From Robiginitalea aurantiaca (lineage in GTDB: Bacteria; Bacteroidota; Bacteroidia; Flavobacteriales; Flavobacteriaceae): DNA of 64,000 nucleotides. The position numbers and the translations under genes are program-made. The DNA is taken from assembly GCF_030380815.1 (NCBI RefSeq), contig NZ_JAUDUY010000002.1, positions 434,001 to 498,000 on the forward strand. The letters are read 5' to 3'. The notes under the pieces were generated by a model, which worked only from the letters and a program-made list of their open reading frames with translations, made no database searches and was not told where the DNA came from. Shown one piece after another: positions 1-64,000 of the stretch. Every line of letters begins with the position of its first letter. Positions within the stretch are counted from its first letter, which is position 1.

Positions 1-2
1 AG

Positions 3-686
3 TATCTTTTTGAAGACACCAAACCAAAAAACGAGGCCTTTAAAAAGGATAGCCCTTTGGCTTCCCTTCTTTCCATGCAAAAAAACATGTCAGATGACGG
101 GCTGATTGGAACTACATTTGATGGCGTTTTGATCCCCCCAACCGCAAGCCTGGGAAAAGACACCATTGCGATAGGCACTCATGAAGTGACCCTTGCTCAG
201 TATCATGCCTTTACGGGGAAATCTTATGATAGGCTCCACGCCAATTCCCCGGTGACCGCTCTTAGTGAATCGGAAATTCGTGCCTATCTGGAATGGCTGA
301 AGGAAAAAACCGGAGCGACGTATCGGCTTCCTAATGAGAAAGAAGCGGAGCGATTACATAAAAAAGCCCGGGAGGCATACAAAACCCAGAATAACCTGAA
401 CACCCTGGCGGGTTATGAGCTTACTGCATTGGACGTCGGAGACTTGCAGAAAAAACTGAAGGAAGTCAAAACATCACTTATCCGTAATACGGGCAGCCAT
501 CCGATGGTAAAATTAAAAGATGAAGTTATGGTGTACGACCTTGGGGGGAATGCCGCGGAGTACTACCAGACCCCCTCGGGCCTGAAATCCTATGATTACA
601 GCGCTTATGATTTTGTGGATCCTGCAGCCCAGCACCCTTCAAGTGCAACGGAGCACACCGGACTCCGGGTAGTCAAAGAAAAGTAA
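3..686 (+). CDS. SUMF1/FGE-like domain protein, C-terminal part (5' end outside window)
   Basis: The reading frame is open back to the first bases of the window, so this is the C-terminal ~227 residues of a longer gene; the TTG at 57 is not a convincing start. The visible part resembles the formylglycine-generating-enzyme (SUMF1/EgtB/PvdO) fold: a 'HEVTLAQYHAF' segment, then 'YRLPNEKEAE' (compare the family's RLPTEAEWE), then 'DLGGNAAEYY' (compare GNVWEW), and a terminal 'TGLRVV' (compare GFR-V). Several core positions are altered (E-W to E-A/E-R, WEW to AEY), so it may be a structural or ligand-binding relative rather than an active enzyme. What lies N-terminal is unknown; such domains are often fused to secreted hydrolases or lipoproteins. 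Confidence 0.6.
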   Translation, partial: YLFEDTKPKNEAFKKDSPLASLLSMQKNMSDDGLIGTTFDGVLIPPTASLGKDTIAIGTHEVTLAQYHAFTGKSYDRLHANSPVTALSESEIRAYLEWLKEKTGATYRLPNEKEAERLHKKAREAYKTQNNLNTLAGYELTALDVGDLQKKLKEVKTSLIRNTGSHPMVKLKDEVMVYDLGGNAAEYYQTPSGLKSYDYSAYDFVDPAAQHPSSATEHTGLRVVKEK

Positions 687-850
687 TCGTATTTGCGTGA
701 AATCCAAAAAGCCAATTCATACTCCGCTGGCTATGATAGCCTTAAGATAGCGGCTTCCGGAATTCCAAATTGTGGGATGGCAGCCAATCTGAACTCCTGT
801 TCTGGTCAAAACGCCTTATCTTAATAACGTGATTTAAAGTCTATTTATCG

Positions 851-1705
851 GTGCAGAAAACCTATTCATACCCTGCTAAAGTTTACCTCAATGGGGAAAT
901 CCTGGATGCTGCAGATGCCAGGATATCCGTCTTTGATCGGGGATTTATTTTCGGGGACGGCATCTACGAAGTTATGGCCCGAATCCGGGGGCGGTTTTTT
1001 TACCGGGAAGCCCACATGGAGCGACTCAGAACCTGTCTGGAGAAAATTGATATTTCCCTGGACGTATCCTCACTGGAGACGGAAATCCTAACCCTGCTAA
1101 GCGCATCTGGCCTGGAAGAAGCGGATTGCTTGCTGTACATTCAGGTTACCCGGGGTGTAGCCCCGCGCCAGCACTCCTATCCCGCTGGAATACAACCTAC
1201 TGTAATGATGTACGCCTGGCCCAAAACCCTGCCGGATATAAATCATACCCCGGTGGCCGTAGTGCTTCAAAAAGATTTTCGCTGGTCGAGATGCGATATC
1301 AAAATGACTTCCCTTTTAGGCAATGTGATGGCCAATGAGTTTGCCAAATCGCACAACTGCTATGAAACTGTATTTGAACGCGATGGCATAATCACAGAAG
1401 CTTCGCACTCAAATGTATTCTTCGTAAAAAACGATGTGGTCCATACACATCCTGCGAATCACCTCATCCTCGATGGCATTACCCGACAGGTGGTATTGGA
1501 GCTTTGTAAATCCCTGTCAATTGAAGTACAGCTGCAGGGCATTCCCGCATCCCAGATCCTGGAAATGGACGAGGCGTTTTTAACGGGGACCAGTACGCAA
1601 ATCACCCCCATATCGACAGTCGACGGAAAAACTGTTTATCCCGAAAGCATGGGTCCGGTAACCCGGAGGCTTCAGGAGGCTTTTTTAGAACTGAAATTCC
1701 GCTAG
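851..1705 (+). CDS. dat: D-amino-acid aminotransferase (class IV PLP enzyme)
   Basis: A 284-aa class IV pyridoxal-phosphate aminotransferase. It resembles the Bacillus D-alanine transaminase along its whole length: 'FDRGFIFGDGIYE' near residue 28, 'QVTRGVAPRQHSYP' near 98, 'RWSRCDIKMTSLLGN' with the likely Schiff-base lysine K151, the PLP-interacting glutamate E183 in 'ITEASHSNVF', 'THPANHLILDGITR' and 'TSTQITP' near the end. The expected reaction is transamination between D-alanine and 2-oxoglutarate, giving D-glutamate for peptidoglycan or recycling D-amino acids; it is cytosolic. Branched-chain aminotransferase is the main alternative, but the RxH-type carboxylate-trap motif fits the D-enzyme better. 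The start is GTG, 164 bases after the preceding gene, so it is probably transcribed alone. Confidence 0.85.
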   Translation: MQKTYSYPAKVYLNGEILDAADARISVFDRGFIFGDGIYEVMARIRGRFFYREAHMERLRTCLEKIDISLDVSSLETEILTLLSASGLEEADCLLYIQVTRGVAPRQHSYPAGIQPTVMMYAWPKTLPDINHTPVAVVLQKDFRWSRCDIKMTSLLGNVMANEFAKSHNCYETVFERDGIITEASHSNVFFVKNDVVHTHPANHLILDGITRQVVLELCKSLSIEVQLQGIPASQILEMDEAFLTGTSTQITPISTVDGKTVYPESMGPVTRRLQEAFLELKFR

Positions 1706-1972
1706 GAACGCTGTGTTCTGATGTGTGGAGCATTCGGACTTGAAAGGGCAGATCGACGATCAACCAGAACCTTACACAACTTCAAAACTTCGAATCCTTG
1801 TGGCAGGATGAAACTGGAAATCCAGTAACGATAACCTTTGGTGTACGGGGATTTGAGAAAAGCGTTCCGGTCCGAACCTTTGCAATCTGGGATGCTCTGC
1901 CCGCAGAGGGACAGGTGCAGCATGAAATTCCTGCTAATTTTTGTATTTTAAGCAGACAAGGCCGAAGTCCAT

Positions 1973-2725
1973 ATGTTTAAATTCTTCAGGAATATCCGTC
2001 AAAATCTTATCAGAAACGGGCAGACACGTCGGTATGTCTTCTACGCTTTGGGGGAAATTGCACTTGTGGTTATCGGTATCCTCCTGGCTTTGCAAATCGA
2101 TTCCTGGCAGACGGAGCGCATGCAGCGCAAAAAGGAGATATTATATTTGAAGGAGATTCGGACGAATCTGGAAGACGATTTTGGAAATGTGGCATATTCT
2201 ATCGCCCATAACCAAAGAAAAGATTCCATTATACAGCTCTGCCTCACCTCCATATTGGAAGGATCCTCCGACGCGGAGTCCATGATGACCATTCTCGGAA
2301 ACATGCCGGCACTTGCCGAGTTCAGTGTTTATACACCCAACCGGGTGGCCTTTGACAATATGTTGTCCGCCGAAAACATCGACCTTATTTCAAACGATAG
2401 TCTCCGCACCAACATCTCCAAATTTTATTCTGAAGGCAACCTCCTATTTGGCATGCAGGATCGCGTTAAAGACCTCACCAGGAAGTTCGTGGATAACACC
2501 ACCCCCCTGCTGATGAACCGTGAAAGCATTGAGCTTATTTTTGGAAAATCCAGTGAGTTCGATTCGGCCGAAGACCTGGGCTTTCGTAAAAATAACACCC
2601 TCTTTGGCGACCTGTTTGGGATGCAGCGAAACCTTGGGTTTCACACGGCATACCTGCAAACCTACCAGGAGGAAATACTAAAACTTCAAAATCAAATTGA
2701 GGGATTTTTGACCGGGTCGGAGTGA
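1973..2725 (+). CDS. DUF6090-type single-span membrane protein
   Basis: 250 aa. The N-terminus has the layout typical of the flavobacterial DUF6090 family: 'MFKFFRNIRQNLI', then 'YVFYALGEIALVVIGILLAL' as one transmembrane helix at about residues 24-44, then a charged 'IDSWQTERMQRKKEILYLKEI' segment and a helical soluble domain. The function of this family is not known, and the topology (short cytoplasmic N-terminus, large domain on the other side) is inferred. It stands alone, with 267 bases of non-coding sequence upstream in which I see no gene, and it converges on the following transporter gene. Confidence 0.75.
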   Translation: MFKFFRNIRQNLIRNGQTRRYVFYALGEIALVVIGILLALQIDSWQTERMQRKKEILYLKEIRTNLEDDFGNVAYSIAHNQRKDSIIQLCLTSILEGSSDAESMMTILGNMPALAEFSVYTPNRVAFDNMLSAENIDLISNDSLRTNISKFYSEGNLLFGMQDRVKDLTRKFVDNTTPLLMNRESIELIFGKSSEFDSAEDLGFRKNNTLFGDLFGMQRNLGFHTAYLQTYQEEILKLQNQIEGFLTGSE

Positions 2726-2784
2726 TCCCTCACGTATATTTCGGCCCCTGTCTCATAGGGCTATCGAACCGGGTCCATCGGGTA

Positions 2785-4158
2785 TTATATCCCTGTAAAC
2801 ACCGCGGTTACAATCCCAAGGGCTGCTACCAAAAACAAAATTAAAAGAGGGCGCCAGATAAAGTGTATCCATTTGTTATAAGGAATCCCGGCTACAGCGA
2901 TAATCGCCATCAAGGCCCCATTGGTCGGTACGATAAAGTCCATCGTCACCGCCCCGTATTGATATGCCAGTACACATACCTGGCGGGAGATTCCCATAAG
3001 ATCGGACAATGGCGTTAAAATCGGCATACTCAATAAAGCCTGACCTGAATAACTGGAAACTGGGAAATGCAGCATGGCCTGTGCCCCCATCATTCCCAGG
3101 GCAGAAATGCTGGGGGGCAGGTTCTCAATCGGAGTAAAGAGCGCGTAGACAATGGTGTCCAGTATCTGTCCTTTTTCGAGCAGTAAGGGAATGGTGCTGG
3201 CCATCCCCATAATGATAGCCGCAAAGGTCATTTCCTTCATCCCTTCGATATATACCAGTCCGGTTCGGTCAATACCCATTTTACCAATTAGCCCCGAAGC
3301 AATACCGAGAGCAAAAAAACAAGCCGAAATTTCGTTAAAACCCCAATCCAGAGTGATCAACCCATAGGTTACAACTGCAAAAGTCAGACAAAGCAGAAAC
3401 AGAATTAAACCTGTTCGCCAGCTAATACCAGCGCCTTCTGTTTTCATGGGAACCGCGGTAACCCGATTTTTTCTGGCATAGCGCCACAAATACCAAATCC
3501 AGAGGACAAGGGCAATACCCAAAATGACGAGGCGGTATCCCGACCCGGAAAGCAAAGGGAGTTCCGCTTCCTTTTGGGCAAGGACTACAGCAAATGGATT
3601 TATCGGACTGAAAGCTGCCCCTAAAACCGCTGAGCCATAACTTATACCCAGGGCCACAAGGGAATTATACCCCATAGAGCGGCAAAATAGTATCAGGATA
3701 GGCGCAAGTGCAATGATTTCTTCCTGTAATCCAATGGTAGCCCCGGCGGCAGCAAATAAAATTGAAACCAGGATAAGGGCCAATGCTTCCCTGCCTTTCA
3801 AACGATCTACAACAACCTGTAACCCCTGTCCAAGGGCACCCGTCTTTTCGATAAGATAAAAACATCCCCCCAAAAGGAGGATTAATACAATCAAATCCGC
3901 ACGACTCGCCAGGCCTTGTGGAATGGCCAGGAGCAAATCAAAAAAGCTCAGGGACTCAGAGGCAATTTCATGGTAAGACCCTCCGATTACCGTCGTCTGA
4001 CCACTCTGCAGATCGGTAACCCTTTCGTAAGTTCCGTGAGGGATTAAAAAGGTTAAAATCCAGGATAAAACGATGACTCCGAGTAGGATTACAAACGCAT
4101 TAGGGAATTTTCTCATAAATGGTTGGTGATTTTTGTTCCGCTCCAACAAATGGGTCAC
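2785..4158 (-). CDS. YfcC/DcuC-superfamily transporter
   Basis: 457 aa with about 12 hydrophobic segments spread over the length. The N-terminal 'FPNAFVILLGVIVLSWILTF' followed by a 'IPHGTYER' loop, the 'SFFDLLLAIPQGL' segment, 'GLQEEIIALAPI' and 'GYNSLVALGISYGSAVLGAA' are characteristic of the YfcC group (Pfam C4-dicarboxylate anaerobic carrier). Characterised relatives move dicarboxylates, basic amino acids (arginine/ornithine exchange) or peptides, so the substrate cannot be assigned. A second possible start, methionine 15 at 4116, would begin directly at the conserved RKFPNAF; either start is possible. No enzyme gene sits beside it in operon spacing that would hint at the substrate. Confidence 0.75.
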   Translation of the reverse strand: MTHLLERNKNHQPFMRKFPNAFVILLGVIVLSWILTFLIPHGTYERVTDLQSGQTTVIGGSYHEIASESLSFFDLLLAIPQGLASRADLIVLILLLGGCFYLIEKTGALGQGLQVVVDRLKGREALALILVSILFAAAGATIGLQEEIIALAPILILFCRSMGYNSLVALGISYGSAVLGAAFSPINPFAVVLAQKEAELPLLSGSGYRLVILGIALVLWIWYLWRYARKNRVTAVPMKTEGAGISWRTGLILFLLCLTFAVVTYGLITLDWGFNEISACFFALGIASGLIGKMGIDRTGLVYIEGMKEMTFAAIIMGMASTIPLLLEKGQILDTIVYALFTPIENLPPSISALGMMGAQAMLHFPVSSYSGQALLSMPILTPLSDLMGISRQVCVLAYQYGAVTMDFIVPTNGALMAIIAVAGIPYNKWIHFIWRPLLILFLVAALGIVTAVFTGI

Positions 4159-4371
4159 TGGCTCAGATCTTAAATGTAGGGATTTTTAACAGGGGGGCTA
4201 AGACCCCTTTTATAAATAGTCAACGGCTGATTGATGGGTGCAGGGTGCAGGCGTAATTTGAAGTTGGGTGGGTGGGGCCCTCGCCTTGCTTTACCAAATA
4301 CCAAACAACCTCCACAAATTGCACTCCAGAGCCACCATAAATCCCCCAATGGCATCTGGCTTGTCGCTGCC

Positions 4372-5802
4372 CTATTCTTTGTAGAGATTCAAACAGGAAA
4401 CATCGGGTGATTGATTGGGATTATCCATGAATGCAACGATCACCTGGTCTTTGCAATCCCCATTTCCGCCACCGTGTCCACCCTCATCGAGTATCAGCAA
4501 GGTACCGTTGTTCAGTTGTTTTTTAAACAGCACGCCGTTTTTCGGGGGCGTTACCGGATCGTATCGATTCACAAAAATAAGCGTCGGGATATCCGATTCC
4601 TCAAAGTGCCTGTCTTCCAAAGGCATATGCCCGGGATGCCAATCCATGCCCGCCTGATAAAACGCATCAAAAAATCCGAGTTTAACGGGTACCAGGGGAT
4701 AATCCTGATATACTTCCCGTATTGTTTCAGGGGTATTTTCTGGGTTGAAATTCTCGTATTTTTCTACGGACAATAACATGGTAAGGTTCAGCCCTCCGGT
4801 AAGGCGGTATTCAAACTCAAGCACGTTTTGAAGTACTTCGCCTTCTCCATTTAGAAAGGCATGGATCAACTCAGGTGCCTTCTCACGAGAATTGTCCTGA
4901 TAGAGCAGGCGTCGGATCAGGTAAATACCGTCCTGCTCATTGATCACAAACGGGATAGAATCCCTTAAAGTAACATGTAATGGTGATTTCTCCAGATGAT
5001 CTATCGCCTTAAAATAATCCCCTTCAAGATCCGGATAGGCCTTTTTACACTCCGGGGTGTCATTACAGTAATCAAAGATCCGAGAGAGGGAAAGGGAAAA
5101 ACTATTCAGTCGATTTAGTAAGAAATCCCCGCTTAATGGAGCCGGCGAATCGAGTACAGAGGAATAAACAGCGTCGGGGAATAAATCCTGCACTACCCTG
5201 GCCAGGCGCGTACCGTAGGATCCTCCAAAAAGATTGTATTTCGCATATCCCAGATGCTCAAAAAGCATCCCTACATCTCTGGCACTTTGCTGCGAATTGT
5301 AGTGGGCGGGCTCCACATTGAATTCCGCGCACTTAATCTTATACGCCTCAATCATTTGCCGGGTGAGCGCGAGCTCTCCTTCCGGGTCCGCATCTTTGGC
5401 CAAAATCTCAAAGGAATCGAAAGACATATCAGGGAGGGGGGAAGACAAACCAATCCCCCGCTGATCAAAAAGAATAACATCCCGGCTCTGCCGAAAGGGA
5501 TGCTCCATGATGGCTCCCAACAGACCCTCGTCGAGGGTTACGCCTCCAGGTCCTCCTGAAAAAAATATCATGGGATGTGCACCCTCCACCGGTTCTTTTG
5601 CGCGGACCACTGCGTAGGCTATCTGAATCTGCTTCCCTTTTGGTTTATCGTGATTTTCGGGCACTTCCAAAACACCTGCCGTCACTGCTTCATGTTGTGT
5701 AAGCCATGTGGGGAGCGCATATTCTCCGGGGTCCTGACCCCGCATATCTAAAACATTTCCGGCAAAAACGAGGAGTAACGCATAAAGGAGTAAACTTTTC
5801 AT
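4372..5802 (-). CDS. Secreted alpha/beta hydrolase, tripeptidyl/prolyl aminopeptidase-like
   Basis: 476 aa from the ATG at 5802, chosen because it begins a signal peptide ('MKSLLLYALLLVFAGNV'); the frame stays open 44 codons upstream but that stretch is rich in S/R/P and not protein-like. Family S33-type features: 'FFSGGPGG' (oxyanion region, residues 81-87), 'DQRGIGLS' (113-120), nucleophile S195 in 'FGGSYGT', an aspartate in 'NRYDPVTPP' and a histidine in 'DEGGHGGG', with a TAP-like C-terminal cap. These proteins remove N-terminal peptides or amino acids, or hydrolyse esters, outside the cytoplasm. The exact substrate is unknown. It is monocistronic, with 213 bases of non-coding sequence downstream before the transporter gene. 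Confidence 0.8.
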   Translation of the reverse strand: MKSLLLYALLLVFAGNVLDMRGQDPGEYALPTWLTQHEAVTAGVLEVPENHDKPKGKQIQIAYAVVRAKEPVEGAHPMIFFSGGPGGVTLDEGLLGAIMEHPFRQSRDVILFDQRGIGLSSPLPDMSFDSFEILAKDADPEGELALTRQMIEAYKIKCAEFNVEPAHYNSQQSARDVGMLFEHLGYAKYNLFGGSYGTRLARVVQDLFPDAVYSSVLDSPAPLSGDFLLNRLNSFSLSLSRIFDYCNDTPECKKAYPDLEGDYFKAIDHLEKSPLHVTLRDSIPFVINEQDGIYLIRRLLYQDNSREKAPELIHAFLNGEGEVLQNVLEFEYRLTGGLNLTMLLSVEKYENFNPENTPETIREVYQDYPLVPVKLGFFDAFYQAGMDWHPGHMPLEDRHFEESDIPTLIFVNRYDPVTPPKNGVLFKKQLNNGTLLILDEGGHGGGNGDCKDQVIVAFMDNPNQSPDVSCLNLYKE

Positions 5803-6016
5803 GGGAAAGTACTTAGTGGTTGGTATACTTAATTGACGACATCTGGAGGAAATTGTTACACCTGCCGGGCGGGAGGAGCGCGCTGAAATCTGGAATAATA
5901 TGACGGGGGGGGTGTGTATCCTGTTGGATGACACCTGATAGGAAGTTTCAGCAGGGAAGTTTAATTTAAACCTGGGGGTGGGCGGGCATCCCCCCTGCTA
6001 AAAACCCAACGTCCCC

Positions 6017-6535
6017 TTAAAGCAATAAATCCCCGACTTCGCTCCAGTTATTCGCACGTTCAAACCCTTTGGTGTTGATGTTATGGGGAGAGGTAAAAAG
6101 GATGCTGCGGCCCTGGAAAGTTTCCAGGTTATGGCTTCGGTCATCGATTAAAACATCTCCTCTCAGCACGTGCTTGTCCCCCAAAAGTATGCGGTTGCGC
6201 CAGTGAATAAAGGGAAAATGCTCATCGAGCCATTGGTGTTTTTCAATCAGGGAATTGGGAAATTGCATCGCAGCGGAGGCCACATACACCTGATACTTTT
6301 CCACCAGTTCCCGCAATACTTCCCGGCTATGGGCTATGGGCTCCAGGTCGCGGAAAAAACCGGGTTCGAAATAATGCCCCCAGATACTTTCCCTGTGCTC
6401 CGGGACTTGTTGCCAGACCTCTCCGCCCATACATTGTTCACGTGTCAGGGAGCCGCCATGGCGTTTATTATACCACTTGATGTGCGCGCCGTACGTATCG
6501 GCAATCACCTCATCCATGTCCACAAAAACCGTCAT
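6017..6535 (-). CDS. 5'(3')-deoxyribonucleotidase-like HAD phosphatase (NT5C family)
   Basis: 172 aa of the HAD superfamily. The N-terminal motif 'FVDMDEVIAD' supplies the nucleophile D6 and the general acid D8. The C-terminal 'DVLIDDRSHNL' is the metal-binding motif, followed by 'GRSILFTSPHN' as in the NT5C family (5' nucleotidase, deoxy, pyrimidine, cytosolic type C). The family removes 5' or 3' phosphate from deoxyribonucleotides and so limits dNTP pools; bacterial members are mostly uncharacterised. It lies on the same strand as, and downstream of, the lipoprotein gene at 6649-7521, with a 113-base gap, so co-transcription is possible but not obvious. Confidence 0.75.
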   Translation of the reverse strand: MTVFVDMDEVIADTYGAHIKWYNKRHGGSLTREQCMGGEVWQQVPEHRESIWGHYFEPGFFRDLEPIAHSREVLRELVEKYQVYVASAAMQFPNSLIEKHQWLDEHFPFIHWRNRILLGDKHVLRGDVLIDDRSHNLETFQGRSILFTSPHNINTKGFERANNWSEVGDLLL

Positions 6536-6648
6536 GGCACGAAGTACACAAAAAAGGAAAAATTCAGCAAGGACTCAGGCGTTAAAACTACGTTATAATT
6601 GAGGCTCAGGTATTCGGGAACCTCATGCGAAGCGGATTGGAATATGAG

Positions 6649-7521
6649 CTAAAGACTGTCCAGTTCTACAAAATCAAATTCAGGGGACATTTCAATCAGC
6701 TGTCTTAAAATGGCGGCATGTCCGTTTCCAATAACAATCAGGATCCGATCCTGCGGTCCCTCAGAGATACGCTGCAGGTTCCTGAAGATCCGCAGGTTAC
6801 GGTTATACCAATAGATGGATAACAAATCGGCTCCGCGATATTCCCCAAGTTTGAAATCGCCGATCAGGTATGCGCCATAACCATATTCATGGGACTCCCG
6901 GTTATTAATGTGCTTCATATAATCCAACAAAGGTACTTTGCTGATCATCCTGGTGTCTGCCATATACCATTCTGTCATAAGAGAGTCGTAAGGTGAATCA
7001 CTTCTAAAATCATATCCTTCGCCCAAATCTTCCAGATAGGTGGAATCTGTCACTTCAATAAGATCTTCAATAAGGGCTTCTGCATCAATGCTGTAAAGCG
7101 TATCCAGACCTAATTCATCCGCCATGCGCATACCGATCTGATACCGTTCATCCCGCTTATCCCTGTGCCCGCCTTTTTGATATTCTCTGAATTTACGCAC
7201 GGCACCCCAGTCCGGGTGTGCCTCCAGGGCAATCTTTGTTGGCTTGTAGGCTTTCAGGTAATTAATCAGGTCGGTAACTTCGGATTTTTTCGGTTCTTCC
7301 AGCACATCGATCTTATCTTCCTCGGAGGCCTTCATGGCATCCAGTCCGGGATAATTAAAATGGAAGGTGCCCAATACAAGCACCTGAGCGCGCTCTTTGG
7401 GGAAATAGCTGCTGGCCGGGGCTATCTTCATCTCCTCTTTGGACGTCGGTCTCTGTGAACACGAAGCAAAAAGTCCGAATACAAGGGTCCAGAGCACCAT
7501 GCGTGAAATTTGGTAAATCAT
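6649..7521 (-). CDS. DUF5694 lipoprotein, TraB/EreA-like fold
   Basis: 290 aa beginning with a lipoprotein signal: hydrophobic 'MVLWTLVFGLFASC' with the lipidated cysteine at about residue 21. The mature part carries 'VLVLGTFHFN' at the N-terminal core, 'KIALEAHP' in the middle and 'VIGNGHAAILRQL' near the end. This GxxH/E/GNGH arrangement is that of DUF5694 and the wider TraB/Tiki/EreA superfamily, some members of which are metal-dependent hydrolases. The activity of DUF5694 itself is unknown to me. The lipobox suggests attachment to the inner or outer membrane. A second methionine (residue 8) is an equally possible start. Confidence 0.7.
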   Translation of the reverse strand: MIYQISRMVLWTLVFGLFASCSQRPTSKEEMKIAPASSYFPKERAQVLVLGTFHFNYPGLDAMKASEEDKIDVLEEPKKSEVTDLINYLKAYKPTKIALEAHPDWGAVRKFREYQKGGHRDKRDERYQIGMRMADELGLDTLYSIDAEALIEDLIEVTDSTYLEDLGEGYDFRSDSPYDSLMTEWYMADTRMISKVPLLDYMKHINNRESHEYGYGAYLIGDFKLGEYRGADLLSIYWYNRNLRIFRNLQRISEGPQDRILIVIGNGHAAILRQLIEMSPEFDFVELDSL

Positions 7522-7695
7522 AGAATTCGGTTTTATTTTCAGTTGATTCGTTACATGTTTTATTAGAGAGCAATTAACTTCAATACTGTTACACCCGGGG
7601 CCCGATAAAGGTAACTGTCACACCTCTGTTTTATGTGCCATTGGCAAAAATGATTATCTTCACAAGCACAAATCAGTCCGATTGAATCACAACCT

Positions 7696-8172
7696 ATGAA
7701 AAAGTTTTTAATACTTCTGATTTCGATTTCACTGTTCGGATGTTCAGATGACGATGGTGGCTCCACAACCAATCCGAATCGCGATCTGGTGGTCGGGACG
7801 TGGAACCTGTCGGAGTTAACAATATCGCCGGCTCAGGATATTAACCAGGACGGGAGTACAACTACCAATGTACTTTCTGAAATAGACTGCACCATTACAG
7901 GGCGAATCACCATAAACCAAAACAATACCTGGACCTTCTCAGGAAACGACCTGATCGTCACCACGATTACCGGAGGGTTGTTTATTTTCCAGTGCTCCGA
8001 AAACTCTCGAAATGAAGGTGGGAACTGGGATATAGAAGGAAATGTCCTGCGCCTTGCCGATGGAACGGGAGCTATTACACTGTTTTCCTTCAGTAGTACT
8101 CAGGAAACCCTGACCAATATTATCGGGGAAAATCTTCCTGGTTTACAAGCTGAGATCTATTCAAAACAATAA
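7696..8172 (+). CDS. Small lipocalin-like lipoprotein
   Basis: 158 aa. 'MKKFLILLISISLFGCSDDDGG' is a clear lipoprotein signal peptide with the modified cysteine at residue 16, followed by an acidic linker (SDDDGG) typical of surface-exposed Bacteroidota lipoproteins. The rest is a short beta-rich domain starting 'VVGTWNLSEL', with 'ITINQNNTWTFSG' and 'GNWDIEGNVL', matching the Lipocalin_4-type layout common in this phylum. The ligand is unknown. It converges on the GH3 gene, with 36 bases between the two stop codons. Confidence 0.7.
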   Translation: MKKFLILLISISLFGCSDDDGGSTTNPNRDLVVGTWNLSELTISPAQDINQDGSTTTNVLSEIDCTITGRITINQNNTWTFSGNDLIVTTITGGLFIFQCSENSRNEGGNWDIEGNVLRLADGTGAITLFSFSSTQETLTNIIGENLPGLQAEIYSKQ

Positions 8173-8208
8173 CTCGGTTTACATTATTCCACAACCCGAG
8201 GCCTCGCC

Positions 8209-10458
8209 TTAATCTGTGGCAACCTTTATTTTTACCTCCCTGAATATCCGATCTGAGGAGTTTCCGATGTAGAGGCTGTAATCACCAGCTTCCAACTGCC
8301 AATCAGAAATGTCTTCATCGTAATACATAAGACTGGAAACCGGAATATCAATCGTATCCTTCTTTAATTCTCCAGCACCCAGGGCTACTTTATTAAACCC
8401 CTTTAATTCCTTTACGGGCCGGGCTACCCGGGATTTCGGTTTCCCGATGTAGACCTGTACGACCTCAGCGCCGGCCACCGATCCGGTATTCTGTATTTCA
8501 AAAGAGACGGTAATGGTATCCCCTGACCTGTAGTTTTTTCGATCGGTTTTGATTTCAGATACCTTAAAACGGGTATAGGACAGACCAAACCCAAAAGGGA
8601 AGAGGGGCTTTATATCTTGGGTGTCATGCCATCTGTAACCCACAAAAATACCTTCTTCATAAAATTGTTCTTTTTTGATCCCGGGATATGAAGAAGCGCC
8701 GAAACTATGTGCGGCATTATCCTCCAGCTTTACTGGAAATGAAAACGGCAGTTTGCCTGAAGGGCTGATATCTCCGCTTACAATATCCGCCAGGGCATGT
8801 CCTGCCATACTGCCGCCATACCATGCCTGCAGTAGCCCCTTTACATTTGCTATCCAGGGCATTGCCACAGCGTTGCCACTGACGAGAACCACCCCGACAT
8901 TCTCATTGACAGCGATGACCTCTGACAATAACCGGTCCTGACCGAAAGGCAGGTCCATACTCTCCCTGTCCCCGCCTTCACAATCCTGTCTGTGATTTTT
9001 GTTCAGACCCCCGATAAAGAGGACCTTGTCTGCTTTCGCTGCGATTTCGATCGCCTGCTGACGCAGGGAATCTGCATCGTAAGGGGAAGGTTCCACACGG
9101 CCGTATACCGAAGGGCCGGATGCGTATCCCATAGCATGCAGGATAGTGGCCTTTGGAAAGCGCTCGCGCAACCCCTCCAGAGGAGACACCTCTATTTTGG
9201 CTTTCAATTCAGAAGAGCCGCCGCCCAGGGTCATGGAACGGGTGGCATTTTCACCGATCACAGCAATGGTCATTTCAACCTCAGGGTCCAGGGGGAAAAA
9301 CGCCTCTTCATTCTTTAACAATACCATGCCCGATGCAGCCACTTTTCTGGCTACATTCAGGTGTTCCTGATTGTTCATCCTGCCCCTGCCCCGATTCGGG
9401 TTCATAGTCGTGCGAAACATCAGGCGTAAAATGCGTCTTACTTTATCATCCAATACGGATTCAGGCACTTCTCCGGCCTCCAGAGCCTCCAAAAATGGAT
9501 TGGCGAGGTAATAATTGTCATAGGCATTGACAAGGGTTGTTGTCAGTCCGTCCGTACCTGTACCCATCTCCATGTCCAGCCCGTACAGGGCGGCTTCCAT
9601 CGTATTATGGGCGCTTCCCCAGTCGGTAATAACCACACCGTCAAATGCCCAGTCCCCTTTGAGGATTTTGTTGATCAAAAGTTCGTGATGACTGCAATAT
9701 TGCCCGCGAAACTTATTATAGGAGCCCATGACGGACCATACTCCTCCCCTTTCAACAGCAGCCTTAAAAGCGGGGAGATAGATTTCATGCAGCGCCCTGT
9801 CGCTCACCTCCACGTCAACGTAATTCCGCCATTTTTCCTGATTGTTGAGGGCAAAGTGCTTTACACATGCGGCTACCCCATTTTGTTGTACTCCTTTGAT
9901 ATACGGAACGACCATTTCAGAGGCCAGGTAGGGATCTTCCCCCATATATTCAAAATTCCTCCCATTTAAGGGAGTGCGATAGATGTTCACCCCAGGGCCG
10001 AGTAAAACGTCCTTCCGGCGATAGAGTGCCTCTTCTCCCAGACTTACGCCATAGGCATGGGAAAGCGTGGGATCGAAAGTGGCCGCAAGACTGGTCAGGG
10101 CAGGGAAAGCTGTAATCGAATCGTTCGTCCATCCGGCATAACCCCAGTTGTCCCAGTTGATTTCACCCCGAACCCCATGAGGCCCGTCGGACATCCACAC
10201 CTCTGGAATTCCCAGGCGGGCAACTCCAGGGGTGCTAAACTTGGACTGGGCATGGCACATGGCCACTTTTTCTTCAAGGGTTAGTTGGGTCAGGATTTCT
10301 TCGATGGACTTATCTACATCCTTCATTTTATCAATATTTAAAGAGCTGCTATCTGAATATTCTGGCGTTTGGGCATTCGATACCTGCAGACTTAATAACA
10401 GTGCGGCAAAAGGCACTGCCTTCAGGATCGAAAAGGCCGGTCTGGAGAAAAAAAGCAT
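8209..10458 (-). CDS. Glycoside hydrolase family 3 beta-glucosidase
   Basis: 749 aa with an N-terminal signal peptide ('ILKAVPFAALLLSLQVSNAQ'), so probably periplasmic. The GH3 N-terminal barrel shows 'VAACVKHFALNNQE' (the KH motif) and 'DGVVITDWGSAHNT', with nucleophile D279. The C-terminal sandwich follows, and the final ~110 residues are a fibronectin-III-like domain ('AGAEVVQVYIGKP'). Length and order match BglX-type beta-glucosidases that release glucose from the non-reducing ends of beta-gluco-oligosaccharides. It is the third gene of a minus-strand unit with a sugar porter and a GH94 enzyme. In Listeria innocua a GH3 enzyme encoded beside a GH94 oligoglucan phosphorylase acts on beta-1,2-linked glucosides, which is a plausible but unproven specificity here. 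Confidence 0.88.
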   Translation of the reverse strand: MLFFSRPAFSILKAVPFAALLLSLQVSNAQTPEYSDSSSLNIDKMKDVDKSIEEILTQLTLEEKVAMCHAQSKFSTPGVARLGIPEVWMSDGPHGVRGEINWDNWGYAGWTNDSITAFPALTSLAATFDPTLSHAYGVSLGEEALYRRKDVLLGPGVNIYRTPLNGRNFEYMGEDPYLASEMVVPYIKGVQQNGVAACVKHFALNNQEKWRNYVDVEVSDRALHEIYLPAFKAAVERGGVWSVMGSYNKFRGQYCSHHELLINKILKGDWAFDGVVITDWGSAHNTMEAALYGLDMEMGTGTDGLTTTLVNAYDNYYLANPFLEALEAGEVPESVLDDKVRRILRLMFRTTMNPNRGRGRMNNQEHLNVARKVAASGMVLLKNEEAFFPLDPEVEMTIAVIGENATRSMTLGGGSSELKAKIEVSPLEGLRERFPKATILHAMGYASGPSVYGRVEPSPYDADSLRQQAIEIAAKADKVLFIGGLNKNHRQDCEGGDRESMDLPFGQDRLLSEVIAVNENVGVVLVSGNAVAMPWIANVKGLLQAWYGGSMAGHALADIVSGDISPSGKLPFSFPVKLEDNAAHSFGASSYPGIKKEQFYEEGIFVGYRWHDTQDIKPLFPFGFGLSYTRFKVSEIKTDRKNYRSGDTITVSFEIQNTGSVAGAEVVQVYIGKPKSRVARPVKELKGFNKVALGAGELKKDTIDIPVSSLMYYDEDISDWQLEAGDYSLYIGNSSDRIFREVKIKVATD

Positions 10459-10536
10459 TTTAAGGTGTTTTAGTTCGGGAGAAGAAGTAATCTCTTCTCC
10501 TGCGTTATTCCGGTGTTTATGGACTTCTGCCCTGGA

Positions 10537-13500
10537 TTATACTTTAATTCCAACATTAAGCCGCTGTATTTTACCTGTTCTCCTAAAAATAGCATCGCTC
10601 TGTGAGGCTCCAAGGTGAGCGGTCTTCTGGGTTTCCACAGTCCCATCCGATAGATGGATTTCCAAATAAGGTTCTTCGCTAAAGCAATATACCACGGGAA
10701 CCTGGCAATAGGTAAAGGCAAGGGCCTTTTCCGGTACCTCTATGGTCTGAACCCGATTCCGGACATCCACATAATCAAAAGTCCGGGGTTTAGTGAGAAA
10801 TTCCTCTGGCTGGAGCAGTCCGGAGCCAAAATGTATACACCCCTCTGCGACCTGCACTCCGAGTTCGGCCATACGAACGAGAATATCCTCCTTGACCTGA
10901 CCCGTCATGCCGGGCTGTTGTGCTCCCCGATGTGCAGGAGTGTGCGAATAGGGATCGGTTGGAAATGCGCCATACAGCTGTGGAGGCTTATGCACACCGA
11001 TTCCTTCGTTGATTTGCCGGTAATGTTCCAGAAGCCCCTTGCAGGTCTGGGAATCTACCTTTGAATTGAGCGCCTTTATACAACATTCCTGTGCCGCCAG
11101 GGCAAGTTTTGAGACCATATGCCAGTAGATGGAACCCAGACCTTCGTAACCAAAGAAGGTTCCCGACCTACCCGTAAAGGATTTATGGTCAAACACGGCT
11201 TCAAAAATCTCCAGGATCAGTTCCCGTTGTTCTGAAACCTGGCTGTGGTATTGCTCAGGCAAATCGGAAAGGGCCTTATCCAGGCTTTTGGCATTGTTGA
11301 AACTGCCATTGAAATGATAGTTTCCGGCAACATCTTTTTCAATAACCTGACGGTTCCCATCCGACAAGAGTTTGAGCAGGAGCGACGACTTCCCTACCTG
11401 GTCATCAGGGATTTTGTTTTTGTCCACAAACCTGGGCAAGTCTTTATCCGGGTAAAGGATATAGCTATTCTGATCTTTGCGGTAAAGCGCACTCTTTCGA
11501 AGCGCATCCAGGACCTCCAGGGCCTGTTCCGGATTCAGGGCACCCGAACTGAGGACAGCCACCTGCCCTTCCAGCATTTCACTCAGGTGGGCTACCGAAA
11601 TGGAGTCCTCCCCGGAAACGGTCATCAGGTTATAGGAATGATAGAGTTTATCAGGGCGCTGGTTCGCTCTAATAGCATGGTCTGCAAAGGAAGACATGAC
11701 CCTGGTAAAATCTTTAAGATCAGCGGTTGAGATCTTATTTTTTACACCTGAAAATCCGTGATCGTAGACCTGGGTGCGATACCGGCACGCTGCCTTGCCC
11801 AGGGCATCGACAATGTCCTTGCGCACTGTATCTGAAATCGGGCCATTGAGAGCTCCTTCATACTTTTGCAGCCCTTGGGTAACCTCCTTAAAAAAACGTT
11901 CCAGCTCCTCAGAAATAGTCACATTTTCGAGCTGATAAGTCTCGAGTACCCCTTCGAGGTAACTGAGAAAACGCTTCAGGTAGTACAAGGTGACCATAGA
12001 GACACCATTGCCGACCAACGCATTGTTGGCGTCGTTCCATTCCGGTCGCTGGGTGTTCAGCCATATCCCTGCCTCAGGGATAAAATTGGATGCCTTGGCC
12101 AGAAGGGTGGCGAGTAATTTTTCCACCAAGTTTACCCGGTAGGGTGCGTCCTGGAATTGTATTAATGTACCATCGGCGCCCATCTGCTCCTTCCGCCTGG
12201 AAATCTCCTGTTCGAGTTCATGATTGAAATCAATCGTATCCTTCGGATTATTAAGGATGTCTTTATATGGCTTAATTCTGTAGGGCACATTGGCATAGAC
12301 AAATAGATCCCGATCCCAGTAGCTCAGGAGACGACCGGGATAATACGCCTCGATAAACTCAAGGAATTTCAGAAGGTATATCAATTGGTGATCTCCCCAA
12401 TACCCAATGTACGACCATGGGTCATCAGGCTCAATAACTTCCCAGTCGATCCCCGACTTGGTAATTCGATAGGGGTTATAACCATCAAAAGTGGAGGCAT
12501 TGAGAAACTTATGGATCATCCCGTCGATAAACTCCGGATAGGCATGGGCCAAAGCCTCCCAGTTCTGGAAGATATCCCTCCAGTTTCCCTCATAGTCCAG
12601 TATTTTTGATCCGTCCTTTTCACTTTGGGTGTTGATTGAAAAACGGTTCCATGGCCGGCTGGGATCCCCGTGCCGCCTGCTGAATTTTAAGGGCAGGTAT
12701 TCACAGGCAAGCCGAAAGAAATCGGGATCTGCAGTTTTGGTTAGCTCCCGTAAATCAAAAAGTGTAAAGGTATCTGGCAATGCCTGTAGCCGATCTTCCT
12801 GTTCTTTATAAACCCCTGAATTGGCATGCCGCAGGTAGGTGGTAAAATCACGTTTTTCAATCTCGTAATTCTGATCGAATATCCCGCCGCGCATAATATT
12901 GTACATGGTGTTGGCGTAATGCCTGGTAATGCGCAGCTGGTCCCGTGTAAGTTGCAGGCCATCTGCAGCCGCAGTCAACCCGATCAGGCGCCGTGTCCCC
13001 TGCCTGATGTCTTCCAGAACACGGAGCTGCAGGGCCTCAGGGTCGGTGAGATCCTCAAGGAGTCCTTCAATATCCGAAGGCCCCTGATTCACATTTGCTA
13101 CCAGCATCCAGTGGTGCTCCTGTTTCGGGGGAAGGGACAGCTCTGCCCCGATAAAATACGCCCCCTTTTCTCCTCGGATGTCTGTCTCTGAGGTCATTTT
13201 CAATCCTGATCGAAAGGCATCGAGTTGCATGGATGAAATCAGGTAGTAAGGGTCCTTAAGTCCAACGGACCAGGCCACATTTGCCTTCAAAGATTCACTG
13301 GGCTCTGCCTTATCCACAATGATCGCGCTCAGGCTATATATTCCAAGACCTGCTTCCGGCTGTAATTCACTTTTTTTATAGGCATCCACCAAATTGCTTC
13401 TGCTGTTCTGCAGGTCAGTGGTCACCCCATAGGGCAGGATATTCTGCAAACCGTCCAGCAGGTGCACGTTCACACTGGTATTCCCGTGGTTCATCAGGCT

Positions 13501-13986
13501 TGCCTTTTTAGCAAAACCAAACAGATTGGTCGAATTCCATTGGTACCTCAAGGTAAGGCCCAGGTCCGAATTGACCTCTTCAAAAATTACTTTGTTGCAA
13601 TAGGCATTTTTATAGAGGTTACGTCGTATGGAATAGGCGCCTGTTTGTCGTTCGGAAAAGGGTTCCCACAAAAACGTCTTCCCATCTTTCTCAAGTCGCA
13701 GCAGTGTTTTACTACCCGTAATTTCGGCGCTCTCTGTAATCTTGTCATCCGTGTAATATGGAAAAAGTGCAAATTCGCTGTTCTTCCGTCCGGCTGTCAA
13801 CCCCCCATTACTCGAAATAAACATCCAGTGATTGGAGTCGCTGACGATGCTCATAAAAAAAGGCCGCATTAAATCACTATTGGCTATTTTATAGAAGACC
13901 TCACCTTCCAGCTCAATCTGACTGCCCTGAACCTCACCCTCATTGGGATGATACTCATTTTTTCCCACAAAAATTTTTTCACTCAT
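10537..13986 (-). CDS. GH94-family phosphorylase-like protein, resembling 1,2-beta-oligoglucan phosphorylase
   Basis: 1149 aa with no signal peptide, so cytosolic. Layout: an N-terminal beta-sandwich of about 300 residues ('NHWMFISSNGGLTAGRKNSEF'-type core), then a long (alpha/alpha)6 barrel. The catalytic region of GH94 phosphorylases is recognisable as 'PEWNDANNALVG', with D652 the probable proton donor. At well over 1000 aa it is longer than cellobiose phosphorylase (~800 aa) but close to the characterised Listeria innocua 1,2-beta-oligoglucan phosphorylase, whose catalytic segment it resembles as I remember it. The expected reaction is phosphorolysis of a beta-oligoglucan to glucose 1-phosphate. 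It lies between the sugar porter and the GH3 gene with gaps of 119 and 78 bases. Cellobionate or other GH94 specificities remain possible. Confidence 0.72.
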   Translation of the reverse strand: MSEKIFVGKNEYHPNEGEVQGSQIELEGEVFYKIANSDLMRPFFMSIVSDSNHWMFISSNGGLTAGRKNSEFALFPYYTDDKITESAEITGSKTLLRLEKDGKTFLWEPFSERQTGAYSIRRNLYKNAYCNKVIFEEVNSDLGLTLRYQWNSTNLFGFAKKASLMNHGNTSVNVHLLDGLQNILPYGVTTDLQNSRSNLVDAYKKSELQPEAGLGIYSLSAIIVDKAEPSESLKANVAWSVGLKDPYYLISSMQLDAFRSGLKMTSETDIRGEKGAYFIGAELSLPPKQEHHWMLVANVNQGPSDIEGLLEDLTDPEALQLRVLEDIRQGTRRLIGLTAAADGLQLTRDQLRITRHYANTMYNIMRGGIFDQNYEIEKRDFTTYLRHANSGVYKEQEDRLQALPDTFTLFDLRELTKTADPDFFRLACEYLPLKFSRRHGDPSRPWNRFSINTQSEKDGSKILDYEGNWRDIFQNWEALAHAYPEFIDGMIHKFLNASTFDGYNPYRITKSGIDWEVIEPDDPWSYIGYWGDHQLIYLLKFLEFIEAYYPGRLLSYWDRDLFVYANVPYRIKPYKDILNNPKDTIDFNHELEQEISRRKEQMGADGTLIQFQDAPYRVNLVEKLLATLLAKASNFIPEAGIWLNTQRPEWNDANNALVGNGVSMVTLYYLKRFLSYLEGVLETYQLENVTISEELERFFKEVTQGLQKYEGALNGPISDTVRKDIVDALGKAACRYRTQVYDHGFSGVKNKISTADLKDFTRVMSSFADHAIRANQRPDKLYHSYNLMTVSGEDSISVAHLSEMLEGQVAVLSSGALNPEQALEVLDALRKSALYRKDQNSYILYPDKDLPRFVDKNKIPDDQVGKSSLLLKLLSDGNRQVIEKDVAGNYHFNGSFNNAKSLDKALSDLPEQYHSQVSEQRELILEIFEAVFDHKSFTGRSGTFFGYEGLGSIYWHMVSKLALAAQECCIKALNSKVDSQTCKGLLEHYRQINEGIGVHKPPQLYGAFPTDPYSHTPAHRGAQQPGMTGQVKEDILVRMAELGVQVAEGCIHFGSGLLQPEEFLTKPRTFDYVDVRNRVQTIEVPEKALAFTYCQVPVVYCFSEEPYLEIHLSDGTVETQKTAHLGASQSDAIFRRTGKIQRLNVGIKV

Positions 13987-14105
13987 AAGTAATTGTATTG
14001 TGAACCTTTCCTGGCACCGGATTACACGATCCGAACCGGGTATTTGCCCCTATCTGTTTACAGCGAATCGGAAAGCCCGGTTAAAACCTGTGTCAGGCAG
14101 GTCCC

Positions 14106-15644
14106 TTATTTTCGTATTAATAATTCTTCAACCTCTTCCAGGCTCCTTCCTTTGGTTTCAATCACATAGCGCTTTACGAACAGGATGGCGCAGAAAGAAA
14201 AGACGGCATAGATCAGGAATGTCATTGTTGGTCCCAGATTGGACAGTTCCCAGGGGAAAACCTGGGTCACTGAAAAACTTACCAGGGAGTTGAAAAAGCC
14301 CACCACCGAAATCGCTATCCCTTTAATCTTACTCGGGAAGATTTCAGAAATAAGCGTCCACATGACGGGACCCAAAGAAATGGCAAAGGAAGCTACATAC
14401 AACAAGATAGCAATAAGCACCAGGGTTGCATTAATGTCGATAAAATTCGTGATTTCATTCCGCCTGAAGGCCAAAAACTGCTCCTGGTCCAGCCGTGTTT
14501 CCACAGCCTCAAACAATTCGGCCTGTCCGGAGTATGTAGTCCCTTTTAAATCGGACAACGCATTGCCGATTTCAATATCACTGACCTTGGCAAGTGTCGC
14601 TTCATCAAAGACATAACTCGCATTATTAAAGGCAAAGGTTGCCATCAGAAGGGCAATGGTCATACATGTCGTACCGATGAGCAGTAAGGGCTTCCGACCC
14701 AATTTATCGATAAGCCAAATAGCGACCAGGGTGAATATTAAATTTGTCAGCCCTACTACGATAGCCTGCAAAAATGAGGAGTCGGTACTTCCCCCGGCCT
14801 GTTCAAAAATGGTCGGCGCATAATAGAATATGGCATTAATCCCGGTGATTTGCTGAAAAAAAGCAATCCCCAGCGCGATAATCATGATTGTCGCATATTT
14901 GGATTTGAGAAGATCCGACAGTTTCCCTTTTACCTCTTTTCTGTCAATTCCCCTCTGTATCTCCTCAATGGTAGCATCCGCATAGGACTCGCCGCCAATT
15001 TTGGTGAGTATCTTGCGGGCAAGCGCAATATTATTGACCTTTTGGATCAGCCACCGGGGACTCTTGGGCACCGTAAAAAGCGCCAGGAAATAGATCAGGG
15101 CCGGAACGGCCTCTACCCCCAGCATCCATCGCCAGGCTTCCCCTTCCATATTGACCAGAAAATAATTGGAAAAATACGCCACTGAGATACCAATTACGAT
15201 ATTCAACTGGTTGAAGGATACCAGACTCCCGCGTAATTTTGGTGGAGCTATTTCGGCTATGTAAACCGGTGCGATCAATATCGCCCCCCCGATTCCAATT
15301 CCCCCGATAATCCGGGCGATAATGAATTCTGTATATCCGGTTGCCAGGGCAGACCAGGTAGCTGAAATTGTAAATAGGGCAGCCACAAGGATCAAGACGC
15401 GCTTCCTCCCGAATCGATCACTTAACGGACCCGCTAATAGATTCCCTGCCATGGCGCCAAAGACCACGCATCCCACAGAAAAACCGAGCATCCATTCCGT
15501 CATATCGAAATAGAGGGTTATTCCACGGACTGCCCCGGAGATGACCGCACTGTCAAAGCCGAGTAAAAAGCCGCCAAGGGCAACGATCAGACTGATCAGC
15601 ACCGTATAGGACTTATTCATTTTGACGACAGTTTCTGTTTGCAT
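14106..15644 (-). CDS. MFS sugar porter (XylE/GalP-type sugar:H+ symporter)
   Basis: 512 aa with twelve predicted membrane helices. Sugar-porter signatures are present: 'GFLLGFDSAVISGA' in helix 1, 'GPLSDRFGRKRVL' in loop 2-3, 'PKSPRWLIQK' at the end of the first half, 'QQITGINAIFYYAP' in helix 7, 'DKLGRKPLLLIG' in loop 8-9 and 'ETKGRSLEEVEEL' at the C-terminus. An insertion of about 60 residues with acidic character lies in the second half (around residues 350-410), a feature of many Bacteroidota family members. It would import a mono- or disaccharide by proton symport. It is the first gene of the unit with the GH94 and GH3 enzymes and has a good -7 element upstream. Confidence 0.88.
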   Translation of the reverse strand: MQTETVVKMNKSYTVLISLIVALGGFLLGFDSAVISGAVRGITLYFDMTEWMLGFSVGCVVFGAMAGNLLAGPLSDRFGRKRVLILVAALFTISATWSALATGYTEFIIARIIGGIGIGGAILIAPVYIAEIAPPKLRGSLVSFNQLNIVIGISVAYFSNYFLVNMEGEAWRWMLGVEAVPALIYFLALFTVPKSPRWLIQKVNNIALARKILTKIGGESYADATIEEIQRGIDRKEVKGKLSDLLKSKYATIMIIALGIAFFQQITGINAIFYYAPTIFEQAGGSTDSSFLQAIVVGLTNLIFTLVAIWLIDKLGRKPLLLIGTTCMTIALLMATFAFNNASYVFDEATLAKVSDIEIGNALSDLKGTTYSGQAELFEAVETRLDQEQFLAFRRNEITNFIDINATLVLIAILLYVASFAISLGPVMWTLISEIFPSKIKGIAISVVGFFNSLVSFSVTQVFPWELSNLGPTMTFLIYAVFSFCAILFVKRYVIETKGRSLEEVEELLIRK

Positions 15645-15693
15645 GGGAAGGAGGTTTTTAACTTGGTGGGTTGCTAAATCCTTTAGTATTTTT

Positions 15694-15701
15694 CAAACGT
15701 A
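15694..15701 (-). promoter_or_regulatory. Putative -7 element (TAnnTTTG) for the sugar-porter/GH94/GH3 unit
   Basis: On the minus strand the octamer reads TACGTTTG, an exact match to the Bacteroidota -7 consensus TAnnTTTG, about 50 bases before the porter start. No TTG is found 19 bases further upstream, so the -33 part is weak. Confidence 0.4.
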
Positions 15702-15708
15702 AAAAGGC

Positions 15709-15737
15709 AAAAAAAAAGCATGTGGTTTCAACATGCT
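15709..15737 (-). terminator. Rho-independent terminator downstream of clpS
   Basis: A 7-bp stem (AGCATGT / ACATGCT at 15717-15723 and 15731-15737) with a 7-base loop is followed on the minus strand by a run of T. It lies 49 bases after the clpS stop codon and ends the DUF1599-to-clpS transcript. Confidence 0.7.
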
Positions 15738-15785
15738 TCCCAATTCAGTGACCTTCATGGGACTGAAGTTTCAGAGCTATTCAAA

Positions 15786-16061
15786 CTACAGGATTTCGGC
15801 GCTCAAACCCGCCTGCAACAGTCGCGTGCAACGGGGTTTTAAATCGGTGATCTCTCCAGTCTTTACAGTACATTTCCCGTTGTAATGCACAATCAGGGAA
15901 CATTGCTCTGCCTGTTCCGGAGAGTGCTCACACACATCGATCAGGGTCTGAATTACATGGTCGAAGGTGTTAACGTCGTCATTAAAAAGTACAATCTCAT
16001 TGAGATCCTGCTCTTTTTCATCTACCAAAAGGGATTCTTCTAAGCGTTCTTTCGTACTCAT
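15786..16061 (-). CDS. clpS: ATP-dependent Clp protease adaptor ClpS
   Basis: 91 aa from the ATG at 16061; the frame is open 15 codons further upstream, but the family normally begins close to the 'KEQDLNEIVLFNDDVNTFDHVI' segment and the extra residues are not conserved. ClpS docks on the ClpA/C N-domain and delivers N-degron substrates. The NDDVNTF core that forms the binding pocket for the N-terminal residue is intact, and 'CSLIVHYNGKC' corresponds to the conserved Q/A-x-x-V-H-x-x-G-x segment. It is the last gene of the run from DUF1599 through prmA, 113 bases after prmA, and is followed by a clear terminator. Confidence 0.9.
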   Translation of the reverse strand: MSTKERLEESLLVDEKEQDLNEIVLFNDDVNTFDHVIQTLIDVCEHSPEQAEQCSLIVHYNGKCTVKTGEITDLKPRCTRLLQAGLSAEIL

Positions 16062-16174
16062 ATTGAAAGGCTTTGTTACGAATATAGTAAATTTTTTCGG
16101 CGCCACCGACCTGTGAAGTACGGGTTTTTCCCGAGTGGAAAATCTGTTTGATTTAAGGCCGATTTACCTGTGCG

Positions 16175-17011
16175 CTATTTCTTTTCCAGGTGGGCAGCCG
16201 TCCATAAATCGGATTCTCTTGAACTACTAAATGCCAGGCCATGTAAGTGGGCCACTTTTTTAAGATGCGCCAGATCTTCCCTGTAAAAACCACTGATAAG
16301 CAGGGAGCCTCCCATTTGAAGGCCAGCCGATAATTCCGGCATGAGTTCTTCGAGGGCATTCCTGTTGATATTTGCCAGAATAACATCAAAATCCCTGCCG
16401 GCCACAACCTCCACCGAGCCCTGTAAAACTTCAATTCCCTCCTGCTGATTCCGATGGGCGTTCTCCACGGCATTCTCAAAGGACCATGGGTCGATATCTA
16501 TTGCCGTTACCGCTTTAGCTCCCAACATTCCACACAGTATTGCGAGGACCCCGGTGCCCGTACCTACGTCCAGCACAGATGTATCCGAAATCTGGAGATC
16601 CAGAAGATAATCCAGCATCAGGCGGGTGGTCTGATGATGGCCCGTCCCAAAACTCATTTTCGGCGATATAACGATGTCATAGGTGATGTTTTCAGGGGGT
16701 TGGGCATGAAAGGGTGCCCGGACCATGCATTTGTCCCTTACTGTTATCGGAGTGTAATCGCGCTCCCAGACCGCATTCCAATTTTCGGGCTCCACGACCT
16801 CCCACCGATGGGTTAACGTCCAGAGCGCACTGTTCAAATACGGAAGCTCCAGAAAGGCGGCTTCATCCCATTGGGATTCCTGAATATAGGCCTTTAAACC
16901 TGTTTGGGTTTCTTCAAAACTCTCAAAACCCAGTTCGGAAAGCGCAGCGATAAAAATATCGGTAGCCGGCTGCAACGGATGCATTTCCAGGGTACACCGG
17001 ACGTAGTTCAT
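16175..17011 (-). CDS. prmA: Ribosomal protein L11 methyltransferase
   Basis: 278 aa. PrmA trimethylates ribosomal protein L11 using S-adenosylmethionine. The SAM-binding motif I 'VLDVGTGTGVLAI' lies near residue 142, preceded by 'KMSFGTGHHQTTRLML', which is diagnostic of PrmA, and followed by 'DVILANINRNAL' (the N-P/N-x-x motif region) and 'LLISGFYREDL'. The N-terminal ~80 residues form the L11-recognition domain. It is translated 11 bases after tpiA in the same operon, an arrangement with clpS downstream that recurs in this phylum. Confidence 0.93.
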   Translation of the reverse strand: MNYVRCTLEMHPLQPATDIFIAALSELGFESFEETQTGLKAYIQESQWDEAAFLELPYLNSALWTLTHRWEVVEPENWNAVWERDYTPITVRDKCMVRAPFHAQPPENITYDIVISPKMSFGTGHHQTTRLMLDYLLDLQISDTSVLDVGTGTGVLAILCGMLGAKAVTAIDIDPWSFENAVENAHRNQQEGIEVLQGSVEVVAGRDFDVILANINRNALEELMPELSAGLQMGGSLLISGFYREDLAHLKKVAHLHGLAFSSSRESDLWTAAHLEKK

Positions 17012-17022
17012 TGGAGAAAATC

Positions 17023-17775
17023 TTAGTCAAATGCCTTTATAATGGCTACAAAATCCGCTGCATTCAATGCCGCCCCGCCGATAAGGCCGCCATCTACGTC
17101 TTTTTTGGAAAAGATTTCTTTGGCATTTCCGGGCTTCACACTTCCCCCATATAGAATGGATACGGATTCTGCAGTAGCTTCTGAGAAGGCTGCGGCCAGA
17201 CGCTGTCGGATAAACGCATGCATTTCCTGAGCCTGTTCCGGGGAAGCAGTTTCACCAGTCCCGATGGCCCAAACAGGCTCATAAGCCAGGATGATTTGAT
17301 TCCATGCACTCTCAGGCAGGTTGAATAAGGCCCGACTAAGCTGGCGTTCCACAACTTCAAAGTGTTTCCCTGCCTTTCGGTCGGCCAGTTCTTCCCCAAA
17401 GCAAAAGATCACCCGCATATCTTTCTCAAGGGCTTTGGCTACTTTTTTCTCGAGAAGTTCATCGGTTTCATGAAAGTATGCCCTGCGCTCAGAATGCCCG
17501 AGGATGACCGTTTGAATCCCAATCGAGCGAAGCATATCCGCGGAGATTTCACCTGTATATGCCCCACTGTCTTCAAAATGCATGTTCTGAGCGACGGCTT
17601 CAATGCGAATACCATTGAGCTGATCCACGGCCGATTCCAGGTTTACAAAGGTGGGGGCAACCATCACAAGTGCTCCGGTCTGGGGTAATTCCGCAATCAG
17701 ATCGGATAATAGCGCTTTGGTACCCGCTTTATCCATATTCATTTTCCAGTTGCCTGCTACGATTTTTGTCCTCAT
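17023..17775 (-). CDS. tpiA: Triosephosphate isomerase
   Basis: 250 aa, full length for the family. The active-site residues are all in place: K11 in 'AGNWKMN', H94 in 'ILGHSERR', E166 in 'AYEPVWAIGTG', and the phosphate-binding 'ILYGGSVKP' and 'GGLIGGAAL' loops near the end. It interconverts dihydroxyacetone phosphate and glyceraldehyde 3-phosphate in glycolysis and gluconeogenesis. It sits 12 bases after the DoxX-type gene and 11 bases before prmA, so is part of one transcript. Confidence 0.97.
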   Translation of the reverse strand: MRTKIVAGNWKMNMDKAGTKALLSDLIAELPQTGALVMVAPTFVNLESAVDQLNGIRIEAVAQNMHFEDSGAYTGEISADMLRSIGIQTVILGHSERRAYFHETDELLEKKVAKALEKDMRVIFCFGEELADRKAGKHFEVVERQLSRALFNLPESAWNQIILAYEPVWAIGTGETASPEQAQEMHAFIRQRLAAAFSEATAESVSILYGGSVKPGNAKEIFSKKDVDGGLIGGAALNAADFVAIIKAFD

Positions 17776-17787
17776 GAGACTATGTAT

Positions 17788-19458
17788 TTATTGTTGTTTT
17801 GCTTCAATTTCCCGGACTTCTTCCAGGGTGTATACTTTGTACGCTGTTCCTTCTCCAAAAAGGTCTGCCACGTACTCCTCCACGGATTGGTTGAACCCGG
17901 CCGCTTTGCGTCTGTTATTGACTTCTTCCGGATTTTCAATAGGCCAGATGAGGTTTATTTCCTCCGGGGTATTCATAAAATAAGACCTGCCCTGCGTTCC
18001 GTACTTCTGTGGCAGGCCCTGCCCCATAAGGGAACGGTCAAGCATCATGGCATAAAGGCGATACGGAAGCTCACCGGTCTCAGCAGCGATCTGGATCGAG
18101 GGTAAAAACTCATCAATACGCTCTGAATGCTGAATGACATACCAGGCCGCCTTATTGGTTTCAGGACCGACCAGGCTCTTACCCGGGTAGCCGTGCACCT
18201 GGAGGATCGAATCGATAAGCACCATATTTTGTTGGTCGATTTCAAATTGTTTTCCCCAATTCTCCATGGAGAAGTCGGATCGGTATTTCTGATCCATAAC
18301 CATTATGCTATCAAGGGTGGATTTCAGATCCTCAGGATACCGGTCTGATTCTTCCAACGTCGGAAGGTTCAACTCATCCAGGTCATTGAAATGCAGTTTC
18401 TGGACAATAATCCCATCTTTAAGCCTGAGCAGACCCGGATTGGACCTGACGATCGTCTTCAGGGCGGTCATATCGGTAAAATAAAACGGAAAATCAAGGC
18501 CGTAAGCCTCCTTTAGTGAACCGGTAACCTCCCCTGAAGATGCCGAAAGACCAGCTACAGAATACCCAAGGGTAAGGGCCGAATCGGTATGTTTTTTAAT
18601 CGCTGTAAAAGCTTCCTTTTCACTTTTATCGAGATCATAGGCTACGACCAACAGGAGGTTCCTCCGCTGCAGTATAGAAGATGCCAGGTCCTGGCCATTG
18701 TACTCAATCGTAAAATCGTGAATGGGTGGTTCGTAACCGCTTTGAATCTCCCTGGTACCTTCCAATCCCACAAACTCCCCCTTAACATCGGGGTATTCCC
18801 CAAGCGTAGTGATCACCTTGTCCGTGCCATCAATATTGAATTTCCAGTCGTATTCGTATACCGGCTTGGGAGCGTCTTCGGGGATTACCATACCCTCGAG
18901 AATACTCGCCTGCAGTCTGTAGGGGCGAAAATCCACAACGGGCAGATGGTTCAGCACGTGGTTGCCAAACCAGATACAGGCCAGCAGGGCCATAGCCGTA
19001 GTCCCTAACCTGAAAAACTTGGATCCCAAAGGATTAATATACTTCTCTCCCCAAATCAGGATAAGGATAAGAACCAATAAGAGTACATCCTTGGAAAAGG
19101 ACTCCCAGGGGGTAAGCTTAACCGCGTCTCCGAAACACCCGCAATCGGTAACCTTATTGAAATAAGCCGAATAAAAAGTGAGGAAGGTAAAAAACAGAAT
19201 GGTGGCCAGGAGCGTCCAAAGGGTCAGGCGAATCTGATATCCCAAAAGCAGGGTAACGCCGAGGATGACCTCGAGGATCACTACAAAAAGTGCAATAGCA
19301 AGTGCGTAGGGTTCCAAAAAAGGCAAATCCAGAACAGCCGGGCTGAAGTACTCTTCCAGTTTGAAAGAAAACCCGAGCGGATCATTGAGTTTGATGAGCC
19401 CACTGATGATAAACAAAACGCCCACCGCTATGCGGCAAAATTGCACAAAATACTTCAA
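17788..19458 (-). CDS. BT_3928-type DoxX/MauE-like membrane protein fused to a DUF6624 domain
   Basis: 556 aa. Residues 1-140 form four membrane helices of the DoxX/MauE type ('GVLFIISGLIKLNDPLGF', 'YFNKVTDCGCFGDAVKLTPW' with the typical CGCFG pair). Residues ~160-380 are the periplasmic thioredoxin-like part of the BT_3928 family ('ILQRRNLLLVVAYDL', 'LTLGYSVAGLSA'). From about residue 388 the sequence changes to a DUF6624-like domain: 'MDQKYR', 'IDSILQVHGYPGKSLVG', 'AAWYVIQHSE', 'LYAMMLDRSLMGQGLPQKYG'. Usual family members end before this extension, so this is a fusion. The family's role is unknown; redox or quinone-linked functions are suggested for DoxX relatives. It overlaps the upstream DUF1599 gene by 4 bases. 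Confidence 0.8.
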   Translation of the reverse strand: MKYFVQFCRIAVGVLFIISGLIKLNDPLGFSFKLEEYFSPAVLDLPFLEPYALAIALFVVILEVILGVTLLLGYQIRLTLWTLLATILFFTFLTFYSAYFNKVTDCGCFGDAVKLTPWESFSKDVLLLVLILILIWGEKYINPLGSKFFRLGTTAMALLACIWFGNHVLNHLPVVDFRPYRLQASILEGMVIPEDAPKPVYEYDWKFNIDGTDKVITTLGEYPDVKGEFVGLEGTREIQSGYEPPIHDFTIEYNGQDLASSILQRRNLLLVVAYDLDKSEKEAFTAIKKHTDSALTLGYSVAGLSASSGEVTGSLKEAYGLDFPFYFTDMTALKTIVRSNPGLLRLKDGIIVQKLHFNDLDELNLPTLEESDRYPEDLKSTLDSIMVMDQKYRSDFSMENWGKQFEIDQQNMVLIDSILQVHGYPGKSLVGPETNKAAWYVIQHSERIDEFLPSIQIAAETGELPYRLYAMMLDRSLMGQGLPQKYGTQGRSYFMNTPEEINLIWPIENPEEVNNRRKAAGFNQSVEEYVADLFGEGTAYKVYTLEEVREIEAKQQ

Positions 19459-20018
19459 GCTTCTTCTTTTTTAGGTTCATCCGCTGCGCCCAAATGTATC
19501 AGCGCAAAGACGGCGTAGTTGATCATGTCCTGGTAATTTGCATCAACGCCTTCACTAACCTGGGTAACCCCCTGGTTATTTTCAATTTGCTTTACGCGCA
19601 ATAGTTTTTGGAGGATCAGGTCGGTTAACGAGCTTACCCGCATATCCCTCCAGGCCTCTCCGTAATCGTGGTTTTTCGCCTCCATAAGCGACCTGGTATT
19701 GGCGATCTGGGTATCGTAAAGTTCCAGGGCTTGAGAAGTGCTCAGATCCGGCATTTCCACGACGCCGCGCTCGAGTTGAATCAGGGCCATTACGGAATAA
19801 TTGATAATCCCAATAAACTCGGAACGTTCTCCTTCGTCCACCTTACGGGTGGCGTTTTCTTGCAGACTTCGAATGCGCTGTGCCTTGATAAAGATCTGAT
19901 CGGTCAGGGAAGGGAGTCTGAGAATGCGCCATGCGGCTCCATAATCATTCATTTTCTTACTGAACAACTCTCTGCACTGCCCGATTACCTCATCATAGGC
20001 CCGGTATGTTTCCTTCAT
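19455..20018 (-). CDS. DUF1599 protein (internal duplication)
   Basis: 187 aa built from two copies of one ~80-residue unit: 'LFSKKMNDYGAAWRILRLPSLTDQI' then 'LMEAKNHDYGEAWRDMRVSSLTDLI', each followed by a helix with 'KAQRIRSLQE' or 'KLLRVKQIEN' and by 'GIINYSVMALIQL' or 'DMINYAVFALIHL'. This is the DUF1599 pattern, a Bacteroidota family of unknown function whose acidic and basic residue placement suggests a nucleotide-binding helical fold (inference). It is the first gene of the five-gene minus-strand operon and has the best promoter-like element in this region upstream. Confidence 0.85.
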   Translation of the reverse strand: MKETYRAYDEVIGQCRELFSKKMNDYGAAWRILRLPSLTDQIFIKAQRIRSLQENATRKVDEGERSEFIGIINYSVMALIQLERGVVEMPDLSTSQALELYDTQIANTRSLMEAKNHDYGEAWRDMRVSSLTDLILQKLLRVKQIENNQGVTQVSEGVDANYQDMINYAVFALIHLGAADEPKKEEA

Positions 20019-20055
20019 AGATTTTGTGTAATTTCCCGGCGGGGAGGAACCCTGC

Positions 20056-20085
20056 CAAAAGTACCATTTTATGTGGTCTAATCAA
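20056..20085 (-). promoter_or_regulatory. Promoter of the DUF1599-DoxX-tpiA-prmA-clpS operon
   Basis: On the minus strand TTG (20083-20085), a 19-base spacer and TACTTTTG (20056-20063) match the Bacteroidota sigma factor consensus TTG-N19-TAnnTTTG exactly. The predicted transcription start lies about 30 bases before the DUF1599 ATG. Confidence 0.6.
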
Positions 20086-20105
20086 CAGAACAAAGGTACC
20101 GATTT

Positions 20106-20936
20106 ATGACGATTTGCTGCAAAGGCGACCTCGTGGACCTCAGCCGTCCCAGGGTCATGGGGGTTCTAAACTCTACTCCGGATTCATTTTTTGACGGTGG
20201 TAAATACTGGGATCCCTATCTGGGACTCAAGCAGGTAGAAGTGATGCTGAAGGACGGAGCCGATTTTATTGATGTAGGGGGGTACAGTTCCCGTCCGGGA
20301 GCTGCAGATGTATCTCAAACCGAAGAACTAAAAAGGGTTATTCCTATGGTCGAAGGAATTTTGGAGGAATTCCCGCAAACCCTGATCTCCGTAGATACTT
20401 TCCGTGCCATAGTCGCCGAAAAAGCCCTGGATGCCGGAGCGGCTATCGTTAATGATATCAGTGCCGGCCTTCGGGATTCAGAAATGCTCCCACTTATTGC
20501 CAAACGGCAGGTACCCTACGTCATGATGCATATGAAGGGCACCCCTCAAACGATGACCGACCATACCGATTACGAAAACCTGATCCCCGACATCCTGTAT
20601 TACTTTTCTGAACGTCTTTCGGCAGCGCGGGAATTGGGCATAACGGACTGTATTGCAGATCCGGGTTTTGGTTTTGCCAAAACCAGAGAACAGAATTTCG
20701 AGCTCCTTCGCGGCCTGAACGCCTTTAAAACGCTTGACGCACCCATTTTGGTTGGCATCAGCAGGAAATCGATGATCCACAAAACACTTGGAATTACCCC
20801 AAAAGAGGCCCTTAACGGGACTACGGCTCTGCATATGGTAGCGCTTCAGGAAGGGGCAAACATCCTGCGGGTTCACGATGTAAAGGAGGCAAAAGAGTGT
20901 ATTGACCTTTGGGGAGCCCTTCAGGGGAATAGCTAG
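20106..20936 (+). CDS. folP: Dihydropteroate synthase
   Basis: 276 aa. The enzyme condenses p-aminobenzoate with the dihydropterin pyrophosphate in folate synthesis and is the sulfonamide target. Motifs in order: 'MGVLNSTPDSFFDGGKY' (residues ~17-33, pyrophosphate-binding loop), 'DFIDVGGYSSRPGA' (DVGG-S-RPG), 'SVDTFRAIVAEKAL', 'IVNDISAG', 'VMMHMKGTPQTM', 'CIADPGFGFAKT', 'PILVGISRKSMI' and 'LRVHDVKEAKE'. Length is normal for the family. It is divergent from the DUF1599 operon across an 87-base intergenic region and lies 46 bases before cdaA, so the two may share a transcript. Confidence 0.96.
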   Translation: MTICCKGDLVDLSRPRVMGVLNSTPDSFFDGGKYWDPYLGLKQVEVMLKDGADFIDVGGYSSRPGAADVSQTEELKRVIPMVEGILEEFPQTLISVDTFRAIVAEKALDAGAAIVNDISAGLRDSEMLPLIAKRQVPYVMMHMKGTPQTMTDHTDYENLIPDILYYFSERLSAARELGITDCIADPGFGFAKTREQNFELLRGLNAFKTLDAPILVGISRKSMIHKTLGITPKEALNGTTALHMVALQEGANILRVHDVKEAKECIDLWGALQGNS

Positions 20937-20982
20937 ATACAGGTTGGGTTAATTTTTCTAATTTTACAAAAAGCCTAAGGGA

Positions 20983-21771
20983 TTGGATTTTCTTAATTTT
21001 CTTGACATAGGGGTTACGGACCTGATCGATATACTCCTGGTGGCCATCCTGCTCTATTACCTCTACCGCCTGGTCCGTGGGACGGTAGCCATCAACATTT
21101 TTCTGGGAATTGTAATAATCTGGGCTTTCTGGAAAGGAACGCAACTCCTTGATATGCGCATGACCGCGAGCATGGTTGGGGGCTTTATGCAGGTAGGCCT
21201 GATCGCCCTTATCATCGTATTCCAACAGGAGATCAGAAAATTCTTACTTGTAGTTGGTTCTACGAACTTTGCCAAAAAACGACGTTTTACAAAACATTTT
21301 AAATTCCTAAGGGAGGAAGGTGTAAATACGGAACTCAATGTAAATGCACTTATCAGAGCCTGTGAGATCATGGGCAAAAACAGGACAGGGGCACTTCTAG
21401 TAATTGAACGGGACACCTCACTGGATTTTATTACGTCCTCCGGGGATGAAATGCAGATTGAAATAAACCAGCCGATCCTGGAGAGTATTTTTTTTAAGAA
21501 TAGTCCGCTTCACGATGGGGCTGCCATCATCAAAGGGAACAAGATCGTCGCCACCCGGGTCATTCTTCCGGTATCCCGCCAACAGAATATCCCAAATCGT
21601 TTTGGCCTGCGCCATCGGGCAGCTTTTGGAATCACGGAGCGCACCGATGCACTTACCCTTGTGGTCAGTGAGGAAACCGGATCTATTTCCTATATAAAAA
21701 ATGGTGAATTTGTCGCTTACAAGGATATGGAGGAATTAGAACGGATCATCAGCAAAGACCTCAATACATGA
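20983..21771 (+). CDS. cdaA: Diadenylate cyclase CdaA
   Basis: 262 aa. Three N-terminal membrane helices (about residues 10-90) precede a DAC (DisA_N) catalytic domain that makes cyclic di-AMP from two ATP. The two catalytic signatures are present: 'LHDGAAII' with D178-G-A, and 'LRHRAAFG' with R210-H-R. It starts at TTG (20983), the only sensible start for the conserved 'DFLNFLDIGVTDLIDILLV' N-terminus. The location next to folP recurs in Bacteroidota, where CdaA is usually the only diadenylate cyclase, tied to potassium and wall homeostasis. Its stop overlaps the next gene by 4 bases. Confidence 0.93.
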   Translation: MDFLNFLDIGVTDLIDILLVAILLYYLYRLVRGTVAINIFLGIVIIWAFWKGTQLLDMRMTASMVGGFMQVGLIALIIVFQQEIRKFLLVVGSTNFAKKRRFTKHFKFLREEGVNTELNVNALIRACEIMGKNRTGALLVIERDTSLDFITSSGDEMQIEINQPILESIFFKNSPLHDGAAIIKGNKIVATRVILPVSRQQNIPNRFGLRHRAAFGITERTDALTLVVSEETGSISYIKNGEFVAYKDMEELERIISKDLNT

Positions 21772-22544
21772 CCTGTAAGAATTGTAAGGCTGCTTTGAGG
21801 ACCGATTATGTGTTTTGCCCGGCCTGTGGTGCAAAAGTCGCTCCGAATCGCCTTACTTACAGAGGGTTGTTTGCCGATATCCTGGAGCGATTTTTCGATT
21901 GGGACAACAGTTTTCACCGCACGGTCAGGACCATGACGGTACACCCGGAAAAAGTTATCGGTGATTACATAGACGGGGTCCGCAGACGCTATCTCAACCC
22001 GATGAGTTATCTGGGGATCGCCCTGGGACTTTCAGGTATTCTCCTGTTTGCCATGAAGTATAGTATCCATGAAATTGACTTTGATTTCCTCGGGATGGGT
22101 ACCTCTTCTGCCGCAAGCACTAAAATCCTGGACGCGACGATGGAATATAATTCCTTCATCTTCCTGCTTTATATCCCACTCCTGGCCATCGCAGGAATCC
22201 TTTCTTTTAATAAAAGGGATTACAACCTGCCGGAACATGTGGTATCCGCAACCTATTCCCTGGCCCACTTCTCCATACTGACGTTCCCGATAAGCATGTT
22301 AATCCTGTTTCTGGTTCCGGAGGATTACCTGAAATACTCTTTGATCTACATCGTATTTATGATTGGGTATTCCCTTTTCGTTCTGATCCGACTGCACCGA
22401 TACGGGCTGGGAATTACCCTGATAAGAAGTATGCTGTACACCGTATTAGTGATCATCGGCTATTTCGGCCTTTCCCTATTGATCAACCTGATTATGCTGC
22501 TTACCGGGGTTGTAACGCTGGAGGATTTTCTCCCAAAGCCCTAA
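21768..22544 (+). CDS. DUF3667-type membrane protein with N-terminal zinc-ribbon
   Basis: 258 aa. The N-terminus has two CxxC pairs ('MTCKNCKAAL' and 'FCPACGAKV') forming a short zinc ribbon. 'TYRGLFADILERFFDWDNSFHRTV' and 'HPEKVIGDYIDGVRRRYLNPMSYL' then match the DUF3667 family, followed by about five membrane helices. The function is unknown. It is translationally coupled to cdaA (ATGA overlap), so a link to c-di-AMP or envelope homeostasis is conceivable but only inferred. Its end overlaps the convergent ABC transporter gene by 4 bases. Confidence 0.8.
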   Translation: MTCKNCKAALRTDYVFCPACGAKVAPNRLTYRGLFADILERFFDWDNSFHRTVRTMTVHPEKVIGDYIDGVRRRYLNPMSYLGIALGLSGILLFAMKYSIHEIDFDFLGMGTSSAASTKILDATMEYNSFIFLLYIPLLAIAGILSFNKRDYNLPEHVVSATYSLAHFSILTFPISMLILFLVPEDYLKYSLIYIVFMIGYSLFVLIRLHRYGLGITLIRSMLYTVLVIIGYFGLSLLINLIMLLTGVVTLEDFLPKP

Positions 22545-24307
22545 AGGACCTCTTCGGCCATAAACTGGGCTTCGTAGAGCGCATTGTAGTATCCCTTCTG
22601 TTCAAGCAAGGATTGATGGGTACCCATTTCAACAACCACTCCCTTATCGAGCACCAGGATTTTGTCCGCTTTCTTGACCGTGGCAAGACGGTGGGCAATA
22701 ATGATGGAAGTTCGGCCTTCGGTTACCTTTTCAGAGGCGCGTTGTATAAGTTGTTCGGAATACGTATCCACAGATGAAGTGGCCTCATCGAGAACAAGGA
22801 TACTGGGGTTGCGCATATAAGCCCTCAAAAATGAGATCAACTGGCGCTGTCCGCTGGAAAGCATACTCCCGCGTTCCTTTACGTTGTAGTCATACCCCCC
22901 GGGTAGGCTGCTGATAAACTCATGAACGCCTATCTGCCGGGCTGCATTTTCTATTTCCTCCCTACTGATCTCCGGGTCTTCCAGGGATATGTTGTTTGCG
23001 ATGGTATCCGCAAAAAGGAAAACGTCCTGCAGGACGACGGCGATATTCAACCTCAGACTGGAAAGGGTATACTCCTTAATATCGGCACCGTCGAGGAGGA
23101 TAGTACCGGAATCAATATCGTAAAACCGGTTCAGCAGATTGATGATCGTAGATTTCCCGGCCCCGGTTGCCCCAACGATAGCGACCTTCTCCCCCGGGGA
23201 AACATCAAAAGAAATCCCGTGTAGAATTTCCTCACCGGGCTCATATGAGAAACGAACTTTATTGAAAGAGATCGCCCCTTCCATATGTGCCACATCCAGG
23301 GAGCCCGTATCTTCAATACGGCTATCCGTATCCAGAATCTTAAACACGCGGCCTGCCGCCACCATCCCCATTTGAAGCGTATTGAATTTATCCGCAATCT
23401 GCCTTAAGGGACGAAACAGCATTTCGATCAGCAGGATAAAGGCGAAAAGGGTCCCCGCGATTTCATTTCCAATATTCACAATGTTCTGCAATCCACCGTA
23501 CCAAACAACAAGGCCAATGGCCAGAGAGGTTACGATCTCGGCGACGGGAAAGAAAAAAGAGTTATACCAGACCGTTTTTAACCAGGCATTTTTGTGTTTT
23601 TCATTTATCAGACGAAAGCTCTCACTTTCCATAGTCTCACGGGTAAACAACTGAACGATTTTCATCCCCGTTATGCGTTCCTGCACAAAGGAATTCAGAT
23701 TGGAAACCTGTGCGCGCACCTCTATAAAAGCCACCTTCATCGCGCGCTGAAAAAGCCGGGTCGCATAGAGAATAATCGGTAAAATCGCAAAAACAAGAAG
23801 GGCGAGCTTCCAATTCAACCAAAGCATGATTATCGAGGCGGCCAGCATTTTGAGCAAATCGGCAACAATGGTGAAGAATCCCTGGGAAAAAATCTCCCCG
23901 ATACGCTGGAGATCCGCTACCGAACGGGTTACCAGCACCCCTATTGAAGAGTTGCTGAAATATTTCATTCGAAATCCGACCATTTGTCGAAACAGCCGGA
24001 CGCGCATATCCATAATAACCGATTCCCCCAGCCAGTTGGCATAATAGGTGAAAAGCAACTGACAAACCACCTGACCAATCAGAACACCCAACATGGCCAG
24101 TGAGAGATTCAAAAGCATATCCCGGTCCATCTGAGGAATGGCTATATCGATGATCTCTTTAAGGATCAATGGGGTAAGGATGGAAAAAATGGTAAGCAAA
24201 ATGGCCGCCAAAGCCGTTCCCAAAAACGTTATGGGGTATGGGCGCGTAAAGGCGAGTACCCTTTTAAAGAGGTACATGTCAAATGCTTTACCACTATCTT
24301 TTTCCAT
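22541..24307 (-). CDS. ABC exporter, MsbA/multidrug type (fused permease and ATPase)
   Basis: 588 aa, the half-transporter architecture. Residues ~15-330 hold six membrane helices (ABC transmembrane domain type 1). The nucleotide-binding domain has Walker A 'VGATGAGKSTI', the Q-loop 'VLQDVFLFADTI', signature 'LSSGQRQLISFLRAYM' (LSSGQ), Walker B 'ILVLDEATSSVD' and the switch histidine in 'IIIAHRLATV'. It acts as a homodimer, or pairs with another half-transporter, to export lipids, drugs or peptides; the substrate cannot be read from sequence. Its start overlaps the end of truA by 14 bases, indicating co-transcription with truA. Confidence 0.92.
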   Translation of the reverse strand: MEKDSGKAFDMYLFKRVLAFTRPYPITFLGTALAAILLTIFSILTPLILKEIIDIAIPQMDRDMLLNLSLAMLGVLIGQVVCQLLFTYYANWLGESVIMDMRVRLFRQMVGFRMKYFSNSSIGVLVTRSVADLQRIGEIFSQGFFTIVADLLKMLAASIIMLWLNWKLALLVFAILPIILYATRLFQRAMKVAFIEVRAQVSNLNSFVQERITGMKIVQLFTRETMESESFRLINEKHKNAWLKTVWYNSFFFPVAEIVTSLAIGLVVWYGGLQNIVNIGNEIAGTLFAFILLIEMLFRPLRQIADKFNTLQMGMVAAGRVFKILDTDSRIEDTGSLDVAHMEGAISFNKVRFSYEPGEEILHGISFDVSPGEKVAIVGATGAGKSTIINLLNRFYDIDSGTILLDGADIKEYTLSSLRLNIAVVLQDVFLFADTIANNISLEDPEISREEIENAARQIGVHEFISSLPGGYDYNVKERGSMLSSGQRQLISFLRAYMRNPSILVLDEATSSVDTYSEQLIQRASEKVTEGRTSIIIAHRLATVKKADKILVLDKGVVVEMGTHQSLLEQKGYYNALYEAQFMAEEVL

Positions 24308-25049
24308 CTTGGAGTTCTATCTGTTCAGGGTACATTATGCCGGTCAAATATAGCCCTTTTGCAGGTACCGAGGCTCCGGCGCGGGACCGATCCCGGCTTT
24401 TTATTATTGTCTTAACATCCTCCGGGGAAAGGTTCCCCTTCCCAACCTCCACCAAAGTGCCCACAATAGCCCGAACCATGTTCCTGAGGAATCTGTCCGC
24501 CGTGATTGTAAATACCCATTTATCGCCTGCCCAATGCCATTGCGCATTCGAAATCTTGCAGAAATAGGTTTTGACATCTGTCCGGGATCTTGAAAACGCC
24601 TTAAAATCCTCGAACTCTATTAAATACCCGGCCGCTTTGTTCATCCCATCGAAATCCAGTGAGCGGTTCTGATAAAAGGCCGTATGCTCCTGAAAGGGAT
24701 CTTTATGCTGCACCAAAAAATACTCATAGGTCCTGCTCAGCGCATCAAAACGGGCATGGGCCTCCGGCACTACCGGGAAAACGCGTTGGATGGAAATGTC
24801 CGGGGGGAGGAAGGCATTCAGACGATGAACCAAATCTTCGGGTAAGGGTGCATCCCAGTCAAAATGAGCATACATCACCCGTGCGTGCACCCCGGCATCG
24901 GTGCGTCCTGCTCCGAGTATTTCAATGCGCTGGCCCAAAAGCTTCCCGAGGCAATCTTCAATAACTTCCTGCACAGAGATATCCGCTGGTTGGCGCTGCC
25001 AGCCGTGGTAATTTTTGCCAAAAAAGGAGCACTGGAGAAAATAGCGCAT
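24294..25049 (-). CDS. truA: tRNA pseudouridine(38-40) synthase TruA
   Basis: 251 aa from the ATG at 25049. An upstream in-frame ATG (25109) would add 20 non-conserved residues and would lie beyond the promoter-like element at 25071-25078, so I reject it. TruA isomerises uridines 38-40 in the anticodon stem of many tRNAs. The catalytic aspartate is D51 in 'LGAGRTDAGVHA'; 'RYFLQCSFFGKNYHGWQRQP' is the typical N-terminus, and 'RFLRNMVRAIVGTLVEVGKG' the typical C-terminal motif. It is the first gene of a two-gene unit with the ABC exporter. Confidence 0.94.
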   Translation of the reverse strand: MRYFLQCSFFGKNYHGWQRQPADISVQEVIEDCLGKLLGQRIEILGAGRTDAGVHARVMYAHFDWDAPLPEDLVHRLNAFLPPDISIQRVFPVVPEAHARFDALSRTYEYFLVQHKDPFQEHTAFYQNRSLDFDGMNKAAGYLIEFEDFKAFSRSRTDVKTYFCKISNAQWHWAGDKWVFTITADRFLRNMVRAIVGTLVEVGKGNLSPEDVKTIIKSRDRSRAGASVPAKGLYLTGIMYPEQIELQDGKR

Positions 25050-25070
25050 GGGAATAACACATTTTACATG

Positions 25071-25078
25071 CAAAGATA
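25071..25078 (-). promoter_or_regulatory. Putative -7 element for truA
   Basis: The minus strand reads TATCTTTG, an exact TAnnTTTG match, placing transcription about 15 bases before the preferred truA start. There is no good TTG at -33. Confidence 0.4.
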
Positions 25079-25193
25079 AAGATTCATGTAGTGTTGTATG
25101 TGAAGGCATTCGGAGTTGCCTTTTTTAAATATGTACAAATGGATTTATAAAAAAAGTTCCTGGTTATTGATTTAAAAAGAGAAGGCCGTCTCA

Positions 25194-25223
25194 TTGGAAA
25201 ATTCCCAAAGTTTAGTAGCTTTA
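25194..25223 (+). promoter_or_regulatory. Putative promoter of the YegP-like gene
   Basis: TTG (25194-25196), a 19-base spacer and TAGCTTTA (25216-25223, seven of eight consensus positions counting the two free ones) precede the ATG at 25249 by 25 bases. Confidence 0.45.
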
Positions 25224-25248
25224 GAGCTAATTAAAAAAAACACTTATC

Positions 25249-25581
25249 ATGGGAAAATTTGAAATTAACACCGACAAAGCGGGGAAATTCCGTTTCAACC
25301 TAAAAGCAGAAAATGGACAGGTTATCCTGACGAGCCAGGGATATACGAGCAAGGCTGGTTGTGAAAACGGCATTGAATCCGTAAGGACAAACTCAAAGGA
25401 CGATGCCCGCTTCGAAAGAAAATTATCCAAAAGTGATCAACCGTACTTCGACCTTATGGCTACCAATGGACAAGTCATTGGGACCAGCCAGATGTATTCA
25501 AGCGAAAGTGCCATGGAAAACGGGATTGCCTCGGTAAAGAAAAACGCCTCGGATTCCCCTGTGGAAGACCATTCCGCCTAA
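25249..25581 (+). CDS. YegP-family protein (two DUF1508 repeats)
   Basis: 110 aa made of two tandem DUF1508 units: residues 1-50 ('GKFRFNLKAENGQVILTSQGY' then 'CENGIESVRTN') and 52-102 ('PYFDLMATNGQVIGTSQMY' then 'MENGIASVKKN'). This is the YegP layout: small, cytosolic, symmetric beta-rich proteins of unknown function that are often abundant or stress-induced. The gene is a single-gene unit with its own promoter-like element and a strong terminator. Confidence 0.9.
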   Translation: MGKFEINTDKAGKFRFNLKAENGQVILTSQGYTSKAGCENGIESVRTNSKDDARFERKLSKSDQPYFDLMATNGQVIGTSQMYSSESAMENGIASVKKNASDSPVEDHSA

Positions 25582-25609
25582 GTCATTTCATGCGATACGA
25601 AGCCTAAAA

Positions 25610-25638
25610 AAGGAGCCTCAGAGGGCTTCTTTTTTTTT
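25610..25638 (+). terminator. Rho-independent terminator after the YegP-like gene
   Basis: An 8-bp stem (AAGGAGCC with GGCTTCTT, one G-T pair, 25610-25617 and 25624-25631) around a 6-base loop runs into a long T stretch, 28 bases after the stop codon. Confidence 0.75.
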
Positions 25639-25819
25639 ACGTTTTTTTCGAAGAAATACCTGTCCTCAGGGATTTCCAAAATGACAGAGACTATTCAAAG
25701 CCTCTACATGAAAGGTGCTTGCGTGGAAATTGAATAATTTGGCATGGGGGACTAAGGGTTTTTCCCTTTTTTAGAAATTCCGGTAATTCCCCCTCCTGAG
25801 GTTACACTCCTGCGGAATT

Positions 25820-26317
25820 TTATCCTCGCTTCCCCAATTCGATCACCTCAAGGTCCTTAATTTCCGAACCCTCAATGGCAAACCTGAGCATTGTACGCAC
25901 TTTGTGAAACCCGACTTTCCCACAAGCACCGGGGTTCATATGCAGCAGCTCAAAACGCTTGTCATACTGCACCTTTAGAATATGCGAATGCCCGCAGATA
26001 AACAACTTTGGAGGATTCATAAGCATTTCTTCCCTTACCCTTTTCTGATACCTTCCCGGATATCCCCCAATATGGGTAATCCAAACCTCAACGCCTTCGC
26101 AGGTAAAACGGTTGTCCAGGGGAAATTCCCGTCGCACCTCCGCACCGTCAATATTCCCGTAAACGGCCCGAACGGGTTTTAGTTCCGCCAGTGCATCAGT
26201 CACCTGGAGGGAACCAATGTCCCCGGCGTGCCATATTTCATCAGCCTGCCCGGCATAGTCCAGAATGCGGTCATCCATATGTCCATGGGTATCGGAAAGA
26301 AGAAGGATTTTAGACAT
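25820..26317 (-). CDS. YfcE-like metallophosphoesterase
   Basis: 165 aa. Calcineurin-like phosphoesterase of the YfcE/MJ0936 type. Metal-binding motifs in order: 'LLSDTHGH' (D9, H11), 'EIWHAGDIG', 'AVYGNIDG' (GN-D), 'VWITHIGG' and 'FICGHSHILKV' (GHSH). Such enzymes hydrolyse phosphodiesters in vitro; the cellular substrate is unknown. It is divergent from the large signalling operon across 192 bases and ends in a 238-base gap that holds only the terminator of the YegP-like gene. Confidence 0.87.
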   Translation of the reverse strand: MSKILLLSDTHGHMDDRILDYAGQADEIWHAGDIGSLQVTDALAELKPVRAVYGNIDGAEVRREFPLDNRFTCEGVEVWITHIGGYPGRYQKRVREEMLMNPPKLFICGHSHILKVQYDKRFELLHMNPGACGKVGFHKVRTMLRFAIEGSEIKDLEVIELGKRG

Positions 26318-26333
26318 TGTGCAATGTAAGTCG

Positions 26334-26341
26334 CAAAGATA
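26334..26341 (-). promoter_or_regulatory. Putative -7 element for the YfcE-like gene
   Basis: The minus strand reads TATCTTTG, an exact TAnnTTTG match 16 bases before the ATG. No TTG at the usual -33 spacing. On the plus strand of this divergent region I found no convincing promoter for the kinase operon. Confidence 0.35.
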
Positions 26342-26509
26342 GAAAGCCTGTAGGAGTTCCTTTGTTTAATCGGTCTTTAAAAGTTGATGGCAATCCCGTC
26401 CTTTTTTGTAACTTCCTGCATGCACAAAAACGAGTTTGTACATGATTGAATTGCGAATAGTAAACTACTCTGCTTCCCCGGGTTCTGACCCCCACACGGT
26501 AAATCGAAT

Positions 26510-29500
26510 TTGAAGATGAGCAAAAAGCCGAATAAAAGTACCGGGAAGGAAAAAGGTGCTTTATCTCAGACTCCGGTAAAACGCGGAAATCGGCCGGGGA
26601 AACCTATAGACAAACTTTCAGAATTACAGGAAACCCTCCGCCAGCGCGAAAGGGCCCTGGAGATTGAGGCGGCCCTGGAACGGGTACGCGCACGCGCCAT
26701 GGACATGCAATCCTCGGAGGAATTAAGTGATGTGCTAAGTACGCTTTTCCAACAGTTTGACCGCCTCGGAATCGATCCGTTAACAGTTTGGCTGACCCTT
26801 TGGAACACGGAAGAAAATACGTTTACTTACCGGTCTACAGGTATTTCCGGAAAGCGCATCCAGGGTCAGCAGGTTGTCGAGATCCAGGGCATGGACATCT
26901 GGAAGGACCTTTACGATAAATGGAAATCCGGTGCTTCCGAAGATGTGGAGGTGCTTTATTATGCCAAAGAAGACCTTGAACAGCTATTTACCCTGATGGC
27001 CGAAACCTTTGAGAGCATGCCCAAAGGGGAAAGACTCACCGCAGCCCATTTCCCGGAAGGGGGATACAGCGTCCAGGGCCATTGCAAATTCGGGTACATC
27101 GGATATACCCATACCAGACAGCCAACCGTGGAAGAACGCGAAATCCTTACCCGGTTTGCTGGTGAATTCGGAAGGGTCTATCAGCGATTCCTGGACTTGA
27201 AAAAGGCAGAAAAGCAAGCCAGGGAATCCGAGATACAACTTGCACTCGAGCGGGTTCGCGCCCGCACGATGGCCATGCACAGGAGCGAGGAATTGAGTGA
27301 GGTGGCCGCGGTGCTTTTTGAACAAATCGAAAATCTTGGGGATACACCTGAACGTCTGAATATCGGAATCGTCCAGGAGGAAGAAGGTGTTATCGAATTT
27401 TGGTCCACAGAACAAGGGGGGCAACAGATCAACCGACTTTTCAGGGGAAGTATTGAGGAACCTACCACCCTTGCCAAAGTGTATTCTGCCTGGAAGGCCG
27501 GAAAGAAATCCATTGAAGTTGATCAAACCGGAGAAGATTTGCAGCGTTGGATCTCTCACCTGGAAGAGGTTATTGGATTGCCCTTTAACAAAAAACTCAA
27601 ACGAGACCGCAGGGTACACTCGGCTGTGTTTTTCAGACATGGAATGTTGCTGGTCTCCACCCCGGAGCCCATTCCTGAAAGTTCAATTAACCTCCTTGGG
27701 CGTTTCGGTAAAGTCTTTGAGCAAACCTATACCCGATTCATCGACCTTAAAAAAGCGGAAGCCCAGGTGCGGGAAGCCGAAATTCAACTGTCCCTGGAAC
27801 GGATTCGGGCACGGGCTATGGCTATGCAGGAATCCTCGGAGCTCACGGAAGTGCTGTCCGTCATCTTCCAGCAGTTGAAAACACTTGGGGTGGAAACGGT
27901 CTGGACGCACCTGACCCTACTCCATCTGGAGGAGAATGCGTTTACCTACCGAATGACAGGGCGGAACGGAAAACGCATCATGGCGGAGGAAAAAATTGCC
28001 TTGGATGCTTCGGAGCATTGGGCGCATATTTCTGATTCCATCAAATCCCCGGACACGGACCCGGATCCAATTACGCGGTTTGAGGTTCCTACAGAAGGCC
28101 TCGATACCATTTGGGAGCTCTTCGATGGGATTTTCTCGAAGCTTCCAAAAGGAGAAAAAGTGTCTCCCCGGGACTTCCCCAACGGTCTGTACACTACCCA
28201 GGCCTATTGTAAATTCGGCTTTTTGGGCATCAACCAAACCAGGGAAGCCAACCCTGAAGAAGCGGATATCCTGCTGCGGTTTACCACAGAGTTCAGCAGG
28301 CTTTACCAGCGATTCCTGGATATTCAAAAAGCCGAAGCACAGACCCGGGAAGCACAGATCGAGGCTGCCCTGGAACGCGTTCGCGCAGCTTCCCTGGCCA
28401 TGCATAACAGCTCTGAGCTCTTTAATGTCATCAATATCCTGAGTGAGCAGCTCAATCAATTGGGGATTGGGATAGATGCCGCAATGATCAATGAGAAGGT
28501 GGGAGGTTCTAAAGACTGGCACATGTGGCTGGCTATTTCTTCCGGGAGCAAAGAAGTATATACGCGACAGGAAAAAGTACACGTACCCTACATACGAAGT
28601 GCCGCTTTTGACCGCATTTCTCGTGCTGATAAAGAAGGTAAATCCGTGTTTTCGGATCAACTTACCAAGTCGCAGAAGGACAGTATTTTCGAGCATTACT
28701 TCAATAATTCCAATCACAGGGATGTTCCCCAGACCCGACAGGATTATATATTTTCTTGCCCCGGATTATCCAGAACCACGGTCTTATCTAATAATTCGTT
28801 CATTCAGTTTTACCGATACAGCCTGGAAGTTTTTACAGATGAAGAGAATCAGGTATTAGAGCGATTCGGCAGTGTTTTTGACCAATCCTACACCCGCTTT
28901 ATCGATTTGAAAAATGTCGAAGCCCAGGCCAGGGAAGCTCTGATAGAAACGGCCCTGGAGCGGGTAAGGTCGCGATCCATGGCCATGCATTCTACTAAAG
29001 AACTCCTCGAGGTGGTTGTCGTGTTGTTCAACCAGTTGAAAGCTCTGGAAGTGGATTTCATTCAGGCCTGGATCAGTATCTGGCACCTGGACGAAGGCTA
29101 TTTCGAGATGTGGTTGTCGCCCATTGCTGGGCACGGGGATGAGCCCATTTACCACAAGCAACCCTCGGCCCAATTCGAGGATACGTCGGTTAAATCCTGG
29201 CTGAACGGTGACCGGTTTTCCTACGTGTCCTTGCCCGGTGAGGAAGTTGTAATGGGGTTTTTGGTAGGTATGGACGAAAGGCTCGGAGGGCATTATTTTG
29301 AACAATTGCAAAAGAAGAATCGCTATGACCGTCTCGAATTCGTGGATGCAAACCACAAATACGGGACGGTGAGTATGTCATGGCACGAGACCTCGAGTGA
29401 AGAGGACAAGGAAACGCTGTATCGCTTTGCCAAGGTATTCGAACAGACGTACACCCGTTTTCTGGATCTTCAAAGGGCTGAAGCCCAGGCAAGAGAAGCA

Positions 29501-32500
29501 AAAATAGAAGCTGGTCTGGAACGGGTACGGTCAAAAACAATGGCTATGCATAACAGCCAGGATGTTTCCGAAACGGTAGCGACCCTTTTTGAAGAAGTAA
29601 AAAAACTGGGGTTGGATGAGTCTATCCGCTGTGGTATTGGAATTCTGGAAGGCTATGATGGCATGGAAACCTGGTCTGCAAATGCCTATCAGGATGGGGA
29701 AATAGATTTGAGGATGGGGATGCTCAATATGGAGATCCACCCCATGCTAAGGGGGCTTAAAAAAGCCTGGAAAAATGGAGAATCAGGGTATCAGTACGAT
29801 TACGACAGGGAAGATGTTCAGCGTTATTACAAAGCTTTGAATAATGAACCGGAATACCCGTTCAATGCCGACCTGAAGCGTCTTCCGGAAAAGCAATTCC
29901 ACAACAGCTTCTTTTTTTCGGAAGGGATCTTGTTTTCATTCACGGAAAATCGGCTGACAGAAGAGGCCAAAAACATCCTGAGAAGATTTGCCAGCGTTTT
30001 CGGACAAACCTACAGGCGGTATCTCGACTTGCAGAAAGCTGAGGCCCAGGCCAGAGAATCACAAATAGAGGCTTCCCTGGAACGTGTACGGTCAAAAACA
30101 ATGGCCATGCATAACAGTCAGGATGTCTCGGATACTGTTATTACATTATTTCAGGAGGTTGTAGGTCTGGGTCTGGATAATTCTATACGCTGTGGCATTG
30201 GAATCCACCATGAAAACGATAGAATGGAGACCTGGTCTGTAAATTCTGATCTGAAAGGGGATGTCGATCTGAAGATGGGGATGTTGAATATGGGTGTTCA
30301 CCCCATGCTTGTGGAGGTCACAAAAGCCAGAGAAAAAGGAGTCAAAAGGTTTTATCATGAATTAACCGGCGAGGATGTCACCCGATATTACAGGGCCCTC
30401 AACAACGAACCGGAGTATCCGTTAAAAGTCGACTTGAAAACGCTGCCGGACAAGCAGTATAACAATGTTTTCTTCTTTAGGGATGGAGTCCTCTTTGCCT
30501 TTACACAAAACCCGTTATCAGAGGAGGCCAATCGAGTCCTGGAAAGGTTTGCCAGCGTATTCGGACAAACCTACAGGCGGTATCTCGACTTGCAAAAAGC
30601 TGAGGCCCAGGCCAGGGAGGCTCAAATTGAAGCCGCCCTGGAACGGATTCGGGCGCGGGCCATGGCTATGCATTCAACGGACGAACTAACAGATGTTCTG
30701 GGAGTCCTTTTTGACCAGTTTGACTTCCTGGGGATCAACCCTGTGCTCACTCACCTAACGCTATTCGATGAGGAAAATGAGACCTTTACGCTTCGCATTG
30801 CCACCAGCGGTACAAACCGCACGATTGCGGAACAGCAAATCGATGTAAATGCCGTAGAGGCATGGAAAAACTCTTTTGCCAACTGGAAAAAAAGTGAACT
30901 TCACGCCCTTGACTGTATTGACTACCCCCCAGAAGTCCTGCCTTACCTTTGGGATGTCCTTCATGAGGTAATGAACGCCTTGCCGGAAGATCAGCGCATT
31001 TATGCATCTGACTACCCGGAAGGGTTGTATACCACCCAGGGGCATTGTAATTACGGGTACATTGGATTTAACCACTCCCGAAGGGCCACGGAGGAGGAAA
31101 AGGAGCTTGTCGTCAGGTTTGCCAAGGAATTCGGACGCCTCTACCAAAGGTTCCTGGATATTCAGAAGGCGGAAGCCCAGGCACGGGAAGCACAAATCGA
31201 GGCGGCCCTTGAGCGGGTCCGGGCCAAGACCATGGCCATGCACAATACTGAGGATATTGCCGATATGGTGACTACCTTCTTCAATGAACTCCTGAGCCTT
31301 GGGATAGGGAATTCCACACGCTGTGGCATCGGCATCCTCAATCCTTCTCAGGTTATGCAGGTCTGGACGGCGTCCTTAAAGGATGAAGGCGCTATTACCC
31401 TGCATTCTGGACCCCTTGATATGCGCAGCCACTCCTTGCTGCAGGGGCTGCAAAAAGCTTGGTCCGAAGGGGAATCCTTATATGAATATACTCTGGAAGG
31501 GGCTCAAAAACTAAGCTATTTCAAAGTTATCAATGAAGCCCCTGAATATCCTGTAAAAGTAGCCCTGGACAAACTCCCTGATTCCGTATGGCACAACAGT
31601 TTCATATTTCCCAACGGTACCCTCTTTGTCTTTTCGGAATCTCCTATAAAAGAAGAAATCCGGGATATTTTCACCCGTTTTGCCTCGGTGTTCGGACAAA
31701 CCTATATCCGGTTCCTGGACCTGGAACGAGCGGAAAAGCAGGCCCGGGAATCCAGGATCGAAGCTGCTTTGGAGCGGGTCCGGGCAAAGGCTATGGCCAT
31801 GCACAGTTCTGAAGATTTGCGCGAGACCATTACGGTGATCTTTAAAGAATTTAAAAAACTGGAAATTCAGGCCCTGCGCCTGGGTTTAGGTCTGCTCGAC
31901 GCTAAAGATCCCATAGGCGAAATCGTCACTTCCAGAATAAATGACAAGGGAGAAATCATAGAAGTTAGCGGAAAATTCAGATTAGAAGGACATCCCGTTC
32001 TTGAGGAGATATATTCCCATTTAAGGTCGCAAGAAGACTATTTCCCTGTCCTAGAGGGCAATGAAATCAAGAGTTATTACGAGGGGTTGGAAAAATCCGT
32101 GGATGTTCAGGGACTGGGCACATCTTCGAAGCATTATGGCTGCTTCCTTTATTTTCCCGAAGGATGCTTGTACGCCTGGGCGGCCACTCCGCATTCTGAG
32201 GAGCAGATCAGTATCCTTAGAAAATTCTCCCGGGTGGTAGAGATTACGTACCGGCGCTACAATGACCTTGTGGAAGCAGAGGCACGGGAAAAAGAAGCGA
32301 TAAAGCAGGCGTCCCTGGACCGTGTCCGGGCTGAAATTGCTTCTATGCGCACCGCCAAAGATTTGGAGCGCATCACTCCCCTGGTATGGAAAGAATTGAC
32401 CACTTTGGGTATTCCTTTTTTCCGCTGTGGCGTTTTTATTATGGATGAGGTGAATCAAATGGTACACGTATACCTGACCACTCCCGGGGGGAAGGCCCTG

Positions 32501-33679
32501 GCTGCCATGGATCTGCCTTTTGATTTTGATATGTCCCTTATTCAAAAAGGTGTGGATCATTGGCGGAGGCAACAAATCCTTGTTGAACATTGGGATCAGG
32601 CGCAATTTGTGGAAATGACCAAAAAATTGATGAAACAAGGACAGGTGAAGAGTGCGAAATCCTACCAGGCGGGGGAACAGCCACCTGAACGCCTGGTACT
32701 CCACCAGGTACCCTTTGCCCAGGGCATGCTCTATGTCGGCAGCGCCGAGCCGCTTTCAGACCTTGAAATGGATATCCTCCAGTCCCTTACGCGGACTTTT
32801 GCCGTGGCCTACGCCCGGTATGAGGATTTCAGGGAGTTGGAAAAAGCCAAGCTGAAGGTCGAGAACACCCTCGATGAACTGAAAGCCACCCAATCCCAGC
32901 TAATACAATCCGAAAAAATGGCCTCCCTGGGGGAACTGACGGCAGGTATAGCCCATGAGATCAAAAACCCGCTGAACTTCGTCAATAATTTCTCAGATGT
33001 GAGCCGGGAACTGCTCGAAGAACTTCTAGAGGAAATGGAAAAGGGAGATTTGGAAGAAGTAAAGGCCCTGACCGGAGACCTGGTGAACAACCTGGATAAA
33101 ATAGTCCACCACGGCAGGCGGGCAGACAGCATCGTCAAAGGTATGCTGCAGCACAGCCGGAGCAGCGACGGTCAGCGCGAACCCACGGACCTCAACGCCC
33201 TGACCGATGAATACGTACGCCTGGCCTACCATGGGCTGCGGGCTAAGGACAAGTCCTTCAACGCCACTATCAATACCGACTTTGACCCCAAACTCGGGAC
33301 CCTGGATGTTGTCCCACAGGATATCGGCCGGGTGGTGCTGAACCTGCTGACCAATGCCTTTTACGCTGTCAACGAAAAATCTGCCGGGGGAGGCGCTTCT
33401 GAAAAGGGCAAGTACGAGCCGACAGTATCGGTACGGACCAAAAGGGAAAACGGCCAATTGAAAATCTCAATTTCGGACAATGGGGGTGGGATCCCGGAAA
33501 AGGTCCTCGAAAAAATCTTCCAGCCCTTTTTCACCACCAAACCCACAGGGGAGGGAACCGGCCTGGGCCTCAGCCTGAGCTATGATATTGTAAAGGCACA
33601 TGGGGGGGAATTAAAAGTTGAAACCACCCAGGGCGAAGGCACTACCTTTTATATGAACTTTAAAACGGAGACTACATAA
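26510..33679 (+). CDS. Giant cytosolic histidine kinase with 11 GAF-like repeats (HK1)
   Basis: 2389 aa, no signal peptide or membrane helix visible. A basic low-complexity leader (~45 residues) is followed by eleven tandem repeats of about 187 residues, starting near residues 50, 241, 424, 616, 810, 998, 1185, 1372, 1562, 1749 and 1933. Each begins with a helix like '[18 protein letters not shown]', has a mixed alpha/beta core, and ends '[24 protein letters not shown]'. The order of secondary structure looks GAF-like (inference). A coiled coil (~2110-2140) leads to the kinase core: H2149 in '[17 protein letters not shown]', N-box '[10 protein letters not shown]', G1 'DNGGGIP', G2 '[14 protein letters not shown]'. 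The last repeat is the most divergent. There is no receiver, so phosphate must pass to another protein. It is the first gene of the operon. Confidence 0.85.
26660..32830 (+). repeat. Tandem array of 11 coding repeats (~561-580 bases each)
   Basis: The 'LERVRA/S-x-x-M-A-M' helix recurs near nucleotides 26670, 27245, 27795, 28370, 28955, 29517, 30078, 30640, 31205, 31770 and 32320. Copies 6 and 7 are still similar at DNA level with an exact 561-base period; the others have diverged. Confidence 0.85.
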
Positions 33680-33682
33680 AAT

Positions 33683-34840
33683 ATGAAGGCAAAAACCATA
33701 CATGGAGATTCCCCAGAAGAAATTCAGGCAGCCTTGCGACAGAGCCTGAGTGAGGGCTATCTACCGACACTGGCCATTGTTTTTATTTCCATAAAACAGG
33801 ATCGGGAGGCAGTGTCTGCCCTTTTTAACAGGGAAGGCATTCAGGTGATCGGTGCGACTTCTTCCGGAGAATTTGTCGAAGGTCATGAAAGCAAGGGCGG
33901 GATTGTGGCAATGCTTCTGGATCTCGACCCTTCCTCCTACCGCATCATTCTTCGGGAAATCGGGGACGGCGGCTTACAGGAAGCCGCCGCAGATCTGTTG
34001 GGTCAGGCACAAAAAGCGTTTTCTAACCCCTCTTTTATCCTACTCAGCACCTTTCACAGTGAAAAAGGCATCACCGTGGACGGGGAAAGCCTTATCCACC
34101 ATATAATGGAATTAGCGGGTTCGGAAGTTAACCTCTTCGGAGGCATGGCCGGAGATGATATCACCTTCACGGGAACCTTTGTTTTTGCGGATTCTCAGGT
34201 GACCGATTACGGAATAGCCGCCCTGGTATTGGATGAGAATAAAATAGGGTTACGAGGGGTGGCGCTCTCTGGATGGAAGCCCATTGGCATCTCGAGAACC
34301 ATTACAAAAGCCGTTGGAAACATGGTGCTAACCATCGACCATAAGCCCGCTCTGGAAGTGTACCTAAGGTTTTTGGGCATAGACTTTGCTTCTTTGGAGA
34401 ACCAAATTAATTTTTTCAATACGGAAGGGGTGCATTATCCGCTCCAAATCACCCGGGAAGGAAAAACCCCAATGTTCTGCAACCCCATCGGATACGATGA
34501 GGATAAAGGAGCACTGATCCTCGAATCTGAGATTGTCACAGGCGCACAATTCCACTTTTCAACCCCTCCGGATTTTGATATTGTCGAGACCATTCTCGAA
34601 AAGGCAGATAACCTTAAGGAGAAAACCGGGGCAGGAGCCGATGCCCTGCTCATATTTTCATGTGCAGGCAGATTAAGTGCCCTTGGACCCATGGCTCAGC
34701 AGGAGAATGATGGTTTACATGAAATCTGGGAGGTTCCCATGGCTGGTTTTTACACCTACGGGGAATTCGGGAAGGCCGTGCACGGGGAACACGAATTTCA
34801 CTCCACAACCAATAGCTGGGTCGTACTGACCGAAAAATAA
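33683..34840 (+). CDS. FIST-domain sensor protein 1
   Basis: 385 aa. FIST_N (about residues 25-215) is recognised by 'QVIGATSSGEFVEG' and 'VNLFGGMAGDDITFTGTFVF', and FIST_C (about 220-365) by 'LEVYLRFLGID' and 'DALLIFSCAGRLSALGP'. FIST domains are found across bacteria fused to or beside signalling modules and are predicted to bind small ligands such as amino acids. No membrane segment or output domain is present, so it would act as a soluble sensor or modulator of a neighbouring kinase. It starts 3 bases after the first giant kinase and is paralogous to the next gene. Confidence 0.88.
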   Translation: MKAKTIHGDSPEEIQAALRQSLSEGYLPTLAIVFISIKQDREAVSALFNREGIQVIGATSSGEFVEGHESKGGIVAMLLDLDPSSYRIILREIGDGGLQEAAADLLGQAQKAFSNPSFILLSTFHSEKGITVDGESLIHHIMELAGSEVNLFGGMAGDDITFTGTFVFADSQVTDYGIAALVLDENKIGLRGVALSGWKPIGISRTITKAVGNMVLTIDHKPALEVYLRFLGIDFASLENQINFFNTEGVHYPLQITREGKTPMFCNPIGYDEDKGALILESEIVTGAQFHFSTPPDFDIVETILEKADNLKEKTGAGADALLIFSCAGRLSALGPMAQQENDGLHEIWEVPMAGFYTYGEFGKAVHGEHEFHSTTNSWVVLTEK

Positions 34841-34855
34841 AAAAAGAATGCGCAT

Positions 34856-35995
34856 ATGAAAGCTAAGTCAATAAAAGGGGTGTCTCTTGAGGAGCTCAAA
34901 GTCGGACTTCAAGACAGTATTCAGGATGGGTTTTCCCCTACCCTGGCATTCGTCTTTGCTTCGGTAATGCTGGATCGGGAAGCTATCCGAACCCTGTTTT
35001 CAGAGGCAAACATTTCGGTGTTTGGGGCCACGACCAATGGAGAGTTTATCGATGAGGAGACTGAAAAAGGATCAGCCGCGATCCTGCTCCTGGACCTCAA
35101 TCCGGATTTTTTTGAAATCTATTACGCCGATTTCGATCAGGACAATTATCGAAGAACTGCCCAAATCCTGTCTGAAAAGGGCCAAGCAAGATTTCCTGAA
35201 GTTGGGTTTATGCTGGCCACCAGCCACGCCGCGACAGATGGAGAGCAGGTCCTGATGGGATTAAGAGATTCATGCGGCGACCAAATCAAGGCCTTTGGGG
35301 GAGCGGCAGGAGACCAATATGCCTTTAAAGAAACTTTTGTGTTTTCGGACCATTGGGAAAGCGATAGAGGAATGGTACTCCTGGCCATTGATGAGACCAA
35401 AGTAAAAATGGAAGGGATAGCTACCTGCGGCTGGAAAGCCATAGGCACGGAACGCACGGTTACCAAAAGTGAGGGCAACCACGTGTACACCATAGATGAT
35501 ATTCCCGCCCTGGATATCACAGTCAAGTTTGGCGGAATTGAAAATGCGACGGAAGAAAATGCAAACCTTATGGTGGAAATTGCAGCCAATTTTCCCTTGC
35601 AACTCCAGCGGGAAAAAGGAGACCCGGTAATGCGCCCCGGGTTGGTCATCGATTGGACGGATCGATCCTTTTATACCAGCGGCACAGTTCCCCAGGGCTC
35701 AAAGGTCCGTTTTTCACTGCCTCCCGACTGGGATGTCATGGAAAAGGTAGTTCAAGGCGTCAAGACCCTGAAGGATACTAAAATGCCTGAGGCGGATGCC
35801 CTTGTAGTCTTTAGTTGTGCCGGGCGTATCTTATCGTTGGGTCCGTTGATGTCTGAAGAACTGGAAGGAATCAAAAACGTCTGGAATGTACCCATGGCCG
35901 GGATGTTTTCGAATGCCGAATTAGCTCGTGCCACAGGCGGAAACCTCGAAATGCACAACCTTACCACCTGTACTGTTGCCCTAAAAGAGATTTGA
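34856..35995 (+). CDS. FIST-domain sensor protein 2
   Basis: 379 aa and collinear with the preceding FIST protein: both begin MKAK-S/T-I-K/H-G and share 'ISVFGATTNGEFIDEE', 'IKAFGGAAGDQYAFKETFVF', 'GIATCGWKAIGTERTVTK' and 'DALVVFSCAGRILSLGPLM'. It therefore arose by tandem duplication, but the proteins differ throughout, so the ligands may differ. The family's usual context is two-component or c-di-GMP signalling. Its TGA stop shares a base with the ATG of the small histidine kinase, an arrangement that fits stoichiometric synthesis of a FIST-kinase pair. Confidence 0.88.
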   Translation: MKAKSIKGVSLEELKVGLQDSIQDGFSPTLAFVFASVMLDREAIRTLFSEANISVFGATTNGEFIDEETEKGSAAILLLDLNPDFFEIYYADFDQDNYRRTAQILSEKGQARFPEVGFMLATSHAATDGEQVLMGLRDSCGDQIKAFGGAAGDQYAFKETFVFSDHWESDRGMVLLAIDETKVKMEGIATCGWKAIGTERTVTKSEGNHVYTIDDIPALDITVKFGGIENATEENANLMVEIAANFPLQLQREKGDPVMRPGLVIDWTDRSFYTSGTVPQGSKVRFSLPPDWDVMEKVVQGVKTLKDTKMPEADALVVFSCAGRILSLGPLMSEELEGIKNVWNVPMAGMFSNAELARATGGNLEMHNLTTCTVALKEI

Positions 35996-37011
35996 TGGAT
36001 AAAAACCTGAATCACATAGCTGATTTTATCAAGGCAAGTCAACACATACCCGAAGGTGAAAAGCAGGCGCTTTTAAAGGCGCTCAAAGGAGTGGATAAGG
36101 AACTTAAGATCCTGGACTTTAAGCTGGAGCGAACGGAAAAAGTCAAAAGGACTACTTCTATCTTGCTGGAAGAGACCATCGCGGAACTCGAACAGAAAAG
36201 AAAGGCTGTGGAAGAGGCGCTTTCCGAGCTTAAGGCCACCCAAAAACAACTCATTCATGCCGAGAAAATGGCTTCCCTCGGGGAGCTTACGGCGGGCATC
36301 GCCCACGAGATCCAGAACCCTTTGAACTTTGTCAACAATTTCTCAGAAGTCAGCGGCGAATTAATCGACGAAATGCAGGAGGAAATTGATAACGGGGCCT
36401 GGGAAGAGGTAAAAGCCCTTGGGGCAGATCTCAAAGAAAACCTCAGTAAAATAAACCACCATGGCCGGCGTGCGGACGGAATTGTGAAGGGGATGCTCCA
36501 GCATAGCCGCAGCAGTGAGGGCGAAAAGGAACTTACCGACCTAAATACCCTCGTGGATGAATACCAACGGCTTGCCTATCACGGTATGCGGGCCAAAAAC
36601 AAGACCTTCAATACCAGCATGCTGGTGGATCTGGACCCAAATGCGGGCTTGGTGGAGATGGTGCCCCAGGAAATAGGACGCGTCTTGCTGAATCTGCTCA
36701 CCAATGCCTTCCACGCAGTCATCGAAAAAAAGGAAGAAGGTTCCAAGGAATATAAACCCGGGGTTACCGTACAAACCCGGAAGGCTGGGAAAGGGATTGA
36801 AATCCGGGTTACGGACAACGGAAACGGCATCCCTGAAAAGGTGCGGGACAAGATCTTCCAGCCCTTCTTCACCACCAAGCCTACTGGACAGGGCACCGGA
36901 TTGGGCCTGAGTCTGAGTTACGACATTATAAAAGCCCATGGAGGGACATTAGAAGTGAAATCCGAAGAAGGTAAAGGCACCGAGTTTATCACTAAATTAC
37001 CTGTTGCATGA
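35995..37011 (+). CDS. Small soluble histidine kinase without its own sensor domain (HK2)
   Basis: 338 aa from the ATG at 35995, which overlaps the stop of the FIST gene; a TTG one codon earlier is possible. The first ~80 residues are helical, with a coiled coil ('[23 protein letters not shown]'-type) and no sensor domain. The DHp domain has H104 in '[17 protein letters not shown]' and '[18 protein letters not shown]'. The ATPase domain has '[10 protein letters not shown]', 'DNGNGIP' and '[14 protein letters not shown]'. Because it has no input of its own and follows two FIST genes, the FIST proteins are its likely sensory partners (inference). Its last 110 bases are almost identical to the end of the third kinase gene. 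Confidence 0.88.
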
Positions 37012-37018
37012 GTAGTGA
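36902..37018 (+). repeat. 117-bp near-identical tract, copy 1 (with 40684-40800)
   Basis: Bases 36902-37018 match 40684-40800 with one difference (C at 36992, T at 40774). The tract covers the end of the kinase gene, its stop, and the first 11 bases (ATGAGTAGTGA) of what is a real gene start only in copy 2. Here the short frame that begins at 37008 stops after ten codons. Confidence 0.9.
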
Positions 37019-37082
37019 GAGCAAATCCTTATTACTTTAAAAACCCCCTTAACGGGCGAAAACCAGCTAAATACCGGAATCC

Positions 37083-40000
37083 ATGCGAAAAACCCCTATA
37101 CTTATAAAACCAGTGCATGTTCTACTCATGTGTATAGGGCTGCTGCCCTCCCTCCTTTCTACACAAACCCTGCCGGACAAAGTGGCCTTTGAGAAATACG
37201 GGGTGGCAGAGGGGCTCCCTGAAGAAATGGCCGTCAATTTGGTTCAGGACAGGCAGGGGTTTATTTGGGCGACTACTCAAAATGGTCTGGTGAAATTTGA
37301 CGGGTATCAAATGAAGGTTATTAAAAGTTGGCAGGAAAAAGACACAACCTATCATATCCGTAACTTAAATGGGGGACTCCTTTTGAGCAGAAATGGAAAG
37401 TTGTGGATCGGGGGGGTTCGCGAAGGGACCGGACTCTTTTCTTTTAATCCGGAGACGGAAACATTCACTACTTACCCTATTGATTATGACGATCCTACAA
37501 AAACACCCTATAACAACTGTTTCTTGTTATATGAGGATCTGAGCAATCATATTTGGTTCAATAGTATTTCCGATGGCGAAGAGGATCCGGTCCTTTGCAG
37601 GTTGAACCCGGAAACAGGGATCGTTTCCCGCTATCCGCAAACGGTTAGGCAGGGAAGAATTAATGATATCGTTCTGAACTTTAAGTTAGCTGAATCCCAA
37701 AAAGATAGCAGTCTCTGGCTCAGGGAGGATAAAGGTAATGTAATGCGGTTTGAGCGAAAAAAAGATAGTTTTGAGCTCATTTTTAAGAAAGGTGAAGTCC
37801 TGCCGGGGACGGATAGGAACGATTCCATACAGGATATCACCCCCCCGGGGAAAAGCGGCCTGATCCCCATGGGCAATAACCGGCATCTCTATCTCTGGGA
37901 TCCGTTAGAGCAAAAGGTTGTTGAAACTTTCGATTTTCCCTCCCGGGAAGCGGTGGAATGGCAAGGGACCGCTTTTGAGGATTTGCATGGAAATATATGG
38001 AATTCATCCTATGACGAAATTTCAAGGATCGACAGGAAAAATGCTCAAAGATCAGATTACAAAATCGGGCAGGGGGTCCTGGCCTTCGATAAGACCCTCA
38101 AAAATATACGTTCGATTATTCCTTCCTATCAAGATTTAGATTTTATAGTATTCAATGTCAATAGTACTGATCGTGGCCTGGTAGCCCTTTTAAGATATAC
38201 ATTCTCTGATGGGGCCTTTCATCTCTATGACCTCGGATTCAATGATGCGGAAAATGCATTTGCAAAAAATGGATTCCGATATAATTTGCTCAGGGACAAA
38301 TCCGGGCTTTTCTGGGTGGGCACCCGTCCCAATATGTATAAACAGGCTCCAAAAAAACGGCAAATAACCAGTTTCAGGAACGACCCGGAAGATCTTAGCC
38401 GCCTGCCCAACGACACCATTTGGACATTTTTTGAGGATAGCCGGGAACGCCTCTGGGTAGGCACCCAGAATGGTATTGCACAAAAGATTGGGGAAAATAC
38501 TTTCCGCCAGTACTTTATAGGCCCAGGAAATGAAGGGAAAAACTCGTTGGGTGATATTAACCAAATCTATGAGGATTCTCAAGGGCGCATCTGGGTATGT
38601 GCCATTGATAAGGGCTTGCTCCGATTCAATGAACAGACCCTCAGCTACGAAAGCATTCCTTTTCTTGAAGATAAGGAGGTGAATGTAATTCGAATGGCGG
38701 AGGATGGTAATGGAAACCTTTGGCTCTCTGCCATTAGGAAGGGGGTATACATCCTGGACCCGGATACAGGCATGGTTATCAAAAGGTTTGAGCCAGAGGG
38801 TGCAGACACGCACTTATTATCTAGTAATGTTATAGTAAAAATCTTCAAAGACTCTAAGAATCAGATCTGGCTGGGCGATCCGCGTGATAATGATCAGGCG
38901 TTATTTAAATATGTGGAGGAAAAAGAACAATTTGAACATTACCGTTTTGATGCCCAGGACACCTTAACCCTAAGCAGTAATGAAATTCTTTTTATGACAG
39001 AGGATGACCGGGGTAGAATGTGGGTGGGTACAGATGGAGGCCTGAACCTTTATGAACGGGACAATGATATTTTCCATCGAAACCTCGATTTGATGTCTCT
39101 GCCCAGTGTACCGGGATTTCATCAGGCTGGAAACGGAAAAATGTGGTTCACAGCCTATAGCGGTGAAGGTCTGGCCCTGGTTGGCCCTGGTGTGAATGAT
39201 GTGGAAGTCTTCGGTGAAGACATAGGGTTACTGCATAATGATGTGGTGACAAATTGGGGGGAAGGAAAATTATTGATGGATGACTTCGGGAAGCTATGGC
39301 TACCCACTCAGCGGGGATTGTCTGTTTTTGATACTACGACAAAAACCTATTCCAGTTATTTCGAAGCTGACGGGTACCAGCAATATACAGGTGTCCACAG
39401 TTCGATTAAGACGAAAAAAGGAGATATCTGGATTGGCGGGGATCAGGGACTATACCACATCATCCCTGAAAAACTGGCGGCGAAGGACAGTACTCTCCCC
39501 AACGTGGTCATAACCAGAATTGGAATTCAGGACAGTGTCTATAATTCTGCCGATGGCGTCCTGTTTGAAAAGGCTGTTCCCTATACGCAGGCGGTAACCC
39601 TGGACCACACCCAGCGAGACCTGAGCTTTGAATTTGTGGCGCTCCACTATCTGAAACCTGAAGACAATTTATACTCCTGGAAACTGGAAAACTACGACAC
39701 CAAATGGTCTGAACCCTCCTTAGATCGCCGGGTTAGCTATAAGAACCTTTCTCCGGGCACCTACCTTTTCAGGGTGAGAGGTTCTAATGCCGATGGGGTG
39801 TGGAACGAGGAAGGGGCCTCCATGGCCATTACCATAAGACCACCCTGGTGGCAGACGGGATGGGCCTATTTCCTCTACCTTCTGCTGGTAGGTTTTATCG
39901 GGTACCGCCTCCACCTGTTCCAGAAACAGCGAACCATCCGCAAGGAACGGGAAAGAGCCCGGGAAAAAGAACTCGAACAGGCCAAAGAAATTGAAAAGGC

Positions 40001-40793
40001 CTATGCAGAATTAAAGGCTACCCAAAGCCAGCTCATCCAATCTGAAAAAATGGCTTCCCTGGGAGAGCTCACGGCCGGCATTGCCCACGAGATCCAGAAC
40101 CCCCTGAACTTTGTCAACAATTTCTCAGAATTGAACATGGAACTGCTGGAGGAACTGGATGAAGAGACCGGCAAGGGCAACCTGAAAGAGGTGCAAAATC
40201 TGACTAAGGATATAAAAGAGAATGAACTGAAAATAAACCACCATGGTAAACGCGCCGATAGTATCGTAAAAGGTATGTTGCAGCATAGCCGGAGCAGTGA
40301 CGGGCAAAAAGAACTTACGGATATCAACGTCCTTGCCGACGAGTATGTCCGCCTGGCTTACCACGGGCTAAGAGCCCGGGACAAATCTTTCAATGCCACC
40401 TTTAAGACCGATTTGGATTCCTCCATCGGCAAGGTGAATATCGTTCCCCAGGAAATCGGTCGGGTAGTCCTGAACCTGCTCAACAATGCCTTCTATGCGG
40501 TCAACGAGAAAAAACAAACCACCCAAAAGGAGTATTCCCCGACCGTTTCGCTGATCACAAAGAAGACGAAAAATGGAATTGAAATTCAGGTGTCGGATAA
40601 CGGCAAAGGAATGCCGGAAGAGGTGCGGAATAAAGTATTCCAGCCCTTCTTCACCACTAAGCCTACCGGGCAGGGCACGGGTCTGGGCCTGAGTCTGAGT
40701 TACGACATTATAAAAGCCCATGGAGGGACATTAGAAGTGAAATCCGAAGAAGGTAAAGGCACCGAGTTTATCATTAAATTACCTGTTGCATGA
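37083..40793 (+). CDS. Membrane histidine kinase with periplasmic beta-propeller (HK3)
   Basis: 1236 aa. A signal peptide (residues ~1-27) precedes about twelve Reg_prop blades ('[19 protein letters not shown]', '[14 protein letters not shown]', '[18 protein letters not shown]'), which should form one or two seven-bladed propellers. A Y_Y_Y domain follows ('[23 protein letters not shown]'), then one membrane helix (~926-944) and a coiled coil. The kinase core has H1002 in '[13 protein letters not shown]', '[10 protein letters not shown]', 'DNGKGMP' and '[14 protein letters not shown]'. The sensor resembles that of Bacteroidota hybrid two-component systems, which often detect carbohydrates, but there is no receiver or AraC-type domain. 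A 71-base gap, the longest in the operon, precedes it and contains the decayed gene start noted at 37008. Confidence 0.88.
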
Positions 40794-40800
40794 GTAGTGA
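40684..40800 (+). repeat. 117-bp near-identical tract, copy 2 (with 36902-37018)
   Basis: See copy 1. In this copy the tract joins the end of HK3 to the functional ATGAGTAGTGA start of the next kinase gene. Confidence 0.9.
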
Positions 40801-43800
40801 CATTCCCAAACATAATATTTCAGCACGTTCGGCCTATGAACAGATGATCGGGGTCATGCTGGACTTCCATGACGAAAAAGCACTTGTGGATGTGGTACAG
40901 CCTGACGTCATAGGCTATGGGAGCGCCGAACATGAATTTATGAAGACGTGTCAGGATGTACAGAAGATGGCCCGGATTCAATCGGAACAGCTCAAAGGAA
41001 AGGGGTTTGAGCGCGTGCGCAAGCCGATTGAGGAAAGATATTTCGCCAACGGGAAGATATGCCTGATCCTGGAAGAGTTTGAACTTACCATACCCGAGAT
41101 GAATCATCACTTCCTCCTGAGGCTCTCATCCATGCTGGAAAAGAAAGACGGTAAATGGATGGTAACCCATTTTCACGGCTCCACTCCGGATTCGGATATC
41201 GCGGAGGAAGAAGCCTTCCCCATGGAAGGGCTGCGGAAAAAAAATCTGGAACTCGAAGCAAAAATAAGGGAACGCACCCGCGACCTGGAGATCGAGGCAG
41301 CCCTGGAACGCGCCCGTTCCCAAAGCATGCTCATGCAGCATTCCAGCGAGCTCAATGAGGTGTCCAAAGTCTTCCACGAACAGCTCTTACTACTGGGCAT
41401 CGATTCGGAATTCTCCTTTGTCTGGTTGCCCGACGAAGCGGCAAATACCCATTTATTCTGGACCACTTGGGCTGAAGGTTCGCCCCGGGAGTGGCAATTC
41501 AAATCCCGGTCTGTGGTATACCCACTGGATAAATCTGAGCCCTATACAGCTCTCTGTTTTTCAGACTGGGAGAGCGGGCAGCCTGTACATGAGCATTTCG
41601 TACCCCCGGAGGACATCAGGAGTTTTTTTGCTTCCTGGGCGGAATTGCTGGAAGGGGCTGAAAGGCTGAAAGCCGAATTTTTCCCGGTGGGTATATACTA
41701 TACTGAAGCCTTTATGAAGTACGGGTGTTTCGGCATCGACATCAGAAGGTCCCTGAGCGATGAGGAAAAATCAATCCTGCACCGGTTTGCTATTGAATTC
41801 GAGCGGACCTATACGCGCTTCCTCGACCTTCAGAAGGCAGAAGCACAGGCCCGGGAAGCACAGGTCGAGGCCTCCCTGGAGCGTCTCAGATCCGCTTCTA
41901 TGGCCATGCAGAAAACGGAGGATATCTCCGGGGTGACCATTGTCTTCCTGGATCAGCTAAAGGAATTAAATTTGAATTTCATCCAGGCATGGATCAATGT
42001 TTTCCACCTGGAAGAGAAATTCTATGACATCTGGTTTTCCCCTCTGGAAGGCGTTTACAGCGAACCCGCGCATTTCCAGTTGCCAAGTTTCCTCTTTGAA
42101 GACACCACTTTTAAGTCCTGGAAAGCCGGCAATACCTTTTCGCGCCTCTCATTGCATTCTAAGGATGAAGTCGATGCCCTGGTTCAGGCCTGTGATGAGG
42201 CCACAGCTTCAACTTATTTCAGCCACTTCCAAAAGAAACTTAAATTGGAAAAGCTTGAATTCGTGGATGCGAATTACAAATACGGCACTATTAGTATCTC
42301 CTCACGTGAGAAGGCCTCTGAAAAGGAAGAAGATGTCCTTCACCGTTTTGCCAAAGTCTTTGAGCAGACCTATACCCGCTTCCTGGACCTTCAGAAAGCA
42401 GAAGCTCAGGCCCGGGAAGCCCGGATTGAGACGGCCCTGGAGAAAGTCCGCACCTATACCATGGGCATGCGCTCCAGCGAAGACCTCTCGGAGGTGGCAT
42501 CTGTGATGTTCGAACAAATGAAGGAACTGGGCGGGGATTTGTTTGCCTTTGGCGTTGTGCTGTGTTCAAAAGAAAAGAATATAGTGGAACAGTGGCACAG
42601 CCTGGCAGACAAAGGGATGATATCCCCCTTCCAGGTACCCGTAGACCTGGATTACATCCATCAATACCGCTATGATCAGTGGAAGGCCGGGAAAGAGCTT
42701 TTTTCCATAGAGATTCCCGAAGACTACATTCAGGACCATTTTGATAAAATGTATACCCTGCCCTCCTTTAAGAAAGCCATGGAAGAGGTGGCACAAAAGG
42801 GCTTTGACATAACGACCCCTACCTGGGAACTGGACTACGGGGCATCTTTTTCCCATGGCTATTTATTGGTCTCTTCTCTGGCACCTTTTCAGGAGAGCCA
42901 TATTTTCCCGCGCTTTGCCAAGGTCTTTGAACAGGCATACACCCGGTTTCTGGACCTCCAAAAAGCAGAAGCCCAGGCCCGGGAAGCTCACATTGAAGCT
43001 GCACTGGAGCGCGTCAGGTCCCGATCCATGGCAATGCAAAACAGTGAAGAACTTAAAGAAGTGATTCGGGTTATTTTTGATCAGCTGGCGCTCTTGGATA
43101 TCAATGCGGAACATGCGGGTATCGTCGTAGATTATCAGCCCAAAAAAGACTGGCATTTTTGGGTTGCCGAAACACAGGATATTCCAGCGAAGATTACCGT
43201 CCCGTATCTCGACCTGGTCTGGGACAGGCAATTCACTGAAGCGAAAAAGGAAGGCAGGGATTTCTTTACGACCCAACTGGATTTTGAAGAAAAGAACAGC
43301 TTTTATGAGCAGCTGCTGCCCCACATTGAAGGATTGACCAAAAAGGCACGGGATTTTTATTTGAGTTGTCCCGGACTGGCCGCATCAACCGTCATACGAA
43401 GGGATATCGGACTCTACATCGAGAACTTCTCTGGTATTCCCTATACGGAAGAGGAAAATTCAATCCTGATACGCTTTGGCAAGGTTTTCCAGCAGACCTA
43501 CACCCGGTTCCTCGACCTGAAAAAAGCAGAGGCTCAGGCCCGTGAGGCGCAGATCGAAACCGCACTGGAAAGAGTCAGATCCAGGACTATGGGTATGCAG
43601 AACAGTGATGAACTTCGGGAAGTGGTGCTTCTTATCAATGAACAGTTAAAACAGCTGCAATTTGAATCCCAGGCCTGCAATATCATCATTTTGAACAAGG
43701 AAACCGGCGATGCGAATTACTGGGTGTCCGGGTTTACAAAAGACATCTATCCCGTTAGCTATCATGTTCCCTATCTGGATCATCCTTATTATGAAGCGTT

Positions 43801-46069
43801 ACTGGCCCCATGGAAAAAGGAAGAAGCTTATGTGGTTTATAGATACCACGGAGCTAAAAAAAGGGATTTTGACAAACGCTTCTTTTCAGAGACCGGTTTT
43901 AAGGACGTACATGCAGAGGCGAAGGAAGCAATGATGAGCCTGCCTGAGGTAACCCTCTCCACAGCATACTTTGCCAATGGGGCCATTCAGGTGCTCGGCC
44001 CGGAAGCCCTTGAAAAAGAAAAAGCGCTCATTCTCCAGCGATTTGCCAAAGTGTTTGACCAAACCTACACGCGCTTTCTCGACCTGAAGAAAGCGGAAAT
44101 CCAGGCCCGGGAAGCCCAGATCGAGTTAGGGCTGGAAAAGGTCAGGACCAGAGCCATGGCCATGCAGCGTTCCTCAGAGCTATCAGATCTGGTGAATATC
44201 GTTTTCGAGGAATTGACCAAGCTCGATTTTGCGCTGAACTGGTGTATGATCAATATCATTGATGCCCCGGGATTATGCAATACGGTTTGGGCATCTAATG
44301 CCGACACCGACAAATCACCGGAATCCTATCATATGCTTTTCGAGGATTACCCTTTTCACCACGCCATGATGGAGGGGTACCTCAACAGGAAGTCTAAATA
44401 TATTTATACCATAGAAGGTGAGGAGAAAAGGGTCTATGACGACTATCTATTCACTCAAACAGAATTCAGAAATGCCCCTCTGGAGGCACAAGAGGCCTCC
44501 AGGGCAATGGAAAAATATGTCTGCTCTTTTACATTCAGCAATTTTGGCGGATTGCAAACCGTTGGCAATGAACCCCTTTCTGATAGCAGCCTGGATATTC
44601 TTGAAAGGTTTGGCAGAGTTTTCGACCTGACCTATACGCGTTTTAATGACCTTTTAATAGCTGAAGCCCAGGCTCGGGAGGCCCAGATCGAAACCGCGCT
44701 GGAACGCGTCCGGTCGCGTACTATGGCTATGCAGCACTCAGACGAGCTGGCAGAGGCTTCTCACCTGCTGGATCAGGAGGTCCGGGGCCTGGGGATCAAA
44801 ACCTGGGGATGCGCCTTCCACATTTACAGGGAAAATGACTCCATTGAATGGTTTGGGAATGAAGCGGGCCTTTTACCCACCTACACAGTTCCTAGGGAAG
44901 GGATCTTTAAACAGTATTACGACAGGGGCCAGAAAGGGGAATCTCTTTTGGTGAAGGAAATAGCCGGAGCGGAATGTATTGCCCACTACGAATATATGAG
45001 TACCCTACCGGTGGTTGGGGATGTCCTTAAGCAACTTAAGAAAACCAATGGTTCCTTCCCTTCCTACCAGATAGACCACGTGGCGTATTTCAATTACGGA
45101 TACCTCCTATTCATTACACGGGAAGAGGTGCCGGAAGCCCATGAGATTTTTAAACGTTTCGCCAAGGTATTTGAACAAACCTATACCCGCTTTCTGGATT
45201 TACAGCTAAAAGAAGAACAGGCGGTAAAATTGGTAGAGGAAAAACAGCGGCTCGAAGAGACACTGAGCGATTTGCAGGCCACTCAAAAACAGCTGATTCA
45301 TTCAGAAAAAATGGCCTCCCTGGGGGAACTCACAGCTGGCATCGCACACGAGATCCAGAACCCCCTCAACTTTGTAAACAATTTCTCTGAGGTGAGCCGG
45401 GAGCTTCTGGAAGAATTGCTGGAAGAAATGAAAAGCGGGGATGTCGAGGAGGTGGATGCTATTGCACAGGACGTCATACAGAACCTGGAAAAAATATTAC
45501 ACCACGGCAAACGCGCCGACAGCATCGTCAAGGGTATGTTGCAACACAGCCGAAGCGGGGACGGCAAGAAAGAACTTACAGACCTCACCGCCCTGGCAGA
45601 TGAGTACTTCAGGCTTGCCTATCACGGGCTTCGGGCGAAAGACAAGTCCTTCAACTCAATTATGGAAACGGATTTTGATCCGGACCTGCCAAGGGTAAAC
45701 GTGGTGCCCCAGGATATAGGGCGGGTACTGCTGAACCTTATTACCAACGCCTTCCATGCTGTCAGCGAACGCACGCAGAAAGAAGCGCCGGGATATCAGC
45801 CCACTGTATGGGTAAAAACCAAAAAAACTGCGGACGGGGTAGCGCTTTCGGTACAGGACAACGGGGGCGGTATTCCCCCTGCAATACGGGATAAGATCTT
45901 CCAGCCTTTTTTTACCACCAAACCCACAGGTGAGGGCACCGGCCTGGGGCTTTCCATGAGTTATGATATTATTAATAAAGGACATGGGGGGGACATTAAG
46001 ATGGAGACGGCAGAGGGAGAGGGCACGGTATTCAAAATTGTATTACCCGTAAAACAGGAAGGGAAATGA
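40790..46069 (+). CDS. Giant cytosolic histidine kinase: NTF2/SnoaL-like domain plus 7 GAF-like repeats (HK4)
   Basis: 1759 aa, no signal peptide or membrane helix. Residues ~10-135 look like a SnoaL/NTF2-like cone ('[20 protein letters not shown]', '[16 protein letters not shown]', '[20 protein letters not shown]'). A coiled coil leads to seven ~187-residue repeats starting near 167, 358, 545, 733, 920, 1110 and 1300. They are the same repeat type as in HK1. The kinase core has H1520 in '[17 protein letters not shown]', '[18 protein letters not shown]', '[10 protein letters not shown]', 'DNGGGIP' and '[14 protein letters not shown]'. The SnoaL-like domain could bind a small ligand or mediate dimerisation; its role is not known. 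It overlaps HK3 and HK5 by 4 bases each. Confidence 0.84.
41290..45200 (+). repeat. Tandem array of 7 coding repeats in HK4
   Basis: Repeat starts are near nucleotides 41290, 41865, 42425, 42990, 43550, 44120 and 44690, recognised by 'ALE-R/K-V/A-R-S/T' followed by 'M-x-M-Q/R' and, at the other end, '[21 protein letters not shown]'. Confidence 0.8.
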
Positions 46070-49000
46070 TCCTTACAAAAGAAATAGAAGCAGAGGTTCT
46101 GGAAGTCTATGATACCTGGTTGCAAAGTTACCTGACAGGGGATGTAAAAACCTACGACCATTATTTCGACGACGCATATCGTTTTATAGGCTCCACGGAT
46201 AATGAAGAATTTCTGAGCCCAACAGATGCCGCCGAATTTCTTCGGGTCACGGCAGATCAATTTGTGGGAAAGACACAACATAGGAATGAGGTAAAAACGC
46301 TCGAGAGCTTTGGGGAACTCGTATTCCTCACCCATTTCTTTGACGCATGGTTCCTCTCCGGGGAGGAATGGACTTATTACGGAAGGTTCCGGTTTACTTC
46401 CATCCTCCGGGACACGGATGCCGGCTGGTGTTTTATTTACCAGCATTTCTCCACGCCGGATAGCAAGGCCCAGGAGGGCGAGACCATAGGGTATGACCAA
46501 ATAAGCGCCGAAAACCTTCAACTTCGGGAAGCGATCAAAAGACGCACGATTGAACTTGAAAACAAAAACCTGGAACTGGAAATCGAGGCGGCCCTGGAGC
46601 GTATTAGGGCTAAAGTGACCGCCATGAAAGAATCCACAGATCTTCTGGAAATTGTGGTCACCATGCGGTCTGAATTTACAAAGCTGGGCCACCAGGCCTA
46701 TTATTTCTGGCACATGCGCTGGCTGCCGGACACCTATCAGAAGGCCATGACCTCGGGAGACGGCACACGTATTGGGATGGTCATGGAACTGCCCAGGCAT
46801 ATGCACGGGGACATCCCATTGCTGGCTTCATGGGAACAGGGGGAAGAACCTACTGTAGTATACGCAATGGATGCTGAAGCGGCAGTAGACTACGTGGACA
46901 AAATGGTTTCCCTTGGAAATTTCCAGCAGATAGACCCTCAGGCCCCCTCTGCAGATGACATCCGGCACATTGGCGGGCTCACTTTTGTGATGGCCCGTAC
47001 CACGCATGGGGAAATAGGCTATAGCCTACCCGGGGTGGTGTCGGAACCTCCGGCCGAAGACCTGGCAACCCTGGAGCGTTTTGCCGGGGTCTTTGACCTG
47101 GCCTATCGGCGGTTTGAGGATTTAAAAGAGTCCGAACGCCAAAGGCGGGAAGCGGAAATCGAACTGGCGCTTGAGCGGGTCCGGGCCCGGACCCTGGCCA
47201 TGCAAAAATCCGAAGAACTGGCGGATGCCGCCTTTGTGCTGTTTGAACAACTCCGAAGCCTGGGCGGGAATCTTTGGGGGACTGGCTTTGGATTGTGCGA
47301 AAAAGACAGGGAAACTGACCAATTCTGGTTCGCCTACGAAAAAGGAGTCCTCCCCCCTGCCTCCGTTCCCAATACCACCGATCCGGCACATAAACAAATG
47401 TATAAAGGATGGAAAGGCAAGAAGGATTTTCTGGCCATTGAAGCTTCCGGAGAAGCGCTTATAAAACATTATCAATACATGATGTCCCTTGACGAGGTCC
47501 GGCCCTTTTTTCAGGAAATTCTCGATAAAGGCCTGTCATTTCCCGAGTGGCAACAGTGGAACGCTGCTTACTTTACCCATGGCTACCTCCTGGTCATAAC
47601 CCTGGAGCCCTATCCGGAACCAGATATTCTAAGGCGGTTTGCCAGGGTCTTCGAACAAACCTACACCCGTTTTCTCGACCTGCAAAAAGCAGAGGCTCAG
47701 GCACGGGAATCTGAGATTCAACTTGCTTTGGAAAGGGTAAGGGCCTCTACCATGGCCATGCAACATTCCGAGGAATTAAGCGATGTGTTGTCCACGTTGT
47801 TCCAGCAGTTTGATATTTTGGGGATTAACCCCAGCCATGCTGTATTAACCCTGATCGACAAAGAGAAGAACACCCTGAACTTCCGTACGACCGGAACCAA
47901 TGGCTACAGGGTGGTTGCCGAACAGGAAGTGGACCTGGCGGTAACGGATGCCTGGATCGATACGGAGGAAAAATGGAAGAAAAGTGAGCCCAATGCCGTC
48001 AACGTAAATGAATATCCCCCAGAAGTGCTCCCTGAGGTATGGGCGGTATACGCCGATATCCTCGCAGCCATCCCCGAAAAAGCCCGGCCGAAGATCGAAG
48101 ATTTCCCAGACGGATTATTTATCACGGAAGGCTATTGCCGGTTCGGATATATCGGTTTTGCCCACAATCGGGAACCCACCGAGGAAGAGAAAGATATTGT
48201 GCAGCGGATGGCTTCGGAATTCGGCACCCTTTACCAGCGGTTCCTCGACCTGCAAAAGGCCGAAGCACAGGCCCGGGAGGCCCAGATTGAAGCGGCCCTG
48301 GAAAAGGTCAGGACACGGACAATGGCCATGCAGAAGGGTGAAGAGCTCAAAGAGGTTGCCGTCCTTTTGTATAAGGAGCTCATCGCCCTGGGGGTTACAA
48401 ATTTCGTCACCTGCGGATATGTAGAGGTCAATGAAGAGATCAAAAGGCAATTTACCTGGGTGACCTCCCCCGGCGGGGATACTATGGGTTTGTTTTACCT
48501 GCCTTTAAACGGGGATGCCACTTTTGATGAGCGCTATGATGCCTGGAAACGACAACAAACCATCTTCCACCAAACCGTGGCGGGCGAGGTGCGAAACAGC
48601 CATCTTGAATATGCCATTACCACCTTTAATTCTAAAGAGGCAGAGGAAATGGTGCGAAGTCAGTTTCCCGACCCGACGGTATTTTACTGCTTCAATTTTT
48701 CGCATGGTTACCTGCACCTGGTATGCCCAACGGTATTAAAGGAAGAAGAGGAGGTCTTGCTGGCCCGGTTCACCAGGGTCTTCGAACAGACCTATGCCCG
48801 CTTTCTCGACCTGAAAAAAGCGGAGGCACAGGCCCGGGAGGCACAGATAGAAAACGCCCTGGAAAAAGTGCGTTCGCGCACCATGGCCATGCAGCACAGT
48901 GACGAACTGCCCGAGGCCGCCAATGTGTTGTTCCTGGAAATTCAGGCCCTGGGCATCCCGGCCTGGAGCTGTGGGTATAACATCCTGGCCACAGACAAAA

Positions 49001-50796
49001 AATCCGCCCGGTGCTGGATGAGCAGCGAGGGTACCATCCAGAAGCCTTTTACCCTGCGCCTGTGGGGCGAAGCCTCTTTCGAGGAGATGGGCGAATTTGT
49101 GCGTGGGGACGAGAGCCTCCTGGTACAGGAACTGGGGGAAAAAGCTCTGAAAGAACACTACGATCACATGTTATCCTTCCCTGATTTGCTTCCCATCTTT
49201 GAAGCCCTGCAGGCCGAAGGGCTTTCATTGCCCACCAACCAGGTCAACCACCTCTGTAAGTTCAACCATGGCTTTCTGCTGTTTATCACTTACGAACCCA
49301 TACCCGAGGCGCATGAGATCTTCAAACGTTTTACGGCCGTATTTGAACAAACCTATACGCGTTTCCTGGACCTGAAGAACATGGAAGCCCAGGCCCGGGA
49401 ATCCAAAATCGAAACGGCACTGGAACGCGTCAGGGCCCGGGCCCTGGCCATGCAGGAGCCCGAGGAACTAAAGGACGTGGTCCAGGTCCTGCGGGGTGAG
49501 ATGGGCTTACTCGGGGTGGAAGAGCTGGAGACTTCCAGTATTTACGTCAACGACGAGCAAGTGCAGAAAGCCGAATGCTGGTTTGCCATCAAGGACATTC
49601 GGGAGGAGGAAAAGGTAATGCTCACGGATCATTTTGAACTGGACCTGAACGATACCTGGGTCGGACGTGAAATGCTTGAATTCTACAAGTCCCCGGCGGA
49701 TCAGGTATCCATTGTCATGAAAGGAACGGAGCGGAAAGAGTGGATCTCCTATTGTGAATCCCATTCCAGGGCTTTTAAGGGGTATTACGGGGAGGTCATC
49801 CCGGAGCGGACCTACCATCTGTATAAATTTTCGCACGGGGCCATCGGGGCCGCAACCCCGGGCGATCTCTCTGAAGAAAGCTGGGGCCTGCTCAAAAGAG
49901 CGGCTTCCGTATTCTCCCTGGCCTATTCCCGTTTCAAAGACCTCACCCAGGCCCGGCTCGACCTGAAGCGGCTGAAGGAGGAAAAAAAGCGGGCCGAAGA
50001 CGCCCTGAAGGAATTACAACTGACCCAACAGCAACTGGTGCATGCCGAGAAGATGGCCTCCCTCGGAGAGCTTACAGCAGGCATTGCCCACGAGATCCAG
50101 AACCCACTCAACTTTGTAAACAATTTTTCCGAGGTGAGTCGGGAGCTACTGGAAGAATTGCTGGAAGAAATGAAAAACGGGGATGTAGAGGAGGTCGATG
50201 CCATTGCCCAGGACGTTATACAGAACCTTGAAAAAATAGTCCATCATGGAAAACGGGCCGACAGCATCGTCAAAGGAATGCTGCAACACAGTCGCAGCGG
50301 TGACGACAAGATGGAGCCTACGGACCTCAACATTCTTGCCGATGAATATTTAAGGCTTGCCTATCACGGGCTGAGGGCGAAGGATAAGTCCTTCAACGCG
50401 ACCATGGAAACCGACTTCGATCATGCGGTCGGAAAGGTGGAGGTGGTTCCCCAGGACATCGGAAGGGTCCTGTTGAATTTAATCACCAATGCCTTTCATG
50501 CCATCAGCGAACGGAATGAAAAAAAGGAAGAAGGCTACGAACCTGCGGTATGGGTAGCGACTCGAAAAAACAAAGATGGCGTGGAAATATCAGTGCGGGA
50601 TAACGGAGGTGGCATTCCTGATGACATCAGGGACAAAATCTTCCAGCCCTTCTTTACCACCAAGCCCACAGGTGAAGGCACGGGGCTCGGGCTCTCCATG
50701 AGTTATGATATAGTAACCAAGGGTCATGGGGGGCAGTTGACCGTGGAGTCCGAAACGGGAAAGGGCACCAAATTTTTGATTATTTTACCTGTATGA
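46066..50796 (+). CDS. Giant cytosolic histidine kinase: NTF2/SnoaL-like domain plus 6 GAF-like repeats (HK5)
   Basis: 1576 aa with the same plan as HK4. Residues ~5-135 are SnoaL-like ('[21 protein letters not shown]', '[20 protein letters not shown]'), followed by a coiled coil and six repeats starting near 171, 363, 550, 740, 926 and 1113. The repeat at ~550 is close in sequence to the first repeat of HK1 (both '[15 protein letters not shown]'), suggesting exchange between the genes. The kinase core has H1342 in '[13 protein letters not shown]', '[10 protein letters not shown]', 'DNGGGIP' and '[14 protein letters not shown]'. The DHp domains of HK4 and HK5 are nearly identical in protein sequence. 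No output domain is present. Confidence 0.84.
46580..49950 (+). repeat. Tandem array of 6 coding repeats in HK5
   Basis: Repeat starts are near nucleotides 46580, 47155, 47715, 48285, 48845 and 49405, each opening with an 'ALERVRA' or 'ALEKVR' helix. The last unit leads straight into the coiled coil before the kinase core. Confidence 0.8.
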
Positions 50797-53700
50797 ATCG
50801 GCATTTTTCAGGTTTAGTACTTTTTTTCTTTTTGTCCTTATGGGGATTTGGCCAAAACCAATTCAGCCGGGTCAACCATTACGAAGAGCTAAACGGGATG
50901 ATTATTACAGATCTCCTGGCCGATCAGAACGGAGAAATCTGGATAACGACCTTCAGCGGCCTCCTTACTTTTGATGGATACGATTTCAGGAATTTCTACC
51001 CGGACCCCAGGGATTCTACCACCATTGATGATTTGCTCCTCTACAAACTCGCAGAAGGAAAGGATGGCCATATCTGGATCGGTAGCATGAATCGAATCTA
51101 TCGCTATAATCCTCAGACCGGTATATTTAAGAATTACCCATTGCAGGAATACGTGGAGTATCCTGCTGATGCACAACCAATGGTCGCCAATATTGAGGCG
51201 GACCATAAGGGAACAATGTATTTTGGGATCGTATCAGGTACGGGTTACAACGATTACCCGGGATTACTCAGATATTCAGAGGCCGAAGACAGCTTTGAAC
51301 TTGTGGATCTGCCCAATGGGGAACCCGTCCAGAATGTATACGGAATGTTCAGTAATGAAAAAGGTCAGATCGCCATATATAGCGATGAAGGTTTTATAAT
51401 CATGGGACCTGAAGGCACTGAATTCCAAAGCAATGAACAACTCTCAAAGTACGCCTGGAAAGATGGGGAATTCGCAACGGATATGGTATGGGATGATCAG
51501 GGCCATCTATGGCTTGTAACCAACCTCAGGCGTCTCGGAAAAATTGATATGTCTGCGGATTCAATAGCGTTTTGGGACTTTGAAGAACCCTACAATGGAA
51601 CGGGTGACGGGAGTGTACGGATCGGTTTCGATAAAGGGCGTTTATGGGTCAGTCATGACAAAGGCATTGAATTATTCGATATCGAGGCAGGCCGTTTCGC
51701 TACGCCGGAAAATATGTTGTCCCGACCCTTTACTACCTTCCTTACAGATGAAATGGACAATATTTGGCTCGGTACAGGGGCTTATGGATTGTATTGTATA
51801 CCCACGAAGCAATCCCTGACTTCCTACCTGCATAATCCAGATGACCCGGCCTCTGTTACGGAAGGTTGGGTGAGTAATCCATTTGAAGACGAAGAAGGCA
51901 ATATATGGTTTGCCACCTTCAATTGGGCCGGGGCAGAAGGACTGAATAAAATCGATCCTGAAACCGGTAAAATCGAAAAGTTTTTATTCAGGGATAAATT
52001 GCCTCAGTTTGATCGGTTGCAAATGATCAACGCATATGACAAGGGGCGCCTGCTCTTCAGATCCGGTAATAAAATATACGGGTATGATGTGAATACCGGT
52101 GAGGTCCTGTACCCAGATATCTTAAGTGATTCGGAAAACATCGAGTTTTTGAACTATGTATACCGGGATTCTGAAGGGGATCTCTGGATTTGCACCATGT
52201 CCGGGTTATACAGGCAGTCCGGGGAGAAATACAGTCTGTATGATTTTAGCCAGGGCGAGATGGGTCAGGTAGTCAGCAATGAAGTACTTCAGGTTCTCGA
52301 GAGTAAACGCGGTGGACTCTGGGTTCAGACCAATGAAGGTTTGTTTTTCCTCGACAAAAAAACAGATGAATTGGTGAGGCATGGGTATGACCCCGGCAAA
52401 GGTCCGGTATTCTCCTCCCAGGATATCAATTCCCTTTTGGAAGATGAGGATGGGTACCTTTGGGTGGGTACCTGGCAAGGAGGGCTAAACAAGTATCATC
52501 CGGACAAGAAGGAGATTAAATACTACGGTATAGCAGATGGTCTTCCCAGCCCCAGCATTCAGGGTATATTGGAAGATGAAGCAAACGAGGTTTTATGGCT
52601 GAGTACCTTCCGGGGACTGGCACGATTCGATAAAAAATCGGAAACCTTTACCAGCTATGGGAATGAGGCTGGAGCCCAAAATCTTTATGCTGATAAATCC
52701 GCTTTGGAATTGGCAAATGGACTATTTGTTTTCGGGGGTAGTAACGGGGTAACGGTCTTCAATCCTTCCAATTTCAGTGGGGACAGCCAGCCCCCGATCA
52801 CAAGGATCACAGGAATGAAGGCAGGGGACGATTCCGTGCCCTTTTCTGGGAATGAAGGGGTGCCTTTAAAGTACTCACAGAACAATGTCTCCATAACCTA
52901 TACAGGAATCCATTACGATAATCCATCCAAAAATCAATTTGCCTACAAGCTTTCCCCTGTAGACGAGGACTGGCGCGAAGTTGGGGGTTCCCGCTCCGCC
53001 TATTTTTACGATTTGAAACCGGGGGATTACACCTTTTCCGTGCGTGCCGCAAGCCCAAATGCCGTTTGGAGTGAGCCCGAGACGGTTGCATTCACAATTG
53101 CCCCGCCCTGGTGGTTAACCTGGTGGGCCTACACAGGCTATGGCCTCATTGTATTGGCAACTATCCTTATGCTACAACGAATTCAAAAGTCGAGAACCAT
53201 ACGCAGAGAACGGGAACGCGTAAAGGACAGGGAACTCGAGCATGCACGGGAAATCGAAGAAGCCTATTCGGAATTAAAGGCGGCACAAACCCAGCTGATC
53301 CATTCCGAAAAAATGGCCTCCCTGGGGGAACTTACCGCGGGTATCGCTCACGAGATCAAAAACCCTTTGAACTTCGTAAATAATTTCTCGGAGGTGAGTT
53401 GTGAACTCATCGACGAAATGTCAGAGGAACTGGAAAAAGGAGATATACCTGAAGCTCAAGCAATCGCCGGAGACGTCCGGGAAAACCTCAAAAAAATCTC
53501 ACAACACGGCCAGCGGGCCGACAGCATTGTACAAGGTATGTTGCAACACAGTCGCAGCAGTGATGGCAAGAAGGAACCTACAGACCTCAATGCCCTGGCG
53601 GATGAGTACCTCCGCCTGGCCTACCACGGGTTACGGGCAAAAGACAAATCCTTTAATGCCTCTATGGAAACCGACTTCGACCCTGCGGTAGGTAAAATAG

Positions 53701-54056
53701 AAGTGGTACCCCAGGAGATCGGAAGAGTACTACTCAACCTGCTTACCAATGCCTTTCATGCCGTAAAAGAGCGGACGGAAAAGGAAACCGGTCCTTATGA
53801 ACCCAAGGTTTGGGTAAAAACCCAAAAAACCGCGGATGGCGTGGAAATATCTGTCCGGGACAATGGAGGTGGCATTCCCGATGACATCAGAGAGAAAATC
53901 TTCCAGCCCTTCTTTACCACCAAACCCACAGGGGAAGGCACGGGTCTGGGGCTTTCCATGAGCTACGACATCGTGACCAAGGGGCATAATGGGAAACTCA
54001 AAGTCGAAAGTAATCAAGGTGACGGGGCTGTATTTTTTGTTATCTTACCTGTATAA
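50793..54056 (+). CDS. Membrane histidine kinase with periplasmic beta-propeller (HK6)
   Basis: 1087 aa. A short signal peptide ('[15 protein letters not shown]', residues 1-20) is followed by Reg_prop blades ('[19 protein letters not shown]', '[19 protein letters not shown]', '[19 protein letters not shown]'), a Y_Y_Y domain ('[22 protein letters not shown]'), one membrane helix (~777-795) and a coiled coil. The kinase core has H853 in '[13 protein letters not shown]', '[10 protein letters not shown]', 'DNGGGIP' and '[14 protein letters not shown]'. Its core groups with HK4 and HK5 (SMSYDI, KGH) rather than with the other early propeller kinase HK3, so sensor and kinase parts have different histories. 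It overlaps HK5 by 4 bases. The propeller ligand is unknown. Confidence 0.87.
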
Positions 54057-54067
54057 TCGTTTGACCG

Positions 54068-57000
54068 ATGTCCCGAAGTCCTTATTCTACCAGGCAAATC
54101 TTTCTGGTTCTTTTTGTATTCTTTAGTGCCTTTTACTCCTATGGACAACATTATGCGGCAGGAGGCGCCGGGCAAAGTGATATCGCTTTTGAAATCTTTG
54201 AGCTTCCCGGGGGGTCAACGGGCAATGCGGTTACGGCAATTATCCAGGATAGCCTGGGCTATATGTGGTTCGGATCACAGGCGGGATTACACCGTTATGA
54301 TGGGAAGAATTTTATTACCTATAATTCAGATCCCATAAACCAAAATACACTCAATAGCGACTACATTGAAGATATTTATCTGGATAAATCCGGGATGCTC
54401 TGGCTGACGCACTGGAGCGGTGGAGGTCTAACGGCATATAATCCGGAACAAGACACCTTTACCAGATATGTCAACGATGTAAACGATCCGGAATCTATTT
54501 TAATAGGCGAAACCTCATCCATCATTGCAGATTCAGAGGGGGACATATGGGTAGGAGGTCGCTTCGGGGTTTCCAGGCTCAATAAAGAAACGGGGAAATT
54601 CAGACGCTATTCGCATGACTCAACCGATTCCCGCTCACTGTCGGACAATGAAGTCAGAGGGCTTTACTTGGACACGGAAGGGACGATATGGGTTGCGACA
54701 GGTATGCCATGGACCCCGGACAACAATGGCGGGTTGAACAGGTACGATCCGGATACAGACTCCTTTGAGCGCTTTATGCACGATCCCGGGGATTCCACCA
54801 CCCTTTCCAATAATAAGGTAAGGGCCATGTTTGAAGACAGCAAGGGCAATTTTTGGGTCGGCACGGCAAGGGATGGGCTGCACCTTTTTGACAGGGCTAA
54901 TAAAACCTTTACCCGCTATGCGTTCAATCCTGAGGCTCCCGATGCGCTTTCCATGCCTTTTTTAAAAGGCACGGACCTCTCCAGCGCGGCGCCCTGGAAT
55001 CATATTGCTTCCATTATGGAAGATCACAACGGCCGCCTTTGGATTTCTGCTGTAGGGGGTGGATTAAATATCTATGATCCGAATTTGAATACTGCAAGGC
55101 ATTTCGAGGCCTCGGAAGGTGAAAACCAATTGACGTCCAACTTTATCTGGCAAACCTTTCAAAGTGATGACGGGACCGTCTGGATTTCCACAGCGGGAGA
55201 GGGTTATGCGGTCTACAAAGTGAAAGAAAACAGGTTCAAATTCCCCTATTTTGAAACTCAGGAACTCATAGATTCCGTTCGCGTCCAGCGCGGTATCATT
55301 AAAGATAGCAATGGGTCCATATGGATCGCACAGTCTGCTCCGAACCCAAATAGCCCGGAAAGATTGACTTCCAGACTATGGAGAATCGACCAGGAATCAG
55401 GGGATATTGAAGCCGTAAAATTTAAGCAAGATGAGTCTTCCCGGGAGCTCTCGGCATTTATAGGCAGTATCTCCCTCGATTCATCCGGTAACATCTGGGC
55501 AGGCACCACGGACGGGTATTTCATCGGAAGTCTTACAGGGAATTCCTTTCGAGAATTCATTCCAGAAGATGATGAACCTGAGAGCTGGTGGTTAGCCCCG
55601 ATTATTCAGAGCAGTACCGGGCATATATGGATTCCGTATTGGGGGCATGGCGTCATTCGCTACGATCCTGTAAAGGAGGAATATGAACTTTTTGAACATG
55701 ATCCTGCAGATCCCAATAGCCCCTCCGGACCCAATGTGTGGTCGATCTATGAAGCTCCTGATGGTGCGCTCTGGATGGGTGGCGGTTCACCAACACCATC
55801 GAATACCACGCCTCTCTTCCTGGATCGATTCGATCCGAATACAAACACCTTTGAGCCTTTTATTAGTGAGTCGCTGCCCTTTGGTATGGTCTCCGATATC
55901 ACCGCGAGCAGCACTGGAAACCTCTGGTTCATAGATTGGAATTACGGTCTATATAAACTGAATCCGGTTACCCGGGAGGTGAAACGTTTTAATGCTACAA
56001 ACAGCTTATTACCCGGAAGCAGGCTGGAATCGATAGTTCAGTATCCCGGTGGGGATATATGGATTGGGACAGATTCCGAACTCATAGCCTTTGATCCGAT
56101 TCAGGAAACCTTCTCAATTTACGATGAGCACCACGGAATACGAAAAGCGCTTGGCAATACAACGTCCGGATACCTCACCGAGGATGGGGAGTTGTTGTTT
56201 GCACGATGGGATGGATACCACGCGTTTAAACCCAATGATTTGTTGGGTAACGTAAAGAAAAAACTCCCCGATCTGCGAATTACCGGTTTTAAGCTAATGG
56301 ATGATAAAATGATCAGTGGTCTTGCACATCGCCCGGAGGACCTGCTTCAGGAACCCATCTGGAAAACCGAATTAATAGAATTGGGAAATAATGAAAATAC
56401 CTTCGCCTTTGCCGTAGCGTGTTTTGACTTTTACGAACCCGAGTCCAATATGCTGCAGTTTATGCTGGAAGGCTATGATCGGGGTTGGCGCGGTGATCTA
56501 AGAAATGGGGAAACACCCTTCTATATAAATGTGCCCCCCGGCGAATACACCTTCAGGTTACGGGGCGTAAACGGTCTTGGCGCCTGGAATACAGATGGTG
56601 TTAAACTTCAAATAAGAGTTAATCCCCCATGGTGGCAAACTCCATGGGCGTTTACCTTATATGCGATAATTTTCTTCGCAGGTGTCTTTGGCGTACACAA
56701 AATCCAGAAAAGGCGCCTTCTCCTACAGGAAAGAAAAAGGACCCAGGAGAGAGAGCTTCGGCAGGCTCGAGAGATTGAAAAGGCTTACAACCAGCTAAAA
56801 GAAGCCCAGCAACAACTCATCCAATCCGAAAAAATGGCCTCTCTGGGGGAACTCACCGCCGGAATTGCCCATGAGATTCAAAACCCGCTGAACTTCGTCA
56901 ATAATTTTTCAGAGGTAAACTCCGAGTTGATCCGGGAAATGAAAGAAGCACTGGATAAAGGTAATCTGGAGGAGATTCATAGTCTTGCAGACGATATTGA

Positions 57001-57580
57001 CGAAAACGAAAAGAAAATTATATTCCACGGCAAACGTGCGGATAGCATCGTAAAGGGGATGCTGCAACACAGTCGCAGCAGTGATGGAAAAAAAGTATCC
57101 ACAGACCTCAATACCCTTGTGGATGAATATGTTCGCCTTGCCTACCACGGACTTCGGGCCAAGGACAAATCCTTTAACGCTAAGATAAAATCAGAACTGG
57201 ACCCAAATGTTGGTAAAATAAGCGTCGTGCCTCAGGATATCGGCAGGGTTATTCTTAACTTACTGACCAATGCCTTCTATGCTGTAGACCTGAAGAAAAA
57301 GGAGAATCCGGACAGCTATTCCCCCGAAGTATTTGTCCGGACCTCAAAGAAGGAAAAAGGTATTGATATTGAGGTTGGTGATAATGGAAACGGCATCCCA
57401 GGGGAGGCCCTTGAAAAGATTTTTCAACCTTTTTACACTACAAAGCCAACGGGGCAGGGTACCGGACTCGGGCTCTCCATGAGCTACGATATCATAACCA
57501 CAGGCCACGGGGGTGAAATTAAAGTAACATCCAAAGAAGGGCAGGGAACTACTTTTCGTATTTTCCTTCCCGTAAAGTGA
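54068..57580 (+). CDS. Membrane histidine kinase with periplasmic beta-propeller (HK7)
   Basis: 1170 aa. A signal peptide (residues ~1-26) leads to Reg_prop blades ('LGYMWFGSQAGLHRYDGKN', 'EGDIWVGGRFGVSRLNKET', 'KGNFWVGTARDGLHLFDRA', 'NGRLWISAVGGGLNIYDPN'), a Y_Y_Y domain ('INVPPGEYTFRLRGVNGLGAW'), one membrane helix (~859-877) and a coiled coil. The kinase core has H935 in '[13 protein letters not shown]', '[10 protein letters not shown]', 'DNGNGIP' and '[14 protein letters not shown]'. One F-to-Y change is seen in the 'FQPFYTTKPTG' loop. There is no receiver or DNA-binding domain. It lies 11 bases after HK6 and 35 bases before the first receiver gene. Confidence 0.87.
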   Translation: MSRSPYSTRQIFLVLFVFFSAFYSYGQHYAAGGAGQSDIAFEIFELPGGSTGNAVTAIIQDSLGYMWFGSQAGLHRYDGKNFITYNSDPINQNTLNSDYIEDIYLDKSGMLWLTHWSGGGLTAYNPEQDTFTRYVNDVNDPESILIGETSSIIADSEGDIWVGGRFGVSRLNKETGKFRRYSHDSTDSRSLSDNEVRGLYLDTEGTIWVATGMPWTPDNNGGLNRYDPDTDSFERFMHDPGDSTTLSNNKVRAMFEDSKGNFWVGTARDGLHLFDRANKTFTRYAFNPEAPDALSMPFLKGTDLSSAAPWNHIASIMEDHNGRLWISAVGGGLNIYDPNLNTARHFEASEGENQLTSNFIWQTFQSDDGTVWISTAGEGYAVYKVKENRFKFPYFETQELIDSVRVQRGIIKDSNGSIWIAQSAPNPNSPERLTSRLWRIDQESGDIEAVKFKQDESSRELSAFIGSISLDSSGNIWAGTTDGYFIGSLTGNSFREFIPEDDEPESWWLAPIIQSSTGHIWIPYWGHGVIRYDPVKEEYELFEHDPADPNSPSGPNVWSIYEAPDGALWMGGGSPTPSNTTPLFLDRFDPNTNTFEPFISESLPFGMVSDITASSTGNLWFIDWNYGLYKLNPVTREVKRFNATNSLLPGSRLESIVQYPGGDIWIGTDSELIAFDPIQETFSIYDEHHGIRKALGNTTSGYLTEDGELLFARWDGYHAFKPNDLLGNVKKKLPDLRITGFKLMDDKMISGLAHRPEDLLQEPIWKTELIELGNNENTFAFAVACFDFYEPESNMLQFMLEGYDRGWRGDLRNGETPFYINVPPGEYTFRLRGVNGLGAWNTDGVKLQIRVNPPWWQTPWAFTLYAIIFFAGVFGVHKIQKRRLLLQERKRTQERELRQAREIEKAYNQLKEAQQQLIQSEKMASLGELTAGIAHEIQNPLNFVNNFSEVNSELIREMKEALDKGNLEEIHSLADDIDENEKKIIFHGKRADSIVKGMLQHSRSSDGKKVSTDLNTLVDEYVRLAYHGLRAKDKSFNAKIKSELDPNVGKISVVPQDIGRVILNLLTNAFYAVDLKKKENPDSYSPEVFVRTSKKEKGIDIEVGDNGNGIPGEALEKIFQPFYTTKPTGQGTGLGLSMSYDIITTGHGGEIKVTSKEGQGTTFRIFLPVK

Positions 57581-57615
57581 ACAACTGGCAAAAGGCCCAA
57601 AAAAATTAAAGACCG

Positions 57616-57990
57616 ATGAAAATACTCGTAGTAGACGACGAAAAAGATGTGGAAATCCTGTTTCGTCAGCGTTTCCGCAAGGAAATTCGAAAAGGGGAAC
57701 TCGACTTCCAATTCGCGTTCTCAGGTGAAGAAGCCCTCTCGGTCATGGAACAAATGGAACAGAAGGCCGTCCTGATTCTATCGGACATCAACATGCCAGG
57801 GATGAGTGGACTGGAACTCCTGGATGAAATTCGGAAGGAATACGATCAACCACCACCCGTGGTTATGATGATCTCGGCATACGGGGATGAGGAAAACCGA
57901 AATACTGCGAAAAGACTGGGCGCCAATGACTTTTTGACAAAACCACTGGATTTTACGCTCTTAAAGGACAAATTAATTTCAATTTCATGA
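57616..57990 (+). CDS. Stand-alone receiver (CheY-like response regulator)
   Basis: 124 aa, a receiver domain only. The acidic pair is D7-D8 in '[10 protein letters not shown]', the phosphoacceptor D57 in '[13 protein letters not shown]', the switch serine S87 in 'MMISAYG' and lysine K109 in 'FLTKPLD'. All phosphorylation residues are intact. With no output domain it may act as a phosphate shuttle or sink, or bind a partner protein. It lies after seven kinases that lack receivers and just before a receiver-cyclase, which it overlaps by 4 bases; the two receivers share 'VVDDE-x-D-x-E-I-L' and 'RKxIRK' and so are close paralogues. It is a candidate collector for the upstream kinases (inference). 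Confidence 0.93.
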
Positions 57991-59030
57991 TGGCTAAAAT
58001 ACTGGTCGTGGATGACGAGACAGACCTCGAGATACTGATCAAACAGAAGTTCCGGAAACAGATTCGTAAAAACGAATATGAATTCAGTTTTGCCTTAAAT
58101 GGGAAGGAAGCCCTGGAGAAACTTCGGGAAAACCCCGATATCGACCTGGTCCTCAGTGATATCAACATGCCGGAAATGGATGGACTCACCCTGCTCAGCA
58201 AACTCCATGAACTCAATCCCTTGCTCAAATCGGTCATTGTTTCGGCCTATGGCGACATGGACAATATTCGTACTGCCATGAACAGGGGGGCCTTCGATTT
58301 TATCACGAAACCCATCAATTTTGAGGACCTCACGATCACTGTGGAAAAAACCCTCAAACACGTGCGGCAGTTGCAGGAAACCCTAAAGGCGATTCAGGAG
58401 AATAACATCTTAAAAATGTATGTGGATGAAAATGTCCTGAATTTTATGGGGAGTCAGGAATACGAATCTCAAATTTCGGCAAATGAGAATATTGAAGCCA
58501 CAGTGATGTTTATCGATGTCTGTGGATTTACGGCCATAACCGAGCGAACACCTGCAGATTTGGTCGTAAAGATGCTCAATACGTATTTCGATGCCATAGT
58601 AAAGGAAATCATCGCGCACGAAGGATATGTGGACAAATTTATGGGGGACGCGGTAATGGCCGTATTCCGTGGGGAATATCACCTGGACCGCGCTATCGAT
58701 TCGGCCCTAGCCATCCGAAATAAAATCGGGGAGCTCCCCGAAATACAAGGAATTGCTGAATACAAGCCTATGGTTTCTATCGGGATTAAAAGTGGAGAAA
58801 TGGTGTCGGGGAATATCGGTTCCTCCAGTCTGAAACGCCTGGATTATACCGTCATCGGGGATTCGGTAAATGTAGCGGCACGCCTGCAGGGCGCAGCCGG
58901 TGAAAACCAAATCGTCATCTCCAGGGACTGCTATGAGCATGTGAAGGAATCCTTTAAATGCAACAAACTCGGGGAAGTATCCCTGAAGAACAAATCGGAA
59001 CCCCTGACGATCTATGAAGTTCTCGAGTAA
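57987..59030 (+). CDS. Response regulator with class III adenylate cyclase output
   Basis: 347 aa. The N-terminal receiver has D9-D10, phosphoacceptor D58 in '[13 protein letters not shown]', S86 and K108. A coiled-coil linker (~115-150) leads to a class III nucleotide cyclase domain (165-347). Metal-binding D177 ('MFIDVCGFT') and D221 ('[12 protein letters not shown]') are present, as are the transition-state residues N295 and R299 ('SVNVAARL'). The substrate-specifying pair reads K217 and D286 ('LDYTVIGD'), the adenylate-type combination, so cAMP is the predicted product rather than cGMP. Phosphorylation of D58 would control activity. It is the last gene of the operon and its only enzymatic output. 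Confidence 0.92.
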
Positions 59031-59167
59031 TCAATTTTTAGTAGCTATTTTGAAGTGAGCAGTTTCAGTGGATAGTAGCAGTTGGCCGTGCCTGGTGCTA
59101 ACTGTGAAATACAACTTTGAACCCCTGCCTAAGGCATCCCCCTACTCCACTAAAATATCCGCCATTT

Positions 59168-59428
59168 TTAATTCAACAACCTTACCCAGGGTCCTGAGTT
59201 GAGCCACATCGAATTGAGAGGCATATCCGTAAGAAGGCCGTACACCACCTGAACCGCATCGACTGTTTTGTCGGCCTGGGAGCCCGTAAAAAGAACCAGC
59301 CTGCCCCTTTTCGCGGGCTCAAAGACCGGGTCTATATAGTTGCCCCCGGTGGCATATGCCAGGGATCGAAATTCACGAACCTCCTGAAACAGCAGGCCCG
59401 AAAGGCTATTGGTATAGTACGCATGGAG
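59168..59428 (-). pseudogene. Decayed M16 (insulinase-type) peptidase fragment
   Basis: On the minus strand an open stretch of about 86 codons without a start, bounded by a stop on each side, encodes 'YYTNSLSGLLFQEVREFRSLAY' near its beginning and 'RGRLVLFTGSQADKTVDAV' later. This resembles the C-terminal half of Bacteroidota M16 zinc peptidases (the LVFQEIRE...LAY and TQADK...A segments). A full protein would exceed 400 aa, and the HxxEH catalytic part is absent, so this is a leftover of a deleted gene. A neighbouring frame downstream ('FDVAQLRTLGKVVELKMAD') also looks coding, hinting at a frameshift or a second fused remnant. Confidence 0.5.
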
Positions 59429-59546
59429 CTATTTTTAGGTTGGCAAACTTCTTTAAAACTACTTGGAAAAATCCATTTGTCACATTTTGGAATAGCCAGG
59501 GGTATTCTGAAGGAACTCCTTTAGGATTCCCGGGGGGTCCCAATGC

Positions 59547-59569
59547 AAAACCCCGGCCAAAAGCCGGGG
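59547..59569 (-). terminator. Terminator downstream of the DUF4293 gene
   Basis: A 7-bp GC stem (CCCCGGC / GCCGGGG) with a 5-base loop at 59551-59569 is followed on the minus strand by four T. It lies 33 bases after the DUF4293 stop codon; short T-rich sequence on the other side may let it act in both directions. Confidence 0.65.
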
Positions 59570-59601
59570 TTCTTCGCACTAATACTACTAAGATAAAAGG
59601 T

Positions 59602-60012
59602 TTAACGCAAGCGGTCCACAGATTTTACGAGATCTTCATCCTTTTTGATCGCCTTATTGGCCATCACTAAAAAAACGATAGTAAATACAGGAATCAGCAT
59701 CCCAATACCCTTCTCAGAAACCGAAGTTCCTCCGGATAAATTTAGGGCCCGGTAAACGAAAAATCCTAGTAAAAAAAGGTTCAATAACATGTTGAGGCGA
59801 TTCAACACGAATTGGTTCTTACGATTTTTGAATCCCAATAACGCGATTACAGCAAGGACAGCGGAAGCGTAAAAAACACCAGAGACCATTATGTCGTATT
59901 CCGCATAAACGGGCGTACCTCTTTCATCTGTCCATAAATTCAGCCAAAAGGGCAATACCCCTGCGAGCAGGCCTGCTACAAGAAGGTATACAGATTGTAT
60001 GCGCTGAATCAT
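59602..60012 (-). CDS. DUF4293 four-helix membrane protein
   Basis: 136 aa with four hydrophobic helices (about residues 5-25, 45-62, 72-90 and 104-120) beginning 'MIQRIQSVYLLVAGLLAGVLPF', as is standard for DUF4293. The function is unknown. The gene is typically found divergent from rho in Bacteroidota, as here. A basic cytosolic loop ('GFKNRKNQ') and a charged C-terminus ('NKAIKKDEDLVK') suggest both ends are inside. It is a single-gene unit with a -7 element upstream and a strong terminator downstream. Confidence 0.88.
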   Translation of the reverse strand: MIQRIQSVYLLVAGLLAGVLPFWLNLWTDERGTPVYAEYDIMVSGVFYASAVLAVIALLGFKNRKNQFVLNRLNMLLNLFLLGFFVYRALNLSGGTSVSEKGIGMLIPVFTIVFLVMANKAIKKDEDLVKSVDRLR

Positions 60013-60032
60013 TCGTTCTTAGAATTGAGAGA

Positions 60033-60040
60033 CAAAAATA
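60033..60040 (-). promoter_or_regulatory. Putative -7 element for the DUF4293 gene
   Basis: The minus strand reads TATTTTTG, matching TAnnTTTG, 20 bases before the ATG. No TTG at 19-base spacing. Confidence 0.4.
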
Positions 60041-60177
60041 CGTGAATCTGATATTTTATGCACGTGATTTGGAAGGGAATCCTAAGTGTTTTTCAGTCCG
60101 GGAATTGCAGGTAATTGTTAAAGAGGACCTTACATCGACATTTGGGATGAATAAAAAGGTTTATAGAAAAATATTCG

Positions 60178-60185
60178 TATATTCG
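60178..60185 (+). promoter_or_regulatory. Possible -7 element for rho
   Basis: TATATTCG differs from TAnnTTTG at one position and would give a leader of roughly 115 bases before the rho ATG. rho leaders are often autoregulated in bacteria, but I see no specific structure here. Confidence 0.25.
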
Positions 60186-60308
60186 CTCCGTTATTAGTTA
60201 TAGCACTTCCCTACTCAGGGTTTTTTCCCAAGCAATATCCAAATAACTTTTCTTCAAGTTTATTGACAAAAGGATAATATCCATAACCATTTATTTTTTC
60301 AAGTATAC

Positions 60309-61985
60309 ATGTTTGAGATTTCCGAATTAAAGGCCAAGAAGCTACCTGAGCTTCAGGACATTGCCAAAAACCTAAATGTTCCCAAATTCCGTAGCCTTAA
60401 AAAGCTTGACCTGGTTTATCAAATTCTCGATTTGCAGGCCGCAAATCCAGGCGTTCTGAAAGATCAGAAAATAGTGAGCGAAGAATCCAAAAGCAAAGAG
60501 ACTCCCCCCGCTCAAAGAACCCAGGAGAACAAACCAAACCCCAGAAAGCCGGAGGCATCCAGAAAACCAGAGGCATCCAGAAAATCGGAGGCATCCAGAA
60601 AATCGGAGCCTTCACAGAAAACCGAGTCCCCCAGAAAACCAAACCCCCGCAAACACACTTCTAACGGTCACGAAAAATCGGAAGATAGCGGACAGCGCAG
60701 GGATAAAAAGGATTCCGGACAGGGTAGAAACGACAAAAACGGCGATTCCCAGTCTCAAAAGGGGCCACATCGCAAAAAGGAGTATTCCAACAAAGGGAAT
60801 ACGAACGAAAAGAAAAGCAGCAATTACGATAAGGAGCTGAAAAACAAGTACAAGCAGCCGGAATACGAATTCGACAGCATTATTGCAAGTGAAGGAGTTC
60901 TCGATATTATGTCCGATGGCTACGGGTTTTTGCGTTCCTCGGATTACAATTACCTCTCCTCCCCTGATGATATCTATGTGTCTCAGTCACAAATAAGGCT
61001 TTTTGGTCTGAAAACAGGAGATACCGTTCTTGGAAACGTGCGTCCACCAAAAGAAGGGGAAAAATATTTCCCTTTGATCAAGGTCAATAAGATCAACGGC
61101 CTCGATCCTCAGGTTGTAAGGGACAGGGTTGCTTTTGAGCACCTCACACCCCTTTTCCCTCAGGAAAAATTTGATCTCGCAGAACGCCAGAGCAATATTT
61201 CCACCCGGATTATCGACCTGTTCTGCCCTATTGGAAAAGGACAGCGAGGAATGATTGTCGCCCAGCCCAAAACGGGTAAAACCATGTTGCTGAAAGATGT
61301 GGCCAATGCCATCGCGGCAAATCACCCGGAGGTATATCAAATCATATTATTAATTGATGAACGGCCGGAAGAAGTAACGGATATGCAGCGAAATGTCCGG
61401 GGAGAAGTCGTCGCTTCTACTTTTGACAAAGAGGCAACCGAACACGTACGGGTCGCCAATATCGTTTTGGAAAAAGCCAAGCGGCTTACAGAGTGCGGGC
61501 ACGATGTTGTCATCCTTCTAGATTCCATTACCCGTCTGGCAAGGGCCTACAACACCGTACAACCGGCTTCCGGTAAAGTACTTTCCGGTGGTGTAGATGC
61601 TAACGCACTCCACAAACCCAAACGGTTTTTTGGAGCAGCACGGAAGATAGAGAACGGTGGATCCCTCACAATTATCGCTACCGCATTGACAGAAACAGGT
61701 TCCAAGATGGACGAGGTTATTTTTGAAGAATTCAAGGGTACCGGTAATATGGAACTGCAATTGGATCGGCGCATTTCGAATCGTCGGATCTTTCCGGCCA
61801 TCGACCTTGTTGCCTCAAGTACGCGTAGGGATGACCTCCTGCTGGACGAGACAACCCTGCAACGCATGTGGATTCTAAGGAAATACCTTGCAGACATGAA
61901 CCCGGTGGAAGCCATGGAGTTCATAGAACAACGCATCAAGCAGACGCGTTCCAATGAGGAATTCCTTATGACCATGAACGAATAG
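60309..61985 (+). CDS. rho: Transcription termination factor Rho
   Basis: 558 aa. The N-terminal Rho_N helical domain (1-45, '[20 protein letters not shown]') is followed by a basic, disordered insert of about 140 residues rich in K, R, S, P, G and Q. The RNA-binding cold-shock domain starts near 197 ('[20 protein letters not shown]'). The RecA-type ATPase has Walker A '[10 protein letters not shown]', '[12 protein letters not shown]', Walker B '[16 protein letters not shown]' and the R-loop region '[12 protein letters not shown]'. It forms the hexameric RNA translocase that ends untranslated transcripts. Its length exceeds the ~420 aa of the E. coli protein because of the insert, a known feature of Bacteroidota Rho that may drive condensate formation. 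A terminator follows directly. Confidence 0.96.
60543..60614 (+). repeat. Four 18-bp tandem repeats within rho
   Basis: Four direct copies of an 18-base unit encode [18 protein letters not shown] and RKSEPS in the disordered insert. Such a repeat can expand or contract by slippage without changing frame. Confidence 0.85.
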
Positions 61986-62003
61986 GAATTTACCATACAT
62001 CAT

Positions 62004-62034
62004 AAAAAAACCCGGTTACTTAACCGGGTTTTTT
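62004..62034 (+). terminator. Rho-independent terminator after rho
   Basis: CCCGGTTA / TAACCGGG (62011-62018 and 62021-62028) is preceded by seven A and followed by six T, 18 bases or so after the rho stop. The A/T flanks could let it work in both directions. Confidence 0.8.
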
Positions 62035-62094
62035 GTTTGATACAAGTGGCGTATTCCTTCCTGTTCTGCTGTCGTTTTCCTCAGGTCTAAACGC

Positions 62095-62118
62095 AAAAAA
62101 ACCCGGACAAAGCCGGGT
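62095..62118 (-). terminator. Rho-independent terminator downstream of rpsT
   Basis: ACCCGG / CCGGGT (62101-62106 and 62113-62118) with a 6-base loop is followed on the minus strand by T residues, 28 bases after the rpsT stop. Confidence 0.7.
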
Positions 62119-62146
62119 ATAAATACTTCAAAAGGAGCCTGATTAG

Positions 62147-62398
62147 TTACAGGGTTGCAACCTGCTTTGTAAGCTTGCTCTTCAGGTTGGAAGCCTTATT
62201 GGAATGTATAATATTCCTTTTGGCCAACTTGTCAATCATACCAACCACAGAAGGTAACAAAGCTTCCGCTTTCTTTTTGTCCTTTTCCATGCGAAGTTTC
62301 TTAATCGCATTACGGGTGGTCTTATGCTGATAACGGTTGCGAAGGCGTACGGCTTCGTTCCTACGGATGCGTTTTAATGCAGATTTATGATTTGCCAT
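62147..62398 (-). CDS. rpsT: 30S ribosomal protein S20
   Basis: 83 aa, highly basic and helical, full length for the family. '[21 protein letters not shown]' is the typical N-terminus, and '[21 protein letters not shown]' matches the conserved 'GxIHKNxAAxxKSRL' segment. S20 binds 16S rRNA early in small-subunit assembly. It lies 40 bases downstream of the tRNA-Glu pair on the same strand, so the three genes may share the promoter above the tRNAs. A terminator follows. Confidence 0.96.
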
Positions 62399-62438
62399 AA
62401 AGATCTTTCTTAGCGTATGTCTTAATTCAAAAACTATG

Positions 62439-62510
62439 TAGCCCGTAGGGGAATCGAACCCCTGTTACCAGGATGAAAACCTGGCGTCCTAACCCCTAGA
62501 CGAACGGGCC
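62439..62510 (-). tRNA. tRNA-Glu (UUC), copy 1
   Basis: 72 bases that fold as a cloverleaf: acceptor GGCCCGT/ACGGGCT with a G-U first pair and discriminator A, anticodon stem CCAGG/CCTGG with loop TTTTCAT (anticodon TTC), and T-arm AGGGG-TTCGATT-CCCCT. CCA is not encoded. It is identical to copy 2, 56 bases away. Confidence 0.95.
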
Positions 62511-62566
62511 AAAATTTGTCTTTTAATCCAGTCGGGCGACAAAAACACCCGTTTCAGAACGTTTCG

Positions 62567-62638
62567 TAGCCCGTAGGGGAATCGAACCCCTGTTACCAGG
62601 ATGAAAACCTGGCGTCCTAACCCCTAGACGAACGGGCC
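62567..62638 (-). tRNA. tRNA-Glu (UUC), copy 2
   Basis: Same 72-base sequence and cloverleaf as copy 1, lying upstream of it in transcription order and 40 bases after the promoter element at 62678. The spacer between the copies is unrelated to their flanks, so only the tRNA body is conserved. Confidence 0.95.
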
Positions 62639-62677
62639 ATTGGCTCGAAGCATAATTCGCTTCTAATTAGGCAGGTG

Positions 62678-62707
62678 CAAAAATACAATTATTTTTAACT
62701 AGACCAA
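62678..62707 (-). promoter_or_regulatory. Promoter of the tRNA-Glu pair (and possibly rpsT)
   Basis: On the minus strand TTG (62705-62707), exactly 19 bases, then TATTTTTG (62678-62685) match the Bacteroidota consensus. It is placed correctly for a transcript starting about 30 bases before the first tRNA. Confidence 0.65.
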
Positions 62708-62730
62708 CTCCTGAAACTGTTTTTTTCTAC

Positions 62731-63999
62731 CTAGTATGCCTTGGCAAAAATAACCCGATAGGGGGATGGTTTCCCGCTAACCATACACTGCCCCGGATCG
62801 GATACCGAATTCAGGGGAATGCAGCGGATGGTTGCCTTTGTTTCATCTTTGATGCGCTGTTCGGTTGCATCCGTTCCATCCCAATGCGCGGATACAAAAC
62901 CACCCTTTGAATTCAACACTTCCTTGAATTCCTCATATGAATCCACGTCCGTTATATGGGTATCCCGGAAATCCAGTGCCTTGGCAAAAATTGCACGTTG
63001 CATCTCCTCCAGGAGGTCGGATATATGATCGACAATACCCTCCGAGGCAATGACTTGTTTTTCGAAAGTATCACGTCTGGCAACCTCAAAGGTTCCGTTC
63101 TCCATATCCCGTGGCCCGATAGCCACACGTACTGGGACCCCTTTTAATTCGTATTCATTGAATTTAAACCCTGGCTTATGCGTATCCCGGTCATCGTACT
63201 TTACGGAGATTCCCCTTGCTTTAAGGGCTTCGAGAAGCGGACGAACTTTTGTGCTGATCGCTTCAAGCTGGGCTTCTCCTTTGTAAATAGGAACTACCAC
63301 AACCTGGATTGGGGCCAGTTTTGGGGGCAGCACCAGACCATTATCATCACTGTGCGTCATGATCAGGGCACCGACCAGGCGGGTGGAAACCCCCCAGGAT
63401 GTCGCCCAGACGTGATCTCGCTGTCCATCGCGCGTATCGAACTGAACATCGAAAGCTTTGGCAAAATTTTGCCCCAGAAAGTGAGAAGTCCCCGCCTGAA
63501 GCGCCTTGCCATCCTGCATCAACGCTTCAATACAATAGGTCTCCAGGGCGCCGGCAAAACGTTCGCTTGCCGTCTTGGTCCCCCTGATCACTGGAACGGC
63601 CATATGGCCTTCAGCAAAATTTGCATAAATATCAAGGATGGTTTCGGCCTCTTCTACAGCCTCCTTCTCGGTCGCATGAGCCGTATGTCCTTCCTGCCAC
63701 AGGAACTCAGCGGTTCTGAGAAACAACCGGGTACGCATTTCCCATCTCACTACATTGGCCCACTGATTGATTTTCAGGGGTAAATCCCGATAGGACTGAA
63801 TCCACCTTCTGTACGTATCCCAAATAATGGTTTCAGAGGTAGGCCGAACGATAAGTTCCTCCTCCAGCTTTGCCGTTTCATCGACTACGATACCACTGCC
63901 ATCCTCCGCATTCTTTAATCTGTAATGGGTGACTACGGCGCATTCCTTTGCAAATCCCTCCACGTGGCTTGCCTCTTTACTCAGATAGGATTTGGGAAT
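62731..63999 (-). CDS. proS: Prolyl-tRNA synthetase, C-terminal part (5' end outside window)
   Basis: The frame is open to the window edge ('[23 protein letters not shown]'), so the start is missing; the GTG at 63963 is internal. The enzyme charges tRNA-Pro. The sequence matches the archaeal/eukaryal-like ProRS type usual in Bacteroidota: class II motif 2 '[18 protein letters not shown]', '[30 protein letters not shown]', motif 3 region '[21 protein letters not shown]', then the anticodon-binding domain from about '[12 protein letters not shown]'. It ends '[12 protein letters not shown]', as is typical of full-length enzymes, without the bacterial-type editing insertion. It is on the same strand as the downstream tRNA genes, which have their own promoter. 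Confidence 0.96.
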
Positions 64000-64000
64000 A

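Follow-up and report, generated by a model that had tools for sequence, protein, structure and literature searches.

The window analyzed here is a stretch of 64,000 nucleotides from Robiginitalea aurantiaca (contig NZ_JAUDUY010000002.1, positions 434,001 to 498,000 of the forward strand). One of its genes encodes a BT_3928-type membrane protein that continues into a DUF6624 domain. In window coordinates, this gene, its parts, and its two neighbors are as follows:

17788 to 19458, minus strand: BT_3928-DUF6624 fusion gene, 556 amino acids, TTG start, stop codon included.
19051 to 19455, minus strand: MauE/DoxX-like membrane part, residues 2-136 (Pfam MauE, 80.6 bits; helices from the predicted model).
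19129 to 19143, minus strand: CGCFG motif, residues 106-110, predicted on the periplasmic side from the helix count and from charges judged by eye.
18376 to 18723, minus strand: thioredoxin-like region without CxxC, about residues 246-361 (ResA chains are the best Foldseek matches).
17791 to 18375, minus strand: DUF6624 tail, residues 362-556 (Pfam and alignment; mostly helical in the prediction).
17866 to 18243, minus strand: stretch matched by PF20329, residues 406-531, with QH (443-444), DR (474-475), Q484, YGTQ (486-489), and R517.
19455 to 20018, minus strand: upstream DUF1599 gene (context), a conserved neighbor with a 4-base overlap with the fusion gene.
17023 to 17775, minus strand: downstream triosephosphate isomerase gene, tpiA (context; PF00121, 316.3 bits).

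The original prediction, made from the letters alone, described this gene as a BT_3928-type DoxX protein fused to DUF6624, and domain searches agree. The NCBIfam model of the BT_3928 family (NF045576) matched at 412.7 bits (cut-off, 250), with residues 5-361 aligned to model positions 2-358 of 358, and Pfam DUF6624 (PF20329) matched at 31.2 bits (cut-off, 27), with residues 406-531 aligned to profile positions 39-162 of 173. Against PF20329, two further fused tails submitted by themselves reached 54.7 and 46.3 bits. Inside the BT_3928 part, Pfam recognized MauE (PF07291) at 80.6 bits over residues 2-136 and DoxX (PF07681) at 32 bits. No break separates the BT_3928 part from DUF6624, 195 amino acids lie beyond residue 361, and the strings named beforehand as a DUF6624 signature (HGYPG-K-SLVG, WYVIQHSE, MLDR, and GLPQKYG) are all present in this extension. 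The protein resembles the BT_3928 family in its whole-model match, the CGCFG motif, the near-constant core length, and the upstream DUF1599 gene, whereas the 195 further residues set it apart from the family model. NCBI types NF045576 as "equivalog_domain," which we take to denote a region of a protein, so that extra domains are formally allowed. Its likeness to DUF6624 lies in the score above the gathering cut-off and in the retention of the family-wide invariant residues; the other DUF6624 proteins examined, in contrast, were free and probably exported or joined to TPR-like, S41, OmpA, or TonB_C parts, and none sat on a multi-helix membrane protein.

The TTG start of the fusion ORF overlaps the stop of the DUF1599 ORF by 4 bases, and relatives start at the same site, mostly with ATG. 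A congeneric protein, from Robiginitalea marina (L032), is 72% identical to the window protein over its full length. A DUF1599 relative lies upstream on the same strand at 93 of 98 BT_3928 loci (under a loose distance rule), and the immediate neighbors of fused genes are DUF1599 and either tpiA or an ABC-permease-like gene. In many relatives (e.g., L016, L080, and L099), a gene of about 360 residues, by eye like a peptide ABC transporter permease, follows BT_3928; it is absent at the window locus. Six loci (L030, L067, L069, L093, L107, and L113) form a separate BT_3928 branch in which a small membrane gene, presumably resembling CrcB, comes after the BT_3928 gene.

To survey BT_3928 proteins for the extension, a profile of 38 fused tails was searched in 397 Flavobacteriaceae genomes (237 genera). 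The fusion, with the same junction, was found in at least 45 genomes and 33 genera, a lower bound given that matches were reported down to weak ones. The tail-bearing frames of these 45 genomes are 553-625 residues long and score at least 226 bits, and core and tail share one ORF in all 45. Neither of the outcomes named in advance as contrary to the prediction was found: the DUF6624 match lies above the cut-off, and the extension is far from common to all members, since at least 45 of the 397 genomes have it while 379 have the core. The expected family length of about 360-380 residues also holds for the 33 nonredundant members without an extension, which end 4-20 residues past the point matching residue 361. 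In the window's genus, the tail occurs in nine of ten genomes, in one of which a contig end truncates the fusion. A chance match or a frame or assembly artifact was ruled out, because the tail is in the frame of the core in 45 genomes and the fusion recurs in those nine genomes of the genus and in 32 other genera. The domain architecture is therefore real and widespread in flavobacteria, shared by dozens of genera rather than a one-off.

Free close copies of the tail were found in three family genomes (G276, G016, and G088; 210-228 bits) among the matches listed. In draws from the class (375 genomes) and the order (196 genomes), which record tails and leave BT_3928 presence per genome aside, the fusion was found in the window's own genome alone, and free close copies of at least 210 bits occurred in G772 and G483 (class) and in G891, G811, G910, G878, and G901 (order). 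The remaining frames of 550 residues or more in these draws (G648, G614 twice, and G790) were S41, TPR-like/OmpA, or otherwise non-BT_3928 proteins, and six more frames of 427-503 residues held no BT_3928. Scans of viral_contigs gave no relative, PADLOC and PHROGs gave no family match, and a PDB sequence search likewise found no relative, with a best E value of 0.98 for the protein and no match for the fused-tail profile.

No description of the BT_3928-DUF6624 architecture was found in the literature searched. The BT_3928 core is near-universal in the family, yet its name was not found there, nor was that of PF20329. Searches for DoxX with TlpA or thioredoxin in Bacteroidetes, or with MauE and thioredoxin, returned nothing, and those for MauE, MauD, and disulfide returned none on point among the titles of the matches listed. 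DUF6624 was named by a single source, PMC13097080, whose passage on the domain does not mention a BT_3928 fusion.

The core has the features of a membrane thiol protein. The full-length model, built on five sequences and weak (mean pLDDT, 61.7; pTM, 0.49), has five long helices (residues 2-25, 49-72, 80-99, 117-140, and 147-171) followed by soluble parts. All 98 aligned family members have CGCFG, and core length in the aligned rows is 354-371 residues except in L009 and L034, two entries for one gene that a contig end truncates. Foldseek placed ResA chains first for the full model (1st9_A, E value 2.3e-3, TM-score by target 0.62), a likeness to the ResA/TlpA thiol-disulfide oxidoreductases. 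Unlike these enzymes, however, the BT_3928 proteins have no CxxC beyond core residue 180, in the thioredoxin-like region, in any of the 98 aligned members, and the region is therefore not an active member of the ResA/TlpA type. The multi-helix membrane domain matches both the MauE and the DoxX profiles. MauE acts with a separate thioredoxin-like protein, MauD, whereas here a thioredoxin-like region without CxxC belongs to the same chain. Overall, the core appears to be a membrane thiol protein carrying a probably inactive thioredoxin-fold domain.

The tail was modeled with somewhat higher scores (residues 370-556; mean pLDDT, 73.9; pTM, 0.70) as a mostly helical domain with two short strands. 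Fold searches gave no convincing relative, with a best Foldseek E value of 0.48 and a best VIA-align Z score of 5.6, a value common for helical proteins. Six ExbD sequences match the first part of DUF6624 at E values of 0.03-0.16; an alpha/beta ExbD-like fold is not claimed, because this stretch is modeled as helical, partly at low confidence.

Conservation and substitution rates show whether the tail is maintained. Sixteen columns are invariant among 38 fused tails. Across 37 DUF6624 sequences, seven residues (G, G, H, D, Q, Q, and R) are invariant, all are found in the window protein (G423, G431, H444, D474, Q484, Q489, and R517), and each is kept in 49 or 50 of the 50 fused tails; the tail tree and these residue counts have 50 fused rows since L009 was added. 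D474, Q484, Q489, and R517 are kept in all 50, H444 in 49, and Q443 and R475 in 45. The last two residues are lost in the same five tails, one of which also lacks H444, so that activity is perhaps not retained everywhere. Two of the six loci of the separate BT_3928 branch (L107 and L113) carry a DUF6624 with Q443 and R475 changed. By simple counts, dN/dS ranged from 0.03 to 0.21 in the tail (six congeneric pairs, a seventh not being computable) and from 0.02 to 0.07 in the core (seven pairs), and these ratios are partly rough because several synonymous distances are saturated. The DUF6624 tail is thus under purifying selection and is constrained, though less so than the core. The invariance of H, D, Q, and R suggests that the domain binds a polar substrate or acts on one catalytically.

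Several lines of evidence bear on where the tail lies. From an N terminus judged by eye to be inside (positive-inside rule) and the five helices of the model, we infer a topology in which the C-terminal parts are periplasmic, and the DUF6624 tail is probably in the periplasm. Among free DUF6624 ORFs, 48 of 50 have signal-like N termini (9 with a lipobox), against 4 of 137 TIM/DUF1599 control ORFs, by a script heuristic that allowed the start up to residue 110 in the free ORFs and up to residue 60 in the controls. Within the subfamily of the fused tail, a signal-like or lipoprotein-like N terminus was seen by eye in 10 of 10 free close copies. DUF6624 is also joined to an S41 peptidase (L141), OmpA (L144), and TonB_C (L138), one example each, with Pfam scores above the cut-offs, and S41 peptidases, TonB_C, and OmpA are parts of the cell envelope. 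As far as the sequences tell, DUF6624 in these genomes is an exported domain. By eye, a further S41 fusion is found in L160, OmpA fusions in L171, L172, and L173, and an esterase/ChaN-like part in the frame at 2725 of L170.

Graspetides provide another setting for the domain. In its passage on DUF6624, PMC13097080 reports that the domain is highly frequent in graspetide groups 18, 20, 23, and 42. The fused tail shares the domain name with these proteins, as given in that passage, and differs in that no graspetide gene was found among the immediate neighbors of the fused gene. An example comes from L136 (1384-3116), where the gene immediately downstream of a free DUF6624, itself similar to the fused type and probably exported, encodes an ATP-grasp peptide maturase of the grasp-with-spasm kind (TIGR04192, 296.3 bits; cut-off, 230). 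TIGR04192, the sole synthetase family searched, had no match in the window's genome. A peptide or protein is the candidate substrate suggested by the envelope partners together with the link to graspetides.

The end of the core is variable within the family. The core tree comprises 98 loci, of which 49 are fused, 16 carry an extension of 40-90 residues, and 33 have no extension; these loci were picked partly for their extensions, so that the numbers are not frequencies, short tails were counted in part of the 397 genomes, and G310 is missing from the tree, both of its copies being in the duplicate list. Twelve of the 16 intermediate extensions share a plug-like sequence. Pfam Plug, scanned on seven of these tails, gave 16.3 and 13.2 bits for two (cut-off, 23.9) and nothing for five, and the best PDB profile matches were SusC homologues at E values of 0.06-0.08; "plug-like" is therefore a lead, and these tails were not filed as Plug. 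Tails of this kind, about 75 residues long, were seen in other genera (L019, 2578-2805; L020; L022; L124-L126; and L129-L134). The remaining four extensions are acidic tails of 46-47 residues (L016 and L127), a remnant in G004 (L011), and a divergent one (L128).

In the tail tree, a quick one with long-branch warnings, the 50 fused tails and five free close copies form one group against 38 other free DUF6624 sequences (support, 91). In a Mantel comparison of 49 fused rows, distances in the core correlated with those in the tail (r = 0.67, with none of 2,000 permutations as high). The single tail group and this correlation would be expected if fusion events were few and descent was mostly shared. 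The DUF6624 label nevertheless requires at least 19 changes on the core tree, nine of them forced by well-supported branches, and loss, gain, or exchange is therefore frequent. One loss is visible in G004, of the window's genus, where a tail of 56 residues is, from its sequence, what remains of DUF6624, its start still resembling the first part of the domain. A read-through remnant past the stop in G020 was rejected, as the region runs into tpiA with no DUF6624-like reading. In genus g18, G026 and G277 share 84% identity over the 600 bases before the gene and 81% in both the core and the downstream region, and G026 ends in a 76-residue plug-like tail where G277 ends in DUF6624. In two of seven congeneric pairs (G036/G285, L012/L076; and G253/G409, L098/L114), identity of 90-96% falls inside the tail to 60-70% before rising again downstream, a pattern that suggests that part of the domain was replaced. 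The pair L012/L076 is also about 50% identical just upstream of the gene, where L012 has an extra 0.5 kb or so, and 95% identical beyond.

These observations raise the tentative view, which we consider possible though on balance improbable, that the BT_3928 C terminus is an exchange site. Under diversifying pressure, recombination there would swap interchangeable periplasmic modules or replace parts of them, the core carrying a diverging DUF6624 allele, a TonB-plug-like tail, or no module. If this were true, a housekeeping membrane protein would have a variable sensor or effector end. In 25 of 49 rows, core and tail differ in their nearest relative. In AU tests on the tails of two genera, keeping congeners together was not rejected (P = 0.34 and 0.63), and whole-tail transfer between genera is therefore not claimed. 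The converse tests on the cores rejected two groupings of the tail tree (P = 2.4e-66 and 0.0099), these groups having been named after the tail tree was seen.

The reading that we favor, with a probability of roughly 60%, is that DUF6624 forms an exchangeable, tethered periplasmic module on the conserved inner-membrane redox scaffold BT_3928. Under this reading, a five-helix inner-membrane protein would bear the CGCFG dithiol motif on its periplasmic side, and the ResA/TlpA-like thioredoxin-fold region without CxxC and the mostly helical DUF6624 add-on would sit in the periplasm. The tail subfamily, which also occurs as free secreted proteins, would have joined the end of the BT_3928 core in flavobacteria and would then have been inherited in many genera, being absent or lost in others and partly replaced in some. 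As for the activity that we infer for the tethered tail, it may bind or modify an envelope peptide or protein, substrate and chemistry both being guesses, while the BT_3928 core would supply the membrane anchor and the thiol/disulfide chemistry. What the analysis establishes directly is the architecture, its conservation, the selection on it, and its patchiness, replacement, and loss.

A stricter partnership, in which DUF6624 and the DoxX/thioredoxin-like core do one reaction and the fusion fixes the partner, appears unlikely. It would fit the retention of the fusion in 33 genera, the purifying selection on the tail, the constant junction, and the correlated core and tail distances. However, the distribution is patchy, with the core in 379 of 397 genomes, the fused tail in at least 45, and a free close copy in three among the matches listed; the tail is lost in G004, one of the two g18 members has a plug-like tail in its place, and the free close copies lie in unrelated gene contexts. 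The observed patchiness could mean that the tail has perhaps little to do with the core. The original prediction had proposed that DUF6624 acts in the periplasm together with the DoxX/thioredoxin-like part. Its periplasmic half has become likelier, in line with the predicted topology and the signal-like N termini of 48 of 50 free DUF6624 ORFs, whereas the idea of a partner is weakened by loss, replacement, and patchiness.

Just as doubtful as a strict partnership is passive decoration, in which read-through fusion would add tails (DUF6624, plug-like, or short low-complexity ones) to a tolerant core end, core and tail having little function in common. It is consistent with the variety at this place, where several unrelated tails or none are seen, and with the label changes on the core tree (at least 19, 9 forced). 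The purifying selection on the tail and its 16 invariant columns in 38 tails argue against it, and, since the tail is constrained, "passive" can mean only independent of the core.

Tailoring of RiPPs is usually cytoplasmic. That DUF6624 is a membrane-tethered tailoring or processing enzyme of the RiPP/graspetide type is very unlikely, because, against its frequency in the four graspetide groups and the maturase next to the free close copy of L136, the fused gene adjoins DUF1599 and tpiA or an ABC-permease-like gene, the window's genome lacks a match to TIGR04192, and the free copies look exported. With DUF6624 being, as judged from sequence, an exported domain joined in these genomes to S41, OmpA, TonB_C, or a membrane redox scaffold, the cell envelope becomes the place to look for what it does.

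Two other free, probably exported DUF6624 proteins (L165, 2560-3255; L166, 2707-3408) lie beside phenylacetate degradation genes, an odd place for an exported protein. The neighbors were recognized above the cut-offs as 3-oxoadipyl-CoA thiolase (L165) and PaaZ (L166).
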